NCBI RefSeq assembly: GCF_004571065.1
Contig: NZ_SPQN01000001.1
Span: 1-64,000, forward strand
DNA length: 64,000 nucleotides
Direction of reading: 5' to 3'
From: Geodermatophilus sp. DF01-2
Lineage (GTDB): Bacteria > Actinomycetota > Actinomycetes > Mycobacteriales > Geodermatophilaceae
The notes beneath the pieces are model-generated. The model was not told the origin of the DNA. It searched no databases and worked only from the letters and a program-made list of their open reading frames with translations. Numbering within the stretch: the stretch's first letter is position 1; the number at the start of each line of letters is the position of its first letter. Positions 1 to 64,000 of this stretch are shown here, piece after piece. A program made the position numbers and the translations under genes.

Positions 1-351
1 GCGCGACCCTTCAGGTCCAGGCCCCAGCGTCAGACTGAGCTACGGGATCGTGTCCCAGGCGGGAGACCGACGTCGGCGGGCGACCCGGCCACATTTTCAC
101 GCCTGCCAGGCGTCACCGATAGGGACAGGAAGACTGAGCTGAGCCGGGGCCCGGCCATGCCTCCGTGGTGGGGGATCCCCGGTTGATGCCGTCCCCCCTA
201 CGAGCCTGAGCAACGTCGTCCACCTCGGCACCGTCTCCACCGGTCGGACGTGGGACTGCCTGTGCAGCGACTCGCTGCCGCAGAACGCCGGCACGTCCGG
301 CGACGTGGCACTGCCCGAAGAGTCGCGCGACCCTCCGCTGCGGGACGGTGG
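1..351. other. gene-free left edge
   Basis: No convincing coding sequence is seen on either strand. Short open frames here have no recognisable protein signature and no ribosome binding site. No repeat or hairpin stands out. It is probably the 3' flank of the membrane protein that ends at 352. Confidence 0.4.
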
Positions 352-1254
352 TCAGCCCCGGGCGGCGCCCTCCGCGCCGGGCAGCCGCTGCGGCGCCTCG
401 AGGCTCGCGGCGTCATCCTCCCGGCGGAGCACCCAGCCGGCGGGCAACACCAGGCGCGGTGCGACCCCGATGAGGACGGCCACGAGGAACGCCACGCCGG
501 CCAGCGCCTCGCCGGTCTCCTCGAGGAAGGTCGCGGCCACCGCCCAGTGCCCATCCAGGACGCCGGCGACGGCGCCGAGCCCCACCGAGGCTCCGGCATA
601 GCCGGCCAGGCAGCCGAGGACTCGACGCCGGTCGCGGCGCTCGGTGCGGCTGACGAAGGTCAGCGCAGCGAGCCCGCAGGCGGCGACGAAGGCGCTGACC
701 GCGACCGCCCCGGCGAAGCCCGCGGCGCCGGCCAGGGCGGTCATGGCATCGGCGTGCACGGTGCTGCCGGCCTTGACGGTGGAGACGGCGGCGGCGACGG
801 CAGCCACGGCGAGCCACCAGGTACGGCGCCCGGGGTTTCGGGCGGCTCCGGCCACGGCGGCGAACGCGGCGGCGGCGAAGAGGGCGGCGATGAACATCCG
901 CGGCAGCGAGTAGGGCGCATCCATCGACAGCAACCGCGCAGCGGGACCGGTGGCGCCGGAGAGCCGGGCGACGTACCCGGCAGTCTCCAACGCGACGGCG
1001 CTCGCGGCCAGGCCGACACCCACCGGCGGGAGCGGAACCCGTCGGCGCCCGGTGCGGACGGGGACGACGGACACGGCAGGAGCCGGGCCAGCGTTGGTCA
1101 GCGCCGCGGCGGAGCCAGGGGAACGCCGGTCGGCGAGGTGGATGCCGCGGCCGACGACGAGGGCCAGCACGACGGCGAACAGCAGCCAGGCGCCCAGGCC
1201 CACGACGATCCACGCCCACACACGCTCATCATCGGCAGACCCGAGGCGAAACAC
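352..1254 (-). CDS. multi-pass membrane protein with N-terminal GR-I-LAD motif
   Basis: This is a 300-residue hydrophobic protein of unknown function. A first membrane segment (about residues 13-38) ends in GRGIHLADRR, followed by a short basic linker and several more membrane segments (about 75-95, 115-135, 145-165, 180-205, 225-270). The start is GTG at 1254 and its Shine-Dalgarno is weak. The N-terminal segment resembles two small stand-alone proteins in this window (1297-1467 and 32851-33129), so it looks like a module that occurs alone or fused to a larger membrane domain. The tail is rich in Glu and Ala. No enzymatic motif is visible. Coding is supported by length, frame bias and the shared motif; the role is not known. 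Confidence 0.7.
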   Translation of the reverse strand: MFRLGSADDERVWAWIVVGLGAWLLFAVVLALVVGRGIHLADRRSPGSAAALTNAGPAPAVSVVPVRTGRRRVPLPPVGVGLAASAVALETAGYVARLSGATGPAARLLSMDAPYSLPRMFIAALFAAAAFAAVAGAARNPGRRTWWLAVAAVAAAVSTVKAGSTVHADAMTALAGAAGFAGAVAVSAFVAACGLAALTFVSRTERRDRRRVLGCLAGYAGASVGLGAVAGVLDGHWAVAATFLEETGEALAGVAFLVAVLIGVAPRLVLPAGWVLRREDDAASLEAPQRLPGAEGAARG

Positions 1255-1296
1255 GACCGGCTGGTCACACCATCGGGGTGTCTGTGACCGGTGGGG

Positions 1297-1467
1297 TCAG
1301 CGGTGCGACGTTTCCTGCCATCGGGGGAACACGATCGGCCGGTCGGTGGTGAGGAGTGAAGGCCACGGGGCCCCACGCTCGTCGGCGATTCGGATGCCGC
1401 AAGCGACGGCAACCGTGATCGCGATCGGTACCCACACCAGCAGGACGATCAGGACCCAGGCCGCCAT
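1297..1467 (-). CDS. small single-pass membrane protein (GR-I-AD type)
   Basis: This 56-residue protein starts at ATG 1467, preceded by a strong Shine-Dalgarno (GAGGAGG, spacing about 5), which fixes the start although the frame stays open further upstream. One membrane helix (about residues 4-26) is followed by CGIRIADERG, matching the GR-I-LAD-R pattern after the first helix of the neighbouring 300-residue protein. The tail is short and cytoplasmic or periplasmic. It lies 43 bp upstream of that protein on the same strand, so the two may be co-transcribed. Function unknown. Confidence 0.65.
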   Translation of the reverse strand: MAAWVLIVLLVWVPIAITVAVACGIRIADERGAPWPSLLTTDRPIVFPRWQETSHR

Positions 1468-1543
1468 GCCGTCCTCCTCGGCAGGAGACACGCCCGACGG
1501 AACCGCGAGGGGGAACCAGGGCTCCGGCGGCGATGGAGACCGG

Positions 1544-1975
1544 TCAGCGCGGCGACCCGTAGCAGGGTGGGTCCGGCCGGTAGCGCTCCAGGACATTGCG
1601 GTCGTCGAGGAACCGCTCGGGGCGACGAGCCGCCCGAAGGCGACCGGGTCCAGCCCGCAGTACTGCTGTCACTGGGGAGCACCGGGACCGCGTCGGCGCG
1701 ATCTGCGTCCCCTGCGGTGTCGGCGCGTTCCGACTGGGCGGCAGCCGCCGCCAGTCATCCACCGCGCCTGGATCGGTCACCTGCACCTCCGCGCCTGCGA
1801 GCGGAGCTGGGCGGCGACGCCCAGCTCCGGAGAGGCACGGATGTCATCGGAGTCGGGCTCGAACGCCGCCCTCAGGACGGCGATTCGAGAGCTCCATCAG
1901 CCGGGCTCCGACGGGCACGGTCGACACGCCGACCACCGGGTCACCCGGGCGACACCGCCCAGCAGGAACTCGGGA
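1544..1975 (-). pseudogene. UDP-glucose 6-dehydrogenase remnant
   Basis: Minus-strand frames carry ordered blocks of the intact ugd at 31148-32467. First comes a substrate-region block (PGDPVVGVSTVPVGARL, near 1900-1955). Then follows the C-terminal hinge block (AVLRAAFEPDSDDIRASP, near 1830-1885), in a different frame. Then come VTDPGAVDDW near 1755-1785 and finally GLDPVAFGRLVAPERFLDDR near 1575-1650. The middle of the protein, including the catalytic Cys loop, is missing, and at least three frame changes are needed. It is therefore a deleted, frameshifted paralogue. It sits just downstream of the beta-helix gene and marks a former duplicate or rearranged end of the polysaccharide island. 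Confidence 0.8.
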
Positions 1976-1988
1976 GGGGCCAGGAATA

Positions 1989-3434
1989 TCAGTATCCGGG
2001 AGACGTGTATCCCAGACCCACCGTTCCGGCCGGGACGAAGGCACCCGACGAGGGCCTGCCCTCGTGCACCCCGCCGGTGATCGAATCATCCGCCGGCCAC
2101 GTGGCCATGCCCTCGCTGACCTTGGCGGGGCACTCCTTGTGGGTCACCGACGGCCAGACGGACTGGCTGAAGGGTCGCCCCGGTCGGGGGGTGACGTAGA
2201 CGTTGTCCAACAGCAGCGGGTAGTCGTCGTCGCAGTCGGTCCAGATGTAGTAGCCGCCCTTGTCGATGGGTTTCACATCGGTGCCGGCGATGTCGGTGTT
2301 CCTGATGATCCCGCGGCCGATCTCGCCGCGGTTCTCGAAGATGTGCAGCCCCTGGAAGTTCGACGAGCCGCTCAGCCGGTCGATGCGGAACTCCCGGACG
2401 CCACCCCAGGGCTGGAAGACGTCGGCGTGGTTGCCGCTGGCCCCGCCGCGCAAACCGTCGACCCGCACGTTCTGGATCTGCAGCACTGCCTTCGGGGCGT
2501 TCACGGCGATACCGTCGGACTGCGCGCCGCTCACGGCGCCGTCGATGTGGACGCCCTCGATGTGCACCGTCCCGGTGCAGTTGCGCACGTAGATGGCGCG
2601 CTGGTCGGCGCCGTTCACCGTGGCCGAGGGCAGCACGGTGATGTGCCCGCCGATCACCACCGCGTTGCGGCAGTCGGTGATGGCGATCGGGCCGACGGGG
2701 TGGTCCGGCGACAGCTGGACGTAGACGTCGCCGCCGCGACCGTTCACCGTGGTGAGGGAGTCGGTGGCCGTGACGCGCTTGACGGGGTAGCTGGTGTACC
2801 CGGCGGGCGGGGCCCAGCTGAGCGGGCCACCGGCACCGCTCACCGATCCGGCCTCTGGATCGGTCGTAGCGGCGGCGGCCGTCTCGGCCGTGACAGCAGC
2901 GGGGGCCACGGGGGCCGTGGCCGTGGACCCGGTACCGGGGGTCATGGCCGTGGACCCGGTACCGGGGGTCATGGTGGTCGTGGCCGTGGACCCGGTACCG
3001 GGGGTCATGGTGGTCGTGGCCGTGGACCCGGTACCGGGCGTGGGGCTGGGGTCGGGCGCGGTGCGGGCAGCGGCCGCGGTCTCCCTCGCGGGGGTCGGCA
3101 GCGGGAGGGTGTCGGCCCGTGCGCGCGCCAGCGCATCGGCCCGGAGGCTGCGGGTCGCTTCCTCGACCAGCACCCGGGCACTCGCCGCCGCCGCCTCCGC
3201 ATCGGGCCGGTCGGCCGGGTCGACGACACTGCCCGCAACTCCGGACCGCGCAGCGGCGTGGTCGACACCCGGGGACGCGACGACGGTCCCTGCGACGTCG
3301 TCGGCGAGGGGAACCAGGCACCCGAGGGCGACCAGCAGGGCGACCGGACGGGTGCAGGTCTCGCCGATGAGCGACAGCATCCGGCGCGAGAAGGACGGAA
3401 CTCTCGGTCCGGAGACGCGGTGCGAGGGAGACAT
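1989..3434 (-). CDS. secreted right-handed beta-helix protein
   Basis: The 481-residue exported protein has an N-terminal basic region and a hydrophobic segment (about residues 28-50, PVALLVALGCLVPLADD) fitting a signal peptide. An Ala-rich stretch follows, then a low-complexity Pro/Gly/Thr/Ser linker of PGTGSTATTTMT repeats (about 133-170). A C-terminal domain (about 205-455) has the short Ile/Val/Asn/Gly-rich rungs of parallel beta-helix proteins (for example GTVHIEGVHIDG and GIIRNTDIAGTD). Such domains bind or cleave polysaccharide, but no lyase or hydrolase residues can be assigned with confidence. The start at 3434 has no Shine-Dalgarno but a good -10 six bases upstream, suggesting a leaderless transcript; Met19 (3380) is an alternative. 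A role on the exported polysaccharide is inferred from context. Confidence 0.8.
   Translation of the reverse strand: MSPSHRVSGPRVPSFSRRMLSLIGETCTRPVALLVALGCLVPLADDVAGTVVASPGVDHAAARSGVAGSVVDPADRPDAEAAAASARVLVEEATRSLRADALARARADTLPLPTPARETAAAARTAPDPSPTPGTGSTATTTMTPGTGSTATTTMTPGTGSTAMTPGTGSTATAPVAPAAVTAETAAAATTDPEAGSVSGAGGPLSWAPPAGYTSYPVKRVTATDSLTTVNGRGGDVYVQLSPDHPVGPIAITDCRNAVVIGGHITVLPSATVNGADQRAIYVRNCTGTVHIEGVHIDGAVSGAQSDGIAVNAPKAVLQIQNVRVDGLRGGASGNHADVFQPWGGVREFRIDRLSGSSNFQGLHIFENRGEIGRGIIRNTDIAGTDVKPIDKGGYYIWTDCDDDYPLLLDNVYVTPRPGRPFSQSVWPSVTHKECPAKVSEGMATWPADDSITGGVHEGRPSSGAFVPAGTVGLGYTSPGY
2919..3040 (-). repeat. in-frame tandem repeat in beta-helix gene linker
   Basis: Three to four consecutive units of 27-36 bp share the core GTGGACCCGGTACCGGG (plus-strand reading) and encode PGTGSTATTTMT, its copy, a 9-residue short form PGTGSTAMT and a final PGTGSTATA. 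All unit lengths are multiples of three, so copy-number change lengthens or shortens the linker without breaking the frame. Confidence 0.85.
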
Positions 3435-3437
3435 GCA

Positions 3438-3470
3438 CAGAACGTATCATCACGGTTACGTAACGCTGTG
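3438..3470 (-). promoter_or_regulatory. candidate leaderless promoter and palindromic operator
   Basis: On the minus strand an extended -10 (TGATACGTT, 3441-3449) ends six bases before the ATG at 3434, the arrangement of leaderless actinobacterial mRNAs. Just upstream is the palindrome GTTACGTAAC (3455-3464) inside a longer imperfect dyad, CAC.GTTACGTAAC.GTG. Its position around -20 to -30 would suit repressor binding. This is inference from sequence only. Confidence 0.35.
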
Positions 3471-3600
3471 ATCCTCTGCGGCCACTGAGGCGCGTGAGCC
3501 CCGTGTGACGACGCGCCCCTCCCGACGGCCCGCCCGGGACGCGGCCGCCCGGCTACGTCGCCCGCTCACTCCGCCCGGCGGACCCTGGGGCGGCGTGCGG

Positions 3601-5157
3601 TCACAGCCGGGTAGGACCGGACGGCGCGGGAACCGGCGCCGGGGCGGAGCGGGCCGGCCGGGCGCGCGCGGTCCGCAGCGTCGCGAGCTCCTCCCGGAAC
3701 AGCCTGCGGGACCCCAGCAGCGCGAGCCCGCCCGTCACCACGCCCGCCGCAGCCGTGCCGAGCAGGGTGACGACGTCCGGCGCAGACCCGCGCAGCGCCG
3801 CGGCGAGCGGGAAGCACACGGCTGCCATAGCGATACCGGCCGGCAGGGACTTGGCGTAGGCCCGCAGGACGTCGCCGACGATGCCCCGCTGGACGCGGGC
3901 CGAGAACACGAGCATGGTCGTGAAGTGCAGGACGATGGCGACCGATGCGCCGACTGCCACCCCGACGACGCCCCAGTGGCTGCCGATCCAACAGCCGCAG
4001 AGGATCTCGGCCGCATAGAGCCACTGCCGCCATGCGCTGCGGAAGACCACGCCCGTCGCTCGGACGAGCGAGCCACTGATCTTGTAGGCGGTCCGTGGCA
4101 GCAAGACCACGGCGAAAATCTGGAGCGGTAGCGTCACGGCCGACCACTCCTCCCCGAGCAGGACGTCGACGAGCTCGGGCGCCAGCACCAGCAGCAGCAC
4201 GCTGCCCGGGATCGTGAGGACCGCGACCAGGGAGTTGACCAGGACGTAGGCGCGAGCCAGGCGCCGCCCGTCGTCCTGCATGCGGGAGAACGAGGGGAAC
4301 AGCACCTTGTCCGCGACCGTCCCGATGAGGTTGGCCGGCTGCACCAGCAGCTGGTAGGCGCGCGAGTAGATGCCGAGCGCAGCCGGGCCCAGGACCGAGG
4401 CCACGACGAGGTTGTCTCCGTTGACCCCGATCCAGTTGCCGAACCGGGCCAGGGAGTAGCCCGACCCGAACCCCAGGATCCGCCTGCTGCTCGCTGCCAT
4501 GGCCCCGAGTCGCCGGGGCCGGACGTCGGGCCGGACGAGCACGTGGTAGCCGATCGCCGCCAGCAGCGCCTGCACGATCTGCCCCCAGATGAGGGCGGCC
4601 GCGCCCGCACCGGCCGACGCCAGGACGACGGCGGTGCCGAGGTAGCCGACACCGTAGGAAGTCAGCCCGACCAGGGCCAGCTCGCGAAAGCGCATCTGCC
4701 GCTGCAGCAGTCCCACGGCCACCGCGCTGAGCCCGCCCAGGACGACGGCGATGGACAGCAGCTGCAGGTAGGAGGAGTCCGCGGGCAGGCCCACGATCGG
4801 CCCCAGCACGGGGGCCAGGACGATGAGGCACCCGGCGAGCACGGCCCCGACCGCGGCGGCCAGGTAGAAGGCGGTGGCTATGTCGGTCCGGTCCAGCTCG
4901 CGGGCCTGGACCAGCGACGGGCCGATTCCGAGCTCACTGAGCATGAGGGTGAAGCTCATGACCACAGCGGCCGCCACGGCGATGCCGAACTCCTCCACCG
5001 AAACGAGCCGCGCCAGCACCACGAGGGCGACGATCTGCAGCAGCGCCTGGCCCAGCGCACCCACCATCGACCAGGAGAGTCCCCGGAACACCGTGCCGGC
5101 CATGGACCCGCCCGGTGTTCGGCCGAGCCCCGGGCCGGCGTCCCGTACCGGAGTCAC
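3601..5157 (-). CDS. Wzx-type polysaccharide flippase (MOP superfamily)
   Basis: The 518-residue polytopic membrane protein has about 12-14 hydrophobic segments in the lipopolysaccharide-flippase/WzxC arrangement: an N-terminal GLSWSMVGALGQALLQIVAL segment, the VEEFGI loop after helix 1, and the mid-protein loop with LGIYSRAYQLLVQP typical of this family. It would flip undecaprenyl-linked repeat units across the membrane. ATG at 5157 overlaps the stop of the upstream gene by 4 bp (ATGA), so it is translationally coupled to the nucleotidyltransferase/kinase-like protein. Met19 is a possible alternative start. The C-terminal tail is Pro/Arg-rich. It is one of two flippases in the island; substrate unknown. 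Confidence 0.85.
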   Translation of the reverse strand: MTPVRDAGPGLGRTPGGSMAGTVFRGLSWSMVGALGQALLQIVALVVLARLVSVEEFGIAVAAAVVMSFTLMLSELGIGPSLVQARELDRTDIATAFYLAAAVGAVLAGCLIVLAPVLGPIVGLPADSSYLQLLSIAVVLGGLSAVAVGLLQRQMRFRELALVGLTSYGVGYLGTAVVLASAGAGAAALIWGQIVQALLAAIGYHVLVRPDVRPRRLGAMAASSRRILGFGSGYSLARFGNWIGVNGDNLVVASVLGPAALGIYSRAYQLLVQPANLIGTVADKVLFPSFSRMQDDGRRLARAYVLVNSLVAVLTIPGSVLLLVLAPELVDVLLGEEWSAVTLPLQIFAVVLLPRTAYKISGSLVRATGVVFRSAWRQWLYAAEILCGCWIGSHWGVVGVAVGASVAIVLHFTTMLVFSARVQRGIVGDVLRAYAKSLPAGIAMAAVCFPLAAALRGSAPDVVTLLGTAAAGVVTGGLALLGSRRLFREELATLRTARARPARSAPAPVPAPSGPTRL

Positions 5158-7100
5158 CGAGACGGCCCCCTCGGGGCCGACCGGCGCTCGCCGACGCGGA
5201 CCAGCAGGAACCGGACCCGCCGCCGCAGCCGCTTCCCGGATCCGCGCACGGTCTTCCGGGCCACCGTCCGGAGCCCGACGTACAGATACCCGAGAACCAT
5301 CCCGACCTCGGCGACGGCGGGCACCAACCTCGCCGGCCAGCTCAGCAGGGCCCAGGCCGGGAGCCCGCTCACCACCGGGTGGAACACCGTCATCGCGGAC
5401 TCGCCCTGGGCGCTCACGCCCACCGGCACGTCGACGCCGGACAGGCCCTTCGCGTGACCGACGACGGTGGGCGACTCGACGACGGGCGGGATCTCGCCCG
5501 GGTAGTCCTGGAGGAACTCCCAGTCCAGCACCTTGAGGCCGTACCTGGGATCACTGAGCAGGTTGAAGGGCGAGAGGTCGAGCAGGAAGGCGCCCTTCTC
5601 GTTCAACGCGCCGGCGAGTCCGGCCAGCGCGGAGGACGCCTCCGTGGTCAGCTGGATCTGTCGAACGCCGGGGAGCTGCCGTCGCACGTGCGCCCGCGTG
5701 TCGGTGTACCGCTCGGAGAGCAGCCAGTTGTCGCCGGCCGCCAGCAGGGCCGGCATCTCGGGAAGCGCGGCGAAGTCGGTGCGGGCCCGGAGCTCCCGAA
5801 GGAGGAAACGGCGGGCGCTGGGGTAGAAGAGCTTGCAGATGCACTCGCCGAACTCCGGGTGTGCCACGACGGCCGTCACCGCACGCCGCCGTCCGCTCGG
5901 GATGACCTCGACGACCGGATACGGGAACACCATGGCCGCCGTGGTCTTCCCGATCCGCTCCCGTGCGCGCGCCAGCACACCGGGATCGTCCAGCAGTGCG
6001 AGGTAGTCCAGCGCCTGGCGCGGCTGGTCAGAGCTGTGCAGCGGATTGCACCGCTCTCCCCTGGGCATGCTGTCCAGGAACCGCCGCCGGATGCGCAGTT
6101 TGGTGGCGGTCACGCGGCCGAGGTCGTACGGGGGCGCACCGGTGACGGTGTCGGCGCGCACGCTGGCGCTCAGGTCGTAGGCGACGACGTAGGCGACCGG
6201 CGGGCCACCGCCGACCGGCCACGGCCCTCTGCCCCAGTTGCCACCCCGGACACCGGCGGTCACCCGCGCCGCCGCGTCGCCGTGGAGCGGCACCGTCTCC
6301 AGCGGCTCCCAGCCCTGCCGGAGCAGCTCCTGCCGAAGGAGGTCGAGCTGGTGCGCCGCCCGCTCCCGCAGCACGAACACCGCGAGACCGGGGATGCCGG
6401 CGTCCGCCGGCCCGAACTGCTCGTCGACGTGCCGACGCAGCCAGTCGTTGGAGACGCCGAGCTTGTCCAGGGTGTCCAGCGGCGGGCGCAGGCCCTTGCC
6501 TGCGAGGTAGGCATCGAGGTCCCTCAGCGTGGCGGGAACCGACAGGGAGCTCTGCTCGGCCAGCCCGGCGAGGACCGCGGCGTAGTCGTGTTCGGCGGCC
6601 CCTGCCAACTGCGGCACCGCACCGACCGCCTCCGGCAGCCCTGACCGCGCCCCCTTGTGGTAGACGGCGTGATACGCCATGGAGTCGAAGTGGTCCAGCG
6701 GGCTGGGAACGCGGTAGCGGCCGCGGAGCAGGACCGCCCGCTCGAGGATGCCCGTGGCCAGCGCCGGGGCGAGGTAGGGGATGCCGCGGTAGTCCGAGCC
6801 GGGCAACCCCCAGATGGTGTAGACGTCGAACTTCTGCCGCCGCGGGGCGACCAGGTGGGAGACCAGCATCGTGCCGACGACGTCGAGGTCCTCGTCGGCC
6901 ACCAGGATGTCGACGTCCTCCCCGGGGTCCACGTCGGGGAGCGTCTCGAACCACCGGAGAACGGCGTAGCGAACACCGCGGGCGTTGAGCTCGTCGAAGA
7001 ACTGGTCGAGCGTCAGGCCGGCCCGGAGGTAGCGGCGGGCCCGCACGGGGTGACGGCGGAGCGACCGACCCGGAGCAGCGGGAGAACTACGTCCGACCAT
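5154..7100 (-). CDS. putative nucleotidyltransferase / kinase-like fusion protein
   Basis: This 648-residue protein has two recognisable parts. Residues about 30-130 look like a minimal nucleotidyltransferase: GVRYAVLRWFETLP is followed by EDVDILVADEDLD, with D62 and D64 as the likely metal-binding pair. Residues about 380-540 resemble an aminoglycoside phosphotransferase/lipopolysaccharide-kinase fold: a catalytic-loop-like LDLSPFNLL (D508, N513) is followed by LKVLDWEFL (D526) in place of the DFG Asp. A hydrophobic stretch (about 575-605) and a very basic tail suggest membrane association. It is coupled by a 4-bp overlap to the flippase, so a role in modifying or priming the glycan is likely. 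The substrate is unknown and the kinase assignment rests on motif spacing only. Confidence 0.6.
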   Translation of the reverse strand: MVGRSSPAAPGRSLRRHPVRARRYLRAGLTLDQFFDELNARGVRYAVLRWFETLPDVDPGEDVDILVADEDLDVVGTMLVSHLVAPRRQKFDVYTIWGLPGSDYRGIPYLAPALATGILERAVLLRGRYRVPSPLDHFDSMAYHAVYHKGARSGLPEAVGAVPQLAGAAEHDYAAVLAGLAEQSSLSVPATLRDLDAYLAGKGLRPPLDTLDKLGVSNDWLRRHVDEQFGPADAGIPGLAVFVLRERAAHQLDLLRQELLRQGWEPLETVPLHGDAAARVTAGVRGGNWGRGPWPVGGGPPVAYVVAYDLSASVRADTVTGAPPYDLGRVTATKLRIRRRFLDSMPRGERCNPLHSSDQPRQALDYLALLDDPGVLARARERIGKTTAAMVFPYPVVEVIPSGRRRAVTAVVAHPEFGECICKLFYPSARRFLLRELRARTDFAALPEMPALLAAGDNWLLSERYTDTRAHVRRQLPGVRQIQLTTEASSALAGLAGALNEKGAFLLDLSPFNLLSDPRYGLKVLDWEFLQDYPGEIPPVVESPTVVGHAKGLSGVDVPVGVSAQGESAMTVFHPVVSGLPAWALLSWPARLVPAVAEVGMVLGYLYVGLRTVARKTVRGSGKRLRRRVRFLLVRVGERRSAPRGPSR

Positions 7101-7335
7101 CGTCCCTGCTTCCTGCCAAGCGGCTCGACAGCCGCACTACGGTGTTCATCGGCACGACACGGCGGCCGTCGCACCGGCGGACGCGGCCGAGAGCTTCCCA
7201 CGGTCTCCTCGCCCTGGTGGCGCGTGGCCTGCATCGCAGCACATCCCCGCCGGCTCCGGTGGTCTCCGCGTGCTGAGGGCGTGCACGAGCCGGCAAGGTG
7301 ACGGTGGTGCGACACACGTGCCGAGCAGGAGTCCG

Positions 7336-8871
7336 TCAGCAGCCAGTTCCCCGCAACACCGCACCGAGGGTCTTCCACAGGATCATGAAGTCGAAGGTCA
7401 GCGACCAGTTCTCCACGTACCGGACGTCCATGCGCACGGAATCCTCCCAGGAGAGGTCCGAGCGTCCGCTGACCTGCCACAGCCCGGTGATGCCGGGCTT
7501 GACCAGGAACCGGCGATGCATGTCGAAGCCGTAGCGCTCGACCTCCGACTGCAGCGGCGGGCGCGGCCCCACCAGGGACATGTCGCCGCGCACGACGTTG
7601 AACAGCTGCGGCAGCTCGTCGAGCGAGTAGCGCCGTAGGAACCTGCCCACCCGCGTCGTCCGGGGGTCGTCCTTCATCTTGAACAGCACACCGTTGCCGT
7701 CGCTCCGCGCCAGCAGGTCCGACAGCATCTGGTCGGCACCGGGGACCATGGTGCGGAACTTCAGCATCGGGAACGTCTGCCCGTCCCGGCCGACGCGCTC
7801 CTGCCGGTAGAACACCCCACCGCGGCTGGTCAGCCCGACCGCCAACCCCAGCGTCACCAGCACCGGCAGGATGACCAGCACGCCCAGGGCGGCGGCGGTG
7901 CGGTCGAAGGTCTCCTTGGTCACCCGCCGGAGCCCACGCAGCTCCGGGCGCTCCATGTGCAGCAGAGGCAGCCCGCACACCGGCCGGATCCGCACCCGCG
8001 GCCCGACGATCTCGGTCACCGCCGGCGCCAGCAGCAGCTCGGCCCGCGTCTCCTCCAGCTCCCAGCCCAGCCGCCGCAGCGCCGGCCCGTCCAGCTCCGG
8101 GGACGGCAGCACGGCGACGGTGTCGACCTCGTAGCGGCGCACCACCTCCACCACGTCGTCCAGCCCACCGAGCACCGGCAGGCCGTCGAAGGTGGTGGCG
8201 ACGTCGGCGAGACGCCCACCGGGCATGCAGGAGCCGATCACCCGATAGCCGTGGTAGGCCTCCCGATCGATCTGCGCGTGCAGCGCGGCCACGCCGCTGC
8301 GGTGGCCGACGATGATCGCGGTCTGCTGGAACTGGCCCTCCGCGCGGCGACGGTGCAGCCAGGCACGCTGCCCGTAACGCGTCAGCAGGGTCAGCACCGT
8401 GGCCAGCGGCAGCGCGATGACCACGAAGCCGCGGGCGAGTTCGAGCTGGAATGCCCAGGAGACCGTACCGACGGAGGCGAGGAGGAGGACGGCGGCACCG
8501 AAGACGCGGCGGAACTCCTCCGGACCCACCCAGAGGAACCGCTCCTCGTAGCTGCGGGCAGCCAGCATCGCCCCCACCCACACGACCGGGAGCAGGGTCG
8601 CCATCAACAACGACGGCTGCTCGGACGGCGAGGTCCCCGCCGAGCCGAAGCGGACCAGGTAAGCGACCAGCGCCGCGACGGTCGCCGCCATCGTGTCCAC
8701 CACCGCGACCCGGCGCACGTACGCCGACCGCCAGGCGCGGCGGGCCACCGTGCCCTCGCCACGCAGCCAGGGCAGCGCGGACGGCCACCGCCGGGATTCC
8801 GTGCCAGCATGCCGGGTCGCCGAGGGCCGCCTGTGACCGATCACCTCGTGCCGCTCGCCGAGCACGCTCAT
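7336..8871 (-). CDS. exopolysaccharide polyprenyl-phosphate sugar-1-phosphate transferase
   Basis: This membrane enzyme (511 residues) starts glycan assembly by moving a sugar-1-phosphate from a UDP-sugar to undecaprenyl phosphate. Four to five N-terminal membrane segments and a CoA-binding-like nucleotide domain precede the C-terminal bacterial sugar transferase domain. That domain has GVFYRQERVGRDG, MLKFRTMVPGAD, SLDELPQLFNVVRGDMSLVG and GITGLWQVSGRSDLSW, all hallmarks of the WbaP/CpsE group. ATG at 8871 with a G-rich Shine-Dalgarno-like GGGGGTG seven bases upstream is preferred; the frame is open to 9003 but the extra residues are not family-like. It lies upstream of the fusion protein and flippase on the same strand. 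Confidence 0.9.
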   Translation of the reverse strand: MSVLGERHEVIGHRRPSATRHAGTESRRWPSALPWLRGEGTVARRAWRSAYVRRVAVVDTMAATVAALVAYLVRFGSAGTSPSEQPSLLMATLLPVVWVGAMLAARSYEERFLWVGPEEFRRVFGAAVLLLASVGTVSWAFQLELARGFVVIALPLATVLTLLTRYGQRAWLHRRRAEGQFQQTAIIVGHRSGVAALHAQIDREAYHGYRVIGSCMPGGRLADVATTFDGLPVLGGLDDVVEVVRRYEVDTVAVLPSPELDGPALRRLGWELEETRAELLLAPAVTEIVGPRVRIRPVCGLPLLHMERPELRGLRRVTKETFDRTAAALGVLVILPVLVTLGLAVGLTSRGGVFYRQERVGRDGQTFPMLKFRTMVPGADQMLSDLLARSDGNGVLFKMKDDPRTTRVGRFLRRYSLDELPQLFNVVRGDMSLVGPRPPLQSEVERYGFDMHRRFLVKPGITGLWQVSGRSDLSWEDSVRMDVRYVENWSLTFDFMILWKTLGAVLRGTGC

Positions 8872-9424
8872 CCAATGCACCCCCGTGCAGCCAGCACCGC
8901 GGGCCAGCGTGAACCCGCAGCTAAAGGTCTGGGACCGCCGATGACCACGCTGCGCAACCGGCAGAGAGAAGGTAGCCAAGTGATCCCGGCAGCGGCACCC
9001 CAAAAAGAGTGCATGGACCGTGACTCTCCGTGTTGTGCCCGCGAATGCTCACGGGGGCACCACCGGTCGGGAACGCAGCGTGAGGGCACGCGGTGGACAC
9101 CCGCCGGTCACCTGCCCGACAGCCCACGTGAATCCGGTCACTGCACCGGCCCCGGGCGGTCCCCGGCGAGCCGGGCGGCGCGGGCCCCACCTGCAACGAT
9201 CCGATCACACGGCCGACACTTTCGGGGCACTGCCCGGCCTCCGGGCGCCCGAGCGCGCTAAGTTCACTCGGCTGTCATCCATGCCATGCCCTCCGGCACA
9301 GGATGATGAAGTGCGCAGCCAGCGCAGTACTGAACAGCCGATGGCCTCGGCGCGGGACCCGGTCACGCACTCGTCGACCACTGGGGCCTCGTCCGTCGCC
9401 GCCCCACGGATTCGAGACACCCTG
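8872..9424. other. divergent intergenic region
   Basis: This 550-bp gap between the divergently read sugar transferase and lipoprotein genes must hold both promoters. It is slightly less GC-rich in places (for example the A-run near 9001-9006). I see no clear -35/-10 pair, no large hairpin and no convincing short gene. Confidence 0.4.
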
Positions 9425-10348
9425 ATGCACGTGATCCCCCCTGCCACGCCCGGTCGCGCCCGGCGTCGGGGTGCACCGCTGATCGCCCTGGTCGCGATCA
9501 CGCTGTCGGCCGCACTGAACGCCTGTTCGCCTGCGCCGGCGGAGCGACCCGACTCCGGTGCGGCCGACGTCGAGATCCAGGAGGGCCTGACCTACTGGTC
9601 CGACGACGAGGTGGACCTGAAACTCGACGCCTGTCTGCCGACCGATGCCGAGGAGCCGACCCGGGCCGTGGTGATCGTCCACGGCGGCGGTTTCACCGAA
9701 GGCGACCGCGCCAGCGGCGGGGCGCGCGAGCTCTGCGAGCTGACCGCAGAGCTCGGCCAGGCCGCGTTCTCGATCGATTACCGGCTCGCCCCGGAGTACA
9801 CCTTCCCCGCGCAGGTCGACGACCTGGCCAACGCCGTCCGCTGGCTGCGCGAACCGGCGCAGGTGGAGCGCTTCGGCATCGACCCGGCGCGGATCGGCGC
9901 CATCGGCAGCTCGGCGGGCGCGATCATCGCGCAGAGCCTGGCCACCCGCGGGGAGGGCCCCCTCGACACCGGTGAGCGGCTGGCCGCGGTCGTCTCGCTG
10001 AGCGGCGTCTCGGTGATGTCCCCGGAGGGGCTGGAGCTGGGCGAGCCGAGCGAGCAGGCCGTGGAACTGGTGCTGAACTATCTCGGCTGCAGTTCCGCAG
10101 CGGACTGTCCACAGTCCGTGCCGGCCTCGCCGATCACCGGGGTCGACCCGTCCGACCCACCGATGCTGCTGGTGAACGGCACCGACGAGCTGGTCCCGGA
10201 GGAGCAGGCCGCCGCGATGGCGGCGGCCCTGGAGGCTGCCGACGTCCCGGCCGAGCTGCTCGTCGTCGACACGCAACGGCACGGCACGGCACTGCTCAGC
10301 ACCGAGGTGCGCGAGGAAGTCCGCAGCTTCCTGGGCGACCACCTGTGA
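9425..10348 (+). CDS. lipoprotein alpha/beta-hydrolase (HSL-type esterase)
   Basis: The predicted 307-residue exported esterase has an Arg-rich n-region, a hydrophobic core and the lipobox ALNAC (Cys about 32), so it should be lipid-anchored outside the membrane. The hydrolase has the HGGGF oxyanion-hole motif of the hormone-sensitive lipase group, the nucleophile elbow GSSAG, a candidate acid Asp in NGTDELVP and a C-terminal His in QRHGTALLS. Activity as a carboxylesterase or polysaccharide deacetylase is inferred. ATG 9425 is chosen because it leaves a proper signal peptide; the frame is open upstream to 9020 without one. It precedes the Wzz- and polymerase-like genes by about 100 bp and may remove O-acyl groups from the exported glycan. 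Confidence 0.8.
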   Translation: MHVIPPATPGRARRRGAPLIALVAITLSAALNACSPAPAERPDSGAADVEIQEGLTYWSDDEVDLKLDACLPTDAEEPTRAVVIVHGGGFTEGDRASGGARELCELTAELGQAAFSIDYRLAPEYTFPAQVDDLANAVRWLREPAQVERFGIDPARIGAIGSSAGAIIAQSLATRGEGPLDTGERLAAVVSLSGVSVMSPEGLELGEPSEQAVELVLNYLGCSSAADCPQSVPASPITGVDPSDPPMLLVNGTDELVPEEQAAAMAAALEAADVPAELLVVDTQRHGTALLSTEVREEVRSFLGDHL

Positions 10349-10445
10349 TCGACCCGACCGACCGCGCCATGACGGCACCACCCGAGAGGATCACTGTGAT
10401 GACCGCACCGGCTCTGTTGCATCTCGCCGAGAGGCCTCGAGCCTG

Positions 10446-11075
10446 ATGCAGCTGCGCGAGGTGCTCCACGTCGTCCGGCAGAGCTGGCTGATCATCGTGG
10501 CCACCGTGGTGGTCGCCCTGGCGGCCGGCTGGGCCGTGACGACCATCACCCCGGCCAGCTATGAGGCCGAGACCCAGATCCTGGTGACCCCCGCCGTCTC
10601 GCCCGACACGGGAGGCAACGCCGTCCAGGCCGCGGCGCTGGTGAGCGACCAGGTCGCGACCTACGCGGCCCTGGCGGAGACGCCCGCCGTCCTCGACCCG
10701 GCGATCGAGCGGTCAGGCGTGGACGTCGTCACCAACGACCTGGTCGAGGACGTCTCGGCCGAGGTGATCCCCCAGACCTCCATCATCCTGCTCACCGTCG
10801 CCGCCGAGTCGGCGACGGACGCGGCCGAGCTCGCCAACGCGATCGCCGCCAGCCTCATCGAGCAGCTCGAGGGAACCGGCTCGGCAGGCAGCACGCCGAC
10901 GGACAGCGCGATCCAGGCGACCGGCACCGTGGTGGCTCCTCCGGAGATCCCCGAGGACCCGGACTCCCCCGACCTGGTCGTCAACCTGATCGTCGCATTC
11001 GCGATCGGCCTCGTCGTGGCCTTCCTGGTGATCGTCTTCCGTCAGGCGCTGGCCGCGGGGACGCGGGGCCGCTGA
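10446..11075 (+). CDS. Wzz-like chain-length determinant protein
   Basis: This 209-residue polysaccharide co-polymerase has an N-terminal membrane helix (about residues 13-33), an extracytoplasmic domain (YEAETQILVTP through the Ala-rich coiled region ATDAAELANAIAASLIEQLE) and a C-terminal helix (about 178-200) ending in a basic tail. This is the classic Wzz topology without a kinase domain. The periplasmic part is shorter than in enterobacterial Wzz. It probably sets polymer length together with the polymerase encoded next, whose ATG overlaps its stop by one base (TGATG). Confidence 0.85.
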   Translation: MQLREVLHVVRQSWLIIVATVVVALAAGWAVTTITPASYEAETQILVTPAVSPDTGGNAVQAAALVSDQVATYAALAETPAVLDPAIERSGVDVVTNDLVEDVSAEVIPQTSIILLTVAAESATDAAELANAIAASLIEQLEGTGSAGSTPTDSAIQATGTVVAPPEIPEDPDSPDLVVNLIVAFAIGLVVAFLVIVFRQALAAGTRGR

Positions 11076-12577
11076 TGGCAACGGGGGTGCATCGCCGGAC
11101 CGGCCCCGGCACAGCGCCCGGGCCGGCCTGGGCGGGCGCCGCCGCGGCGTGCACGGTCGCGGTCGCGAGCCTTCTCTTCATCGGCCCGCTGACGCCGATG
11201 CTGCTGCTCGGCATGATCCTCGCCCTGCTGGTCGCCGCCTTCCGTCCGAAGGCCTTCGCGCTGCTGGCCGTGCTCGTGATCGTGCTGTCCACGCCGATCC
11301 AGAACGTGCTGGGCTCGTTGGGCAGCTATGCGGACGAGGGTGTGGTGGCGTTGGCGGCCGTCGCTTTCGGCGTCCGCCGCCTGGTCACCGAGGGACGACT
11401 GATCTGGCTGCCCGGGTCCGGGTGGTTCCTGGGCTACCTCGTCGCCGGCCTGCTGAGCTCGGCACTGGCCGGGGTGTCGGCGGCCACGGCCGCGCCCACT
11501 GCCTTCATCGCACTCAAGGGCGTGGTCTTCGCGTTCGCGCTGGCGCAGTTGCCGTGGACCCGTGAGGACCTCGTGACGGTCATCCGCCTGGGCATCGCGG
11601 CGGTGATGACCGTGGCGATCTCCGGCGCACTGAACCTGATCGCGCCGGCCGCCTGGGCGCAACTCACCACCGGTCGGGCTCCGATCAGCTACATCGGCCC
11701 CATCCCGGCCATCAATGGCATCTTCCAGCACCCCGCCGCCTTCAGCCGCTTCAGCGGCGTGCTGGCCGTCGGCGCTCTCGTGTACGGACTGGTCGTCCGC
11801 CGGTCCTTGGCCAACGCGGTGCTCCTGGCGGTGAGCGGCGGACTCGCCGTCCTCACCTTCCAGGTGAAGTCCATCGTGGGTCTGCTCGCCACACTGGGCG
11901 CCGTCGGTGCCCGCTTCCTGCGGCCGGTCGGGATCGCGACACTCCTCTGCACCGCTCCGCTGGCGGCGCTGATCGCGGCACCGCCCCTCGTGTCGCTCAT
12001 CGGCGGCGACATCGAGGTCTATCTCGTCCAGGACTCCGCCCGCTCGGCGCTCACCGAGGGAGGCCTGACCGTCGCGGCGCAGTACTTCCCGCTCGGTGCG
12101 GGCTTCGGCAGGTACGGCAGCTCGACCGCTGCGGAGGACTACAGCCCCCTGTACTACTCGCTGGGCTTCCCCGACCGCTACGGCCTCGGTCCGGGGCCCG
12201 ACTCGGGTCAGTTCCTCAACGACTCCCAGTGGCCCGCCATCTACGGCGAGGCGGGCTGGCTCGGCGCGGTCTGCTTCGCGGCCGGGCTCGGCTGCATGCT
12301 GGTCAGCCTGTTGCGCCCCACCGCGGCCGGCGAGGAGCCACTGGTGCGCTGGATGCGGGTCGCCGGGATCGGCTGGATCATCCTGCTGCTGGTCGAGTCC
12401 GCGGCCGCACCGGTCTTCGTGTCGGCCCCGTCCTTCCCCTTCGCGTTCGTGGCAGCCGGCATCATCGCCTCCTTCCGCGTCGCCGCCCGGGACGACCGCT
12501 CCCGAACCGGCCTCGACGATCCGACGCGTCGACGGGGCACCGGCCGGCACCGGTGGCCGTCCATCCCGCGCCAGTAG
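11075..12577 (+). CDS. O-antigen polymerase/ligase-like membrane protein
   Basis: The 500-residue protein has about 11-12 membrane helices. Its large extracytoplasmic loop between later helices (about residues 310-385) carries DSARSALTEGG, LGAGFGRYGS and the Tyr/Pro/Gly-rich segment before NDSQWPAIYGEAGWLG, as in Wzy/WaaL proteins. It would polymerise lipid-linked repeat units outside the membrane. It is coupled to the Wzz-like gene by a 1-bp overlap and ends with TAG. The low sequence conservation of this family prevents deciding polymerase versus ligase, but the Wzz partner favours polymerase. Confidence 0.8.
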   Translation: MATGVHRRTGPGTAPGPAWAGAAAACTVAVASLLFIGPLTPMLLLGMILALLVAAFRPKAFALLAVLVIVLSTPIQNVLGSLGSYADEGVVALAAVAFGVRRLVTEGRLIWLPGSGWFLGYLVAGLLSSALAGVSAATAAPTAFIALKGVVFAFALAQLPWTREDLVTVIRLGIAAVMTVAISGALNLIAPAAWAQLTTGRAPISYIGPIPAINGIFQHPAAFSRFSGVLAVGALVYGLVVRRSLANAVLLAVSGGLAVLTFQVKSIVGLLATLGAVGARFLRPVGIATLLCTAPLAALIAAPPLVSLIGGDIEVYLVQDSARSALTEGGLTVAAQYFPLGAGFGRYGSSTAAEDYSPLYYSLGFPDRYGLGPGPDSGQFLNDSQWPAIYGEAGWLGAVCFAAGLGCMLVSLLRPTAAGEEPLVRWMRVAGIGWIILLLVESAAAPVFVSAPSFPFAFVAAGIIASFRVAARDDRSRTGLDDPTRRRGTGRHRWPSIPRQ

Positions 12578-12585
12578 CCAGTACG

Positions 12586-12619
12586 ACCGCCGATCCTCCC
12601 GGGGGGTAGGGACGGCGGT
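12586..12619. terminator. hairpin between convergent genes
   Basis: The inverted repeat ACCGCCG / CGGCGGT (12586-12592 and 12613-12619) has further CCTCCC/GGG pairing inside. It sits in the 54-bp space between two convergent genes, as expected for a bidirectional terminator. No T-run is present. Confidence 0.5.
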
Positions 12620-12631
12620 GCGGAGAGCTGG

Positions 12632-13582
12632 TCAGCCGCTGGTGGGCGCGTCCGAGTGGAGGACGCTGTCCACCGGCCGTCGGGGTGAGCGCGCCACACG
12701 CAGGCCTTCCCGCGGATAGCCGGCGGCGATCATCGTGATCACGTCGAGGTGGTCCGGTATGCCGGTCATGGCCCTCAGCCGTCGCGTCTGGCCGTGGTCG
12801 ACCGACCAGTTCAGCATGCAAGAGCCGACGCCCAGGGCGTGCAGGGCCCAGACCAGGGACATGGCGTAGAGCCCGCCGTCCACCCATCGTTGGTTGCGCT
12901 CGCCGGACCCGCTGAACAAGCGGGCGTCGACGGCGACGATCAGCAGGCACGGGATCTGCTCCCGGAAACCGGCGTTGCCGTTCTGCAGCGCCGCGATGCG
13001 CTCGATGTCCTCCCGTTCGTGGAAGGCCCACAGCGCCCAGGCCTGCCGGTTGCAGACCGATGGCGAGGACAGCGCCAGGTCGGCAGCCGTCCGGACGACC
13101 TCGGCCGGCACCGGGGTGCCGTCGTAGTCGCGGACACTGACCCGGCTACGGAAAAATGCCTCGGCCTGGGACCGGGTCAGTGACACCCCCTGGGGCGGGG
13201 GACGGGTCGGTCCGTCGTCCTCCAGGCGCCGGCCTTCGGTGCGCCACACCCTGAGGGCGGCCAGCGCGCTGGCCGCATGAGCGACCACCCGCCGGTCGTG
13301 CCCGGGCAGGGCCTCGTAGCGGACGACGTCGCGGGCCAGGCGCTCGGCCACGGCTGTGCCGAAGTCCGACCGGGGGGCACGGAGCGCGAGCCCCTTCTCG
13401 ATCCGGTGATAGTCCCTGGTGATCTGGGCCTCGAGCTGGCGCAGGCCGACCGACAGGGAGCTCCGCCGGTCCACCGCCGCCGAGTACCGGATGTGCCGCC
13501 ACCCGTCCTGCCAGGTCTCCCGGGCGATCCGGACGTCGTCCTTCAACTGCCCGAGTCGCTGCTTGAGGTCGGTGGTCCGCAT
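12632..13582 (-). CDS. nitroreductase-like flavoprotein
   Basis: The 316-residue protein has an N-terminal helical region (about 1-150) and a C-terminal nitroreductase fold (about 150-310). The fold is recognised by the FMN-binding SRVSVRDYDGTPVP, the SSPSVCNRQAW motif, GLYAMSLVWALHALGVGSC and MIAAGYPREG. Family members use FMN and NAD(P)H. Related proteins occur in polysaccharide gene clusters, where the substrate is not established. It stands alone on the minus strand, convergent with the polymerase gene, with the Alg14/13-like gene 64 bp upstream. Confidence 0.8.
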   Translation of the reverse strand: MRTTDLKQRLGQLKDDVRIARETWQDGWRHIRYSAAVDRRSSLSVGLRQLEAQITRDYHRIEKGLALRAPRSDFGTAVAERLARDVVRYEALPGHDRRVVAHAASALAALRVWRTEGRRLEDDGPTRPPPQGVSLTRSQAEAFFRSRVSVRDYDGTPVPAEVVRTAADLALSSPSVCNRQAWALWAFHEREDIERIAALQNGNAGFREQIPCLLIVAVDARLFSGSGERNQRWVDGGLYAMSLVWALHALGVGSCMLNWSVDHGQTRRLRAMTGIPDHLDVITMIAAGYPREGLRVARSPRRPVDSVLHSDAPTSG

Positions 13583-13646
13583 CCGGACTCCTCAGCTCGT
13601 GTCCCAGTGTCCCGGCCCCGTGATGTCCGTGGGCGTACGTCTCAAC

Positions 13647-14672
13647 TCAGAACCGGTCGGCGCGCGAGTCCTGGGACGTGTCCTGCCCGGGTGCCGGGCC
13701 GCCGATCGTGCCGGGGATCAGCTCCACCCGGTGACCGGCCGCCGCAGCGACGACGTCCCGGCCCAGTTCGTCGACCTCGACGGCGAAGCCGGTCCCGCTG
13801 TTGTTCATGAGGCTCGCCAGTTGCTGCTGGTGATCGTCGACGTGCTCGCCGCGGGAGCGACGACGTACCACCGCGATCGGGGCGATCCCCAGCTCCAGGA
13901 GCCCGAGGACGCTGCCCACCCCGGCGTGGGTGATCACCACGTCGGCCTCGGAGGCATACCGCTCGAAGTCCGCGCCGGGCACCTCGCGGTACACCTGGCC
14001 CGGTAGGTCGACCGTCGGCTCGGTCTCCCCCAGCTGCCAGACGGTGTGCTCGTCGGCCAGTCCCAGTTCCAGGATCCGGTCCACGAGGGAGTGGAACGGG
14101 TAGCCGCGGAGCGTGCCGAGCGTGATGAACAGCCGGGCCCGCCCAGCAGGCGGCGCCGTCCGAGGGACGGTCCGGTACGCCGAGAGCACGCTCGGGTGGA
14201 CGCCCCACCGGCCACCTGCCCAGGCCGGGTGCTGCGTCCGCATCTCCGCGAACCGCAGCGCGGCGAGGACCCGGCCGCTGACGGACGGACCGTCCACCCG
14301 GGAGACGCTCTCCACGTAGAGCGACGGGATCCCGGCCAGGTGCGCGGCGGGGAGCGCGGCCAGGGCCAGCGCCGCACCGGTGCTCACTGCCGCGTCGTAC
14401 CGTTCCGCCCGCAGCCGCGGCAGGATCAACCGGAACGCCCGCGCGATCGACAGCGCGTCCCGGGGTCGGATGTAGGGCACGTGCAGGACGTTGCGGCCCT
14501 TCAGCAGCGACTCGCTCTGCGCGGTGGGAAAGGTGACCCAGAGGGAGTCCTCGGCCGCGCCGAGCCCTGGGGCCAGGCGAACCAGCTGAGCGAGATGGCC
14601 TCCCGTGGACGCGGCGAGCACCAGCCGTCGTCCGGCCCCCGGCCGGAGGTCGGGCAACTCCCGGGCCGTCAT
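13647..14672 (-). CDS. Alg14-Alg13 type fused glycosyltransferase
   Basis: This GT-B family enzyme (341 residues) joins two parts that are separate proteins in many capsule clusters. The N-terminal half (LAASTGGHLAQLVRL, STGAALALAALPAA, YVESVSRV) is the membrane-recruiting Alg14/EpsE-like part. The C-terminal half (LFITLGTLRGYPF, VITHAGVGSVLGLLELG, RSRGEHVDDHQQQLA) is the Alg13/EpsF-like donor-binding part. It should add a sugar to the lipid-linked intermediate. ATG at 14672 overlaps the upstream acyltransferase stop by 4 bp, which fixes the start although the frame is open much further upstream. The tail is Asp/Ser-rich. Confidence 0.85.
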   Translation of the reverse strand: MTARELPDLRPGAGRRLVLAASTGGHLAQLVRLAPGLGAAEDSLWVTFPTAQSESLLKGRNVLHVPYIRPRDALSIARAFRLILPRLRAERYDAAVSTGAALALAALPAAHLAGIPSLYVESVSRVDGPSVSGRVLAALRFAEMRTQHPAWAGGRWGVHPSVLSAYRTVPRTAPPAGRARLFITLGTLRGYPFHSLVDRILELGLADEHTVWQLGETEPTVDLPGQVYREVPGADFERYASEADVVITHAGVGSVLGLLELGIAPIAVVRRRSRGEHVDDHQQQLASLMNNSGTGFAVEVDELGRDVVAAAAGHRVELIPGTIGGPAPGQDTSQDSRADRF

Positions 14673-15802
14673 CGTTGGCTCCCATCGACCGGCTGGGACG
14701 TCAGCGCCACCGGAGGCGTGACCGCCGCCTCGGGGTCGCTGGGCGCCGGATGCCGCTGCGTCCCGCGACGGCGAGTGCCTCGGAGGAACGCCGGCGGTGC
14801 GTAGAGCCAGCGAACCCGGCTGGTCAGCCGAGCGAGCCCGAACGAGGCGGCGACGGTGACCACCACCAGCACCGTCTGCACGCAGACGTCGACCCACCGG
14901 GGCCAAGCCGGATCCAGCAGTCCGATCAGCGCGGTGGCCGAGACGATGACGTAGAGATGGAGCAGGTAGAGCTTCAGGCTGGCGCGGCCCATCGTGCTGA
15001 GGATCCCGAAGGGGCGGAACCGGACCACGTATCGGCAGACGAGGATGCCCACCGCCACGGCAGCGAGCTGGCCCACGAGCACCACCAGCGGGATCCAGCT
15101 CAGGTCCAGGACGATGAGCGCGGTGGACAGGGCGAGCGCGGCCAGCGCGATCCCGAGGTGAACGAGCCGCGCCCGGTCGACCACGACGCGGATATGCCGG
15201 GAGAACACGGCGCCGAACACGAAGAAGAAGAACAGCGCACCGACCCGGTTCCAGCCGATGTTGTGGGCGTCCACCAGGCCGCTGGTGAAGAGCGTGGAGA
15301 CCGCGCCCGCACCGGCCAGCTGAGCCCAGACCGGGAACCTGGCGATCAACCAACGGAACAGGGTGAAGAGGAATAGGGCATAGAGGAACCAGTAGCTGCT
15401 GCTCGGCCAGAACAGGATGAGCGGCAGCGCCAGCGGATCGGTCGCCGGGATCTCACCGAGCTCCCCGTTCAGCCCGGGGACGATGAAGTAGAAGGCCGTC
15501 CGGATGACCGACCACAGGACGTAGAGGTACAGCAGGGACAGGAGCCGGCGCTTCCACAGCGCGGGGAAGCTGGTCTGCCCCTGCCGGGCGGCGAACATCC
15601 CCGCGATGAGGAAGAAGGCCGGCATCGGGAAGAGTTCGAAGACCGCCTTGGCTCGCCCGAGTACGGCGTCGACGTCCTCCGTCTTCAGGTAGAGGGTGAC
15701 GTGGTAGGCGATCACCATGAACATGGCCAGGCCCTTGGAGGGGTCCACCCACGCCAGTCGTCCCGACGTCGTCGTGGCTGTGGTGTCGCCGGTCAAGACC
15801 AT
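14669..15802 (-). CDS. acyltransferase 3 family membrane protein
   Basis: The integral membrane protein has about ten helices and the family signature near its N-terminus: RLAWVDPSKGLAMFMVIAYH, with the active-site His in the first helix. The MPAFFLIAGMF segment follows after helix 2. Members O-acylate exported glycans. I place the start at ATG 15802 (377 residues), about 10 residues before the conserved block, with GAGGA 12 bases upstream; an in-frame ATG at 15907 would add an Arg-rich extension of 35 residues. It is coupled by ATGA overlap to the fused glycosyltransferase and lies downstream of the hexapeptide acetyltransferase, so the locus has two glycan acylation activities. Confidence 0.8.
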   Translation of the reverse strand: MVLTGDTTATTTSGRLAWVDPSKGLAMFMVIAYHVTLYLKTEDVDAVLGRAKAVFELFPMPAFFLIAGMFAARQGQTSFPALWKRRLLSLLYLYVLWSVIRTAFYFIVPGLNGELGEIPATDPLALPLILFWPSSSYWFLYALFLFTLFRWLIARFPVWAQLAGAGAVSTLFTSGLVDAHNIGWNRVGALFFFFVFGAVFSRHIRVVVDRARLVHLGIALAALALSTALIVLDLSWIPLVVLVGQLAAVAVGILVCRYVVRFRPFGILSTMGRASLKLYLLHLYVIVSATALIGLLDPAWPRWVDVCVQTVLVVVTVAASFGLARLTSRVRWLYAPPAFLRGTRRRGTQRHPAPSDPEAAVTPPVALTSQPVDGSQR

Positions 15803-15914
15803 CCCCGAATCCGTTCCTCGTGCCGCCCGGCCCGCTGCCCGGCCGGTCCGTCCAACGGGCGACCGCGCTGCATCCGGTGCACGAAGGCGCCTGCGGACCG
15901 GTGCCATACCTTAG

Positions 15915-16508
15915 TCAGCCCTCGCCGTGCGGACGGATCGAATTCGTCACGGGGAAGTGGATTTGGTCACGATCCGTAGACCCTGGGGATGGGTTCGAGA
16001 CCGCTGGGTCGGCCGGCTCCAGGCGGCGGATGAACCGCGCCGGGACGCCGCCGTGCAGAGTGTCCGGCTCGGTGTCCCGGGCCACCACGGCGCCCGCGGC
16101 GATGACGCAGCCCGCCCCGATGGTCACGCCTCCGAGGACCGTGACCCCGGCGCCGAGCCACGCCCCGTCCCCGATCCTGATCGGTGCGCTGACGGTCGCT
16201 CCGGCACGCTGGGTCCGCGGCCCCAACTCGTGGGAGGAGGGCAGCAGACTGACCCCGGGGCCCAGGTACACCCGCTCCCCCAGCACGACGTCGGCGTTGG
16301 CGCCCACCGTCAGGCTCATGTTGACGAACGAGCCCCGGCCGATCTCCAGGTGGCTGACGCCACCGGCGAACCGGATCCACGGGTAGACACGTGCCCCACC
16401 GGTCAGGCGGACGCCGAGGAACCCGAGCAGCCGCGCCCGGGCACGGGGACTCCACAGGGGGCTGGCCGCCACGGTGCTGGCGAGCACCCCCCGGACCGTT
16501 CCGGCCAT
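15915..16508 (-). CDS. hexapeptide-repeat O-acetyltransferase
   Basis: The 197-residue left-handed beta-helix enzyme has hexapeptide turns from about residue 50 to 150 (GRGSFVNMSLTVGANADVVL, then IGDGAWLGAGVTVLGGVTIG). The active-site-region SSHELGP supplies the catalytic His of the WcaF/maltose acetyltransferase group. It would transfer acetyl from acetyl-CoA to a sugar. It directly abuts the stop of the pyruvyltransferase-like gene (16509). The C-terminal 25 residues extend beyond the usual GVPAR end of the family. Confidence 0.85.
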   Translation of the reverse strand: MAGTVRGVLASTVAASPLWSPRARARLLGFLGVRLTGGARVYPWIRFAGGVSHLEIGRGSFVNMSLTVGANADVVLGERVYLGPGVSLLPSSHELGPRTQRAGATVSAPIRIGDGAWLGAGVTVLGGVTIGAGCVIAAGAVVARDTEPDTLHGGVPARFIRRLEPADPAVSNPSPGSTDRDQIHFPVTNSIRPHGEG

Positions 16509-17774
16509 CTATGCCTCCCCTTCCCGTACGCCGGGCACCTGGAGGCCGTCGGTGTTGCGCTGCGCGAGCGCCGTGACGCGCGGCAGAGCATCCCGCAGGG
16601 ACGTTCGTGCCGGAGAGTCCTCGGGCAGCGCCCCGTCGACGGCGGCGATCACTGCGGCGGAGAACCCGGGGCGGGGCTCGACGCAGAACTGAGGCGTCGA
16701 GAACAACTGCATCAACCCCTCCACCTTGCCCTGGGAGGACAGCGTGATCGCCGGGACACCGTGCATGAGGGACATCACCGCCAGGTGCATGCGCCCGGTG
16801 ATGGTGATCGCCGCCCGGGCGGTGAGTCCCCGGACCTGTGCAGGCGTCAGGAGCCTCCGCACACTGCTCACGTCGGCCGGCCCGACCCGCTCGGCCACCG
16901 CCGCACAGGCGACCACGTCGTCTCCGCGCTCCCGGGACACGTGCGGGAGCAGGAGCACGTGCAGGCCGCGCTGCCGCAGGGCGTCGACGATGGCCACGTA
17001 GTCCGCGACCTGGTCGATCCGGCCGGCGAGCAGGCCGCTGACGTTCACGAGCCCCACCGGCTTGGTGACGTCGCGCAGCAACTCCTCCGCCGCCGAGCTG
17101 TCGACGGTGCGCGCGGCGAACACGACATCGGCGACCTCCTCGACCGGGCCGATGCCGTCACGTCGGACGCGCTCGGCGGACACGGGGTCGCGCAGCAGGA
17201 GACGGACGCCGCTGCGGGCCGCGGCGGCGAGCGAGCGACGGGCGGCCGTGCGGGCGCGGTCGCTCCAGCTGAACCCGATGATCCGCGTGTCCACGCCGGA
17301 CCGGGCGGCGGCGGCGGCCAGCGTGGACCGGCGCACCGACGCGGGGAGGGAGTACCTGCCGTCCATCACGTCGGCACCCACCACGGACAGGTGTGTGGCG
17401 CCGGCCAGGGCGCGGCCGAACCGGGCGACGGCGGCCCGGTGACCGGCGCCGGTCCCGTAGACGAGGTCGGGGATCTCGAGGACCTCGACCCGCTCCCGGA
17501 ATCGCTCGGGGAGGTCCAGCTGCGCTGGGTCGGAGACGATCAGGGTCAGCGGACCCTCGATGTTCTCCAGCAGCGACTCCAGCAACGCCTGGTCCCCCAC
17601 GTTGCCGGAGCCGGGCGCCGCGATGAGCAGGCGCCGATGGCGACTTTGCGGTCCGGCACGGAGCTGGGCGCGGATCTGGAGACGGATGATCGTGCGGTCG
17701 ACGAGCCCGGGCAGCCCGGAGCCGACGACGGCCCTCTTCCAGACCCGGACGAAGCGATCGACGGCCCGGGTCAC
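16509..17774 (-). CDS. polysaccharide pyruvyltransferase family protein
   Basis: This 421-residue GT-B-like protein belongs to the CsaB/WcaK family, which adds pyruvyl ketals to glycans. Signatures are LLIAAPGSGNVGDQALLESL near residue 50, GADVMDGRYSLPASVRR, and the C-terminal TGRMHLAVMSLMHGVPAITL with the conserved RMH. The basic N-terminus may contact membrane. ATG at 17774 overlaps the upstream flippase stop by 4 bp. It ends with TAG, immediately followed by the acetyltransferase ATG. Together these genes suggest an acetylated, pyruvylated polymer. It is one of two such proteins in the island. Confidence 0.85.
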   Translation of the reverse strand: MTRAVDRFVRVWKRAVVGSGLPGLVDRTIIRLQIRAQLRAGPQSRHRRLLIAAPGSGNVGDQALLESLLENIEGPLTLIVSDPAQLDLPERFRERVEVLEIPDLVYGTGAGHRAAVARFGRALAGATHLSVVGADVMDGRYSLPASVRRSTLAAAAARSGVDTRIIGFSWSDRARTAARRSLAAAARSGVRLLLRDPVSAERVRRDGIGPVEEVADVVFAARTVDSSAAEELLRDVTKPVGLVNVSGLLAGRIDQVADYVAIVDALRQRGLHVLLLPHVSRERGDDVVACAAVAERVGPADVSSVRRLLTPAQVRGLTARAAITITGRMHLAVMSLMHGVPAITLSSQGKVEGLMQLFSTPQFCVEPRPGFSAAVIAAVDGALPEDSPARTSLRDALPRVTALAQRNTDGLQVPGVREGEA

Positions 17775-19417
17775 GAGCGGGCCCCCGCTGTCGGGTTCGT
17801 GACCGGTCCCGCGGCGCCTCCGGGGGCGGCGGGGCCGACTCCGGTGGCGTCGCCCGGCTGCGCCGTACCGGGCGGGAGGTTCGGAGCCCCGGCCGGGCGA
17901 CCGCGGTTGCGCCGCAGGTGCTGACGCAGCGCCGCCACGTCACGGAGGTCCCGCCGGAAGGTCGGCAGCACCACGGCCGCGAGGGCGGTAGCGCCGACGA
18001 CCACGAGGGCCCCCGTGACCAGGCGGAGCAGGTGGGCATCGGCGGGCATCGGGACGGTGGAGAGGACGGAGAGCGCTGCCGCCACGGTGAAGACCAGGCC
18101 GGCCCGGAGCCCGTTGCGGAACATCCTGCCGACGGGGGCGTCGGATGCTCCGCGAATCCACAGCAGTGAGGCCGGCCAGGACAACGCCGCGCTGATCGCG
18201 TAGGCCACGGCAACCCCGTGCACGCCCCAGTACGAGCCGGCCACGATGAGCCCGGCCATCACCGGCCGGGTCGCCAGTGCGTACCGCAGCTGTGAGCGGG
18301 TGAGCCCGTCGGCCAGGAACACCCAGTAGGTCGCATAGCTCGCGGCCTGGAAGAACCCGGCGACGAGCAGTATCCGGAACAGCGGCACCGCCTCGGTCCA
18401 CTGGGGGCCGAGAGCGAAGTGGATGACGTCGGGCGCCTGGGCGAAGAGGACGGCGAACAGACCGCCGATGAGCGTGAGCAGCACGACCTGCCCGAAGCAG
18501 AGGAAGTCGGCGAACCGCCTGCGCTCGTCCTGCAACCGGGAGAGCACCGGGATCGCCACCCGCGTGGAGGGCGCCTGCACCTGGAGCAGCGGCATCATCA
18601 CCAGCTGGTACGCGCGGTTGTAGAGGCCCACGGAGGTGGCCCCGAAGCGCGCGCCGATGACGAGGGTGTCCACGTTGGCCGAGACGTAGCCGAGCAGCTG
18701 GGACCCGAGCAGCGGGAGGCCGTAGCCGATGAAGGGCCGGATGGACTCCGACCGTCGGACCCGACCTGGTAGCCACCTGTTGGTGAGCACCAGCAGCACC
18801 TGGGACACCAGCCCCTGGGTGAGCTGCTGGGCGACGAGGGCCCAGTAGCCGGCACCGAGGGCGGCCAGCGCGATGCCGAGGACGACCCCGGCGAGCTGGC
18901 CACCGATCTCCGAGAGGGCGAGTCTGCCGAACCGCAGGTGGCGGGCGTGCATCGCGCGGTACTGGGTGGACACCCCGTTCAGCAGGAACGTCACCGACAG
19001 CACGACGGCGACGAGGGTGAGCCGGTCGTCACCGAAGGCCCGCGCGATGAGGGGAGCGGCGGCGCAGAGCAGGAGGGCCAGCGCGGCGCCGATGCCGGTG
19101 TTGAGCCAGAAGAGGTTGTCGCGCTGACCGTCGGTGAGCACCTTGGCCTGGACGGCGGCGGAGGAGAGCCCGGAGTCTCGGAACAGCTCGCCGAAGCCGA
19201 TGATCACGGCCACGAGGGCGATCAGCCCGTAGTCCTCCGGCGTGAGCAGCCGGGCGAGGACGACGATGCCGACCAGTTGCAGGACGACGCGAACGCCCTG
19301 ACCGCTCAGGGTGACGACCGCGCCGCGGGACGCCGAGGCCGCCAGTCCTGGCTTCGGCCCCGGGCCCGAGTCCACGCCGGCCGTCGTTCCCGACCCCGTC
19401 ACGTCCGGACCCGTCAC
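17771..19417 (-). CDS. second Wzx-type polysaccharide flippase
   Basis: This polytopic MOP-superfamily protein belongs to the WzxC/TuaB group. The conserved opening is SGQGVRVVLQLVGIVVLARL followed by TPEDYGLIAL, then SSAAVQAK, GLYNRAYQLVMMPLLQVQAP and a C-terminal half of paired helices; the tail is Pro/Gly-rich. The open frame runs to an ATG at 19570, but that overlaps the upstream glycosyltransferase by 140 bp with a low-complexity peptide, so a GTG near 19417 (548 residues) is preferred; the true start is uncertain. It is coupled to the pyruvyltransferase-like gene downstream. Two flippases suggest two polymers or two lipid-linked substrates. Confidence 0.8.
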   Translation of the reverse strand: MTGPDVTGSGTTAGVDSGPGPKPGLAASASRGAVVTLSGQGVRVVLQLVGIVVLARLLTPEDYGLIALVAVIIGFGELFRDSGLSSAAVQAKVLTDGQRDNLFWLNTGIGAALALLLCAAAPLIARAFGDDRLTLVAVVLSVTFLLNGVSTQYRAMHARHLRFGRLALSEIGGQLAGVVLGIALAALGAGYWALVAQQLTQGLVSQVLLVLTNRWLPGRVRRSESIRPFIGYGLPLLGSQLLGYVSANVDTLVIGARFGATSVGLYNRAYQLVMMPLLQVQAPSTRVAIPVLSRLQDERRRFADFLCFGQVVLLTLIGGLFAVLFAQAPDVIHFALGPQWTEAVPLFRILLVAGFFQAASYATYWVFLADGLTRSQLRYALATRPVMAGLIVAGSYWGVHGVAVAYAISAALSWPASLLWIRGASDAPVGRMFRNGLRAGLVFTVAAALSVLSTVPMPADAHLLRLVTGALVVVGATALAAVVLPTFRRDLRDVAALRQHLRRNRGRPAGAPNLPPGTAQPGDATGVGPAAPGGAAGPVTNPTAGARS

Positions 19418-19427
19418 GCCCGCCCCG

Positions 19428-20477
19428 TCATGTCCGGCTCCGCCGAGCGAGGGCGCGACGGTAGGCGCTCCGGTGACGGAGCCCGACCTCGCTCCAGTCG
19501 CGGTCCTGCAGCCGAGGCTCGCCGTCCGGGCGGACGGCGGTGGCGGCGATGGCCTTCTCGAGGACCTCACCGGTCAGCTCGCCGGAGTACTGCAGGACCC
19601 AGCCGGGTCCGACCTCCTCCGCCAGGGCGGCGTTGGTGGGGGACTCCGGGACGAGGACCGGCCGGCAGAGGGACAGCGCCGCGAGCAGGGACCCGGAATT
19701 GTGCATGCTGCCGCGGTAGGGCAGGACCACCAGCTGGGCGCGGCAGATCTCGTCGACCAGTTCGCGGTCGCTCACCAGGCGGAGCAGGGTGCCGATCCGG
19801 GAGTCACCCTGGCACGCCGCCCGCACCAGTTCGGCCTGCCCGGGATGCGGATTCCCTATGACGCGCAGCCGGACGTCGGTGCGGTCGATGTCGCGGAACG
19901 CGCCGATGAGGGTGTCGACGCCCTTGTACGGTCGGATGATGCCGAAGTAGAGGATCCGCCCGGGCTCGGCTGCGGGTTGCGGGTACCGCGCGAAGGGCTG
20001 CCGGTAGTGGCCGTGCGGGATCGTCACCGCCTCGCGGCCGGCGGTGACGGGGCTGGCCGGATTGAGCCGGATGACCAGGTCGACCCGCTCGTAGAACCTG
20101 TCCAGTGACCGGTGGTCGGAGCGGCTGCCCTGCTCGTGCGGGCTGAGGTTGTGGGCCGTCCAGACCAGCGGGATCCGCCGCAGCCGCAGCCGCAGCAGCA
20201 GCAGGTCCAGCAGCCGGCGCTTCACGAAGCGGAACCAGGGCCGGCGACTGTCGCGGATCAGCAACTCGGGCCAGTGCACGTGCAGGACGTCGTACCGCCC
20301 GAACAACGCCGTCGGCCAGCTGAAGAAGCGGATGTCGACCTCGGGGGCCGCACCGACGACCATCTGGTCCACGTACTGGGTGGTGCCGTCCGGCTCACGG
20401 AGCGAGTGGAGCACCACCAGTCGGTCCGGGGTGCACGGCCGTGCCGCGGCCCCGTCGGTCGCGTGGGCTCGCCTCAT
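19428..20477 (-). CDS. GT-B glycosyltransferase
   Basis: The roughly 349-residue cytoplasmic glycosyltransferase has an N-terminal acceptor domain with YDVLHVHWPELL and LVWTAHNLSPHE, typical of GumH/GumK-like mannosyl- or glucuronosyltransferases. Its C-terminal donor domain has YFGIIRPYKGVDTLIGAF and LPYRGSMHNSGSLLAALS. ATG at 20477 is chosen because it starts just before the first beta-strand; the frame is open to 20648. It ends about 10 bp before the preferred start of the second flippase. The sugar it transfers cannot be told from sequence. Confidence 0.85.
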   Translation of the reverse strand: MRRAHATDGAAARPCTPDRLVVLHSLREPDGTTQYVDQMVVGAAPEVDIRFFSWPTALFGRYDVLHVHWPELLIRDSRRPWFRFVKRRLLDLLLLRLRLRRIPLVWTAHNLSPHEQGSRSDHRSLDRFYERVDLVIRLNPASPVTAGREAVTIPHGHYRQPFARYPQPAAEPGRILYFGIIRPYKGVDTLIGAFRDIDRTDVRLRVIGNPHPGQAELVRAACQGDSRIGTLLRLVSDRELVDEICRAQLVVLPYRGSMHNSGSLLAALSLCRPVLVPESPTNAALAEEVGPGWVLQYSGELTGEVLEKAIAATAVRPDGEPRLQDRDWSEVGLRHRSAYRRALARRSRT

Positions 20478-20565
20478 CGGCCGGTCGGCTCTCGACCCGA
20501 CGCCTCCTGGCACGACCGGTCCCCACCGGTCGGTGACCCGGCACGTCGGGCGGTCGACGTCGCGA

Positions 20566-21474
20566 TCACAGCCACGAGGCGAAGGTGGACACCATGTCCG
20601 CATGGGTCCATCCCGGCACGACGTGCCCCTCGTCGTGGTACTGGACACGCACGTCGGCCGCGACGGGGCGGGCGAGAGCGGCGAGGGCCGAGCCGTGCCG
20701 CGCCGGCGGGATGACCGGGTCCGCCTGGGACACCACGGTCTTGATCCTCTTGCCCGTCCAGCTGGACTGCGGGAGACGTGCGGGGTTGGTGGCGGCGACC
20801 GCGGCGGGATCGTTGCCGTACACCGGACCGATGCGCCCGGGATCCCGCGCGTAGAGGTCCTCCATGTCGTAGCTCGCGTTCGCCAAGTAGATGCCGCGCA
20901 GCGCCGGCACCATGTCCTTCGCGTAGGCGTACACCATGAGCGACCCGCCGCCGGAGTTGGCGCGCGCGAAGGCGGCGCCGACCGTGAAGACCCCGCTCAC
21001 GTACCGGGCCCAGGCGACCTGGTGGGCGAGTGCCGGCTGCGACGTCCACAGGCTCCCGCCGTAGTTCGGGCAGACGCACACCGCGCCCCGGTCGACGGCC
21101 AGCATGGCGGGGTAGTTGAAGGCGCCGTCGAGTGCGGTGTGGGTGCTGCCGTTCGCGTGGTAGAACCAGACCACGGCACCAGGCTTCGTCGCCTTCGGTG
21201 GGGTGGCCCACGGCACGTACAGCCGGGCCCGGTCGCCCGCCCAGACCACGTCGATCACTTCATACGGGACCTTGCCGAGACGCGTGGTGCGGGTGGCGGA
21301 GCGGGAGACCTCACCGGGCAGCTCGGGAACCGCCGTGTAGACGGGAGCCGCCTGAGCAGACGGCACACCGACGGCCGCGGTGACGAGGCCCGCGGCCGCA
21401 CCGACGAGAAGACTGCGCCGGGTCGTCACCGACCTCGACGAGCTCTCAGGAGAGCCTCGGCGAACGTCCTTCAC
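20566..21474 (-). CDS. Tat-exported alpha/beta-hydrolase
   Basis: The 302-residue protein has a twin-arginine signal (TTRRSLLVGAAAG, residues about 17-40) and a likely cleavage after AQA. The mature part has the strand order of alpha/beta-hydrolases: VVWFYHANGS, a candidate nucleophile loop ARANSGGGSLMVYAYAKD, the acid region VVSQADPVIPP and a C-terminal HDEGHVVPGW with the likely catalytic His. The nucleophile motif GGGS is not the canonical GxSxG, so activity is uncertain. It stands at the head of the minus-strand group; the 328-bp gap upstream separates it from the divergent lyase-like gene. A role in trimming or deacylating exported glycan is inferred. Confidence 0.75.
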   Translation of the reverse strand: MKDVRRGSPESSSRSVTTRRSLLVGAAAGLVTAAVGVPSAQAAPVYTAVPELPGEVSRSATRTTRLGKVPYEVIDVVWAGDRARLYVPWATPPKATKPGAVVWFYHANGSTHTALDGAFNYPAMLAVDRGAVCVCPNYGGSLWTSQPALAHQVAWARYVSGVFTVGAAFARANSGGGSLMVYAYAKDMVPALRGIYLANASYDMEDLYARDPGRIGPVYGNDPAAVAATNPARLPQSSWTGKRIKTVVSQADPVIPPARHGSALAALARPVAADVRVQYHDEGHVVPGWTHADMVSTFASWL

Positions 21475-21533
21475 GGCATGCCCCTTCCGCGGGACCCGTG
21501 ACGGAGAGGGCTGCCCCGCCCGTCGACCCCCGT

Positions 21534-21568
21534 CGATTGATTGCCAGGAGCCGATTGATTGCCAGGAG
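21534..21568. repeat. 17-bp direct repeat, two copies
   Basis: CGATTGATTGCCAGGAG occurs at 21534-21550 and again at 21552-21568 (period 18) in the divergent intergenic region. It is unusually AT-rich for this DNA. It could be a tandem binding site for a regulator of either divergent gene; no family is recognised. Confidence 0.7.
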
Positions 21569-21661
21569 GCAAGCTAGCTCCCACAGAAATCGGTCGCAAC
21601 AGTCCGGTCTCGCAACGTGGGTCACAGTGGTCACGCCCGGATCGGCCGGTCCCGGTGTCCT

Positions 21662-21690
21662 TTGACAGTGTCCCACGGCTCGCCGATCAT
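21662..21690 (+). promoter_or_regulatory. candidate vegetative promoter
   Basis: A consensus -35 (TTGACA, 21662-21667) lies 17 bp from a fair -10 (GATCAT, 21685-21690). It would give a leader of roughly 105 bases before the lyase-like gene at 21803. A perfect -35 is rare in this GC-rich window, which supports the call. Confidence 0.5.
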
Positions 21691-21734
21691 CGGACGGGAG
21701 CGTCCCGATACACTCGGGTCCCGCGCGTTCCGCC

Positions 21735-21756
21735 GGTCCCCGAGCCGGCGGGGACC
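21735..21756 (+). promoter_or_regulatory. stem-loop in 5' leader
   Basis: GGTCCCC (21735-21741) pairs perfectly with GGGGACC (21750-21756) around an 8-base loop inside the predicted leader of the lyase-like gene. It may be an attenuator or mRNA-stabilising hairpin; no riboswitch class is recognised. Confidence 0.35.
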
Positions 21757-21802
21757 CCCGACGACGCAGCCGCCGATCCCCATCGTCGCACCGAGGAGAT
21801 GC

Positions 21803-22957
21803 ATGCCGTCCATCGCCGTCACCGCGCCGGAGGCGGGTGCGCGCGTGCAGGGCACGGTCGAGGTGCGGGTCGAGGTGCGGGGCGGCAGTCAGGTGAGCGG
21901 CGTCACGGTAGCAGTCGGTGACCCGGCGTTCGGCACCCGGGCCGCCGAACCGTCCGGCAGACGTGAATACGTGTTCCGGTGGGACACCACGAGGAAGCTG
22001 TCGGACCCGAACAGCCGCGCGGCCGGCGATGCCCTGTTCTGGATCTCGGCCTCCGCGGTCGTGGACGGCGTTCAGTTGACCGCCACCCCGCTGCCGGTCA
22101 TCACCGCCAACGACACCGCCTCTGCCGCCGTCCAGACCGCCGGCGGCTGGCGCGACGAGTTGGCCTGGGCCGCGGACTACAGCGGCTCGACGCGCCAGTG
22201 GCGGGACAGCAACCAGGCCGTCATCGGAGGTGAGTACGCCTCCGTGCACCACGACCCGGTCCTCGGGGCCGCGCGCCGCGCCGTGCGCGTATCGGTTCCC
22301 AACAGCGCCAAGGACGATGACGACCAGCCGACCTCCACGACGGTGCGCTTCCAGTCCTCCAGCGTGCACAGCATCCGCGAGGGCGACGAGTTCTGTGTCG
22401 GCTTCGCCTTCCTCCCCCCGGCCGACTTCCCGTCGGTGTATCCCCGCGACGACGTCACCAACCCGCGGGGCGACGAGGCGACCGGCTACATCGCGATCTT
22501 CCAGATCTACGGACCGCCCTACGAGCAGGGTTCCCCCTTCGTCCTGCACGCCGAGCGTCGTTCGGTCGACGACCCCGTGGACGAGTTCACCGTCCGTGGC
22601 AACGAGCTGAACCCGGGAGATCCGGTTCCCTTCCTCTCCCTCCCCTACCGCCGCGGCGGGTGGACCGACGTGGTGTTCCGGATCCGCGCGTCCGCCTCGA
22701 TCGAGAAGGGCTGGGTGGAGACCTACGTCAACCAGGGGGAGTCGACGAACGTGCGCCCGCTGCCGCTGGTGACCGGCCAGCTGCGACTGCCCCGGGTGCT
22801 CCTCCGCGCCGACTCGGAACCGTTCCGCACGGACATGCAGATCTACCGGGTCAATGACCGGTTCGACCGGGTGACGATGTGGCACACCGGGCACCGGATC
22901 GCCCGGACGGTGGAGGACGCCGACCCGCGCTCCTACCGGAACGGGCCACTGCCGTGA
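21803..22957 (+). CDS. polysaccharide lyase (heparin-lyase-I-like) protein with Ig-like N-terminus
   Basis: The 384-residue protein begins with an Ig-like/carbohydrate-accessory domain (about 1-85, IAVTAPEAGARVQGTVEVRV). A jelly-roll domain (about 105-380) follows, with SVHSIREGDEFCVGFAF, FQIYGPP, WTDVVFRIRAS and a closing DMQIYRVNDRF, a pattern I associate with the heparin lyase I/PL20 group. It would cleave uronic-acid-containing polymer. ATG 21803 follows a strong GAGGAG. No signal peptide is seen, which is odd for a lyase. Its stop overlaps the next gene's GTG by 4 bp. Enzyme class moderately sure; substrate unknown. Confidence 0.7.
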   Translation: MPSIAVTAPEAGARVQGTVEVRVEVRGGSQVSGVTVAVGDPAFGTRAAEPSGRREYVFRWDTTRKLSDPNSRAAGDALFWISASAVVDGVQLTATPLPVITANDTASAAVQTAGGWRDELAWAADYSGSTRQWRDSNQAVIGGEYASVHHDPVLGAARRAVRVSVPNSAKDDDDQPTSTTVRFQSSSVHSIREGDEFCVGFAFLPPADFPSVYPRDDVTNPRGDEATGYIAIFQIYGPPYEQGSPFVLHAERRSVDDPVDEFTVRGNELNPGDPVPFLSLPYRRGGWTDVVFRIRASASIEKGWVETYVNQGESTNVRPLPLVTGQLRLPRVLLRADSEPFRTDMQIYRVNDRFDRVTMWHTGHRIARTVEDADPRSYRNGPLP

Positions 22958-23613
22958 TCGACCAGCACGGAACGCCGCTGCGGAACGGCACCGAGCACGG
23001 CGGGCCGGTGGACGACGAGCCCCGAAGGTCTCGGCCAGTGAGCCGACGCGCGTTCCTCACCGGGTCCGTGGTCCTGCTCGGGGGTGTGGCGGCCGTCAGC
23101 AAGCTGTCGGGCCGTTCCTCGACGCCGGCGCCGTCCTCCGGCGCCCCCTCGCACTCCCCGCTCGTCGACCCCTCCGCGCCGCCCGGCTCGGCCGTGCGAT
23201 CCCTGGACGAGGTGCTCGCCGAGGCAGAGGCCACCGCCGGCCGTCGGCTCCTGGCCAGTCCCTGGAGCAGCTGGTCCGGCAGCACGTCGGAGGCGTGGAG
23301 CGGGATCTACGTGTCCTGGCTGCTGCGGGACAACGGCGTAACGCGGACGGCGGACGTCGCCGGCCTCCACGCGGTGTTCCAGGCCGGCAACAGCCTGGGG
23401 AGCGAGCCGGAACCGGGCGCGCTGATCTTCTACTCGCGCGGACCTGTCAGCCCCCCGCACCACGTGGGGCTCGTGACCTCGGTGACCCGTGGCGTCCCCC
23501 AGACCCAGGAGGGCGACCATCCGTTCAGCCTGCCCTACGCCGAGCGCTTCGTCCGCCGCTTCGCCCGCCCCTGGGACGACCGGGTCAGCTATGCCTACCC
23601 GTCCTACCGCTGA
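22954..23613 (+). CDS. Tat-exported CHAP/NlpC-like protein, catalytic Cys apparently replaced
   Basis: Starting at GTG 22954, which overlaps the preceding stop (GTGA), this 219-residue protein has a twin-arginine signal (SRRAFLTGSVVLLGG). Its C-terminal domain resembles CHAP-type peptidase or amidase folds (AWSGIYVSWLLRDNGV, then EPGALIFYSRG and HHVGLVTSV). In CHAP proteins a Cys normally precedes the FVSW-like segment; here that place is Ser116, while the partner His (about 170) is kept. It may be a non-catalytic glycan-binding descendant. Translational coupling to the lyase-like protein suggests joint action on the exported polymer. Confidence 0.65.
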   Translation: MIDQHGTPLRNGTEHGGPVDDEPRRSRPVSRRAFLTGSVVLLGGVAAVSKLSGRSSTPAPSSGAPSHSPLVDPSAPPGSAVRSLDEVLAEAEATAGRRLLASPWSSWSGSTSEAWSGIYVSWLLRDNGVTRTADVAGLHAVFQAGNSLGSEPEPGALIFYSRGPVSPPHHVGLVTSVTRGVPQTQEGDHPFSLPYAERFVRRFARPWDDRVSYAYPSYR

Positions 23614-23649
23614 CGGTGCCGAGGTGAGCGAGTGGTCGCGGGGTGAACC

Positions 23650-24621
23650 GTGCTGATCAGCGTCGTCCTGCCCGTCTACAACGACGAGGCGCACCTCGCC
23701 GACGCCATCGGCCGGGTCCTCGCCCAGGAGGGTGTGGACATCGAGCTGGTCCTCCTCGACGACGGCTCCACCGACGGGTCGCGGGCGATCGCACAGGCCG
23801 CGGCCGACCGCGACCCCCGGGTCAGGTTCGTCGCGCTGCCGGAGAACGGCGGGGTCGCCCGCGCCCGCGCCCGGGGCGTGCAGGAGGCCAGCGCCGACTG
23901 GATCTGGTTCGTCGACTCCGACGATGACTGGGGACCCGACTCTGCGGCTCGCCTCGCAGCAGCGGCGGCGCAGTTCCCCGGTACGGACGTGATGGTGGCC
24001 GGGGCCCGTTACACCTTCGAGTCCGGCAAGGCGCCGACCACCATCGAGCCACCCAGCGGGCCGCCGGTGTCCGGACGCGAGGCCTTCACCCTCTTCCTCA
24101 CCGGGCAGATCACCGGGCACCTGTGGAACAAGCTGTTCCGTCGCGACCTGCTGCTCACGATCGAGTTCACCCCGGCGCGCGTGCAGTCCGACCTGGCCAT
24201 GGTCGCCCAGGCCGTCGCCGCAGCCGGCCAGGTGGCTTTCCTGCCGGCGCCGGTCTACGAGTACCGGGTCCGCAGCAGCTCCATCATCACCACCCGCTCG
24301 CGCCGCGCCGAGTCCCTGGAGCTCATCGCGGATGCGGTCGACGCCGCCGCACGGCGCGTACAACCGCCGGCGATCGGGACCGATGAGCACCGTTACTTCG
24401 TCACCCGCTACCTCACCCTGTCCGGGCTCAAGGACGCCGTGCTGGGGGCGTACACCCGCGCCGAGAGCGACCACCACGTGCGCCTGCTCCGTCGCCGTCT
24501 CGGTGCGCGGGAGATGGCACTCTTGGCCCGGCGGAGGGACGTGAAGAGGCTGGCGCTGGCGGTCTCGGCGAAGGTGTCGCTCCGCGTCTACCGCAAGCTG
24601 CTCGCCGCCGGTAACCGGTGA
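23650..24621 (+). CDS. family 2 glycosyltransferase
   Basis: This GT-A enzyme of 323 residues begins with SVVLPVYNDEAHLADAI and has the nucleotide-binding LLDDGSTDGS, NGGVARARARG and the metal-binding DSDDDW (DxD-like). The C-terminal helical region (about 200-320) carries the acceptor site. The start is GTG 23650. It is followed by a GC-rich hairpin (24627-24660). It probably adds one sugar of the repeat unit on the cytoplasmic side. Confidence 0.9.
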   Translation: MLISVVLPVYNDEAHLADAIGRVLAQEGVDIELVLLDDGSTDGSRAIAQAAADRDPRVRFVALPENGGVARARARGVQEASADWIWFVDSDDDWGPDSAARLAAAAAQFPGTDVMVAGARYTFESGKAPTTIEPPSGPPVSGREAFTLFLTGQITGHLWNKLFRRDLLLTIEFTPARVQSDLAMVAQAVAAAGQVAFLPAPVYEYRVRSSSIITTRSRRAESLELIADAVDAAARRVQPPAIGTDEHRYFVTRYLTLSGLKDAVLGAYTRAESDHHVRLLRRRLGAREMALLARRRDVKRLALAVSAKVSLRVYRKLLAAGNR

Positions 24622-24626
24622 GCCCC

Positions 24627-24660
24627 CCGTTCGGGCGACGTGCCGGCACCCGGCGAACGG
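24627..24660. terminator. cruciform-like hairpin after the GT2 gene
   Basis: CCGTTCG (24627-24633) pairs with CGAACGG (24654-24660), and the loop contains the self-complementary GTGCCGGCAC (24640-24649). It starts six bases after the stop codon, so terminator is the simplest reading. No T-run follows. A TACGGT -10-like element for the next gene lies just downstream. Confidence 0.4.
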
Positions 24661-24724
24661 TGGGCTACGGTGCCCCGCGAGCTGACCGACCATGGTCACC
24701 GGCCCCGTACCGAGAGGTCTGCAC

Positions 24725-25849
24725 ATGACGAAGGTGTTCGCGATCGGCCGGGGTCAGTACGAGAACATCGGGGACATCATCCTGCGCCGCCAGCTCCTGG
24801 ACTGGGTCCGGCCGGCGGGCGAGATGCACGTGTACGTGGGTTCGTCCCCCGCCGGCTACGACGAAGGCCTCGGGCTGCGGCCGGACGACCGGGTCTACCG
24901 GTCACTGCGGAACTGGTACCGGGTCGCCCTCGGCTCCGCTCTGCGCGGGAACGCGGCCTACGTCTTCAAGCCGGGCGAGATCCAGCTGACCCTCATCGGC
25001 ATGAAGGAGCACCTCTCCGTCCTCCCCCTGCTGCTGGCGCTGAGGCTGCGCGGCGGCACGGCGATCCGGGCCGGCGTGGGCACCCGGAACTACGCGCCCG
25101 TACCGCGGGGCCTGATGCGTCCGTCGATCGCGCTGTCGGACCTCACCCTCTGGCGCGACGAGGCCACCGGCGCCTACATGAGGACCGGCGAGGTCATGCC
25201 GGACCTGGCCTTCGGGGAGGGCGCCGATGACGCCGCCGTGGCGTCGTTCTCCGCGCCGTCCCCCGCGCGGGACGTGCTGGTGGTGTCCATGCGCGGCGAC
25301 GACCCGGCGCGGCCCTATCCCAGCCGCGCCTGGCTGGCGGGGGTGCGGGCCCACGCCGCGGCGAACGGCCTGCAGATCTGGGCGGTGACCCAGGTACGGA
25401 CCGACGACGTCCGCACCGTGCGGCTGGCGGCGGACCTGGGTGGGCAGGCGCTCACCTGGCACGAGTCCACCGGCCACGACGAGCAGGAGCGCCGGCTGCG
25501 CGCGCTGTACTCCCGGACGGCGATCGTGCTCTCGGACCGGCTGCACGTCGTCATCGCCGCCTTCACCGAGGGCGCCGTCCCCGTCGGTGCGCCGATCGAC
25601 GGGTCGGACAAGGTCGACCGGCACTTCGCGACCATCGGCGTCGACGGCGTGTCCGTATCCGCGGCCGCGGAGTCCGCCGAGGTGGTGGCCGAACAGCTGG
25701 CCGCTCTCGCCGGTCGGCGGGCGGAGATGTTCGCCTGCCTCCTCGAGGCCCGGGCGCGGCTGCGCAGGCACCGCGACGAGATCCTGCAGGTCCTGTCGGG
25801 GCGTTCTCCTGCGTCGCAGGCCACGGCGACCGGGCCCCTCGGCGGCTGA
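24725..25849 (+). CDS. polysaccharide pyruvyltransferase family protein (second copy)
   Basis: The 374-residue protein opens with VFAIGRGQYENIGDIILRR, the GD-containing N-terminal signature of the CsaB/WcaK family, and has SDLTLWRDEAT, VVSMRGDDPARPYPS and the C-terminal LSDRLHVVIAAFTEGAVPVG, where RLH replaces the more common RxH. ATG 24725 follows GAGAGG; the upstream in-frame ATG at 24692 is less likely. It belongs to a plus-strand run with the GT2 and GT4 genes. Divergence from the copy at 16509-17774 suggests a different glycan position or a different function. Confidence 0.8.
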   Translation: MTKVFAIGRGQYENIGDIILRRQLLDWVRPAGEMHVYVGSSPAGYDEGLGLRPDDRVYRSLRNWYRVALGSALRGNAAYVFKPGEIQLTLIGMKEHLSVLPLLLALRLRGGTAIRAGVGTRNYAPVPRGLMRPSIALSDLTLWRDEATGAYMRTGEVMPDLAFGEGADDAAVASFSAPSPARDVLVVSMRGDDPARPYPSRAWLAGVRAHAAANGLQIWAVTQVRTDDVRTVRLAADLGGQALTWHESTGHDEQERRLRALYSRTAIVLSDRLHVVIAAFTEGAVPVGAPIDGSDKVDRHFATIGVDGVSVSAAAESAEVVAEQLAALAGRRAEMFACLLEARARLRRHRDEILQVLSGRSPASQATATGPLGG

Positions 25850-25851
25850 CG

Positions 25852-26889
25852 GTGGCCGACGACCGACCGACCGTCCACCACCTGGGTCGCGTGGGTGACA
25901 TCCCGGGTGGCATGACGCAGGTGCTCAACGGCTACCTCGGGTGGTCGTTCCCGCGGGTCGACGTGGCCGTGATCACCTCCCGAGGCGACCCGCACGACCT
26001 CCGGACCGCGGTGGTCAGGGGGGCGGGGGCACTGGTTCAGGTCCTGCGCCTGCCTCGCCGGTCCTCCGTCGTGGTGGGGCACCTCTCGGAACGGGGCTCG
26101 TTCCTCCGGGAGGGGGGCCTGATGCGCCTGGCGCGACTGCGCGGGATCGCCACGGTGGCGCACCTGCACGGCAGCTCGTTCGCGCGCTTCGCCGCCCGGC
26201 ACCCGCGGCTCACCGGATGGGCGCTGCGCGGTGCCGACCGGGTGGTCACCCTGTCCGAGGAGTCCTCGGAGGTGTCGGCGCGGTTCGTGCCGGTGGAGCG
26301 CGTCGTGCTGATCCCGAACGCCATCCCGTCCAGCTCCCCCACCGAGAAGCAGGACCTGGTGGTGTTCGGCGGGGTCGTCTCCCACCGCAAGGGGATCGAC
26401 GTCCTGCAGGAGGCCTGGTCCCGCATCGACGCCCCGGGCTGGGAGTTGGTGGTGGCCGGCCCGGTCCGGGACGCGGACCTGGTCCGCGAGGGCGTTCCCG
26501 GCCTGACGATGGCCGGCTCGCTGGCGCACGAGGACCTGATGGCGCTGCTGGACCGGTCCCGGATCGCCGTGCTGCCCTCCCGGGACGAGGCGATGCCGAT
26601 GTTCATCCTGGAGGCGATGGCGCGGGGCAACTGCGTCGTCGCCACCGACGTGGGGGGCATCGCCGCGGTCCTGGAGGACGGCCGCGGGATCGTCGTGCCG
26701 CCCGGGGACGTCGAGGCTTTTCGGGCCGCGCTGCAATCGGTGCTGTCCGACCCGGCACGGCGTGCGCGGCTGGCCGAGGCGGGCGCGCAGGCGTTCGAGG
26801 AGCGCTTCAGCGCAGCGGCGGTGTTCCCCAAGGTGGAGGACCTGTGGCTGGCGGCGCTGGCCGACCGCCACCCGGCTGGCCTGCACTGA
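25852..26889 (+). CDS. family 4 glycosyltransferase
   Basis: The GT-B retaining glycosyltransferase (345 residues) starts at GTG 25852, two bases after the preceding stop, so co-translation is likely. The N-terminal domain has HHLGRVGDIPGGMTQVLNGY. The donor domain has VVFGGVVSHRKGIDVLQEAW and the EX7E-type motif in PSRDEAMPMFILEAMARGNC, followed by ATDVGGI. It probably adds a sugar from a nucleotide donor. It is convergent with the phytase gene 10 bp away. Confidence 0.9.
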   Translation: MADDRPTVHHLGRVGDIPGGMTQVLNGYLGWSFPRVDVAVITSRGDPHDLRTAVVRGAGALVQVLRLPRRSSVVVGHLSERGSFLREGGLMRLARLRGIATVAHLHGSSFARFAARHPRLTGWALRGADRVVTLSEESSEVSARFVPVERVVLIPNAIPSSSPTEKQDLVVFGGVVSHRKGIDVLQEAWSRIDAPGWELVVAGPVRDADLVREGVPGLTMAGSLAHEDLMALLDRSRIAVLPSRDEAMPMFILEAMARGNCVVATDVGGIAAVLEDGRGIVVPPGDVEAFRAALQSVLSDPARRARLAEAGAQAFEERFSAAAVFPKVEDLWLAALADRHPAGLH

Positions 26890-26899
26890 GCCGGGTGGG

Positions 26900-28063
26900 T
26901 CAGTCCGGGAGCAGGCGGTCCAGCGGCACCAGCTTGAAGTTCTGGTTGCCGCCATCGTTCTCGCCGTCCTGCACCACGAGCACCCCGGCGGGGAAGTCAG
27001 TTCCCAGCGGTGCGGCGGCGGCGACCAGCCCGTCGGTGTCCTCGGCACCGTCGATGCCCGATCCGCCCACCACCTGGAACGACGTCACGAAGTCGTTGTC
27101 GTCCTCGCGGGTGTAGACGGCGTAGGAGTCGTCGCCCTGGCTCGACGCGATGAGGTAACCCGTGCCGTCCGGCCCGGCGGCGATGGTCAGGCCCTCGACG
27201 TCGGCGACGAGCGGCCCCGACCGGGACACCCGGGCGACCGGGGTCCCCTCGGTGCCGTCGGTGGGCTCGGCGCCGTACTTCCAGATCCCCACCTCCTCCT
27301 CCGCGATGTAGAGGTGGCCCAGCTCGTCGTCGGCCACGCAGCCCTCGATCTGCGAGTCGAGGTCGAACGACCGGACCCGTTCTCCGTCCACCCGGCCGGA
27401 CCCGTCCTCGAACAGCTCGAACTGCACGACCCGGCCGGACTTGCTGGTCACGAAGACGTAGAGGCGGTCGGTGGCGGCGCTGCGGTACAGGCAGGAGCCG
27501 TAGACCTCGACGCCCGGGCGGAGTGCGCCGGCCGACACGTCCCGCAGCTGACGGGTGTCCGGGTCCAGTTCGTAGACACCGATGCTGTCGTCGCTGCGGT
27601 TCCCGGTGACGACGAGGGGCCGACTGGCCAGCGTCGAACTGCCCGATGGACCCGCGGCCGGACGGACGTCGACGTTGTTCACCTGACCCACGGGGAGGTA
27701 CTGGAGCTGCCGTCCGCGCAGGTCGTAGACCAGCAGGCCGCCCTGCTTGTCGGTCGCGATCACCGCGCTCGCCGCAGGGTCGCGGGTGTTCACCCACACC
27801 GCGGGGTCGTCGGCCGCGTCCCCGCCGTGCGGCACCGGCTCGGTCTCGACGGTCGCCCGCACCTCGTCGGGCCACGCCGCACCGGCGGAGTCTCCCGTCG
27901 CCGGAGTCTCCGTCGCAGCATCGGCGCCCGTGCCGGTCGGAACGGCGTCCGCCGGGTCACCCGACGAGTCGCCGTCCGCACCCGGGTCGCTGCAGCCCCC
28001 GGCGACGACGGCAGCCCAGACCGCGGCGACCACGGGCAGGAGACGTCGGCCGTGCCGACCCAT
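26900..28063 (-). CDS. beta-propeller phytase lipoprotein
   Basis: The 387-residue protein has a lipoprotein signal with lipobox VVAGGC and a Ser/Asp/Thr-rich linker. A six-bladed propeller domain follows, in which ADDPAVWVN, IATDKQGGLLVYDLRGRQLQ, PVGQVNNVDVRP, VTGNRSDDSIGVYEL, EGCVADDELGHLYIAEEEVG and ADVEGLTI match the calcium-dependent beta-propeller phytases (3-phytase). The many acidic residues bind calcium. It would release phosphate from phytate or other phosphoesters outside the cell. ATG at 28063 places the lipobox correctly. Convergent with the GT4 gene; phosphate regulation is plausible but no Pho box is seen. Confidence 0.85.
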   Translation of the reverse strand: MGRHGRRLLPVVAAVWAAVVAGGCSDPGADGDSSGDPADAVPTGTGADAATETPATGDSAGAAWPDEVRATVETEPVPHGGDAADDPAVWVNTRDPAASAVIATDKQGGLLVYDLRGRQLQYLPVGQVNNVDVRPAAGPSGSSTLASRPLVVTGNRSDDSIGVYELDPDTRQLRDVSAGALRPGVEVYGSCLYRSAATDRLYVFVTSKSGRVVQFELFEDGSGRVDGERVRSFDLDSQIEGCVADDELGHLYIAEEEVGIWKYGAEPTDGTEGTPVARVSRSGPLVADVEGLTIAAGPDGTGYLIASSQGDDSYAVYTREDDNDFVTSFQVVGGSGIDGAEDTDGLVAAAAPLGTDFPAGVLVVQDGENDGGNQNFKLVPLDRLLPD

Positions 28064-28212
28064 GACATGCCTCCGGTACTCGACGGACCCGCGACCGGGA
28101 CGGGGTCGCGGGTCCGTGTGGTCGCTGCGTGGGGCCGGTGGCCGGGGGGACGTCGGCCGGGCCTCCTCGGAGGCTGCGGCGACCGGTCCGGCCGCCGCAG
28201 CCCTACCCCGGC

Positions 28213-30714
28213 TCAGGCGGCGGGACGCAGCGCCCGCAACCAGCCCGCCGCCTGGATCGAGTAGCTCATCCGCCAGCTGGCGGTGCCCGTGGCCCCGGCA
28301 GTGGGCCGCTCCTGCCAGGCCAGCTCGGCGATCTGCCCACCGCGGCTCTCGACCGACTCCGTCCAGCCGGTGGGCGGCGCCACCCCGACCCCGCCGCTGT
28401 TCGGGCCGGCCCCACCGACGAGCATCGCCCCCGGTGTGGTGGTGGTCACCCCGGGAACCGTCAGGGTCCTGCTCGAGGAGGCGTTGACCCTGGTGCTGGC
28501 CGCAGTGTCGAACGGCGCGGCCGGGTCGACGCCGTGGAAACCGGTCATCGCGCCGTTCCACTTCTTCGCCGCCGACAGCGTCCAACTGTAGGACGTCGGC
28601 TCGGCCGCCGCGTCGGCGACGACGTGGGAGTACACGAAGACCCGCGCCCCGGTGCTCACCGACAGCGGGTCGATCACGGTCGTCCACCCCGCCGGGGCGG
28701 CACTGATCGACGGCACACCGTCCGTGGTGATCTGCGCGATGAGCACGTCACCGGTCACCACGCCCGCCGGCTTCGGGATCGTCACCGTGGCGCTGGCGGT
28801 CGTGCTGACGCCCTGGCTCGACGCACCCACCGTGATGCCCGCTCCCTGCGACGGCTCGGCGGACACGGTGATCGTCTGCGGCGCCGAGGTCCCGGTGCCC
28901 GAGGAGTTCGTGGCCCGCAGGGTCACCGTGTAGGTCCCCGCCGCGGTGTACTCGTGCGAGGGGTTCTGCGCGGTGGAGGTCCCGCCGTCCCCGAAGTCCC
29001 AGGCCCACGATGTCGGGCTGCCCGTCGACGTGTCCTGGAACGCCACGGTCAGGGGCGCCTGCCCACTGGTCGGCGTGGCCGTGAAACTGGCCGCCGGGAC
29101 CGGCTCGGGATTTGCTGCCGGGGTCGTCACCGACGCCACCGGCGACTCCGCCGAGCGGTTGCCGGCCGCGTCCACCGCCGAGACCGTGTAGCCGTACTGC
29201 GTGTTCGCTGCAACGGTCCCGTCCACGAAGGACGTGCTGTCGGTCACCGCATCGGCCACCACCGCACCGTTCCGGGTGACCCGGTAGCTGGCCACCCCGA
29301 CGTCATCGGTGGAGGCCGCCCAGCTGACCGTCACCTGGCCGGCGCTGTCGGCCGTGGCGGTCACCTGCGCCGGCACCGTGGGCGCCGTCTCATCGGTCTG
29401 CGGCGTGCCGCCCCCCAGGTCGAGTTCGGCGTGGTAATAGCGCTTGGTGATCTCGTCATCACTGGCCAACACGACCAGCCCGGAGCCCGCGGTGATCGGA
29501 GCCTTGGCGAGGGAGGCGTTGTTGATCTGCGCACCCGACCAGGCCAGCATCGTGAGACCCCGACCGGTCGAGGGGCTGAACGACGGGCTGGCGCCCAGCG
29601 GGGCGGTCTTGTAGTAGACCTCGCCGCCGCCCTCGGTGGACATGACGATGTACATCTTGCGGTTGGTGGTGTCCAAGGCCAGCTGCGGCCGGGTCAGGCC
29701 CTCGGCCACGGTGGCCGCGACGCCATGGGTCCACGACCCGGTCGACGAGCGCACGAGCACCCCGACGCTGGGGTCGGTCGGCCGGTCGGTGGACGCGTCG
29801 CCGCGCGAGGTCTTGATCGCGGCGTAGACCTGCCCCTGGTCGTCCTCGAGCAGGGACTTGAGGTTGATGTGGTCGTCGGCGCTGCGCGGGCCGCTCACCG
29901 CGGTCTCCATGGTCCAGCTGCTCGTGGCCCCCGCGGAGTCGGGGTGCACCGCGAAGCGGATGACCGAGTCCTGTTGGTCCGACCACATCACCCCGACCTT
30001 GCCACTGAACGCGACGACCGCCGAGATGTCGTCCGCCGCCACCGTGTTGTCCGGGACCGGCACCAGGAAGGGTGCCGACCACGTCGTGTCGCCGGTCGTG
30101 GAGTGCGCCACCCAGACCTGGTCGAGCCGGGAGTCGGTCGGGTGCGGCCGGGTGTAGGTCACCCACAGGCGCGCGAGGCTGTCCCGGGCGATGGAGACCG
30201 ACTCGATCGGCCCACTGGTCACGACCTTCGGGAACCCGCTGTCCATGCGGTAGCTGTCGGCGGCGGGGTCGTAGGACAGCCGGGCCACCTCGATGTTGCC
30301 GTTGGGCACACGGCTGGAGACGTAGAGCTTGCCCCCCTCCCACAGCGCGTCCCCGGTGCTCGCCGACCGTCGGTCGACGACCGTGCCCGTGTTGACCCAG
30401 GTGTGATCGGCCTGGAGCCGGTGGACGGTGACGTCGGGGTTGCCGTCGGCGCCGTTCGCAACGGTGCGCATGAGCGCCCACCAGGAGCCGTCGGCGAACC
30501 ACAGCTTGCTCTGCGGCTTGTCCTCGGTGGGCGCCGACCCGGCCGTCGGGTAGGCCGGCCCCTGGAACATCTGCGGCGTGGGCTCGGCCGCATCCGCGCC
30601 AGGGGCGACCAGCACCTGGACCGTCATCAGAGCGGTGAGCAGCGTGATGACCATGGCAACTATCCGGCTGCTCGGCCTCACGGCAGAGGCCGAACAGGAC
30701 GGAGCTCGACTCAT
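28213..30714 (-). CDS. large secreted protein with sialidase-like, FN3 and PKD domains
   Basis: The 833-residue exported protein has a signal peptide (about residues 18-43, ending ADA). An N-terminal region (about 45-435) of repeated DxSxDxG/WSAP-like strands suggests a sialidase/BNR-type propeller. A fibronectin type III domain (about 445-535) contains VTVSWAASTDDVGVASYRV. A PKD domain (about 545-630) has the signature SWAWDFGDGGTSTAQNPSH. A C-terminal beta-sandwich (about 640-830) ends in a Trp-rich block. Such proteins bind or process surface glycans. No catalytic Asp boxes can be assigned firmly. It lies upstream of the phytase on the same strand, separated by 149 bp. Confidence 0.8.
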   Translation of the reverse strand: MSRAPSCSASAVRPSSRIVAMVITLLTALMTVQVLVAPGADAAEPTPQMFQGPAYPTAGSAPTEDKPQSKLWFADGSWWALMRTVANGADGNPDVTVHRLQADHTWVNTGTVVDRRSASTGDALWEGGKLYVSSRVPNGNIEVARLSYDPAADSYRMDSGFPKVVTSGPIESVSIARDSLARLWVTYTRPHPTDSRLDQVWVAHSTTGDTTWSAPFLVPVPDNTVAADDISAVVAFSGKVGVMWSDQQDSVIRFAVHPDSAGATSSWTMETAVSGPRSADDHINLKSLLEDDQGQVYAAIKTSRGDASTDRPTDPSVGVLVRSSTGSWTHGVAATVAEGLTRPQLALDTTNRKMYIVMSTEGGGEVYYKTAPLGASPSFSPSTGRGLTMLAWSGAQINNASLAKAPITAGSGLVVLASDDEITKRYYHAELDLGGGTPQTDETAPTVPAQVTATADSAGQVTVSWAASTDDVGVASYRVTRNGAVVADAVTDSTSFVDGTVAANTQYGYTVSAVDAAGNRSAESPVASVTTPAANPEPVPAASFTATPTSGQAPLTVAFQDTSTGSPTSWAWDFGDGGTSTAQNPSHEYTAAGTYTVTLRATNSSGTGTSAPQTITVSAEPSQGAGITVGASSQGVSTTASATVTIPKPAGVVTGDVLIAQITTDGVPSISAAPAGWTTVIDPLSVSTGARVFVYSHVVADAAAEPTSYSWTLSAAKKWNGAMTGFHGVDPAAPFDTAASTRVNASSSRTLTVPGVTTTTPGAMLVGGAGPNSGGVGVAPPTGWTESVESRGGQIAELAWQERPTAGATGTASWRMSYSIQAAGWLRALRPAA

Positions 30715-31147
30715 CAGAACCTCATGCCAGGTCAGGGCTGCGGACAGCCGTCAAGGAGGATGGCGGAGAGACCATAAGGAACGCGGCCCACCGGCGTCTA
30801 CCAGGGGGTTCCGCCACGACCCGGTGACCAGCCGGTCCGGCTCCCGGCCGGGTCCGGCCCGCACCGCCGCCACAGCGCACACCGCTCATCGCCGCCATGC
30901 CCGACGCCGGGGCCTGGGTTTCGTCACTGGCGAGTGGTCCCGCGGTCGTCGCGCCCGCAGGCCGGCCCCGCGAATCACGGTGTGCGATCCACGGCACGGT
31001 GCGATCCCCGGCCTGGGTCGAGAACGGCGAACGGCACCGACGACGCGGCACGCAGACGTCCTCACCGCAGCCCCGGGACGTGGCGACGACCGGGGTCGAC
31101 GACGCGCCCGCCGGGGAGTCGGGACAGGGGACCCGGGCGGGAGAGGC
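30715..31147. other. gene-free stretch
   Basis: This 430-bp interval lies between the start of the PKD/FN3 protein and the end of ugd, both on the minus strand. It must contain the promoter of the former. I see no convincing small gene, no strong hairpin and no consensus promoter. Confidence 0.4.
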
Positions 31148-32467
31148 TCAACCGGCCCGGCGGCCCAGCGCCCGGTAGGTCCAGCCGGCGGCGGTCCACG
31201 TCTCGCGGTCGAGAGCGTTACGCCCGTCGAGGACCCGCTTGCCGGCCACGACCTTCCCGAAGGCCACCGGGTCGAGCTCCCGGTACTGCTTCCACTCGGT
31301 GAGGAGCAGGACCGCGTCGGCGCGCTCGGCGGCCTCCTCAGGCGTCGCCGCGTAGTCCAGGTGTGGCCACTCCCGGCGGCTGTTCTCGACCGCAGCGGGG
31401 TCGGTCACCCGCACCACGGCCCCCTGCAACTGCAGCTGGGCGGCGACGTTGAGCGCCGGAGAATCCCGGATGTCATCGGAGTCGGGCTTGAAGGCCGCCC
31501 CCAGGACGGCGATCCGCTTGCCCAGCAGGGACCCGCCACAGACTTCCCGGGCCAACTCGACCATGCGGATCCGGCGGCGCATGTTGATGTTGTCGACCTC
31601 CCGCAGGAACGTCAGCGCCTGGTCGGCGCCCAGCTCGCCGGCGCGGGCCATGAAGGCACGGATGTCCTTGGGCAGGCAGCCACCACCGAAGCCCAGCCCG
31701 GCGTTGAGGAACTTCCGTCCGATCCGGTCGTCGTAGCCGATCGCGTCGGCCAGCTGGCAGACGTCGGCACCGGTGGCCTCGCACAGCTCCGCCATCGCGT
31801 TGATGAAGCTGATCTTCGTGGCCAGGAACGAGTTCGCCGCGGTCTTCACCATCTCCGCCGTGGCGTAGTCGGTGATCACCTTGGGCGTCCCGCGGGCGAC
31901 GATCGGGGCGTACACCTCGTCGAGCATGCGCTCGGCGGTCGCGCCGTCCGCGCCGTCGGGCAGGCCGTAGACCAGACGGTCGGGGTGCAAGGTGTCGTGC
32001 ACCGCGAACCCCTCGCGCAGGAACTCCGGGTTCCACGCCAGCAACGCACCCGGCACCTTGCCGCCCACCAGCTCGGCCAGCCGGGCCGCCGTGCCGACCG
32101 GCACGGTCGACTTGCCGACCACCAGGTCACCCGGCGACACCACGCCCAGCAGGGACTCGGCAGCCGCCTCGACGTAGCGCAGGTCGGCGCCGTTCTCGCC
32201 GCGCTTCTGCGGGGTGCCGACGCAGACGAAGTGCAGTTGCGCGCCCGCGGCCTCAGCGACGTCGGTGGAGAACCGCAACCGGCCGGTCGCCAGCGTGCGC
32301 GCCAGCAACTCCTCGAACCCGGGCTCGTAGAACGGCGCCCGCGCCTCGCGCAGCGCCGCGATCTTCGACTCGTCGACGTCGACGCCGACGACCTCGTGGC
32401 CCAGGTCGGCCATGGCGGCCGCGTGCACCGCTCCCAGGTAGCCACACCCGACGACCGAAATCCTCAT
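31148..32467 (-). CDS. ugd: UDP-glucose 6-dehydrogenase
   Basis: The enzyme (439 residues) oxidises UDP-glucose to UDP-glucuronate with two NAD+, supplying acidic sugar for the polymer. The N-terminal Rossmann motif is SVVGCGYLGAVHAAAMADLG. STVPVGTAARLAELV and EFLREG flank the substrate pocket. The catalytic Cys is in GFGGGCLPKDIRA, and the C-terminal domain begins at IAVLGAAFKPDSDDIRDSP. ATG at 32467 follows GGTGGAG and removes a 32-residue non-homologous extension. A decayed copy lies at 1544-1975. Its presence agrees with a uronic acid lyase-like gene in the island. Confidence 0.95.
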   Translation of the reverse strand: MRISVVGCGYLGAVHAAAMADLGHEVVGVDVDESKIAALREARAPFYEPGFEELLARTLATGRLRFSTDVAEAAGAQLHFVCVGTPQKRGENGADLRYVEAAAESLLGVVSPGDLVVGKSTVPVGTAARLAELVGGKVPGALLAWNPEFLREGFAVHDTLHPDRLVYGLPDGADGATAERMLDEVYAPIVARGTPKVITDYATAEMVKTAANSFLATKISFINAMAELCEATGADVCQLADAIGYDDRIGRKFLNAGLGFGGGCLPKDIRAFMARAGELGADQALTFLREVDNINMRRRIRMVELAREVCGGSLLGKRIAVLGAAFKPDSDDIRDSPALNVAAQLQLQGAVVRVTDPAAVENSRREWPHLDYAATPEEAAERADAVLLLTEWKQYRELDPVAFGKVVAGKRVLDGRNALDRETWTAAGWTYRALGRRAG

Positions 32468-32850
32468 GAACCGCTCCACCCCGTCCCTGCCACCGGAGAC
32501 GAAGGCCCGGTGGTCGATGCCCACGGGGATGTACCGTACGGCGACGGCCGCCGATGGAGCCACGCGCTGAGCGGCACGTCACTGGGACGGGTAGTGGCCG
32601 GACGCCGAGACGTCCGGTGGCGGATGCGCGGGACAGAGCAGCCGCCGGGGGTGCTGGACGGCACCGCGCGAGCCCCTGGACCCGGGCCAGCCGGTCGCGC
32701 CGTCGGGCGGACCCGTACGTTCGTCGGCGCCGGGGCGGCGGGGACTCCAGGAGCGCACGTGCGCGTGCGAGCGACACGAAGAGCCGGTCACCGATACCCT
32801 TTCCTCGAACCGACCACGAGGGCCGGTTGCTGCGCCCCCCGGAGGGGCCC

Positions 32851-33129
32851 ATGGACTGGATCTGGATAGCCGGAGCGGTCTGGCTGGTACTCGCTGCAGC
32901 CGCCGCCGTCCTGCTCGGCCGGATGATCCGCCTGGCCGACCGCGAGGACGGCAAGGCAGCCCCGTCCCGTCCAGCGGCCCCGGAGCATCGCGCGCCCCGA
33001 CCGGTTGCCCCGACCTGCGACGGGAACTCGGGTCCGCGCGCTCCGGTACCGCCGGTCCGGGCGGCCCTCTGCTGGTCCTCTGTCGTGCCGTCACCGGTCC
33101 GGCACCGGGCCGGGAAGCGCGGCCGGTGA
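32851..33129 (+). CDS. small membrane protein with GR-I-LAD motif
   Basis: The 92-residue protein starts at ATG 32851 with a strong Shine-Dalgarno (GGAGGGG, spacing 3-4). A membrane helix (about residues 3-24) is followed by GRMIRLADREDGK and a Pro/Arg-rich tail. It shares the helix-GR-I-LAD arrangement with the proteins at 352-1254 and 1297-1467. Function unknown. The C-terminal half is low complexity and might not be conserved. Confidence 0.6.
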   Translation: MDWIWIAGAVWLVLAAAAAVLLGRMIRLADREDGKAAPSRPAAPEHRAPRPVAPTCDGNSGPRAPVPPVRAALCWSSVVPSPVRHRAGKRGR

Positions 33130-33387
33130 GGCCGCGGGCGGGCTCCCGGCGGCTGCTGTCGCGAGCGCGCGTGCGCTGGGTTCCGGTACCGGGGTGACGA
33201 CCCGTTCAGCAGCTCCAGCATGTACGACTGCCGGTGCGGCGTGATCCGGCCGGCGCCCTGAGTCCCCCCTCCGGGCAGAGCGCGGTGGTCCCGAGCCGCG
33301 CCTGACCCCGGAGGGTGAAGACCCTACTGGCTCCGCCACCGGCGCCCCTACCGTCGGTCGACGTGCCTGGGGTGGGGATGGGACCTG

Positions 33388-34470
33388 ATGATCACTGACC
33401 GGTACGCGGCGACGGACGAACGCGGTGCGCCCCACGGCGGGGAGGACCCGGTGCTGCCGGGGCGCCACGGCGCGCTGCGCCGGGTGCTCGTGGGTCTCGG
33501 TGTGCTCGGGCTCGTCCTGGCCGTGCTGGTGGGTGGCGCGCTGTGGTTCCTCACCGACCGCTACGCGGGCAACATCGACCGCGTCTCCGACGTCTTCGCC
33601 GATCTGGACGCCGAGGCCCGCCCGGCGCCGGCGACCCCGGCGCAGGAGGCCGGTGCGCAGCCGGTGACCTTCCTGCTGGTGGGGTCGGACACCCGGGCCA
33701 CCGCCGAGAAGGGCATCGCCGACGGCGGGCGGTCCGACGCGATCATGATCGCCCGGCTCTCGGCCGACCGGCAGCACGCACAGCTCATCTCCGTCCCGCG
33801 CGACTCGTGGGTGGACATCCCCGGCCACGGGACAGGCAAGATCAACGCGGCGTACGCGTTCGGCGGGCCGGCGCTGCTCGTCCGGACCGTCGAGCAGCTC
33901 ACCGACGTCCGCATCGACCACTACGTGGCCATCGACTTCGCCGGGATCGTCCAGGTCACCGACGACCTGGGCGGCGTGGACGTCGTCGTCGCCGAGACGA
34001 CGTCGTGGGGCCCGTACACGTTCCAGGCCGGGGTGAACCACCTCGACGGCGACGAGGCCCGCTGGTACCTCGGGCAGCGCTACGACCTGCCCGGCGGCGA
34101 CTTCGACCGGGTGCGCCGTCAGCAGCAGTACCTGCAGGCGATGTTCACGAAGCTGTTCAGCTCGGACACCTTCAGCGACCCCGCGCGCCTGGACGCCGCG
34201 CTGCGCTCCGTCACCAGCGCCGTCGCCGTCGACGACCGGCTGGGCAACGCCGAGATGCTGTCGCTGGCCTACTCGTTGCGCAGCCTGACACCGGACGACG
34301 TCGACTTCTTCACCGCGCCGACACTGGGCACGGGCACGGAGGGCGCGGCGAGCGTGGTGTACCTCGACGACGTCGCGTGCGAACGGATGTGGACCTATCT
34401 GCGCAGCGACTCGCTGTCGCAGAACGCCGAGGAGTTCCAGGACCAGGCACTGCCCGAGATCCCCCGCTGA
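33388..34470 (+). CDS. LytR-CpsA-Psr (LCP) family glycan phosphotransferase
   Basis: The 360-residue membrane-anchored enzyme has one N-terminal helix (about residues 31-55) and an extracytoplasmic LCP domain. LCP hallmarks are LLVGSDTRATAEKG, RSDAIMIARLS, SVPRDSWVDIPGHG, KINAAYAFGG and the pyrophosphate-binding Arg region FDRVRRQQQYLQAMF. LCP proteins transfer lipid-linked polymers such as wall teichoic acid, arabinogalactan or capsule onto peptidoglycan. Its closeness to the polysaccharide island makes it the likely attachment enzyme for that polymer (inference). ATG 33388 follows a G-rich leader. It is convergent with the PP2C gene. Confidence 0.9.
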   Translation: MITDRYAATDERGAPHGGEDPVLPGRHGALRRVLVGLGVLGLVLAVLVGGALWFLTDRYAGNIDRVSDVFADLDAEARPAPATPAQEAGAQPVTFLLVGSDTRATAEKGIADGGRSDAIMIARLSADRQHAQLISVPRDSWVDIPGHGTGKINAAYAFGGPALLVRTVEQLTDVRIDHYVAIDFAGIVQVTDDLGGVDVVVAETTSWGPYTFQAGVNHLDGDEARWYLGQRYDLPGGDFDRVRRQQQYLQAMFTKLFSSDTFSDPARLDAALRSVTSAVAVDDRLGNAEMLSLAYSLRSLTPDDVDFFTAPTLGTGTEGAASVVYLDDVACERMWTYLRSDSLSQNAEEFQDQALPEIPR

Positions 34471-34509
34471 CCGTCCTCGGAAGTGCGTCCGTACGTGGTC
34501 GTCAGCGGG
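34463..34509. terminator. inverted repeat spanning convergent stop codons
   Basis: CCCGCTGAC (34463-34471) and GTCAGCGGG (34501-34509) are perfect complements that include the stop codons of the two convergent genes, with a 29-base loop. It is placed to act as a bidirectional terminator; there is no T-run. Confidence 0.45.
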
Positions 34510-35242
34510 AGCCGAGCTCGGGGCCCATCACCACCTGCACGAGCGTCACGGTGACGTTGTCCCGGGCACCGACGCGCACGGTCTCCGCCACCATGGCGTC
34601 GGCGTCCACGGACGGGTTCGCCGAGCCGGACACCAGTTCGGCGATCCGCTCGTCGGAGAGCTCGCCGGTGAGGCCGTCGGAGCAGCAGAGGAAGCGGTCG
34701 CCCGGCACGACGGGCAGCAACACGACCTCCGGCCCACCGCGGGCTCCGACGCCGAGCGCGCGGGTGATGATGTGTCGCTGCGGGTGCGTCGCCGCGCTCT
34801 CGTCGGAGATGTGACCGGCGTCGATCAACTCCTGCACCACCGAGTGGTCCTTCGTGCACAGCTCGATCCGGCCCTCGTGCCACCGGTAGACCCGCGAGTC
34901 CCCGACGTGGAAGACCGCCCACTGCGGCCCGCCGCCCTCGTCGACGAGAGCGACGCCGGCGACCGTCGTCCCTGCCCCGGCCTTGTCCGCCCCGCGGAAG
35001 GCGCGGATCTCGCCGTCGGCGCGCTGGAGCGCGAGACGGATCTTCGCCACGGTCGTCGTCCCGCTCCCGGTGACCGACCGCAGCGCCTCGACGACGGTCT
35101 CCGCGGCGGCCGCACCGCCGACGTGACCCCCCATGCCGTCGGCGACGGCGAACACCGGCGGGCTGGCCAGGTACCGGTCCTGGTTGTCCTCCCGCTGGCC
35201 GACCGCCGTCGCCGCTCCCCACGCCAGCTCGACCTGCGGCAT
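34502..35242 (-). CDS. PP2C-type Ser/Thr protein phosphatase
   Basis: The 246-residue soluble metallophosphatase has the complete PP2C motif set: VGQREDNQDRY, VADGMGGHVGG (metal-binding Asp), GAGTTVAGV, VFHVGDSRVYR, KDHSVVQELIDAG, RALGVG, LCCSDGLTGELSD and ARDNVTVTLVQV. It is a single domain of the length expected for PstP/Stp-like catalytic cores, but it lacks the membrane helix and extracellular part of mycobacterial PstP. No Ser/Thr kinase gene lies nearby. ATG at 35242 gives the proper MxxVELAWGAATAVG start; the frame is open far upstream. It would dephosphorylate kinase targets in the cytoplasm. Confidence 0.9.
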   Translation of the reverse strand: MPQVELAWGAATAVGQREDNQDRYLASPPVFAVADGMGGHVGGAAAAETVVEALRSVTGSGTTTVAKIRLALQRADGEIRAFRGADKAGAGTTVAGVALVDEGGGPQWAVFHVGDSRVYRWHEGRIELCTKDHSVVQELIDAGHISDESAATHPQRHIITRALGVGARGGPEVVLLPVVPGDRFLCCSDGLTGELSDERIAELVSGSANPSVDADAMVAETVRVGARDNVTVTLVQVVMGPELGSR

Positions 35243-35447
35243 CCACTCTCCACGACATGCATCGACGACAGGACGACCCGCGGGGAAGGCAGGTGGGCCG
35301 AGCGTAGAAGGTCGGCGACACACCGGCAGGTTGCGCCCCGCGACGGGCCGTTCGCAGGTCGTCGTCGACGGGACGGGGCCCCTCTTCGGGGTGGGGGCAC
35401 CAGGGACTTCCCTCCAGTGGAACGACTCCGGTACCGATTCCTGGACC

Positions 35448-35954
35448 ATGCCTCCTGCGCCCAACCCGTTCGGCGTCTCGCTGCCCGTCTCCGCACTCCT
35501 GCCGCCGGAGGACGACGTCACCTGCCTGCTGCCCGGCCCGAACTCGGTCTCCGCGCACCTGGCCGAGCGTCTGGCCGCCGTGCCCGATGTCCCCGCATCG
35601 CTGATCGTGCTGGGCCTGCTCCGGGGCGACGGCGCCGGGCCGATCCACGTCAGCGCCCTCGCCGCCGCCACCGCGGTCGTGGCCCGCTCGCTGCGCGGCG
35701 ACGACTGGCTCGGCCGCTCGGGCTCCGACGAGTTCGCCGTCCTGCTCGGCAGCAGCGCTCCTTCGGCCGAGGTCGCCGCGACCCGCCTGACCACCGCCAT
35801 CTCCGAGCTCGGCATCCCGGGCCTGGGCGCCTGCGCCGGCGTCGTCGCGCTCGAGGCCGGCATCACCGCCGCCGAGACGATGCACCGCGCGACCGGCTTC
35901 CTGCAGACGGCCCGCTCCCTCGGCCGCGGCGCGGTCGTCCGCCACGCCGGCTGA
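35448..35954 (+). CDS. degenerate GGDEF-domain protein
   Basis: The 168-residue protein resembles a lone diguanylate-cyclase domain: ASLIVLGLLRGDG as first strand, AAATAVVARSLRGDDWLGRS as the helix before the active site, and RSGSDEFAVLL at the signature. The canonical GGDEF is GSDEF here, and the second metal Asp region is altered, so catalysis is doubtful; it may bind c-di-GMP or GTP, or be structural. The start at ATG 35448 has a weak ribosome binding site. It is divergent from the PP2C gene with 205 bp between them. Confidence 0.7.
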   Translation: MPPAPNPFGVSLPVSALLPPEDDVTCLLPGPNSVSAHLAERLAAVPDVPASLIVLGLLRGDGAGPIHVSALAAATAVVARSLRGDDWLGRSGSDEFAVLLGSSAPSAEVAATRLTTAISELGIPGLGACAGVVALEAGITAAETMHRATGFLQTARSLGRGAVVRHAG

Positions 35955-36043
35955 GCCCCCGGGCCGCCGCAGCGGCGCGACCGGTCCGCACCAGTCCCTC
36001 CCCGGTGCCGCCGGGCGACCTCCGCCCGCAGCCGGACGGCCCC

Positions 36044-36253
36044 CTACCGATTGCGCCGCGCGCGGGCCCGGCGCACCCGGCGACGCCAGGACACCAACAG
36101 CCCCGTCACGACGACGAGCAGGACGAGGCCGGTGATCCAGCCGGCCACCTCCGGGTCCCCCGGGGCCCCGGCCGCCTCCCACACCGTGTAGCCGACGGCA
36201 TAGCCGAGGACGACGACCAGCAGCACCGGCACGAACAGGACGAGGCCTCCCAC
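36044..36253 (-). CDS. small two-helix membrane protein
   Basis: The 69-residue protein starts at GTG 36253 with a near-perfect Shine-Dalgarno (AAGGAGGG, spacing 5). Helix 1 (about 3-23) and helix 2 (about 38-55) are joined by a short acidic loop, and the tail is SWRRRVRRARARR. It is too short for most gene finders and its frame continues upstream, but the ribosome binding site and topology support it. Function unknown. Confidence 0.65.
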   Translation of the reverse strand: MGGLVLFVPVLLVVVLGYAVGYTVWEAAGAPGDPEVAGWITGLVLLVVVTGLLVSWRRRVRRARARRNR

Positions 36254-36683
36254 AGTTCCCTCCTTCGTCGTCAGCACCCTCGCCGGACGCACGCGTCGGC
36301 CGGTCAGCGCCAGGCCGGCTCCGCCACGACGTCCCCTACCCGTGCCGCGCACGCCCGCACGTCGAACTGCTCCATCGCGCGCCGCCCGGCGGCCTCCGCG
36401 CGGCTCCGCGGCGGTCATCTGCCGGACCCCGCCTCGGCCGGCGCCGACGGCTCCCCCAGCGGGACCACCGCCCCGGCGTCCGCCTGGAGGGTCTCTCGCG
36501 GCCGGCCGGCGACTCGCGTGGCACGTGGTGGTCCGGTGAGCTGGTCGCCTGCCCCGGCACCACCCGCGCGCCGGCCTTCGCCTGCCTCGGGAAGCCAACC
36601 CTCCGGCGCGATGCCACCATCGGCCCGTCCCGGGACGCCTCGCTACCGTGGTGACCACGCAGCCGCGCGAAGGGGGACGGCCC
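36254..36683. other. gene-free stretch
   Basis: About 430 bp between a small minus-strand gene and the divergent pRiA4b-domain gene. Both promoters should be here. No clear hexamers, repeats or small genes are seen. Confidence 0.35.
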
Positions 36684-38453
36684 GTGTCCGGCAAGCACAA
36701 CAGGCTTCGTGGGCGGCGGCGGACGGCGGCGCGGCTGCGGGCTGTCCGGTCGCCGGGGGCGGATCTGGCCCGGCTGCGCGGCCCCTTTCTCGCCTGGCTC
36801 GCCGACCAGGGCCTGCCTGCGGACGTCGACGGCGCTGCCCTCTGGAGCGACGTCGTCGCCACGGTCGACCTCGCCGCAGACCGAGCCGGGCTGACGGAGC
36901 TGTCCACCTGGACCCCCGACCAGGTCACCGCGCTCGCAGCGGTCGCCGACGACGACCGGGTCGACGCACTGCCCGCGCTCCCCCTGCTGCTCGCCTTCCT
37001 CGGCGAAACCGGGCGCTGGTCCGGAACGCCCGACGAGCTGGACGCGGTGCTGCAGGTCGCGGAGCGGGCGACCTCCCCGATGGCGGCCGTGCTCGACGAA
37101 CTCGCCGGCGTGACGGTCGACCCCACGGCCGAGCAGGCCGCCCTGCGCGCCCTTCCCCTGGTCACCCGGGCCGAGACCCTGCTGCGGTTCGTCCTGCCAC
37201 GCCGCCCGGTCACCGGCACCGGAGCCCTGCGCCGCGCCGACGTGATCGCTCTCGCCGGCCGGCTCGGTCTCGACCTCCCCACGAGCCGGCCCCGCTCGAT
37301 GTGGGACGTCCCCGGCCTGGCCGCGCTGTGGCAGGCGGCCCTGGACGCCGGTCTGCTGGTCGTCACGCCGGCCGAGGCCACGCTGACTTCGCTCGCCCAC
37401 GGCTGGCTCTCCGGCGACGTCGACCAGGGCGCGAAGGCCCGCGCCGAACTGGTGACCGCCTACCTCACCGTCGTGCTCAACGCGCCGCAGGCACGTCCCT
37501 GGCTGCCTCCTCCGCTGACGATGCTGCTGCCCGTGCTGGCCGCCGCGGCCCTCGACCGCCCGGTGCCGACCGAGCGGCTGGTGAACCCCGCCGCCGCCCT
37601 CGACGGGATGACCGGCGTCCCCGGCGAGGTGGCGGCGTTCGCCGAACTCGCGGCCGTGCCGGCGCACACGCTGGCCCACCAGCTGGAGGACGACGGCATC
37701 CTCGCCATCACCGACACCGTCAGCACCACCCCCGGGCTGCGCGGCCTGCTGGCCCGGCTCGCCGGCACGCTGCTCGCGGCCGTGGAGCCGGCCGGCCCCG
37801 ACCTGCCGGAGCCCGACCCCGCGCTGGCCGGCCAGACCTACCGGCTCCGCGTCGAGCTGGCCGACGCCTCACCGCCGGTCTGGCGCGAGGTGCTCGTCGA
37901 CCCGAACCTGCCGCTCGACGAGCTGCACGACGTCGTCCAGCGGCTGTTCGCCTGGGAGGACGACCACCTGCACGAGTTCACCGCCGTCGGTCCCGGGCGC
38001 CGGACCACGCGCTTCGCCTCCTCCGACCCGTTCGGTGACGACTGGGGGTCAGCCGAGGACCGCGCACAGCACGAGTCGACGGTGCGGCTGGGCTCGCTGA
38101 TCGGTCCGCGCCGGGGCGAGCTGCGCTACCGGTACGACTTCGGGGACGACTGGGAGCACCGCATCACCGTCGTCGGCAGCGAGCCCGCGGAGGGATCGGC
38201 ACTCCCCCGGTGCGTCGCCGGCGCCGGCGCGGCTCCGGAGGAGGACTCCGGTGGGGTCTGGGGCTGGGCCGACAAGGTGCAGGCGGCAGGCGATCCGCGC
38301 CATCCTGAACACCACGACGTCCGGGACTGGCTGGGCCTCGACGACGGCGAGACGCTCGACCCGGTCGCGTTCGACCTCGCCGAGGTGGAGGCGCGCCTGG
38401 CGGAGCTCCGGTCGACCTCCCTCCCACCGGGCCGACCGGCCGGGAATGCCTGA
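36684..38453 (+). CDS. plasmid pRiA4b ORF-3 family domain protein
   Basis: The 589-residue soluble protein has a long Ala/Leu-rich helical N-terminal part (about 1-375). Its C-terminal domain (about 385-580) matches the pRiA4b ORF-3/IS1096 TnpR-like family, with YRLRVELADASPPVWREVLV, LHDVVQRLFAWEDDHLHEF, LRYRYDFGDDWEHRITV, and a closing DWLGLDDGETLDPVAFDL. Function of this family is unknown; it is often near mobile elements. GTG 36684 preceded by AGGGGG at spacing 8 is preferred to the ATG at 36648. It is convergent with vapC across a hairpin. Confidence 0.75.
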   Translation: MSGKHNRLRGRRRTAARLRAVRSPGADLARLRGPFLAWLADQGLPADVDGAALWSDVVATVDLAADRAGLTELSTWTPDQVTALAAVADDDRVDALPALPLLLAFLGETGRWSGTPDELDAVLQVAERATSPMAAVLDELAGVTVDPTAEQAALRALPLVTRAETLLRFVLPRRPVTGTGALRRADVIALAGRLGLDLPTSRPRSMWDVPGLAALWQAALDAGLLVVTPAEATLTSLAHGWLSGDVDQGAKARAELVTAYLTVVLNAPQARPWLPPPLTMLLPVLAAAALDRPVPTERLVNPAAALDGMTGVPGEVAAFAELAAVPAHTLAHQLEDDGILAITDTVSTTPGLRGLLARLAGTLLAAVEPAGPDLPEPDPALAGQTYRLRVELADASPPVWREVLVDPNLPLDELHDVVQRLFAWEDDHLHEFTAVGPGRRTTRFASSDPFGDDWGSAEDRAQHESTVRLGSLIGPRRGELRYRYDFGDDWEHRITVVGSEPAEGSALPRCVAGAGAAPEEDSGGVWGWADKVQAAGDPRHPEHHDVRDWLGLDDGETLDPVAFDLAEVEARLAELRSTSLPPGRPAGNA

Positions 38454-38474
38454 TCCTGTTTCGCTGTACGGGAA

Positions 38475-38509
38475 GACGGGTGTACTGCACCTCGCCGTGC
38501 ACGCCCGTC
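38475..38509. terminator. hairpin between convergent genes
   Basis: GACGGG (38475-38480) and CCCGTC (38504-38509) enclose a second complementary pair, CTGCAC and GTGCA, giving an imperfect hairpin in the 64-bp gap between the pRiA4b-domain gene and vapC. This is consistent with bidirectional termination. Confidence 0.45.
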
Positions 38510-38517
38510 CGAGCCGC

Positions 38518-38955
38518 TCACGCAGGAAGCAGCTGGAATCCCTCGATGGCGGCGGCAACCCGGAGCTGGTCGTCGAACGCAGCGACGGTCCGGCACTCGG
38601 GATCGGCGGCGGCAGCCGCCCGGGCACTGGCGAGCTGAACCGAGTCGTACGCGCGCAGGCCGTGCACTGCACAAAGCCGGGCCGCGTCGTCCAACAGTGA
38701 CGAGGAAACTGCGACCGAGGAGAAACGGGGCGGCTCCTCTGCCACGCCCGAGTAGTCGGCATCGAAGGCTGCGACGAGGAGTGCCGCGTCCTGCGGCATC
38801 AGGTCGCCGGTACGGACCTTGCGCCACAACGCGGCAGGGACCTCGATACGGGCGAGTTGGGACGCGATGAGCCCCACCTGCGCCCGGATCAGCGCATGGC
38901 TCACCTCGTCGACGTACAGCTTGACCAGTGCGGAGGAATCCGCGAAGACACTCAC
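38518..38955 (-). CDS. vapC: VapC-type PIN-domain toxin
   Basis: This PIN-domain ribonuclease of 145 residues would be a translation-inhibiting toxin cleaving RNA. The acidic active site is visible as FADSSALVKLYVDE (first Asp and Glu), LRAYDSVQLASA (third Asp) and TVAAFDDQLRVAA (last Asp), in the order of VapC proteins. GTG at 38955 overlaps the antitoxin stop by 4 bp (GTGA), ensuring coupled translation. Length is normal. The pair sits beside, not within, the formate dehydrogenase operon. Confidence 0.9.
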   Translation of the reverse strand: MSVFADSSALVKLYVDEVSHALIRAQVGLIASQLARIEVPAALWRKVRTGDLMPQDAALLVAAFDADYSGVAEEPPRFSSVAVSSSLLDDAARLCAVHGLRAYDSVQLASARAAAAADPECRTVAAFDDQLRVAAAIEGFQLLPA

Positions 38956-39248
38956 CCCCGGTCGCGGCTGATGATGTCCGCCAATGGCGTGCCGCGACCG
39001 GCTCGCCGCCCGGCCTCGGCGACCTGGTGTGGGTCCGGCCGCCGAGAGAGGGGTGTGGGGTCGACGAGTACACCAGCCTGGCCCAGGCGTTCCCGTATCC
39101 GCTCGGCCTCCGTACCCGCCAGGTCGGGGTCGGTCGCCGCGTCGAGCACCCGGCTCAGGAATTCGTTCATGCTGCATCCCTGCCGCGCCGCGACATCCTT
39201 CACCCGCTGGAGAAGCGCGTCCGGCGCCCGCCACGTCACCTGTTGCAT
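38952..39248 (-). CDS. vapB: VapB-type antitoxin (ribbon-helix-helix)
   Basis: The 98-residue antitoxin opens with QQVTWRAPDALLQRVKDVA and CSMNEFLSRVLDAA, a ribbon-helix-helix DNA-binding domain. The rest is a flexible toxin-binding tail ending GTPLADIISRDRG. It should neutralise VapC and repress its own promoter. The start ATG (39248) lies inside the palindrome GCATGCATGCATGC and only six bases after a TAGCAT -10-like element, so the mRNA may be leaderless. Confidence 0.85.
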   Translation of the reverse strand: MQQVTWRAPDALLQRVKDVAARQGCSMNEFLSRVLDAATDPDLAGTEAERIRERLGQAGVLVDPTPLSRRPDPHQVAEAGRRAGRGTPLADIISRDRG

Positions 39249-39260
39249 GCATGCATGCTA
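39245..39260 (-). promoter_or_regulatory. vapBC promoter/operator palindrome
   Basis: The 14-bp perfect palindrome GCATGCATGCATGC (39245-39258) covers the vapB start codon, and on the minus strand TAGCAT (39255-39260) forms a -10 six bases before the ATG. Overlap of -10, palindrome and start is what autoregulation by a ribbon-helix-helix antitoxin would need. Inferred from sequence only. Confidence 0.5.
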
Positions 39261-39306
39261 TCGCGCAGCAACGGGTACGGGCGGCTCGTGACCCGTGCCC
39301 TCCACG

Positions 39307-40353
39307 TCAGCGGGTGATCGTCGGCGCATGCCCGTTCTGGGCGACCTGCCCGTTCTCACGCGCGGCGAGCCGCTCGCGCTGGGGGACGACGGTGTACTTC
39401 GGGTCCCTGGCGCTGGCCATGCCCGCCTCGAAGACGCCGAACCGGGTGAGCAGCGACCCGGCTGCGAGCAGCGCGCCGGCGACGACCGCTCCTGCGCGAC
39501 GCCGTCCGGCGACCACGGTCAGCGCCGCGCCGGCCGCCGTGCAGGACCTCGCCGCCCGCAGCAGCGTGCCCGCCTTCCCCTCGTGGTAGGGCTCGCTGAC
39601 GATGCCGAGGTCGTTCTCCACCCGGCGCATGGTGGCCAGCTCGATCACCGCACCGGCCACGGCCATCTTCCGCGACGGCCCGGCCTCCTCGACCGGGGTG
39701 AGCGCCATCGTGAGCCCCCCGCCCGCGGCCATCCCCGACGCGCCGAAGACGAACGGCAGCTCCCGGTGCGCCGCGTGCCACGACGGGACGGCGGTGTTGG
39801 AGAAGAGCACGCCGGTGTAGGTGGCCAGCGGCCCGCCGAACAGCGCCGCGACCGCGCCGCCGAACCGCTTGAGCCGCGGGAACCAGCCCAGCGCCTCCAC
39901 CGCCGCGGTCGCACCGGCCGCCGCGCTGAACGGCGCCAGGATGTACGAGCCGATCGACAGCGGCGACGTCGGCTTGATCACCCTCAGCATGTGCAGGAAC
40001 CGCTCGGGCCGACCGAGGTCGTGGATGAGGAAGACGACCGAGGCGACCGCCGCGCCGCCGGAGACCAAGCGGGCGTTGCGGGTGAGCGCGGGCCGGTCGG
40101 TCAGGTCGGCGAGCGCGCCGAGGATCGACGACGACCCGGCCGCGCCGCCGAGGAAGAGGTACAGCGGCACGTCCGGCGTCTTCCACACCGGTGGCTTGAT
40201 GATCGGCCGGCCGTAGTACGAGGTGAACTCGGCCTCCTCGACCATCGCCACCTCGCCGCCGGGACGGCCGTCGCCCCGCCGCCGGCGGCGCTTCTCGCGC
40301 CGCTGCGCGGACGGCCCGTCCGCGCGCCGCCAGCCCGCTCCCGGAGCCGTCAT
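39307..40353 (-). CDS. nrfD: NrfD-like membrane subunit of formate dehydrogenase
   Basis: The 348-residue polytopic protein of the NrfD/PsrC family anchors the dehydrogenase and exchanges electrons with menaquinone. After a basic cytoplasmic N-terminus come FTSYYGRPIIKPPVWKTPDV and about eight helices, with FLIHDLGRPERFLHMLRVIK, PTSPLSIGSYI and the GVLFSNTAVPSWH segment typical of the family. ATG 40353 overlaps the Fe-S subunit stop by 4 bp. Absence of haem ligands separates it from cytochrome b-type FdnI. It is the last gene of the fdh operon, about 50 bp before vapB. Confidence 0.85.
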   Translation of the reverse strand: MTAPGAGWRRADGPSAQRREKRRRRRGDGRPGGEVAMVEEAEFTSYYGRPIIKPPVWKTPDVPLYLFLGGAAGSSSILGALADLTDRPALTRNARLVSGGAAVASVVFLIHDLGRPERFLHMLRVIKPTSPLSIGSYILAPFSAAAGATAAVEALGWFPRLKRFGGAVAALFGGPLATYTGVLFSNTAVPSWHAAHRELPFVFGASGMAAGGGLTMALTPVEEAGPSRKMAVAGAVIELATMRRVENDLGIVSEPYHEGKAGTLLRAARSCTAAGAALTVVAGRRRAGAVVAGALLAAGSLLTRFGVFEAGMASARDPKYTVVPQRERLAARENGQVAQNGHAPTITR

Positions 40354-41420
40354 CGGGGCTTCCTCGAGCCGAGGACGGCGGAGACCGCCACCCCGACGAT
40401 CATCGCCGCGGCGGCCGCAGCGGACTTCCACATCGCCGGCAGGTCGCGCGTGGTGACGACCGGGTCCGGCGGCAGGCCGTAGACCTCCGGCTCGTCGAGC
40501 AACAGGAAGAACGCCCCCGCTCCGCCGACGCCGTCGTCCTCGTCCCGCCCGTAGAGCCGGGCGGTCTCCACGCCCTGCTCCTGGAGGGTGGCCAGCCGCG
40601 CGTCGGCGCGGGCCTGCAGCTCGTCGAGGTTGCCGAACTGGATCGACTGCGTCGGGCACGCGGTCGCGCACGCCGGCTGCAGCCCGTCGGTCAGCCGGTC
40701 GTAGCACATCGTGCACTTGAAGACCCGGCCGTCGCCCTTGCGCTGCTCGATCACCCCGTACGGGCAGGACGGCACGCAGTAGCCGCAGCCGTTGCAGATG
40801 TCGCCCTGGACGACGACCGTGCCGAACTCGGTGCGGAACAGCGCCCCGGTCGGGCAGACGTCGAGGCACCCGGCGTGCGTGCAGTGCTTGCACACGTCCG
40901 AGCTCATCAGCCAGCGGATCTGCTTGTCCGCGCCCGACTGCCCGGTCTGCGGGTCGAATTCGGAGAGCCCCTCGGCGTTGAGCACGCTGGACTGCTGCGC
41001 GGTCGCCAGGCTCTCGTCGTTCGGCCCGTCGGTGACCGAGCGGCCGGAGTCCTGCCGTGCGTCCCCCGGCCGGCCGAACGTCGGCATCGGCAGGTCGACG
41101 GTGCGGGACTGCTCGATGAACGCCACGTGCCGCCACGAGTTGGCGCCCAGCTGACCGGTGTTGTCGTAGGACATCCCGGACAGCCCGATGACGTCGCGCG
41201 TGCCGTGCGCGTCGTCCATCGGCAGGGTGTTCCACTCCTTGCACGCCACCTCGCAGGCCTTGCAGCCGATGCACACCGAGGTGTCGGTGAAGAAACCCAC
41301 CCGCGCCGGGTGGTCGGCGTCGTAGCCGGCCTCGCCCTGGACGTCGGGCAGCGGCCCGTACAGCCGGTTCTCCGGGTCCCGCCCGGTGAAGGCCGGGCTC
41401 GCCGAGCTGATCGAGGTCAC
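40350..41420 (-). CDS. fdhB: formate dehydrogenase Fe-S (beta) subunit
   Basis: This 356-residue electron-transfer subunit has four cubane Cys clusters: CIGCKACEVACKEWN near residue 50, CKHCTHAGCLDVCPTGAL, CNGCGYCVPSCPYGV and CTMCYDRLTDGLQPACATAC. Near the C-terminus a hydrophobic segment (MWKSAAAAAAMIVGVAVSAV) may be the membrane anchor seen in FdnH/HybA-like proteins. It would relay electrons from the molybdenum or tungsten site to the NrfD-like subunit. GTG 41420 follows a good GAGGGG. It is separated from fdhA by the opposing toxin-antitoxin pair. Confidence 0.9.
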   Translation of the reverse strand: MTSISSASPAFTGRDPENRLYGPLPDVQGEAGYDADHPARVGFFTDTSVCIGCKACEVACKEWNTLPMDDAHGTRDVIGLSGMSYDNTGQLGANSWRHVAFIEQSRTVDLPMPTFGRPGDARQDSGRSVTDGPNDESLATAQQSSVLNAEGLSEFDPQTGQSGADKQIRWLMSSDVCKHCTHAGCLDVCPTGALFRTEFGTVVVQGDICNGCGYCVPSCPYGVIEQRKGDGRVFKCTMCYDRLTDGLQPACATACPTQSIQFGNLDELQARADARLATLQEQGVETARLYGRDEDDGVGGAGAFFLLLDEPEVYGLPPDPVVTTRDLPAMWKSAAAAAAMIVGVAVSAVLGSRKPR

Positions 41421-41452
41421 GAGAGCCCCTCGGCGCGACAGTTGTACCGGTT

Positions 41453-41466
41453 CATATTCGGCGTCG
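41453..41466 (+). promoter_or_regulatory. candidate leaderless promoter of the mazEF-like pair
   Basis: CATATT (41453-41458) ends seven bases before the GTG at 41466, in an AT-richer patch of this GC-rich region. This fits a -10 for a leaderless toxin-antitoxin transcript, divergent from the Fe-S subunit gene whose start is only 46 bp away. No good -35 is seen. Confidence 0.3.
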
Positions 41467-41720
41467 TGAAAACAGCCATCTCCATCCCCGACGAGACGTT
41501 CGAACGTGTCGAGACGAGCGTCGCCGAGCTCGGTATCAGCCGCTCGGAGTTCTTCGCCCGCGCCGCCAAGAAATACCTCGACGAACTCGAGTCGGAGTCG
41601 ATCACCGCACAGATCAACGCCGCGATCGACGCCGGCGCGGTGGACGAGGACCTGGACCGGGACGTCACCGAGCACGGCCGCCGGATGCTGCTCGAGCTCA
41701 CCGCCGACGACGAGTGGTGA
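41466..41720 (+). CDS. MazE-like ribbon-helix-helix antitoxin
   Basis: The 84-residue protein begins KTAISIPDETFERVE and has SRSEFFARAAKKYLDEL, the strand-helix-helix of RHH antitoxins related to mycobacterial MazE. The acidic tail VDEDLDRDVTEHGRRMLLEL would bind the toxin. The start is GTG 41466; its stop overlaps the toxin's GTG. The pair occupies the gap between fdhA and fdhB on the opposite strand. Confidence 0.85.
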   Translation: MKTAISIPDETFERVETSVAELGISRSEFFARAAKKYLDELESESITAQINAAIDAGAVDEDLDRDVTEHGRRMLLELTADDEW

Positions 41721-42157
41721 TCGAACGCGGCGGCATCCACTGGGCCGATCTCAGGCCTCCGGGGGGCTCGCGACCGGCAGAGCGGCGCCCGGTCGTCGTC
41801 GTGCAGTCCGAGAAACACGACCGCAGTCGACTCGCCACCGTGGTGGTGGTCGCGGTCAGCTCCCAGACCGATCTCGCCCGGCATCCCGGCAACGTGTTCA
41901 TGCCTGCGGCGGTCAGCGGCCTGCCGCGCGATTCGGTCGTCAATGTGACCACGCTGACGACATTCAACCGCTACGACCTGGAGGACCGCGTCGGCACCGT
42001 TCCGCTCGCGGTGATGCACGAGATCGATGCGGGACTGCGGTTGGTACTGGGGCTCGGACCGGATCACAGTCGGGACCCCTCGCCGGCGTCGGCCTCGACC
42101 GGGTCGCGGCCGTTCGGCCCGACCCTGCCGGACTCTACCCCGGCCCGCCGCCGGTAG
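41717..42157 (+). CDS. mazF: MazF-type endoribonuclease toxin
   Basis: The toxin domain (residues about 1-113) starts IERGGIHWADLRPPGGSRPA and has RRPVVVVQSEKHDRS, VVAVSSQTDLARHPGNV and VVNVTTLTTFNRYDLEDRVG, all PemK/MazF hallmarks. It would cleave single-stranded RNA. GTG 41717 overlaps the antitoxin stop by 4 bp; GTG 41714 is also possible. The 146-residue protein carries a Ser/Pro-rich tail of about 33 residues beyond the usual end, and that tail is antisense to the last 94 bp of fdhA, so the two reading frames overlap tail-to-tail. It ends with TAG. Confidence 0.85.
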   Translation: MIERGGIHWADLRPPGGSRPAERRPVVVVQSEKHDRSRLATVVVVAVSSQTDLARHPGNVFMPAAVSGLPRDSVVNVTTLTTFNRYDLEDRVGTVPLAVMHEIDAGLRLVLGLGPDHSRDPSPASASTGSRPFGPTLPDSTPARRR

Positions 42158-45100
42158 GACTCCACGAACTCGATCAGCTCCGGCCCGCGCGGGCGTCGTC
42201 CCGGCCGGATGTCGGCGGTGCTGACCTTGTCCTCCTGGATGTGGGTGTTGGCGTCGAGCACGATGCCCAGCAGGTCGTTGGCCGAGTCACCGGTCGAGAT
42301 ACCGCTGTAGGACCAGTGGTACGGCATGCCGATCTGGTGCACGACCTGGCCGTCTCGCAACTTGATCGGCCGCATCCGCTCGGTGACCAGCACCTTGGCC
42401 TCGATCGCCGTCCGCGCGCTGACGAGCGTGGCGTACTCGCCGTTGGCCAGGCCGCGGAGCTCGGCGAGCTCCGGGCTGACCTCGACGAAGAACTCCGGCT
42501 GCAGCTCCGCCAGGTAGGGCAGCGTGCGGCTCATCCCACCGGCCGTGTGGTGCTCGGTCAGCCGGTAGGTGGTCACCTGGAACGGGAAGACCTCGCTGCG
42601 CGGCGGGTTCTCCCGGTTCCACGGCCCGGGGATCCGCTCGAGCGTGGGGTTGGCCTGCTGCTTGTACAGCGCGTTCTCGACGACCGACTCCGCCGGCTCG
42701 TAGTGGGTCGGCAGCGGGCCGTCGACCAGGCCCGCGGGGGCGAACAGCCAGGCCTTGCCGTCACCCTGCATGACGAACGGGTCGGTGCCGGCGATCGCGT
42801 CCTGCGCCTTCGCGCCCTCCGGCGGCACGTAGTCCGGGCGCTTGGTGGCCTCGAAGTCGGGGACGTCGACGCCGGTCCAGCGGCCGGCGTCGGCGTCCCA
42901 CCAGACGTACCTCTTGCGCTCGCTCCACGGCTTGCCGTCCGGATCGGCCGAGGCGCGGTTGTAGAGGACCCGGCGGTTGAGCGGCCAGGCCCAGCCCCAC
43001 TCCGAGGCGACCGGGCCCTGCTCGCGCCCGGGCTTGCGGCGCGCGGACTGGTTCACCTCGTCGGCGTAGACGCCGCAGTAGATCCAGCAGCCCCCGGTGG
43101 TCGAGCCGTCGTCCTTCATCTCCAGGTAGGACGACAGCGCCCGCCCGTCGGGCCCGGTGCCGTTGATCTCGCGCAGCACCGCCTCCGCGCTGGGCTCCTG
43201 CTCCGGCCCGTGGGTCGGGTAGTCCCAGGTCAGGTCGAGCAGCGGACGGTCCCGCGGGTCGGTGGAGTCCTTCAGCCGCTCCCGCAGGATGCGGCCGAGG
43301 TGGAAGTAGAACCACAGGTCGCTGCGCGCGTCACCCGGGGGTTCGACCGCCTTGTGCCGCCACTGCAGCACCCGTTGGGTCTGGGTGAAAGTGCCCTCCT
43401 TCTCCACGTGCGTGGCCGCGGGCACGAAGAAGACCTCGGTGGCGATCGTCTCGGGGGCCAGCTCCCCCGTCTCGATCTCCGGGGACTCCTTCCAGAAGGT
43501 CGCCGACTCGATCAACTGCAGGTCGCGGACCACCAGCCAGTCGAGGTTGGCCAGCCCGAACCGGTTCATCCGACCGTTGGGGTGCCCGACCGTCGGGTTC
43601 TCGCCGACCAGGAAGTAGCCGGAGACCTTGCCCTCGATCATGTCGGCGATCGTCCGGTAGGAGCTGTGGTCGCCGTCGATCTTGGGGAGGTAGTCGAACG
43701 CGAAGTCGTTCTCCGGCGTCGCGGCGTCCCCCCACCAGGCCTTGAGCAGGCTCACCATGTAGGCCGGCTTGTTGCCCCAGAAGCCGGCCTTGCCGGCCGC
43801 GTCCGCCACGTAGTCGTGCAGCGACCCGTGCTGGAGGGCGTGCGGCATCGGCAGGTAGCCGGGGAGGATGTTGAACAGCGTGGGGACGTCGGTCGAGCCC
43901 TGGATGCTGGCGTGCCCGCGCAGCGCGAGGATCCCGCCGCCGGGGCGGCCGATGTTGCCCAGCAGGGCCTGCAGGATCGAGGCGGTGCGGATGTACTGCG
44001 CGCCCACGCTGTGCTGCGTCCAGCCCACCGAGTAGACCCACGCCGTCGTCCGCTCGCGGCCGCTGTTCTCGGTGATCCAGCGCGCCACCTGCTCGAAGAC
44101 CTCCGGCTGGACGCCGCAGACCTCGGCCACCATCTCCGGCGTGTAGCGGTCGAAGTGCCGCTTGAGGATCTGGAACACCGAGCGCGGGTGCTGCAGCGTC
44201 TCGTCCCGCTTCGGCTTGGCCGCGATCGGCGGGCCGCCACTGCCGGCCGCCTGGGCGCGGTCGGAGTGCTTCACGTCCGGGTGCTGCTCGGCGCGGTCCT
44301 GCTCGCCGGCCTCGGCCGGATCGTCGGCCCCGGAGTGCGGCGGCTCCTCCGGCTCGTACTGCCAGCTGGCTTCGTCGTAGGTGCCGCTGTCCGGGTCGAA
44401 ACCGGAGAAGAGGCCGTCGAGGTCCTCGGCGTCGACGAACTCCTCACCGACCAGCGCGGCCGCGTTGGTGTACGCGACCACGTACTCCTCGAAGTACAGC
44501 TCGTTGTCGAGGACGTACCTGATCAGCCCACCGAGGAACGCGATGTCGGTGCCCGCGCGCAGCGGCACGTGCAGGTCGGCGATGGCGCTGGTGCGCGTGA
44601 ACCGCGGGTCGATGTGGATGACCTTGGCCCCGCGCGCCTTGGCCTCGGAGACCCACTGGAAGCCCACCGGGTGGCACTCGGCCATGTTCGAACCCTCGAT
44701 GACGATGCAGTCGGAGTTCGCGAGGTCTTCCTGGGTGTTCGTGGCGCCGCCACGACCGAACGAGGTCCCCAGACCGGGGACCGTGGCGGAGTGCTATATG
44801 CGCGCCTGGTTCTCGATCTGGATCGCGCCCAGGGCGCTGTAGAGCTTTTTCATGAGGTAGTTCTCCTCGTTGTCGAGGGTCGCCCCTCCGAGGCTCGCTA
44901 CTCCCATGGTCCGGTTGACGCGCCGGCCGTTGTGCTCGTCCTGCCAGCCCTTGCGCCGGGCCTCCAGGACGCGGTCGGCGATCGTCTCCATCGCCGTGTC
45001 GAGGTCGAGGTCCTCCCACTCCGTCCCGTACGGGCGGCGGTACTTGACCGTCGTGACCCGGGTCGGGCTGGTGACCAGCTGCTTGCTCGCGCTGCCCTTG

Positions 45101-45354
45101 GGACACAGCCGGCCGCGGCTGATCGGCGAGTCGGGGTCGCCCTCGATCTGGACGATCCGCTCGTCCTGGACGTAGATCCGCTGGCCGCAGCCCACCGCGC
45201 AGTACGGGCACACGCTCTGCACGACGCGGTCGGCGGTGGCCGTGCGGCTGACCACGTTCTCGGTCGCCCTGCTGCGTGCGGCCCTGCCGCGTCCGAGCGG
45301 ATCGGGGCCGGTCAGCTGCCGGAACACCGGCCACGCGTCGAGCCAGGTCTTCAC
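42064..45354 (-). CDS. fdhA: formate dehydrogenase alpha subunit, selenocysteine at in-frame UAG
   Basis: This large molybdopterin (bis-MGD) subunit of 1,096 residues reads through TAG (44794-44796) at codon 187. An N-terminal [4Fe-4S] domain has C49, C52, C56 and C84 (SVCPYCAVGCGQ; GRLCPKG). The catalytic segment is ENQARI-(TAG)-HSATVPGLGTSFGRGGATN, where relatives carry Sec or Cys followed by His. The cofactor domains follow, and a C-terminal dinucleotide-binding domain holds VTTYRLTEHHTAGGMSRTL. An acidic insertion of about 45 residues lies near residue 325. There is no Tat signal, so the protein is likely cytoplasmic. GTG 45354 is the likely start. Without recoding, the product would be 186 residues and inactive. 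It oxidises formate to CO2, passing electrons to FdhB and the NrfD-like subunit. Confidence 0.85.
44764..44796 (-). promoter_or_regulatory. SECIS element with UAG selenocysteine codon
   Basis: Counting the T of TAG as base 1 on the minus strand, bases 15-21 (GGUCCCC) pair perfectly with bases 27-33 (GGGGACC) around the loop GGUCU (22-26). In E. coli fdhF and fdnG mRNAs the SelB-binding hairpin has a GGUCU-type apical loop at the same distance from UGA (from memory of those sequences). The hairpin lies wholly within coding sequence, as bacterial SECIS elements do. Confidence 0.85.
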
Positions 45355-45420
45355 ACCGGCAACTCTGCCACTCCCGCGCCCACCTGGCGCTGTGGGCCCC
45401 GCCGCCGTCCCTCCGCGCCC

Positions 45421-45492
45421 CCTCGGCGTCCCTTCCGCCGTGACCCCTCCGCCGCGACCCCTCCGCCGTCCCATCCGCCGTCCCATCCGCCG
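45421..45492. repeat. short imperfect tandem repeat upstream of fdhA
   Basis: Units related to CCCATCCGCCGT and CCTCCGCCGTGA follow one another in the 5' region of fdhA, directly beside the first 68-bp palindrome. They are low-complexity, with no recognised function. Confidence 0.5.
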
Positions 45493-45560
45493 TGATCATG
45501 GGGTTGTTGCCGCTCGTCACGGCGGGTCGTCGCGTGTGTCCGACAACAACCCCATGATCA
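45493..45560. repeat. 68-bp palindromic repeat, copy 1
   Basis: Arms TGATCATGGGGTTGTTG (45493-45509) and CAACAACCCCATGATCA (45544-45560) are perfect 17-bp complements around a GC-rich centre containing TCACGGCGGGTCGTCGCGTG. Two further copies of identical length occur at 46587 and 47146. It is intergenic, between fdhA and the AbiEi-like gene, and could form a long hairpin or cruciform. It resembles a REP/MITE-type element with no coding capacity. Confidence 0.85.
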
Positions 45561-45620
45561 ACTCGACGACAGGGCGGTGCTCCGGGTGGGGATGGAAGGG
45601 GTGGGGGCGGTCGCCGGCCG

Positions 45621-46490
45621 TCAGGGGCGCCAGCCGCGGCTGACCAGTGCCCGGCGGATGCGCTCCACCACGACCATCGGACCACCCAGGTGACGTGCGG
45701 CGAAGCGGACGACGAGCCAGCCGTCTGCCGCCATCAGCGAGTAGCGGTCGATGTCGCGCCCGAACTGCTCCGGGTCGGCGTGCTGGCGACCCTCGTACTC
45801 CACGGCCACCTTCCACTCCGGGTAGCCGAGATCGGCGTGCACGACCTCCCGCCCCCAGCGGTCGTACACCGGGACCTGCGTCTCCGGGTCGGGCAGGTCG
45901 CTCGTCAGGAGCCAGTAGCGGATCAGACTCTCCGGCCGGGAGGCCGCCGCGCCGGTGAGCCGCGGAGCGCAGTCGCGGGCGCGGACGACGCCCCGGACGC
46001 CGTCGGCCCGTTCCAGGCGCCGGGCCAGCGACTCCGGGCTCAGCCGGTCGGCGCGCATGAGCGCGTCGCCGACCGCCACCAGCTCCGCGGGCGGCAACCG
46101 GGCGGCGAGGTCCAGGAACGTCTGCGGCCCGGACGTCGTCGGCAGCCCGTCGACCGGCTCCACGTCCTCCGCCGCGAGGAGCCGCTCGTGGACCGTCAGG
46201 CCCACCCGCCGGGGCAGCTGCCGCCGGGACGGGATGACGACGTGGACGGAGGAGGAGTCCGGCATCGGAGCCCCGTACAGCTGCGCGGCCGTTCCGAAGC
46301 CGAAGGCGGCATCGCCCGGGAGGACCAGCCGCCACGCGCGGCACCGGGTGGCGAGGTCCGGTTCGACGGCGCGGGAGAGGTAGAGGCCCCGCCCGAGCCG
46401 GACGCCGTCCTGGGCGACCTGCCCGCGCGTCGCTCCGCGGGCCCGCGCCCCGTTCCAGGTGTAGGCGGTGCCGAGGTCGAACTCCGTCAT
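45621..46490 (-). CDS. AbiEi-like protein with DUF559 (Vsr-related) nuclease-like domain
   Basis: The 289-residue protein has an N-terminal winged-helix-like region (about 1-60, GATRGQVAQDGVRLGRGLY) and a middle domain with HVVIPSRRQLPRRVGLTVHE, both typical of AbiEi-type transcriptional regulators. A C-terminal DUF559-like domain (about 195-280) has VHADLGYPEWKVAVEYEGRQ and DGWLVVRFAARHL, placing Asp and Glu as in the Vsr/PD-(D/E)xK fold. Such proteins are frequent in actinobacteria; their role is unproven, possibly DNA repair or phage defence. No AbiEii toxin partner is adjacent. It is flanked by two 68-bp palindromes. Confidence 0.75.
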   Translation of the reverse strand: MTEFDLGTAYTWNGARARGATRGQVAQDGVRLGRGLYLSRAVEPDLATRCRAWRLVLPGDAAFGFGTAAQLYGAPMPDSSSVHVVIPSRRQLPRRVGLTVHERLLAAEDVEPVDGLPTTSGPQTFLDLAARLPPAELVAVGDALMRADRLSPESLARRLERADGVRGVVRARDCAPRLTGAAASRPESLIRYWLLTSDLPDPETQVPVYDRWGREVVHADLGYPEWKVAVEYEGRQHADPEQFGRDIDRYSLMAADGWLVVRFAARHLGGPMVVVERIRRALVSRGWRP

Positions 46491-46586
46491 GCCGCGACCG
46501 TCGCGGCCCAGCCACCCGCGCGGCGCCCCCGACGACCATCTGTGGACGACGGTCCCCGCTGTGGAGACCGGCCCTCCCCTCGCCGG

Positions 46587-46654
46587 TGATCATGGGGTTG
46601 TCGTCCCTTGTCACGGCGGGTCGTCGCGTGTCACCGACAACAACGCCATGATCA
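46587..46654. repeat. 68-bp palindromic repeat, copy 2
   Basis: This copy has the same outer arms TGATCATGGGGTTGT / ACAACGCCATGATCA with one mismatch and the same core TCACGGCGGGTCGTCGCGTG. It lies just upstream of the AbiEi-like gene. Length is exactly that of copies 1 and 3. Confidence 0.85.
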
Positions 46655-46724
46655 GCTCGGGATGGAGCGGGGGCGGGGGTGGGGTGGGTAGGGCCACCGC
46701 GGGTCCGGCCGGCGCTCGGCCCGC

Positions 46725-47089
46725 GCCGGGGTCGCGCCGGTCGAGCTGCCCGAGGAGCTCGTCGAGCAGCCCGATGCGAGCGCGGAGGGCGACGGGGACG
46801 AGCACCGCCGTCGCGGCCAGGAAGCCGCCGGCCACCCACAGCTCGGTCGCGCCGTCGACGACCGCCAGCTACAGCAGGACGCCGGCCAGCAGCGCCGCGG
46901 ACGTCGTCCCCCAGCGGCGTGACGCGACCGCGATCCGCCGCTGCTCGGTCAGGCGCGGCGCAACAGCGCGGGGTCGCCGTCCGTCGGCAGCCGACGTTGC
47001 CGCAGGGCCCGACGGACGGCGCGTTCCGCGGCGTGGCCGCCGCTGCGCCGGGTGCTGGCCGGGAGCACGCTCAGCACGACCATCCCGAC
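46725..47089 (-). pseudogene. decayed membrane-protein gene
   Basis: Consecutive minus-strand segments read as one protein only after a frameshift and a stop. GMVVLSVLPASTRRSGGH to DPALLRR lies in one frame. Then EQRRIAVASRRWG and the membrane helix TTSAALLAGVLL lie in another. A TAG (46869-46871) follows, and finally LAVVDGATELWVAGGFLAAT with a second helix and LLDELLGQLDRRD. Codon use is typical, so this is recent decay. The gene lies between palindrome copies 2 and 3. Original function unknown. Confidence 0.6.
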
Positions 47090-47145
47090 CGGGAAGCGCC
47101 CCGGTCCACCACAACGCGTGAACGGCGCCGCGCCTCCTCCGCTGG

Positions 47146-47213
47146 TGATCATGGGGTTGTCGCCGCTCGTCACGGCGGGTCGTCGCGTGTCCCCGACAAC
47201 AATCCCATGATCG
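47146..47213. repeat. 68-bp palindromic repeat, copy 3
   Basis: Arms TGATCATGGGGTTGT and ACAATCCCATGATCG keep the pairing with few mismatches, and the core TCACGGCGGGTCGTCGCGTG is unchanged. It is followed at once by a GACGGC hexamer run. It lies upstream of the MBL-fold gene. Confidence 0.85.
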
Positions 47214-47216
47214 ACT

Positions 47217-47255
<39 letters not shown>

Positions 47256-47371
47256 GGGGGCCGGAGGCGGGAGGGCTGGGAGGGCTCGGAGGAATGGGGC
47301 GGGGTGGGCGCGGAGTCCCGAAAGGGTCAAACCGCTCCCGTCCTGTCAGCGCGCAGGTCGATACTGGGCGG

Positions 47372-48184
47372 GTGAGCGGTCCGTACCTGCACTTCCTCGG
47401 CCACTCGACGGTGCGCGTCGAGCTCGCTGGGCACACGGTGCTGACCGATCCCCTGCTCACCGACCGCGTCGGGCCGCTGCGACGGGTGGTTCCCGTGCCG
47501 GCGCCGAAGACCTACGCCGGCGTCGACCTGGTGCTGGTCAGCCACCTGCACGGCGACCACCTGCATCTGCCCTCGCTGCGGATCCTCGGGCCCGGCGTGC
47601 GGATCGCCGTGCCCCGCAGTGCGGGTGCGTGGTTGCGCGCGCGGGGCTTCCGGCACGTCGTGGAGGTCCTGCCGGGCGAGACGTTCACCCACGGAGCGCT
47701 GCGGGTCACCGCCGTCCCGGCAGAGCACGCCGGACACCGCTGGGGCCCGCGGCTCACCCACGGGCCGGACACCCCGGCGGTCGGCCACCTGGTCGAGGGC
47801 GGCGGCTCCACGGTGTACGCCAGCGGCGACACCGACCTGACCGACGCGATGTCCCCGCTCGGCGCCCGCGGGATCGACGTCGCGCTGCTGCCGGTGTGGG
47901 GCTGGGGGCTCACCCTCGGCCCGGGCCACCTGGACCCGGCGGGCGCGGCTGAGGCGGCGGCCCGGCTGCGACCGCGGGTGGCCGTCCCCGTGCACTGGGG
48001 CACGCTCGCGCTGCCCGGCACCACCGCCGTCCCCAGGCTGCGCGGCCGGATGCGCCGCCTGCTGACCGAGCCGCCCCGCGACTTCGCCGCCGCGGTCGCC
48101 GACCGCGACCTGGACACGACCGTGGTGGTCACCGAGCCCGGGCAGCCGGTCGCCCTGCCCGCCACCACCGGGACGACGCCGTGA
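47372..48184 (+). CDS. MBL-fold metal-dependent hydrolase
   Basis: The 270-residue protein has the metallo-beta-lactamase motif SHLHGDHLHLP (HxHxDH) at about residue 58. ASGDTDLTDAM supplies the bridging Asp and VPVHWGTLAL the last His. This pattern fits the UlaG/NAPE-PLD-like subgroup rather than beta-lactamases. GTG 47372 starts just before HFLGHSTVRVEL, the family's first strand. Its stop overlaps the DedA gene's GTG (GTGA). Co-occurrence with DedA and an exported phosphoesterase suggests lipid or envelope metabolism; the substrate is not known. Confidence 0.85.
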   Translation: MSGPYLHFLGHSTVRVELAGHTVLTDPLLTDRVGPLRRVVPVPAPKTYAGVDLVLVSHLHGDHLHLPSLRILGPGVRIAVPRSAGAWLRARGFRHVVEVLPGETFTHGALRVTAVPAEHAGHRWGPRLTHGPDTPAVGHLVEGGGSTVYASGDTDLTDAMSPLGARGIDVALLPVWGWGLTLGPGHLDPAGAAEAAARLRPRVAVPVHWGTLALPGTTAVPRLRGRMRRLLTEPPRDFAAAVADRDLDTTVVVTEPGQPVALPATTGTTP

Positions 48185-48807
48185 GCCCGCTCGCCTCCGG
48201 CTGGATCGACGGGGCCATCGGCTACCCGATCCTCTTCGGTGGCGTCCTGCTCGGCTCGGTCGTGCCCGTGGTCCCCACCGGGGCGGTCGTCGGCGCGGGC
48301 GCGGCGTTCGCCGTCACCGCGCACGAGCTCAACCTCACGGCGGTCCTGGTGCTGGCCACGCTCGGCGCCTGGACCGGTGACCTCATCACCTTCACGATCT
48401 GCCGGTTCGGTGGGCCCTCGGCGGTCCGCTGGGTGGCCCGCGGCCAGCACGCCGAGCGGATCGAGGAGGTCCGCGAGCAGTTCCGCCGGCACGGTTGGCA
48501 GATCGTCGTCGTCGGCCGGCTGCTGCCCGCGGGGCGGATCCCGGTGCTGCTGGCCGCCGGCGCGCTGGCCTACCCGTGGCGGCGGCTGTTGCCCGCGTCG
48601 CTGCTCGCCGCGTTCCTGTGGGCGGTGGCCTACGCCTCGCTCGGCGTGGTCAGCGGCGGCATCTTCGACTCGCCGCTGGTCGCCGTCCTGCTGGCCACCG
48701 TGCTGGTGCTCGCCGTGGGTGCGGTGCGGGGCGTGGTGGGCGCCCGCCGCCGGCGCGACCCGGATCCGGACCCGGAACCCGAACCCACGGCCTGCGACCC
48801 CGTATGA
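48181..48807 (+). CDS. DedA family membrane protein
   Basis: The 208-residue integral membrane protein of the DedA/SNARE-associated family has re-entrant hydrophobic segments near 15-50 and 50-75 (LATLGAWTGDLITFTICRFG), then the conserved VVVGRLLPAGRIPVLLAAGA with the functional Arg residues, and two C-terminal helices. DedA proteins include undecaprenyl-phosphate and phospholipid flippases. GTG 48181 and the next gene's ATG both overlap neighbours by 4 bp, so the three genes form a tight operon. Confidence 0.85.
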   Translation: MSPLASGWIDGAIGYPILFGGVLLGSVVPVVPTGAVVGAGAAFAVTAHELNLTAVLVLATLGAWTGDLITFTICRFGGPSAVRWVARGQHAERIEEVREQFRRHGWQIVVVGRLLPAGRIPVLLAAGALAYPWRRLLPASLLAAFLWAVAYASLGVVSGGIFDSPLVAVLLATVLVLAVGAVRGVVGARRRRDPDPDPEPEPTACDPV

Positions 48808-50954
48808 CCCCTCCCGTCCCCTCCGGCCGGGTGCTGCAACGGGGCCGGACGCCAGCCCGCGTCCTCCTCACCTGGGTGGCGAGCACCACCGCGCTGGCGC
48901 TCCTCGACCGCTGGCTCGACGCCTTCGCGATGCCCTCCTGGTGGCAGCCGCCGCTCATCGCGCTGCTGCTCGGCCTGCTCACCGCGGTGGTGTGGCCGCT
49001 GGTGATGCGGGTCGCGCTGCCGCTGGCCTTCTTCACCCTCGGCCTGGGCAGCTTCCTGCTGCTGGGCGCGGCGGTGCTCGGGCTGTCCTTCCTCGTCCCC
49101 GGCGTGGTGGTCGAGGACCTCCGCACCGCGGTGGCGGTCGGTGTCGCCATGGCCGCCGTCTCCGGGCTGGTCAGCAGCGTGCTCGCCCTCGACGAGGACG
49201 AACTCTTCTTCCGCCGCGCCCGCCGCCGGGCCCGGGCGGCGGCGGACGACGAGCCGCGTCCGCCCGGTGTGCTGTTCCTCCAGGTGGACGGCTTGTCCCG
49301 CGACACCGCCCGCCGCGCCGTCCGCGACGGCTCGATGCCCAACCTCGCCGCCTGGCTGCGCTCGGGCAGCCACGTGCTGACCTCCTGGCACACCGACTGG
49401 AGCTCGCAGACCGGTGCATCGGTCTGCGGCATCCTGCACGGCTCCAACGCCGACATCCCCGCGTACCGCTGGTACGACAAGGAGCGCGACCGCATCGTCC
49501 GCGTCTCCTCGCCGACGGACGCCGCCGAGATCGAGCGGGCGCACTCCGACGGCCGTGGGCTCCTGGCCGGCGGCGGGGCCAGCCGCGGCAACCTGTTCAC
49601 CGGCGACGCGGCGCACGTCAGCCTCACGATGAGCTCGCTGGCGCACGTCGTCCCCGCCGCCAGCCGACGGGCCCGGCAGCGACGCGAGCGGGCGGGCTCG
49701 GGCTACTACGCCTACTTCGCCAACCCGGTGAACGCGCTGCGCACGATCGCCGTCTCGCTCGTCGACGTCCACCGCGAGCTGGTCGCCGCCGCCCGCGAGC
49801 GCCGCGACGACGTCCGGCCGCGGGTGCCGCGCGGCGGGATCTACCCCCTGGCCCGCCCCGGGACGACGGTGATCTCCCGCGACGTCGTCGTCTTCGCGCT
49901 GCTGGAGGACATGCTCGCCGGCCGGCCGGTCGCCTACGCCGACTTCCTCGGCTACGACGAGGCCGCCCACCACGCCGGTCTCGAGCGGGCCGACAGCCTG
50001 GCGGTGCTGCGCAGCATCGACCAGCAGATCGGCCGGCTGCACCGCGCCGCCCAGCTGGCGCCGCGGGAGTACCACCTGGTCTGCCTCTCCGACCACGGGC
50101 AGACCCAGGGCGAGGCGTTCGCCGCCCGCTTCGGCGAGACGGTCGAGCAGCTCGTCGGCCGGCTCTGCGGCGCGGCGGGCGAACTGCCGGCGGGACACCG
50201 CACCGGCCAGCGGGACAGCCGGCGGCTCACCGAGGGCTGGCAGGTCGGGGCGGCGCTGGCCGAGGGGGGTGGGCCCATCGGCCGCCGGCTGCGGGAGCGG
50301 GTGCAGCGCGCCGAGGCCCTGCCCCATGCGCACGAGCTGCCTCCCGACCGGGAGGGGCAGGTGCCGCGGGTGGCCCCCGGGGTGGTCGTCGCCGTCTCCG
50401 GCCACACCGCGATGGTCTCCTTCAGCGACATCCCCGGCCGGGTGTCACTGGAGGAGATCGAGCGACACTGGCCGGCGTTGCTGCCCGGCCTGGTCGACCA
50501 CGGGGGCGTCGGGTTCCTGCTGGTGCACTCCGAGGAGTACGGACCGGTGGTGCTCGGCCGTGACGGGGTGCACCGGCTGGCGTCGGGGACGGTGCTCGGC
50601 GAGGATCCGCTCACCCCCTACGGCCCGCACGCGGCCCGGCTCGTGGCCCGGGCGTCGACGTTCCCGCACTGCGCCGACGTCGTCGTCAACAGCCGCTACG
50701 ACCCCGACACCGACGAGGCCTCGGCCTTCGAGCCGCACGTCGGCTCCCACGGCGGTCTCGGCGGGCCACAGCAGCACGCCTTCCTCCTGCACCCGCGCTC
50801 GTTCCGGCCGCCGGGCGAGATCGTGGGGGCCGAGCACCTGCACCGGGTCCTCCGCGGCTGGCTCACCGACCTCGGTCACCCGGAGCCGGCCGGGGACGAC
50901 GCCGTCGGCGCACTGAGCGCGGCCGCGCGGCGCGGCTCGGGCGTGGGGGTGTGA
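48804..50954 (+). CDS. membrane protein with alkaline-phosphatase-superfamily phosphoesterase domain
   Basis: The 716-residue protein starts at ATG 48804 (overlap with the DedA stop). Residues about 20-135 form four membrane helices of the small phage-holin-superfamily-IV (DUF) type. Residues about 150-700 form a type I phosphodiesterase/nucleotide pyrophosphatase-like domain: VLFLQVDGLSRD (metal Asp), SWSSQTGASVCGILHG with the candidate nucleophile Thr/Ser, ADFLGYDEAAHHAG (Asp and His), CLSDHGQTQG (Asp-His) and a late GSHGG. The catalytic part may face outside. The substrate could be a lipid- or polymer-linked phosphodiester. The fused arrangement is typical of actinobacteria but uncharacterised. 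Confidence 0.8.
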   Translation: MTPPVPSGRVLQRGRTPARVLLTWVASTTALALLDRWLDAFAMPSWWQPPLIALLLGLLTAVVWPLVMRVALPLAFFTLGLGSFLLLGAAVLGLSFLVPGVVVEDLRTAVAVGVAMAAVSGLVSSVLALDEDELFFRRARRRARAAADDEPRPPGVLFLQVDGLSRDTARRAVRDGSMPNLAAWLRSGSHVLTSWHTDWSSQTGASVCGILHGSNADIPAYRWYDKERDRIVRVSSPTDAAEIERAHSDGRGLLAGGGASRGNLFTGDAAHVSLTMSSLAHVVPAASRRARQRRERAGSGYYAYFANPVNALRTIAVSLVDVHRELVAAARERRDDVRPRVPRGGIYPLARPGTTVISRDVVVFALLEDMLAGRPVAYADFLGYDEAAHHAGLERADSLAVLRSIDQQIGRLHRAAQLAPREYHLVCLSDHGQTQGEAFAARFGETVEQLVGRLCGAAGELPAGHRTGQRDSRRLTEGWQVGAALAEGGGPIGRRLRERVQRAEALPHAHELPPDREGQVPRVAPGVVVAVSGHTAMVSFSDIPGRVSLEEIERHWPALLPGLVDHGGVGFLLVHSEEYGPVVLGRDGVHRLASGTVLGEDPLTPYGPHAARLVARASTFPHCADVVVNSRYDPDTDEASAFEPHVGSHGGLGGPQQHAFLLHPRSFRPPGEIVGAEHLHRVLRGWLTDLGHPEPAGDDAVGALSAAARRGSGVGV

Positions 50955-51215
50955 CCGGGTGGGGTCCATGCGCAAGGGGGCCGTCGCCGGCTGATGACGA
51001 CGGGGGCAGCGAGCGGAGCGGACCGGCGGGGGAGGCCGGCTCCTGGGCATCGTGGGCTGGACCTCCCGAGCGGAACACCCTGCGGGAGCGGCCGGTCACC
51101 CGGCGTCGACAACAGGGACGAAGGGGGACCGAGACAGGCGAATGTCGTGCATCCTGGCGCCGACGGGGGACCCTCGTGCCGACGTCCTCGTCGGCACCCG
51201 GCCTGAGGGAGACGC
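50955..51215. other. intergenic region
   Basis: This 261-bp gap sits before gpgS. There is a short hairpin of GTGCCGACG and CGTCGGCAC arms near 51176-51198, just upstream of the gpgS start. I looked for a tRNA here and found none. Confidence 0.35.
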
Positions 51216-52178
51216 GTGCGCCCTGACGTCCGACGCTGGCTACACCACCGAACCTTCACTGCCGAGACGTGGCAGGCGCCCGAACTGCTCGCCGCCAAAC
51301 GGACCCGGGGCTCCACCGTCAGCGTGGTGCTGCCGGCGCTCGACGAGGAACGCACCGTGGGCGCCATCGTGGCGACCATCCGCGAGGCGCTGGTCGAGCA
51401 CTGCCCCCTGGTGGACGAGGTCGTCGTCGTCGACAGCGGCTCCGGCGACCGCACGGCGGAGGTCGCGGCCGCGGCCGGGGCCCGCGTCGTCCACGTCGAG
51501 AGCGTGCTCCCCGGGCAGGGCAGCCGGCCGGGCAAGGGCGAGGCGCTGTGGAAGTCGCTGCACGCCACCAGCGGCGAGCTGCTGGTGTTCGTCGACGCCG
51601 ACCTCGTCGACTTCGACCCGCGGTTCGTCGTCGGTCTGCTCGGACCGCTGCTCACCGACCCCACCGTCGGCTACGTCAAGGCCCTCTACGACCGGCCGCT
51701 GACGACGACCGACGGGATCGTCCCGTCCGGCGGCGGCCGGGTCACCGAGCTGGTCGCCCGACCGCTGCTCAACGCCTTCTGGCCGGAGCTGGCCGGGTTC
51801 GTCCAGCCGCTCTCCGGCGAGTACGCCGGCCGCCGGGAGCTGCTCGAGCAGGTGCCGTTCGTCTCCGGCTACGGCGTGGAGCTCGGCCTGCTGGTCGACC
51901 TCGTGGCGCTGGCCGGCCTCGACGCCCTCGCCCAGGTGGACCTCGGCACCCGGCAGCACACCCACCAGGCCGACGCCGCGCTCGGCCGCATGGCCGGGCA
52001 GATCCTGCAGACCGCGCTCGCCCGGTGGCCCGGCGCAGGTCGGCCGGAGAGCGAGCTGCTGCAGTTCCTGCGCACCGCCGACGGCCTCGAGGGGGTCAGC
52101 TGGGACGTCGGCGTCGTGGAGCGCCCGCCGATGCGGGCCGTCCGCGCCGCCGACCGCCGTCCCGGGACGTGGGCGTGA
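51216..52178 (+). CDS. gpgS: glucosyl-3-phosphoglycerate synthase
   Basis: The 320-residue GT81-type enzyme transfers glucose from a nucleotide donor to 3-phosphoglycerate, the first step to glucosylglycerate and, in mycobacteria, methylglucose lipopolysaccharide. It has SVVLPALDEERTVGAIVATI, VVVDSGSGDRTAEVAAAAGA, GKGEALWKSL, the metal-binding VFVDADLVDF and the C-terminal GYGVELGLLVDL and RQHTHQ blocks of GpgS. The start is GTG 51216. No gpgP phosphatase gene is adjacent in the window. Confidence 0.9.
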   Translation: MRPDVRRWLHHRTFTAETWQAPELLAAKRTRGSTVSVVLPALDEERTVGAIVATIREALVEHCPLVDEVVVVDSGSGDRTAEVAAAAGARVVHVESVLPGQGSRPGKGEALWKSLHATSGELLVFVDADLVDFDPRFVVGLLGPLLTDPTVGYVKALYDRPLTTTDGIVPSGGGRVTELVARPLLNAFWPELAGFVQPLSGEYAGRRELLEQVPFVSGYGVELGLLVDLVALAGLDALAQVDLGTRQHTHQADAALGRMAGQILQTALARWPGAGRPESELLQFLRTADGLEGVSWDVGVVERPPMRAVRAADRRPGTWA

Positions 52179-52263
52179 AGGTCCCCGTGGACGCCGGCCC
52201 GTAGCTGCCGGTGCCGCCGCCCGCGGTGGAGGTGGAGTGCCGGAGTGTGGGAAACCTGCGCTC

Positions 52264-53253
52264 TCACACCCCGGTGAGCCGGACGGCGTCCCCCATGCGG
52301 GCCGACTCGGCGATCGCCACCGCCACCCGGTGGGTGCGCAGCGCCTCGGCGTAGTCGACCAGCCCCTCGGCCGGCGCGCCGCCGGCCAGGACGTCGACGA
52401 AGGCCCGGTCGACGGCGGTGCGCCCGTCGACCTGCGGTTCGCGCCGGTCGGCGCCGTCGGCCGTGGTGACGGTCAGCGAGGTCTCGGTGAGCTCGACCGC
52501 CGCGCCGTCGCAGACCACGTCGAGGCCGGCCCGCAGCTTGCCCGGCAGCGAGCAGGCGGCGGTCACCGTGCCGACGGCGCCGGAGTCGAAGGTGAGCAGC
52601 GCGGCGGTCGCGTCGTCGACGTCGCGGCCGTCCGCGGTGGACGGCGCCGCGGTGGAGCGCACCTCCACCACCTCGCCGGCCAGCAGTCGGGCCAGGTCGA
52701 GCACGTGGGTGAGCTGCTCGACGATCTGTCCACCGGAGCGCTCCCGCCGCGACCACCACGCCGGCGGTGGGACCTTGTCCAGCCAGGTGGCGTCGACCAG
52801 CCGGGGCCGGTGCGCGGCGCAGACCGCACGGGCGGCGGCCACCGTGTCCAGGTGCCGCCAGTGGTAGCCGGTCGCCGTCGGCAGCCCGGCCTCGGCGACG
52901 GCTCGCGCCACCTCCTCGGCGACCTGCACGCCGGTGGCCAGCGGCTTCTCGACGAAGAACGGCACGCCCGCGCGGACGGCGGCCAGCTCCAGCTCACCGT
53001 GGGCGAAGGGTGGCACGCACAGCCACACGGCGTCCAGGGGCTGGGCGAGCAGCCGGTCCACGCCCTCGACGGCGGGCACGCCGAGCTCGCCGGCGAGCAC
53101 GTCGGCAGCGCCCGGGACGACGTCGGCGACCCCGACCAGCTCCACGTCGGGGAACCCGGCCAGCGTCCGGCCGTGGCGGGCGCCGACACCGCCGGCTCCG
53201 ACGAGTCCGACGCGGACGCGGGGGCCGGTGGAAGAGGAGTCTGGTTCGCCCAT
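52264..53253 (-). CDS. Gfo/Idh/MocA family oxidoreductase
   Basis: The 329-residue NAD(P)-dependent sugar or inositol dehydrogenase family protein has an N-terminal Rossmann fold (VGLVGAGGVGARHGRTLAGF) and the conserved EKPLATG whose Lys is near the active site. GYHWRHLDT and WLDKVPPPAWWSRRERSGG follow in the C-terminal substrate domain, with GGQIVEQLTHVLDLAR supplying the His motif. ATG 53253 is chosen over 53286. The substrate is not predictable. It is convergent with gpgS. Confidence 0.85.
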   Translation of the reverse strand: MGEPDSSSTGPRVRVGLVGAGGVGARHGRTLAGFPDVELVGVADVVPGAADVLAGELGVPAVEGVDRLLAQPLDAVWLCVPPFAHGELELAAVRAGVPFFVEKPLATGVQVAEEVARAVAEAGLPTATGYHWRHLDTVAAARAVCAAHRPRLVDATWLDKVPPPAWWSRRERSGGQIVEQLTHVLDLARLLAGEVVEVRSTAAPSTADGRDVDDATAALLTFDSGAVGTVTAACSLPGKLRAGLDVVCDGAAVELTETSLTVTTADGADRREPQVDGRTAVDRAFVDVLAGGAPAEGLVDYAEALRTHRVAVAIAESARMGDAVRLTGV

Positions 53254-53527
53254 GCCGGGGTCCTGCCCCACCTGCGGGCGGAGCAACCGCAGGTCGTCGG
53301 GGTGATCGGCGCCACCGGTCGGTGCGCCCGGCGGTCAACCCGCCGTTGCCGACGGGCGTGAGGCACCATCAAGGGGTGACGCCGTCCCCGTCCCCGTGCG
53401 CGAGGTCCCCACGGTCGTCGCCCCGGACGACGACGGGACTGCCGTTCCGCGGACCGGTCCCGGCGCACCGCCACGGGGTGACGCGGGGCACACCAATCCA
53501 TGCACAGACTGGAGTTAACCTGACACC

Positions 53528-54220
53528 GTGAGTGAGGGCACCGACCGGCGCGCCCGCAAGAAGGCGCAGACCCGGACACTCATCCGCGAGACCGCGCAGG
53601 CACTGTTCGCCGAGCGCGGCTTCGAGGCGGTCACCATCGCCGACATCGCCGCCACCGCGGACGTCGCCGTCCAGACGGTCTTCAACCACTTCCCCACCAA
53701 GGAAGACCTCTTCTTCGACGGGCACACCCCCTGGGTGGAGGGCGCGGCGGAGTCCGTCAGCTCCCGCGGCCCGGGCGTCGCCCCCCTCGAGGCCCTGCAC
53801 GCCTACCTCGTCGAGCAGGTGGGCGTGTACGTCCGGCTGCTGGCCACGCCGGAGGGCCGCAGCTTCGCCACGACCCTGGACACCTCCCCCGCGCTGCGCG
53901 CCCGCGAGCGCGAACTGCACCACGAGGCGACCACCCGGCTGGCCGACGCGCTCTTCGAGGCCTGGACGACCGCCGGCGGCGCGCCGACGGTCCCGGCCGA
54001 CCTGCGTACGGCCGCCTCGGTCACCGCCGCGGTGTGGCTGGCCGCCGTCCGGACGCTCATCGTGCAGCAACGGTGCGTGCTCACCGGGTCGGCCGGCCCG
54101 CTGCCGGCCGACCCGGAGGAGGACGTCGCCACCGCCTGCTCGGTCGCCGACCAGGTCTTCACCGGGCTCGACTCCGCCCTGTCCGCGACCACGCCGGGCG
54201 GCCTGCGGCCCACCGGCTGA
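53528..54220 (+). CDS. TetR family transcriptional regulator
   Basis: The 230-residue regulator's N-terminal helix-turn-helix is intact (LIRETAQALFAERGFEAVTI, then AATADVAVQTVFNHFPTKED). The C-terminal ligand domain is Ala-rich. The start is GTG 53528; just upstream lie GTTAAC (a 6-bp palindrome) and CTGACA, where an autoregulatory operator could sit. It is convergent with a second TetR gene one base away. Target genes unknown. Confidence 0.9.
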   Translation: MSEGTDRRARKKAQTRTLIRETAQALFAERGFEAVTIADIAATADVAVQTVFNHFPTKEDLFFDGHTPWVEGAAESVSSRGPGVAPLEALHAYLVEQVGVYVRLLATPEGRSFATTLDTSPALRARERELHHEATTRLADALFEAWTTAGGAPTVPADLRTAASVTAAVWLAAVRTLIVQQRCVLTGSAGPLPADPEEDVATACSVADQVFTGLDSALSATTPGGLRPTG

Positions 54221-54221
54221 G

Positions 54222-54815
54222 TCACACCGCGGCACTCTCCCGGTCCGGCACGACCACCGGCAGCAGCACCTCGTCGAGCACGCGCTGCGCCTCCTCGTGG
54301 CTCATGGCGCCCCGGTCGGAGGCGTAGCGCTGCCACCAGAACGCCTCGACGACCGAGCAGAGCAGCGCCAGGCGGGCGGCGGGCACTTCCTGGCCCCGCG
54401 CGGCGGCCCGCGCGCCGATGGTCTCGACGGCATCGGCGAGCGGGCGCACCAGCGCGGCGTCCAGCCCGGCGCGGAGGTCCTCGTCGTGACGGGCGGCGCC
54501 GACCAGGCTCGCGGTCGCCCGCTCCTCCCGGTCCAGCGGCCGGCACCAGCGCGCGATCAGCGCGGCCAGGTCGTCCCGCAGCGAGCCCTGGTCCGGAGGT
54601 ACCCGTACCAGCGTGAAGCGGCCCACCGCCGAGCGGGCCATCGCCGCCATCGTGGGCCACCGCCGGTAGATCCCCGCCTTACCGGCGCGGGCCCGGGCGG
54701 CGACACGGTCGCTGTTGAGCTTGCCCCAGCCGTCCTCCGCCAGGATGTCGACGGCCACGGCCAGCAGTTGCTCGGACAGTTCGGCGCTCAGCGGGCGCCC
54801 GGGCGTGCCGGTCAT
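54222..54815 (-). CDS. TetR family transcriptional regulator
   Basis: This 197-residue protein has the helix-turn-helix AVDILAEDGWGKLNSDRVAA and RARAGKAGIYRRWPTMAAM, with the KAGIYRRW recognition helix common in actinobacterial TetR/AcrR members, and a TetR_C-type ligand domain. Its stop is one base from that of the opposing TetR gene, leaving no room for a terminator. Ligand and targets unknown. Confidence 0.9.
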   Translation of the reverse strand: MTGTPGRPLSAELSEQLLAVAVDILAEDGWGKLNSDRVAARARAGKAGIYRRWPTMAAMARSAVGRFTLVRVPPDQGSLRDDLAALIARWCRPLDREERATASLVGAARHDEDLRAGLDAALVRPLADAVETIGARAAARGQEVPAARLALLCSVVEAFWWQRYASDRGAMSHEEAQRVLDEVLLPVVVPDRESAAV

Positions 54816-54960
54816 GCTGCCGCCGGCTCAGAAGTGCACGTCACAGCGCCATCGTGTCCTGTGGGTGGAGTCACCACAACGACCACCCGCGGAGTCGCGC
54901 CGATTTCCTGACCTCTCACGGCCCGGAAGCACGGCGGCAGGTCATCGGACGGGCCGGCTC

Positions 54961-55293
54961 TCAGGCCCCCGCGGCGCTCTCCACGGGCACCTCCAGTCCG
55001 GCGCCGTCGTCGGCCAGCCGGCCGGCGCCGCCGGCCTCTTCGACCATGCCGTCCCAGCGCTGCGCCCAGTCGTCGGTGCCGGCCTGCGGCTCGGCCGCCG
55101 CCCGCAGTGCGGCCACGTCCAGGACGCCGGTCTGCGCGTCCTGCAGCCGGCCCAGGCCGGCGTCCCGCAGCGCGCGGTCGGCCTCCTCGTCGGTCACCGC
55201 GCCCACGGCCAGCTGCAGCCGGGTCAGGTCGTCGACGTCGACGACCCGCACCTCGGGCCGCTCCTCGGTGCCGCCCACCACCTCGACGATCAC
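54961..55293 (-). CDS. conserved hypothetical protein
   Basis: The 110-residue acidic soluble protein starts at GTG 55293 with a strong GGAGGG; the frame is open upstream to 55368 but without a ribosome binding site. Strands IVEVVGG and EVRVVDVDDLTRLQLAVGAV precede a helical region (DEEADRALRDAGLGRLQD) and an Asp/Trp-containing tail. I do not recognise the family. It lies downstream of menB on the same strand beyond an 84-bp-period tandem repeat. Confidence 0.6.
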   Translation of the reverse strand: MIVEVVGGTEERPEVRVVDVDDLTRLQLAVGAVTDEEADRALRDAGLGRLQDAQTGVLDVAALRAAAEPQAGTDDWAQRWDGMVEEAGGAGRLADDGAGLEVPVESAAGA

Positions 55294-55353
55294 GCCGCCC
55301 TCCTCTCCTCGGACTCCCGGCGTCGGAAGTGCCCCCAGACGTGCCCTGTCACC

Positions 55354-55512
55354 CACGTGTTCCGCCACGGCTCCGCTCCTCGCTCGCCGGCGCTCGCTGC
55401 GATGCCCACCGCGGCGTCACACGTGCCATGTTGACCTCACGTGTTCCGCCACGGCTCCGCTCCTCGCTCGCTGGCGCTCGCTGCGATGCTCACCGCGGCG
55501 TCACACGTGCCA
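55354..55512. repeat. two tandem copies of a ~75-bp repeat (period 84)
   Basis: CACGTGTTCCGCCACGGCTC begins both copies (55354 and 55438), and they stay nearly identical to GCGGCGTCACACGTGCCA. Each copy starts with CACGTG and ends with CACACGTG. The second copy runs into the last codons of menB, so duplication started from the gene's 3' end. Confidence 0.85.
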
Positions 55513-56388
55513 CGGGAACCGGGAGAAGTCCGGGTCCCGCTTCTCCAGGAACGCGTCCCGGCCCTCGACGGCCTCCTCGGCCATGTAGGCCAGCCGGGTG
55601 GTCTCGCCGGCGAACAGCTGCTGACCGACCAGCCCGTCGTCGATCAGGTTGAACGAGTACTTGAGCATCCGCTGCGCGGTCGGGCTCTTGGCCACGATCC
55701 TCTTCCCCCAGTCCAGCGCCGTCGCCTCCAGCTCGGCGTGGGGGACGACGCGGTTGACCATGCCCATGCGATGGGCGTCCTCGGCGGTGTACTCGTCGCC
55801 GAGGAAGAAGATCTCGCGGGCGAACTTCTGCCCCACCTGGCGGGCCAGGTAGGCCGAGCCGAAGCCGCCGTCGAAGCTGCCGACGTCGGCGTCGGTCTGC
55901 TTGAACCGGGCGTGCTCGGCGCTGGCCAGGGTGAGGTCGGAGACGACGTGCAGGCTGTGCCCGCCGCCGGCGGCCCAGCCGGGGACGACGCAGACGACGA
56001 CCTTGGGCATGAACCGGATCAGCCGCTGGGCCTCGAGGACGTGCAGCCGGCCGCTGGAGTTCTCGCTGTGCTGGTAGCCGTACCTCCCGCGCACCCGTTG
56101 GTCACCGCCGGAGCAGAACGCCCAGCCGCCGTCCTTCGGGCTGGGGCCGTTGCCGGTGAGGAGCACGCAGCCGATGTCGGTGGACAGCCGGGCGTGCTCC
56201 AGCGCGGTGATCAGCTCGTCGACGGTCTGCGGGCGGAAGGCGTTGCGCACCTCGGGCCGGTCGAACGCGATCCGGACGACGCCGGCGTCGACGGCGCGGT
56301 GGTAGGTCAGGTCGGCGAAGTCGAACCCGTCGACCGGCTCCCACGCCGCGCTGTCGAAGATTTCGGAGACGTCGTTCCGGGCGGCCAT
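55501..56388 (-). CDS. menB: 1,4-dihydroxy-2-naphthoyl-CoA synthase
   Basis: The 295-residue crotonase-fold enzyme of menaquinone biosynthesis cyclises O-succinylbenzoyl-CoA. It has the family-specific long N-terminus, DRPEVRNAFRPQTVDELI, the GWAFCSGGDQRVRGR substrate loop, VVPGWAAGGGHSLHVVSDL (oxyanion hole), the catalytic TDADVGSFDGGFGSAYLA and the C-terminal REIFFLGDEYTAEDAHRMGM and DPDFSRFPWHV. Menaquinone is the likely electron acceptor for the formate dehydrogenase in this window. The start codon on the minus strand overlaps a plus-strand ATG of the Vsr-like remnant. Confidence 0.95.
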   Translation of the reverse strand: MAARNDVSEIFDSAAWEPVDGFDFADLTYHRAVDAGVVRIAFDRPEVRNAFRPQTVDELITALEHARLSTDIGCVLLTGNGPSPKDGGWAFCSGGDQRVRGRYGYQHSENSSGRLHVLEAQRLIRFMPKVVVCVVPGWAAGGGHSLHVVSDLTLASAEHARFKQTDADVGSFDGGFGSAYLARQVGQKFAREIFFLGDEYTAEDAHRMGMVNRVVPHAELEATALDWGKRIVAKSPTAQRMLKYSFNLIDDGLVGQQLFAGETTRLAYMAEEAVEGRDAFLEKRDPDFSRFPWHV

Positions 56389-56931
56389 GGCCCGAACCTA
56401 TCGCCGGACCCGGCCCCTCACGGGAGGAGCCCGCGCTGCGCCACGTGCTGCACGCCCACGGCGCCCGCTACCGGCTGCACGCCCGCGACCTGATCGGCTG
56501 CCCCGACCTGGTCAACCGCCGCAAGAAGATCGCCGTCTTCGTCGACGGCGACATGTGGCACGGCAACCCCGCCGAACCCGCCCGCCGCGGCCGCGCCACC
56601 TTCGCCGACCACTTTCCCCACCCGCACCGACTGGTGGCTGGCCAAGATCGAACGCAACAAGGCCCGCGACGCCCAGGTCACCGCCTCGCTCACCCAGGCC
56701 GGCTACCGAGTCCTGGAGAACACCGGACGCGGCATCGCCATCCGCCACGACCTCGACGAGACGACCGGCATCCCCGTGGAGCACTGCGGGCCGCTGGAGG
56801 ACCAGCGCGTGCGCGCCGACATCCAGCAGATTCTCGAAGGCGGCGTCGAAGCCTTCATCCGCCGCGAACGCCGCTACAACAACGAGCTCAACAGCTACCG
56901 TGCCGCCCTGCGACAGGCCAGTGTCCAATGA
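56387..56931 (+). pseudogene. very-short-patch-repair (Vsr/DUF559-like) endonuclease remnant
   Basis: The frame at 56424-56615 encodes LHAHGARYRLHARDLIGCPD and KKIAVFVDGDMWHGNP, the Vsr core with catalytic Asp and Trp-His. At the C-run near 56615 the homology moves to another frame (RTDWWLAKIERNKARD, GYRVLENTGRG) and ends at TGA 56929-56931. One extra base in CCCC would explain it. The N-terminal part is also out of frame or lost. It is either a real frameshift or a homopolymer error. It neighbours an integrase remnant. Confidence 0.75.
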
Positions 56932-57020
56932 AGGCCGGCCGGCGTGGTAGCGACCATCGGCAGCGGGCTGGGTGGACCGCTACGTGAGCGCCAGATGAGG
57001 CAGACGACGAGGTGTCGAGC

Positions 57021-57440
57021 TCAGAGCCCGAGCCCGGTGGCGGCGTTGTCGGCCCAGGCCTGCTGCACGCGGACGTAGGCCCCGAGGGTGGCCAGCGAGC
57101 GGTGGCGGGTCTGGTGGGCGGGCGATGGCGCGGTCGCTGGCGCCGCGCAGGTGGGCGTAGGCGACGAAGCCGGCGCGCAGGCTGTCCGCGCTGTAACGGG
57201 CGGAGTCGAGCGCGGCGCGGGCGACGGCCTGCTGCACCAGGGTGTTGATCGACTCCGGTGCAGCGGGCGGTCGGCGGCGGTGTTGCTCCGCCCAACCGAC
57301 CGGAACAGCGGCCCGTCGTCCACGCCGGCCAGCTCGCGCCAGCGGGCCAGCGCGGTGACCGCGCACCGGTCAGGGTTGCCGGCCCGGGGCAGCATCATCA
57401 GCTCGACGGGGATGAAAGTATCGCGGTCGATCAGCTGCCG
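57021..57440 (-). pseudogene. tyrosine recombinase/integrase C-terminal remnant
   Basis: Minus-strand segments give DRCAVTALARWRELAG and GPLFRSVGR in one frame. SINTLVQQAVARAALDSARY, with SLRAGFVAYAHLRGASDRAI, lies in a second. HQTRHRSLATLGAYVR and DNAATGLGL return to the first. These are the successive blocks of a phage-type integrase catalytic domain (Arg and His regions). The N-terminal half is missing and two frame changes are present, so it is inactive. It marks an integration scar between menB and the SpoIIE phosphatase. Confidence 0.75.
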
Positions 57441-57472
57441 AAGGGCGCCGCCGGGGCGATGGAGGCAGTGTC

Positions 57473-59233
57473 TTGGAGGAGGGTGCGGCGCTGGACGGGC
57501 GGCTGGATGAGCTGGTCACGGGGGAGCCCCGCACGGAGATGCAGCGTCGGGTGCTGCAGGCCGACTGGTCGCTGACACCGCTCGGGGCCGCGGAGGACTG
57601 GTCGCCGACGTTGCGCGATGCCGTGGCCACGGCGTTGAACTGCCGGTTCCCGATGCTGGTCATGGCCGGGCCGGAGCTCGTCATGATTTACAACGACGGG
57701 TACGCCGACGTCCTCGGTGCCCGACATCCGTCGGCCCTGGGCCGCCGCGTGCCCGAGGTGTGGCCCGACGTGTGGGCGGACATCGAGGGCATGATCGCCG
57801 GCGTCTTCGCCGGTGGAACGACCTTCGTCGAGGACCTTCCGCTGGTGATGACCCGGTTCGGGTTCGACGAGGAGACCTACTTCACCTTCTCCTACAGCCC
57901 GGTCCTGGCACCCGGCGGCCGGGTCGTCGCCCTGCTCAACACCACGGTGGACACCACCCACCGGGTGCTCGGCGCCCGCCGGCTGGCCGTCCTACAGCGA
58001 CTCGGCAGCCTGCCCCGGTCCCCGGGCGGCAGCGCGACGGAAGCCTGTGAGGCGGCATTGCGGGTTCTGGCCGAGGCCCGCGCCGACGTACCGGTTGCGG
58101 TGGCGTACCTGCTCGAGGAGGACGGGCACGGCGTCCGGCCGTCGGCCAGCTACGGCCTCGCCACGGACCCGCCGTCGTCCAAAGACGTCGAGGACTGGGT
58201 ACGCGAGGCGGTCAGCACGGGCTCGACGGTGACCGTCTCGGGCATCGCCGGTCGCTGGCCCGGGTTGTCCCTGCCCGGGGCCAGTCCGGTGGGGGAGGCC
58301 GACGTCGACACGGTGGTCCTGGTGCCGTTGACCGCCGCCGGGCAAACCCGGCCGGTGGGAGCGTTGCTGCTGGGTGTGAGTCCGCACCGGCGGTTGGACG
58401 ACGAGTATCGGCACTTCCTGGAGCTGGTTACGGGGCAGGTCGCCGCCGCGGTGGCCGACGCCCAGGCCGTGGAGGCCGAACGACGCCGCGTCGCGGAGCG
58501 AGCCGAGCTGGATCGGGCCCGGGCGCAGTTCTTCAGCGAGGTGGCGGTCACCTTGCAGCGGGCCGTGCTCGGTCCGACCGTGCTGCCCGAGGGGTTCGCG
58601 GTCCACTACCAGCCGGCGGCCGGCACGCTGGAGGTGGGCGGGGACTGGTACGACGTCGTCGACCTGCCCGGCGGCCGGTTCGGCGTGGTCGTCGGCGACG
58701 TGGTCGGGCGCGGGCTGGACGCGGCCGCGGTGATGGGTCAGCTGCGCAGCGCGGGGCGGGCGTTGCTGCTGGAGAGCCGTTCGCCGGCGCACGTGCTGTC
58801 GGCGCTGGACGGGTTCGCCGAACTGGTGCCCGGCGCCTCCTGCAGCACGGTCTTCTGCGGCGTCGTGGACCCCGCCGCGGGCACGTTGCGCTACAGCAGC
58901 GCCGGCCACGTGCCGGCGATCCTGGTCGGCGACGACGGGGCGCCCCGTCTCCTGACCGAGGCCGGGTCGTTGCCGCTGGCCGCCACCGAGGACCTCGTCC
59001 GGCCGGAGTCCGAGGTCCTGCTGCCGCGCGGCTCGACCCTGCTGCTCTACACCGACGGGCTCGTCGAGCGGCGGAACGAGAACCTTGACCAGGGAATGGC
59101 TCGAGCCGCGGCCGCGCTGGTCGAGGCCCGGCACCTCACGCCGGCGGAGCTGGCCGCGTTTCTCACCGACCAGCTGCTCGAGGATGCCCCGGACGACGAC
59201 GTCGCCTTCCTGCTCTACCGCTGCGGCGACTGA
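57473..59233 (+). CDS. PAS-GAF-SpoIIE serine phosphatase
   Basis: The 586-residue sensor phosphatase has a PAS domain at about 25-165 (FPMLVMAGPELVMIYNDGY), a GAF domain at about 170-330 and a short coiled linker. The PP2C-like SpoIIE/RsbU domain at about 355-586 has GGDWYDVVDLPGG, GVVVGDVVGRGLDAA, YSSAGHVPAILV, LLLYTDGLVERR and DDDVAFLLYR. It would dephosphorylate an anti-anti-sigma factor upon a signal sensed by PAS/GAF. The start is taken as TTG 57473 with GGAGG upstream; ATG 57539 is an alternative. The RsbW-like kinase gene downstream supports a partner-switching module, although no anti-anti-sigma gene is seen. Confidence 0.9.
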   Translation: MEEGAALDGRLDELVTGEPRTEMQRRVLQADWSLTPLGAAEDWSPTLRDAVATALNCRFPMLVMAGPELVMIYNDGYADVLGARHPSALGRRVPEVWPDVWADIEGMIAGVFAGGTTFVEDLPLVMTRFGFDEETYFTFSYSPVLAPGGRVVALLNTTVDTTHRVLGARRLAVLQRLGSLPRSPGGSATEACEAALRVLAEARADVPVAVAYLLEEDGHGVRPSASYGLATDPPSSKDVEDWVREAVSTGSTVTVSGIAGRWPGLSLPGASPVGEADVDTVVLVPLTAAGQTRPVGALLLGVSPHRRLDDEYRHFLELVTGQVAAAVADAQAVEAERRRVAERAELDRARAQFFSEVAVTLQRAVLGPTVLPEGFAVHYQPAAGTLEVGGDWYDVVDLPGGRFGVVVGDVVGRGLDAAAVMGQLRSAGRALLLESRSPAHVLSALDGFAELVPGASCSTVFCGVVDPAAGTLRYSSAGHVPAILVGDDGAPRLLTEAGSLPLAATEDLVRPESEVLLPRGSTLLLYTDGLVERRNENLDQGMARAAAALVEARHLTPAELAAFLTDQLLEDAPDDDVAFLLYRCGD

Positions 59234-59622
59234 GCCCGACGCCCAGCCCGACGGCCCGGGTGCCCTACCGCGGAGTGGCCAAGAACGATGTCTGGCGCAC
59301 CTACGCGTCGCCGCAATCAACCTCCTCTGTCTGCTCAACCTCGGACGTCGACGACGGAGCTGGTTGAGTCATCGACGAGGTCGGCGGCGATGGCAGTGGT
59401 GACGGTCAGGTTGCTGAACGCCAGGATCTCAGGATCGCCAGCGCGGCAATGAGCCCGACTCAGATCCGCCGCTTCCTGCGGCGCCTGGACACCCCCGTCG
59501 ACCGGTGGCGTCACCGAAGGCCGCCCCCGACCGCATCTTCCTTCGGTCGCGGGTTCTCATCCGATTTGGTTCCCTGAGTCCGCAGAGCGCGATCAGCGAG
59601 CAACCGAGCCGATACAGAGGAC
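59234..59622. other. gene-free stretch
   Basis: About 390 bp, somewhat less GC-rich, between the SpoIIE phosphatase and the RsbW-like gene. No tRNA, repeat or clear gene is seen. An open frame of about 30 codons on the minus strand (near 59340-59440) is too weak to call. The promoter of the RsbW-like gene should be here. Confidence 0.4.
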
Positions 59623-60045
59623 ATGGACGCGCAGGACTGGGTGCAGCAGCCTCCCCCCGATCTCCGCGGTGCGATCTGGCACTGGGAGCTGGACTCCGTG
59701 GCACAACTACCGCGAGCCCGCGCCGAGCTGCGGCAGCTGCTGCGGACGTCCGCACCGGCAGAGGCCGATGATGCACTCGAAGAACGCGTCCTCCTGACAT
59801 TCGAGGAACTGGCCTCCAACGGCCTGCGACACGGCGGCAAGCCGGTGCAGGCCCGCGTCGTCGCAGCCGAGAACGGGCTACTCATCGAGGTCAGCGATGC
59901 CGTCACCGAGCGGCCGCCCACACCGGCAGTCGGCCGCGACCCTGCCCTGGGCGGTCTCGGGCTGTACCTCGTAGCCGGACTGACCGCAGCCCACGGCTGG
60001 CTCGCCACCGCCGGCCGCAAGTCGGTCTGGGCGTACTGCCGCTGA
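59623..60045 (+). CDS. RsbW-like anti-sigma factor kinase (HATPase_c)
   Basis: The 140-residue GHKL-fold protein has the N-box VLLTFEELASNGLRHGG and the G2-like LGGLGLYLVAGLTAAHGW. The usual DxGxG G1 box is reduced to IEVSDAV, common in the stand-alone actinobacterial serine-kinase anti-sigma/regulatory proteins. It could phosphorylate a STAS-domain partner, the substrate of the SpoIIE phosphatase upstream. The N-terminus has WHWELDSVAQLPRARAELRQ, as expected. Confidence 0.85.
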   Translation: MDAQDWVQQPPPDLRGAIWHWELDSVAQLPRARAELRQLLRTSAPAEADDALEERVLLTFEELASNGLRHGGKPVQARVVAAENGLLIEVSDAVTERPPTPAVGRDPALGGLGLYLVAGLTAAHGWLATAGRKSVWAYCR

Positions 60046-60115
60046 GAGCCCGTCAGCCCACGAGCCCTGTCTTTCATCGTTCAGCCCAATCCGCCGCTCT
60101 ACGCCGTGCGCGGCG

Positions 60116-61609
60116 TCACCGATCCACGTAGGGAGCCGTCGCCTCGAGGAACACGGCCTGGGGCGTCGGCCGGACGGGGCGCTTCTTTCTACGGCAGTCC
60201 GGTGCGTCGAGTGGCGGTGCGATGGCAGCGAGCATCCCGCATACGCGAGCCGCGGACGAGAAGCCGACCGCCTCTGCCCGGTCGACGAGGCGGCTGGTGG
60301 TTGAGGGGCGCCACATCGGCCATGCGGGCGACATCCCGATGGCCACTTCTCGGCACAGGACGCAGCACCGGCGGGCGCAGGCCTCGACCACCAGGAGGCC
60401 GGACATCTCGACCGGGACACTCCCGGAGGAGCTCAGCCGCGATGGCCGGTTCGAAGCGATGCTGGACGCGCTGGCAAGTCGGACCGACAGCGTCCATGTC
60501 CACATCGACCTCGACGTCATCAGCCTCAGCGACGGGCGCGCCAACGAGTTCGCCGCCGACGATGGCCCACCGCTGGGGACCCTCGAGGATGCGATCAGGT
60601 CCATCGCTCGTCGTTGCCCGATCAGCAGTGTCAGCCTGACTTCGTACAACCCCGCCAGCGATGCCGACGGCCAGGCGTTGCAACCAGCAATGCGGCTGCT
60701 GAGAGCTCTGGGGGAAGTCGCTCCTGAGCAGGCTGAGCGACACCACTGACGGATCGCTTGTCGCGACAGGGATCGGTTGGACTCGGCGGTCCAGGTCAGG
60801 TCGGACACCACCGCCTGGTGGTCTGAGGGGTGCGTCCCGTCGACGGGGTCGCCGAGGACGGCGACGGACTCGACCGCGACGTGCAGGCGCGGCTGTCCGG
60901 GGCGGATGAAGATGTGGTCGATGCGCTGGTCGATCAGCTCGGTGGCCTCCATCGGCGCTTGGGGGTGGTCTGAGCGCAGGGTCGTCGCAGCCGGGTGGCC
61001 TCCACCGGCGGTCCAGGTGTCAACCAGGGCGTCGTGCAGGGGCCGCAGCACCGGGCTGTCGGGGGCGGCGTTCAGGTCTCCGCACAGGACCACCGGCAGC
61101 GGCCCGTCGTTGGCCGGGTCGGTGACCAGGTCCACGACTGCCTCGGCCTGGGCGATGCGGTCGTCGGTGTAGGCCAGCTCCCACCCCAAGCAGGCGGCCA
61201 CCACGTGCAGGGGCCCCGCCGGGTGGGCCACCTCGGCAACCGCCGCGACCGGGGCCGGGGTGCGGTGCCGGGCCGGCAGGGCCACCGCGCGCACGCTGGT
61301 CAGCGGCCAGCGGCTGAGGACCCCGATGCCGACCTGGACACCTGCTTGGTCCTCGGTCTCGGGCGGGTCGGGGGCCGGGGGTAGGCCCGGCGCCACAAAG
61401 CCCGCGTGCATGCCCAGCTCGGCGGCGAACTCGTGCGCCTGCGTGGTCTCCTCGGTGCCCCAGCACTCCTGCAGGGCGATCACGTCCGCGTCGGCTGCAC
61501 GCAGGTGGCGCAGCAGAATCGGCTGACGGGTCCGCCAGTCCGGGCCGAAGCGCCACCACACGTTCCAGGTCAGCAGGCGTACCCGGCCGCTTCCGCCAGT
61601 CGTCCTCAT
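60116..61609 (-). CDS. endonuclease/exonuclease/phosphatase family protein with anomalous C-terminal extension
   Basis: Residues 1-275 form a complete EEP domain: RLLTWNVWWRFGPDW, ADADVIALQECWG (metal Glu), VGIGVLSRWPL, VLCGDLNAAPDSPVL (Asp, Asn) and HPSDHQAVVSDL (Asp-His). The frame stays open for another 220 residues that look unnatural (Ser/Arg/Cys-rich) and are antisense to an arginase remnant. The original stop has probably been lost or displaced by the rearrangement. The enzyme could cleave nucleic acid or phosphoesters; the substrate is not predictable. ATG 61609 is chosen. It is divergent from a second EEP gene. Confidence 0.75.
   Translation of the reverse strand: MRTTGGSGRVRLLTWNVWWRFGPDWRTRQPILLRHLRAADADVIALQECWGTEETTQAHEFAAELGMHAGFVAPGLPPAPDPPETEDQAGVQVGIGVLSRWPLTSVRAVALPARHRTPAPVAAVAEVAHPAGPLHVVAACLGWELAYTDDRIAQAEAVVDLVTDPANDGPLPVVLCGDLNAAPDSPVLRPLHDALVDTWTAGGGHPAATTLRSDHPQAPMEATELIDQRIDHIFIRPGQPRLHVAVESVAVLGDPVDGTHPSDHQAVVSDLTWTAESNRSLSRQAIRQWCRSACSGATSPRALSSRIAGCNAWPSASLAGLYEVRLTLLIGQRRAMDLIASSRVPSGGPSSAANSLARPSLRLMTSRSMWTWTLSVRLASASSIASNRPSRLSSSGSVPVEMSGLLVVEACARRCCVLCREVAIGMSPAWPMWRPSTTSRLVDRAEAVGFSSAARVCGMLAAIAPPLDAPDCRRKKRPVRPTPQAVFLEATAPYVDR
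60396..60749 (+). pseudogene. arginase-family (ureohydrolase) C-terminal remnant
   Basis: The plus-strand frame encodes RTDSVHVHIDLDVISLSDG, LGTLEDAIRSIARRCPIS and SVSLTSYNPASDADGQALQP, the last third of an arginase/agmatinase fold with the DxD metal pair. The earlier GGDHS-type metal motif and the first two thirds are absent, so it cannot be functional. It overlaps antisense with the extended C-terminus of the EEP gene. Confidence 0.7.
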
Positions 61610-61850
61610 GATCGTGACCGTGCCACGCCAGACCGCGATTCACCGCCCGCCAGCGGAATCGAGTCAGGAGATACCGGGAACCGCCCAGCCCGCCGACGGC
61701 CTCGGTCACCCCACCGACGGTGTCGCCGACGCCGTCGGCGACCTCCCCGGCGGAACGACGGACCGGGCAGGGCAGGCGTCTCCAGGCGGCGGCACGTCTG
61801 GCGTCCCGGCCCCGGCTCCGGCGCCCCGTCGTCCGGGTAGCGTCGCCGGA

Positions 61851-62657
61851 ATGTCCGGGGCGCCGGCCGTGCGGGTCGGCACCGTCAACATCGCCTCGGG
61901 GCGCAGCCCGGGCGGCCCCGTCCTCCCCGCCGCGGAGCTGGCCGCCGCCGTCGCCGGCCTGGACGTCGACGTGCTCGCCGTCCAGGAGGTCGACGCCGGG
62001 CAGCCGCGGTCGCACGGCGCCGACCAGGCCGCCGGCCTGGCCACGGGGCTCGGCGCCGCGGACTGGCGCGGTGCGGCCACGGTGGCCGGCACACCCGACC
62101 CCTTCCGCAGCTGGACGCCGGCCGGGCCGCTGCTGCGCGGCCCGGGCGCCCCGGTGGACGGCCCGCTCTACGGCATCGCGCTGCTCAGCCGACTGCCGGT
62201 GCTGGAGTGGTCGGTGCTCGACCTGGGCAGCGGACGGGCGCGGCTGCCGGCCCAGGGGCCCGATCCGCGCACCGGCCGGCTGCGCTGGTGGTGGTTCCCC
62301 GACGAACCGCGGGCCGCCGTCGCCGCCCGGCTCGGGCCGCTCACCGTCGTCGCCACCCACCTGTCGTTCGCGCCGCACACCGCCGTCCGTCAGCTGCTGC
62401 GGCTGCGCCGGTGGATCGCCGGGACGACCGGCCCCGTCGTACTGGCCGGCGACCTCAACCTGCCCGGCACGCTGCCCGCCCGGCTGCTCCGCGCCACGCC
62501 GCTGGTGCGCGCGCCGAGCTTCCCGGCGTCCGGCCCGCGGGTGCAGCTGGACCACCTCCTCGCCCGCGGCGACGGGCTCCGTGCGCGGGACGCGGCGGCC
62601 ACCGTGCTCCCGGTCGGTGACCACCGTGCGCTCACCGTCACGGTGGCCCCGCGCTGA
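61851..62657 (+). CDS. endonuclease/exonuclease/phosphatase family protein
   Basis: The 268-residue protein has the EEP fold motifs [28 protein letters not shown] (metal Glu), [41 protein letters not shown] and [13 protein letters not shown]. No signal peptide is seen. ATG 61851 is the first plausible start. It is divergent from the other EEP gene (241 bp between them), suggesting old duplication, though the two share little beyond motifs. The substrate may be DNA, phosphoinositide or other phosphodiester. Confidence 0.85.
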
Positions 62658-62709
62658 CCCGGCCCCAGGGAGGACGGTTTCCGCGGAGACCGGCGCAGGG
62701 CCCCGGACA

Positions 62710-63174
62710 TCAGGACAGCAGGTCGTGCAGGCGGTGGAGCGACGCCTCGAAGCCCGGGTGCAGCGGAACCGACACCAGGTCACCGAGCGCGACCCAGGCG
62801 ACGCCCTCGCTCTCGCCGTCCAGCCGCAGGTCGGCCGGTTCGATGCTGCGCAGCGGGCGGGCCAGCACGGTCGTGTACGACCAGCCGCCGTGGTCGTCGA
62901 CCGAGGAAAGGCCCAGCTCGAGGTCGTGGGGCAGCAGGCCGAGCTCCTCCTGCACCTCGCGCAGCGCGCCGTGCTCGGCGGACTCCCCCGCGTGCAGCGC
63001 ACCGCCCGGTGTCCCCCACGTGCCGCCGTGGTGGGACCAGGTGGCCCGCTGCTGCAGCAGCAGCTCCGGCCCGTCGGCGCCGGCGCGGTGCACGAGCAGG
63101 CCGGCCGCGCCCACCAGCCCCCAGTGCCGGTGACCGAGCGCGCAGGTCACCCAGCCGTCGGTCGAGGAGAACAC
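62710..63174 (-). CDS. Nudix hydrolase
   Basis: The roughly 154-residue Nudix-fold pyrophosphatase has a complete Nudix box from [20 protein letters not shown] onward, with EELGL closing it. It is preceded by [20 protein letters not shown] and [11 protein letters not shown]. Such enzymes hydrolyse nucleoside diphosphate-X compounds, for example oxidised nucleotides. The start is uncertain: GTG 63174 keeps the family's DGWVTC segment, GTG 63150 is possible, and the frame is open further. It is divergent from the LOG-family gene. Confidence 0.85.
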
Positions 63175-63276
63175 GCCTCCAGTGAACCCGGTGTGGAGCG
63201 CCACGGCGTGGAGGACGCGGGAGGCCGGGAGCCAGGCGTGGCACTCCGCGGCACGGCGCGTGACAGGCTCGGTGTC

Positions 63277-63861
63277 GTGCGCGTCGCCGTCTTCACCGGG
63301 TCCCGGAGCGGGCCGCCGTCCCACCGCTCCGCCGCGGCGCGGCTCGCCGCCGGGCTCGCCCGCGCCGGCGTGGGCATCGTCTACGGCGGCGGGCACGTCG
63401 GGCTGATGGGCGTCGTCGCCGACGCCGCCCTGGCCGCCGGCGGCGAGGTGGTCGGCGTCATCCCCCAGCACCTGGTGGACGACGAGCTGGCCCACCCCGG
63501 GCTGCCCCGGCTCGAGGTGGTGAACTCCATGCACGAGCGCAAGGCGCGGATGGCCGAGCTCGCCGACGCCTTCGTCGCCCTGCCCGGGGCCGCCGGCACC
63601 CTCGAGGAGCTGTTCGAGGCCTGGACCTGGGGGATGCTCGGCCTGCACGCCAAGCCCACCGTCCTGGTCGACGTCGACGGGTTCTGGCAGCCGCTGCTGG
63701 CCCAGCTGCGCCGCATGGTCGACGACGGTTACCTCGACCGCCGGCGACTCGACGCGCTCGGCGTGGTCACCGACGCCCAGGGGCTGCTGGCGTTCGTGGA
63801 GCACTACGAGCACCCGGCCCGGAAGTGGCGGAAGGACCCCCTGCCCCCCGCCACTCGCTAG
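63277..63861 (+). CDS. LOG family (TIGR00730) protein
   Basis: The Rossmann-like protein of 194 residues is related to cytokinin-activating phosphoribohydrolase LOG. It has [50 protein letters not shown] and [16 protein letters not shown]. The usual PGGxGTxxE motif is PGAAGTLEE here, a conservative change at the second Gly. In bacteria such proteins cleave nucleoside monophosphates to base and ribose-5-phosphate. The start is GTG 63277; the end is TAG. Confidence 0.9.
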
Positions 63862-63901
63862 CTCGCGGCGGGACCCTGCAGGGGGCCGTAGCGTCGGGGA
63901 C

Positions 63902-64000
63902 GTGGAGCGCTGGGACGTCGTGGTCGTCGGAGGCGGCCCGGCCGGGGCGGCCGCCGCCCTGGCCGCCCGGCGGGCGATGCCGCCGCCCCGCGTCCTGGTG
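63902..64000 (+). CDS. FAD-dependent oxidoreductase, N-terminal part (truncated by window)
   Basis: A GTG at 63902 opens WDVVVVGGGPAGAAAALAAR, the GxGxxG FAD-binding fold of the geranylgeranyl reductase/squalene-epoxidase-like flavoproteins, and runs off the window. With menB nearby, a geranylgeranyl reductase acting on menaquinone side chains is plausible but cannot be proven from 33 residues. Confidence 0.7.
   Translation, partial: MERWDVVVVGGGPAGAAAALAARRAMPPPRVLV

Follow-up and report, generated by a model that had tools for sequence, protein, structure and literature searches.

In pyrrolysine decoding, UAG is read by a dedicated CUA tRNA. Formate dehydrogenase (FDH) and UGSC selenoproteins with a selenocysteine (Sec) encoded by UAG were reportedly described by Mukai et al. 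in 2016. The accessible sections of PMC10778597 describe the decoding of UAG as pyrrolysine and, for some species, the recoding of UAG, UAA, and sense codons to Sec. The closest system has been found in the Geodermatophilaceae: the accessible sections of PMC5330540 report a CUA tRNASec in three genomes of this family and an AhpC protein with a Sec encoded by TAG in Blastococcus saxobsidens DD2, and they refer to an earlier report (reference 56 of that paper, presumably that of Mukai et al.) for the FDH and UGSC selenoproteins. In view of these excerpts of PMC5330540 and PMC10778597, UAG-encoded Sec is a known kind of recoding, and its occurrence in the Geodermatophilaceae is already in print (PMC5330540).

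The DNA stretch analyzed here, of 64,000 nucleotides (the window), contains an fdhA gene with an in-frame TAG, and its genome resembles the system outlined in the sections of PMC5330540 referred to above in having the same CUA tRNASec and Sec-TAG candidates in all three protein groups, FDH, UGSC, and AhpC. Whereas PMC5330540, as far as its accessible sections go, deals with three genomes, we surveyed 112 genomes of the family of the present genome, which to judge by the shared trait is probably the Geodermatophilaceae, placed the switch of the anticodon within this family, and found one genome with both anticodons. Among the titles and abstract openings of the literature consulted, which included few subscription journals, none announced that such a switch had been mapped or that one genome contains both tRNASec. 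Possibly new are the mapping of a single switch, the genome with two anticodons, and the ATA codon that invariably precedes the TAG of FDH.

The fdhA gene and its in-frame TAG

The gene, its TAG codon, the hairpin behind it, the tRNA, the sel genes, their distribution, and the position of the switch in a SelA tree were all read from sequence. The minus strand of the window carries fdhA, encoding the alpha subunit of formate dehydrogenase (42064..45354; 1097 codons including the stop), which was identified by its reading frame, Pfam, and phmmer. The frame extends from GTG 45354, the assumed start, to the TGA at 42066-42064. It had been claimed in an earlier note on this DNA that fdhA is open except for a single TAG at codon 187, located where formate dehydrogenases carry Sec or Cys. 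Both statements were confirmed. In the minus-strand frame, the sole internal stop is the TAG at 44794..44796 (codon 187 counted from GTG 45354), which is followed by CAC (His). The protein contains three molybdopterin-enzyme domains (PF04879, PF00384, and PF01568), and in phmmer alignments the TAG residue is matched to the X of two FDH structures, namely, 1h0h ("ARIXHSATV") and the nitrate-inducible FDH 1kqf ("ARVXHGPTV"). We take the letter X in both entries to be Sec.

Another minus-strand frame, at 40350..41675, exceeds its gene in length; judging by the Cys clusters CIGCKACEVAC and CNGCGYCVPSCPYG in its translation, it encodes the probable iron-sulfur (beta) subunit and belongs to the same operon as fdhA. 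As a separate observation, three near-identical repeat units (TGATCATGGGGTTGT...) are found at 45493-45537, 46587-46631, and 47146-47190, a span within 1.7 kb, of which the first is just upstream of fdhA. Each unit closes with an inverted copy of its own start, and no such repeats would be expected by chance.

A hairpin with a 7-bp stem and the loop GGUCU begins 11 nt past the TAG (44764..44782, minus strand), and its earlier description proved exact: the sequence is GGTCCCC-GGTCT-GGGGACC, with the 5' arm at 44782-44776, the loop at 44775-44771, and the 3' arm at 44770-44764. By analogy with known systems, this hairpin probably acts as the SECIS element bound by SelB. We scanned the window for the corresponding geometry, defined as a stop codon, a spacer of 11 nt, a stem in which 6 or all 7 positions pair, and the loop RGTNT. 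With TAG the geometry occurs once, at the fdhA site, and with TGA or TAA it does not occur in the window. When the codons were redrawn synonymously at the codon usage of fdhA itself, all seven pairs were kept in 16,550 of 200,000 redraws (8%). The protein sequence itself thus favors the stem, so that a single fdhA hairpin is weak evidence, and we rejected its use as strong stand-alone proof. For the three UGSC hairpins of the same genome, which are described below, full pairing was kept in 3.9%, 6.5%, and 2.5% of the redraws. The hairpin evidence gains its weight from (i) the fact that, in this genome, genes of two unrelated protein families share this arrangement behind a TAG, (ii) the pair changes on both sides of the stem in relatives, combined with the matching tRNA, and (iii) the finding that 98 of the 112 genomes of the family have an FdhA in which exactly one TAG is present.

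The 50 TAG-type FDH sites that were read contain 22 distinct hairpins, of which 19 pair at 7/7 and 3 at 6/7 positions. Pair 4 alone appears in them as CG (12 hairpins), GT (7), GC (2), and TA (1), and the mean pairing of 6.9 drops to about 4.1-4.2 if one arm is shifted against the other by a single base. Full pairing was also observed in 7 of 16 distinct TGA-type FDH hairpins, the other 9 pairing at 6/7, and in 6 of the 9 distinct hairpins found in UGSC genes of the family, the other 3 pairing at 5/7.

Genes for selenocysteine decoding and candidate selenoproteins

The assembly to which the window belongs (C101:1-64000) comprises 4.45 Mb in 199 contigs and is 99.68% complete. As a check of its proposal, the earlier note had suggested a search for selC with a CUA anticodon and for selA, selB, and selD, and all four genes are present. 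The gene selC (tRNA-Sec), with the anticodon CTA, is located on the minus strand at G000:C133:113623-113714 and matches RF01852 with 66.6 bits, the cut-off being 47; a second match above the cut-off (48.8 bits) is a tRNA-Ser according to ARAGORN. On one side selC is flanked by selA, beyond which selB is found, and on the other side by selD. The genes selA and selD were identified as the ORFs adjoining selC, and as tblastn queries they match two plasmid loci with annotated selA and selD. For selB, the match to TIGR00475 is above the cut-off (269.6 bits), and the matched part is C133 110997-112040. The sequence therefore contains the features of bacterial Sec decoding, namely, tRNASec, selA, selB, selD, and a hairpin 3' of the Sec codon. 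The set of genes and their order are the same as in the canonical UGA-Sec systems on plasmids of Arthrobacter sp. YA7-1 and Tsukamurella tyrosinosolvens. A UAG-reading tRNASec, which the earlier note ascribed to Geodermatophilus and Blastococcus, agrees with what the accessible sections of PMC5330540 state.

A search of the genome for the NCBIfam family UGSC resulted in three matches with one TAG each, at C153:24731-25159, C101:102806-103237, and C166:94672-95085, the last of which scores below the family cut-off (99.3 versus 125 bits). In all three genes, the TAG takes the place of the U in UGSC, and a spacer of 11 nt separates it from a 7-bp stem whose loop is AGUGU or AGUCU. An AhpC-like gene (AhpC/TSA match; C141:12479-12763) contains one TAG, in GDW-U-PYC, and with Cys in place of the TAG its product matches Pfam PF00578 with 49.2 bits. 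Here the TAG is followed by 14 nt and a 6-bp stem with the loop GGUCC; compared to the FDH and UGSC geometry, the spacer is 3 nt longer and the loop is 2 nt further away. Together with fdhA, this makes at least five candidates for UAG-Sec genes in the genome. Judging from these sequences, UAG is very probably read as Sec in fdhA and four other genes of this bacterium.

Probable use of UAG as a stop codon

The earlier note had also held that UAG is still a stop, and as far as can be told from the sequence this is the case. The genome encodes RF1 (467.4 bits; cut-off, 423.25). In the window, 38 long ORFs with high GC3 were kept as genes; TGA terminates 34 of them and TAG the remaining 4. Since the fdhA Sec codon is among these four TAG codons, ordinary ORFs ending in TAG amount to 3 of 37. 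The selB gene ends in TAG as well, and there is no FDH-type hairpin behind its stop or behind those of the three window ORFs; it is the combination of RF1 with these TAG ends that indicates a continued use of UAG as stop. Hairpins after TAG are not rare in this genome, since a GC-rich hairpin with the loop GCUGC is present 16 nt downstream of the selB TAG. A full reassignment of UAG to Sec throughout the genome, with no recoding by context, would be consistent with the minority share of TAG among the stops, but it is at odds with an RF1 that scores above its cut-off and with the TAG ends of selB and the three ORFs, and we consider it very unlikely.

Distribution in the family

Our survey of the family covered 112 genomes. 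RF01852 was matched in 108 of them, and a CUA-tRNASec pattern with a variable spacer was matched in 101. A search with an FdhA fragment retrieved 124 rows in 100 genomes. Exactly one TAG and no TGA were present in 118 of these rows, corresponding to 98 genomes, and the remaining 6 rows (G034, G079, and G098) do not span the Sec site. Most of the one-TAG frames are longer than 1000 codons, and 96 genomes have both the CUA-tRNASec pattern and a one-TAG FdhA. Since the row counts provide the number of stops and not their place, the place was read in 50 TAG-type loci, and the TAG was at the Sec site in all 50. The UGSC rows of the family contain one TAG or no stop and never a TGA.

These data bear on the possibility that the TAG arose through a sequencing error or marks a dead fdhA, an idea suggested by a lone TAG in an otherwise open gene and by G079, in which both copies of fdhA are broken here. 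The one-TAG, no-TGA FdhA in 98 of 112 genomes rules out a read error as well as a lone pseudogene, and the codon position is the same in 50/50 loci read; we attach almost no probability to this explanation. As for G079, both copies (L219, G079:C4; L220, G079:C12) lack the segment in which the Sec codon and the hairpin would lie. Their breakpoints differ and the frame is changed, the damage being either a true loss or an assembly fault.

The CUA pattern is missing from 11 genomes of the family, which are nine genomes of the genera g5 to g7 and the incomplete genomes G097 and G098. Despite this, the latter two have an FdhA with one TAG. In g5 to g7, a tRNASec was found in 7 of the 9 genomes, and all seven have the anticodon TCA. 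The FdhA search at an E value of 1e-60 gave no match in these genera; at 1e-15, an FDH homolog was retrieved from three g7 genomes, with 34-37% identity over the Sec site. These homologs have a TGA at the aligned Sec position, followed by CAC, and GGTCT 18 nt after the TGA; the FDH-type stem is only partial in single-sequence folds. Genus g7 thus contains deep genomes of the family with a UCA tRNASec and a divergent TGA-type FDH (L133-L135, L166-L168). Two short FdhA-like pieces were found in G070 (residues 10-103, with 1 TAG, and residues 628-687), neither of which covers the Sec site. UGSC copies above the cut-off in the g5 and g7 genomes G066 and G072 number two and contain no stop.

Sister families and the change of the anticodon

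At the level of the order, we searched 397 genomes, family members included, and found an FdhA match in 268. Among the matches listed outside the family, the FdhA rows show one TGA, with the row of G209 showing one TGA and one TAG. At the Sec site, TGA was found in 20/20 sister-family FDH loci read. A tRNASec was present in 17 of 18 sister-family genomes chosen among the matches listed, and all 17 have the anticodon TCA. The canonical UGA-Sec systems read in the sister families thus combine a TGA codon with a TCA anticodon, in contrast to TAG and CTA here, whereas the SECIS geometry of the sister-family FDH is the same as here and the loops are nearly the same.

We also scanned the contigs of 84,980 species for a CUA tRNASec-like pattern that forbids C31 so as to exclude the family. 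Outside the family, this resulted in 4 stretches, none of which reaches the Rfam tRNA-Sec cut-off; two match RF00005 and two have no Rfam match. Any tRNA that bears C31 or deviates from the pattern in other respects would escape the scan, and C31 does occur outside the family together with UCA (G253). A tRNA with the anticodon CTA in an uncultured Erysipelotrichaceae MAG (L127 2779-2868, minus strand) is a plain tRNA according to Rfam and a possible amber suppressor.

The change of the anticodon was placed on a tree of SelA with 39 rows, which is not a species tree and in which the CUA genera are g1, g2, g3, g8, and g9 (5 of 9). A single branch (bootstrap, 100; SH-aLRT, 100) separates all 22 CUA rows from the rest, and the tree contains one anticodon change in all. 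The four UCA rows of the family group apart (100/99). Their union with the CUA group, and with it the order of the deepest branches, is weakly supported (54/18). Within the family, CUA and UCA tRNASec differ in the anticodon, in the loop-closing pair (T31-A39 versus C31-G39), and at scattered other positions. With one switch on the SelA tree, these sequences point to a single change from UCA to CUA inside the family.

The tRNA data also weigh against the view that UAG encodes pyrrolysine here or is decoded by a general amber suppressor, which we regard as extremely improbable and rejected on the basis of tRNA family and neighbor genes. ARAGORN does label the CTA tRNA gene tRNA-Pyl, owing to its anticodon, but the pyrrolysine system employs another tRNA family, whereas RF01852 is the only Rfam family above the cut-off in the 3-kb locus. 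The gene lies among sel genes, between selA and selD, is not of the pylT type, and departs from the UCA orthologs of the family chiefly in the anticodon arm, and the TAG codon is at the Sec position of an FDH.

Proposed mechanism and implications

We consider it highly likely, from the sequences compared, that the UAG of fdhA specifies Sec by means of the usual Sec machinery of bacteria, altered mainly in the anticodon of the tRNA, in one switch within the family. The central claim of the earlier note, a UAG-encoded Sec in fdhA, is supported by the CUA selC, the sel genes, and the family-wide TAG, from which we infer Sec in the protein. The individual steps, including tRNA charging, SelB binding, the insertion of Sec, the role of the residue, and the fate of the other UAG codons, are modeled on the known pathway. 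SerRS would charge the CUA tRNASec with serine, and SelA, using selenophosphate from SelD, would convert Ser to Sec on the tRNASec. SelB would bind the hairpin 11 nt downstream and deliver Sec-tRNASec at UAG, and elsewhere UAG would be read as stop by RF1. The Sec residue would serve as a metal ligand in the formate dehydrogenase. One anticodon change from UCA to CUA probably occurred in an ancestor inside the family, and the Sec codons would have passed from UGA to UAG along with the anticodon.

A number of implications can be drawn. (i) The identity of the Sec codon follows the tRNA anticodon, a dependence that this lineage seems to have exploited. (ii) At least two unrelated selenoprotein families are on UAG with a CUA tRNA, and the sister families and deep genera keep UCA and, where read, UGA. 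(iii) The family offers a natural record of a codon transfer, which is useful to code-expansion work that places Sec at UAG. (iv) There is a risk for annotation, since fdhA, UGSC, and AhpC-like genes appear truncated and the tRNASec is mislabeled as tRNA-Pyl, as by ARAGORN.

A genome with both tRNASec anticodons

In one genome of the same genus (G059), the CUA tRNASec usual in the family is found on contig C11 (L079), and contig C17 carries a second tRNASec, complete and with the anticodon UCA (L078 1173-1263, minus strand; 81.8 bits). Contig C17 is 69 kb long, has a lower G+C content (0.61-0.63) at 2-6 kb, and contains ORFs beyond this region that we read as transposase-like. A search of the first 20 kb of C17 revealed neither selA nor selD, and a scan of the entire 69-kb contig gave no TGA with the FDH-type SECIS geometry. 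In a query of 1401 bases made for the origin of this UCA tRNASec, 66-115 bases match 5 plasmid records, and there are no phage matches. In the two plasmid matches examined (H1 and H2), the matching stretch is located between selD and selA. On the plasmids of Arthrobacter sp. YA7-1 and T. tyrosinosolvens (L169 and L170), formate dehydrogenase genes adjoin selD, selA, and selB; plasmid typing classified the Arthrobacter plasmid as conjugative and the Tsukamurella plasmid as non-mobilizable. Since some plasmids of these bacteria carry fdh together with sel genes, the UCA tRNASec of G059 could have come by plasmid; contamination is another possible source. A speculative and rather doubtful idea is that the transition from UGA to UAG included an intermediate with two tRNASec genes, a condition that G059 shows today. 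If true, G059 could translate UGA as well as UAG as Sec, provided that a SECIS element lies behind the codon.

The codon preceding the Sec codon

The codon just before the fdhA TAG (44797..44799, minus strand) is ATA (Ile), the only ATA among the 43 Ile codons of the gene. The aligned sites of both types, TAG and TGA, are in loci L048-L077 and L171-L210. ATA precedes the FDH Sec codon in 50/50 TAG-type sites, which, the sequences being related, are not 50 independent events. At the 20 TGA-type sites, the codon is ATT in 16 cases, ATA in 4, and never ATC, and nearby Ile codons are ATC in 491/516 cases in TAG-type genes and in 202/220 cases in TGA-type genes. The codon before the Sec codon is ACT in the three g7 FDH homologs, and at 28 UGSC sites it is GAT (14) or GAC (14), so the ATA/ATT constraint is limited to this type of FDH. 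The ATA before the Sec codon may be part of the recoding signal or of the stop-codon context.
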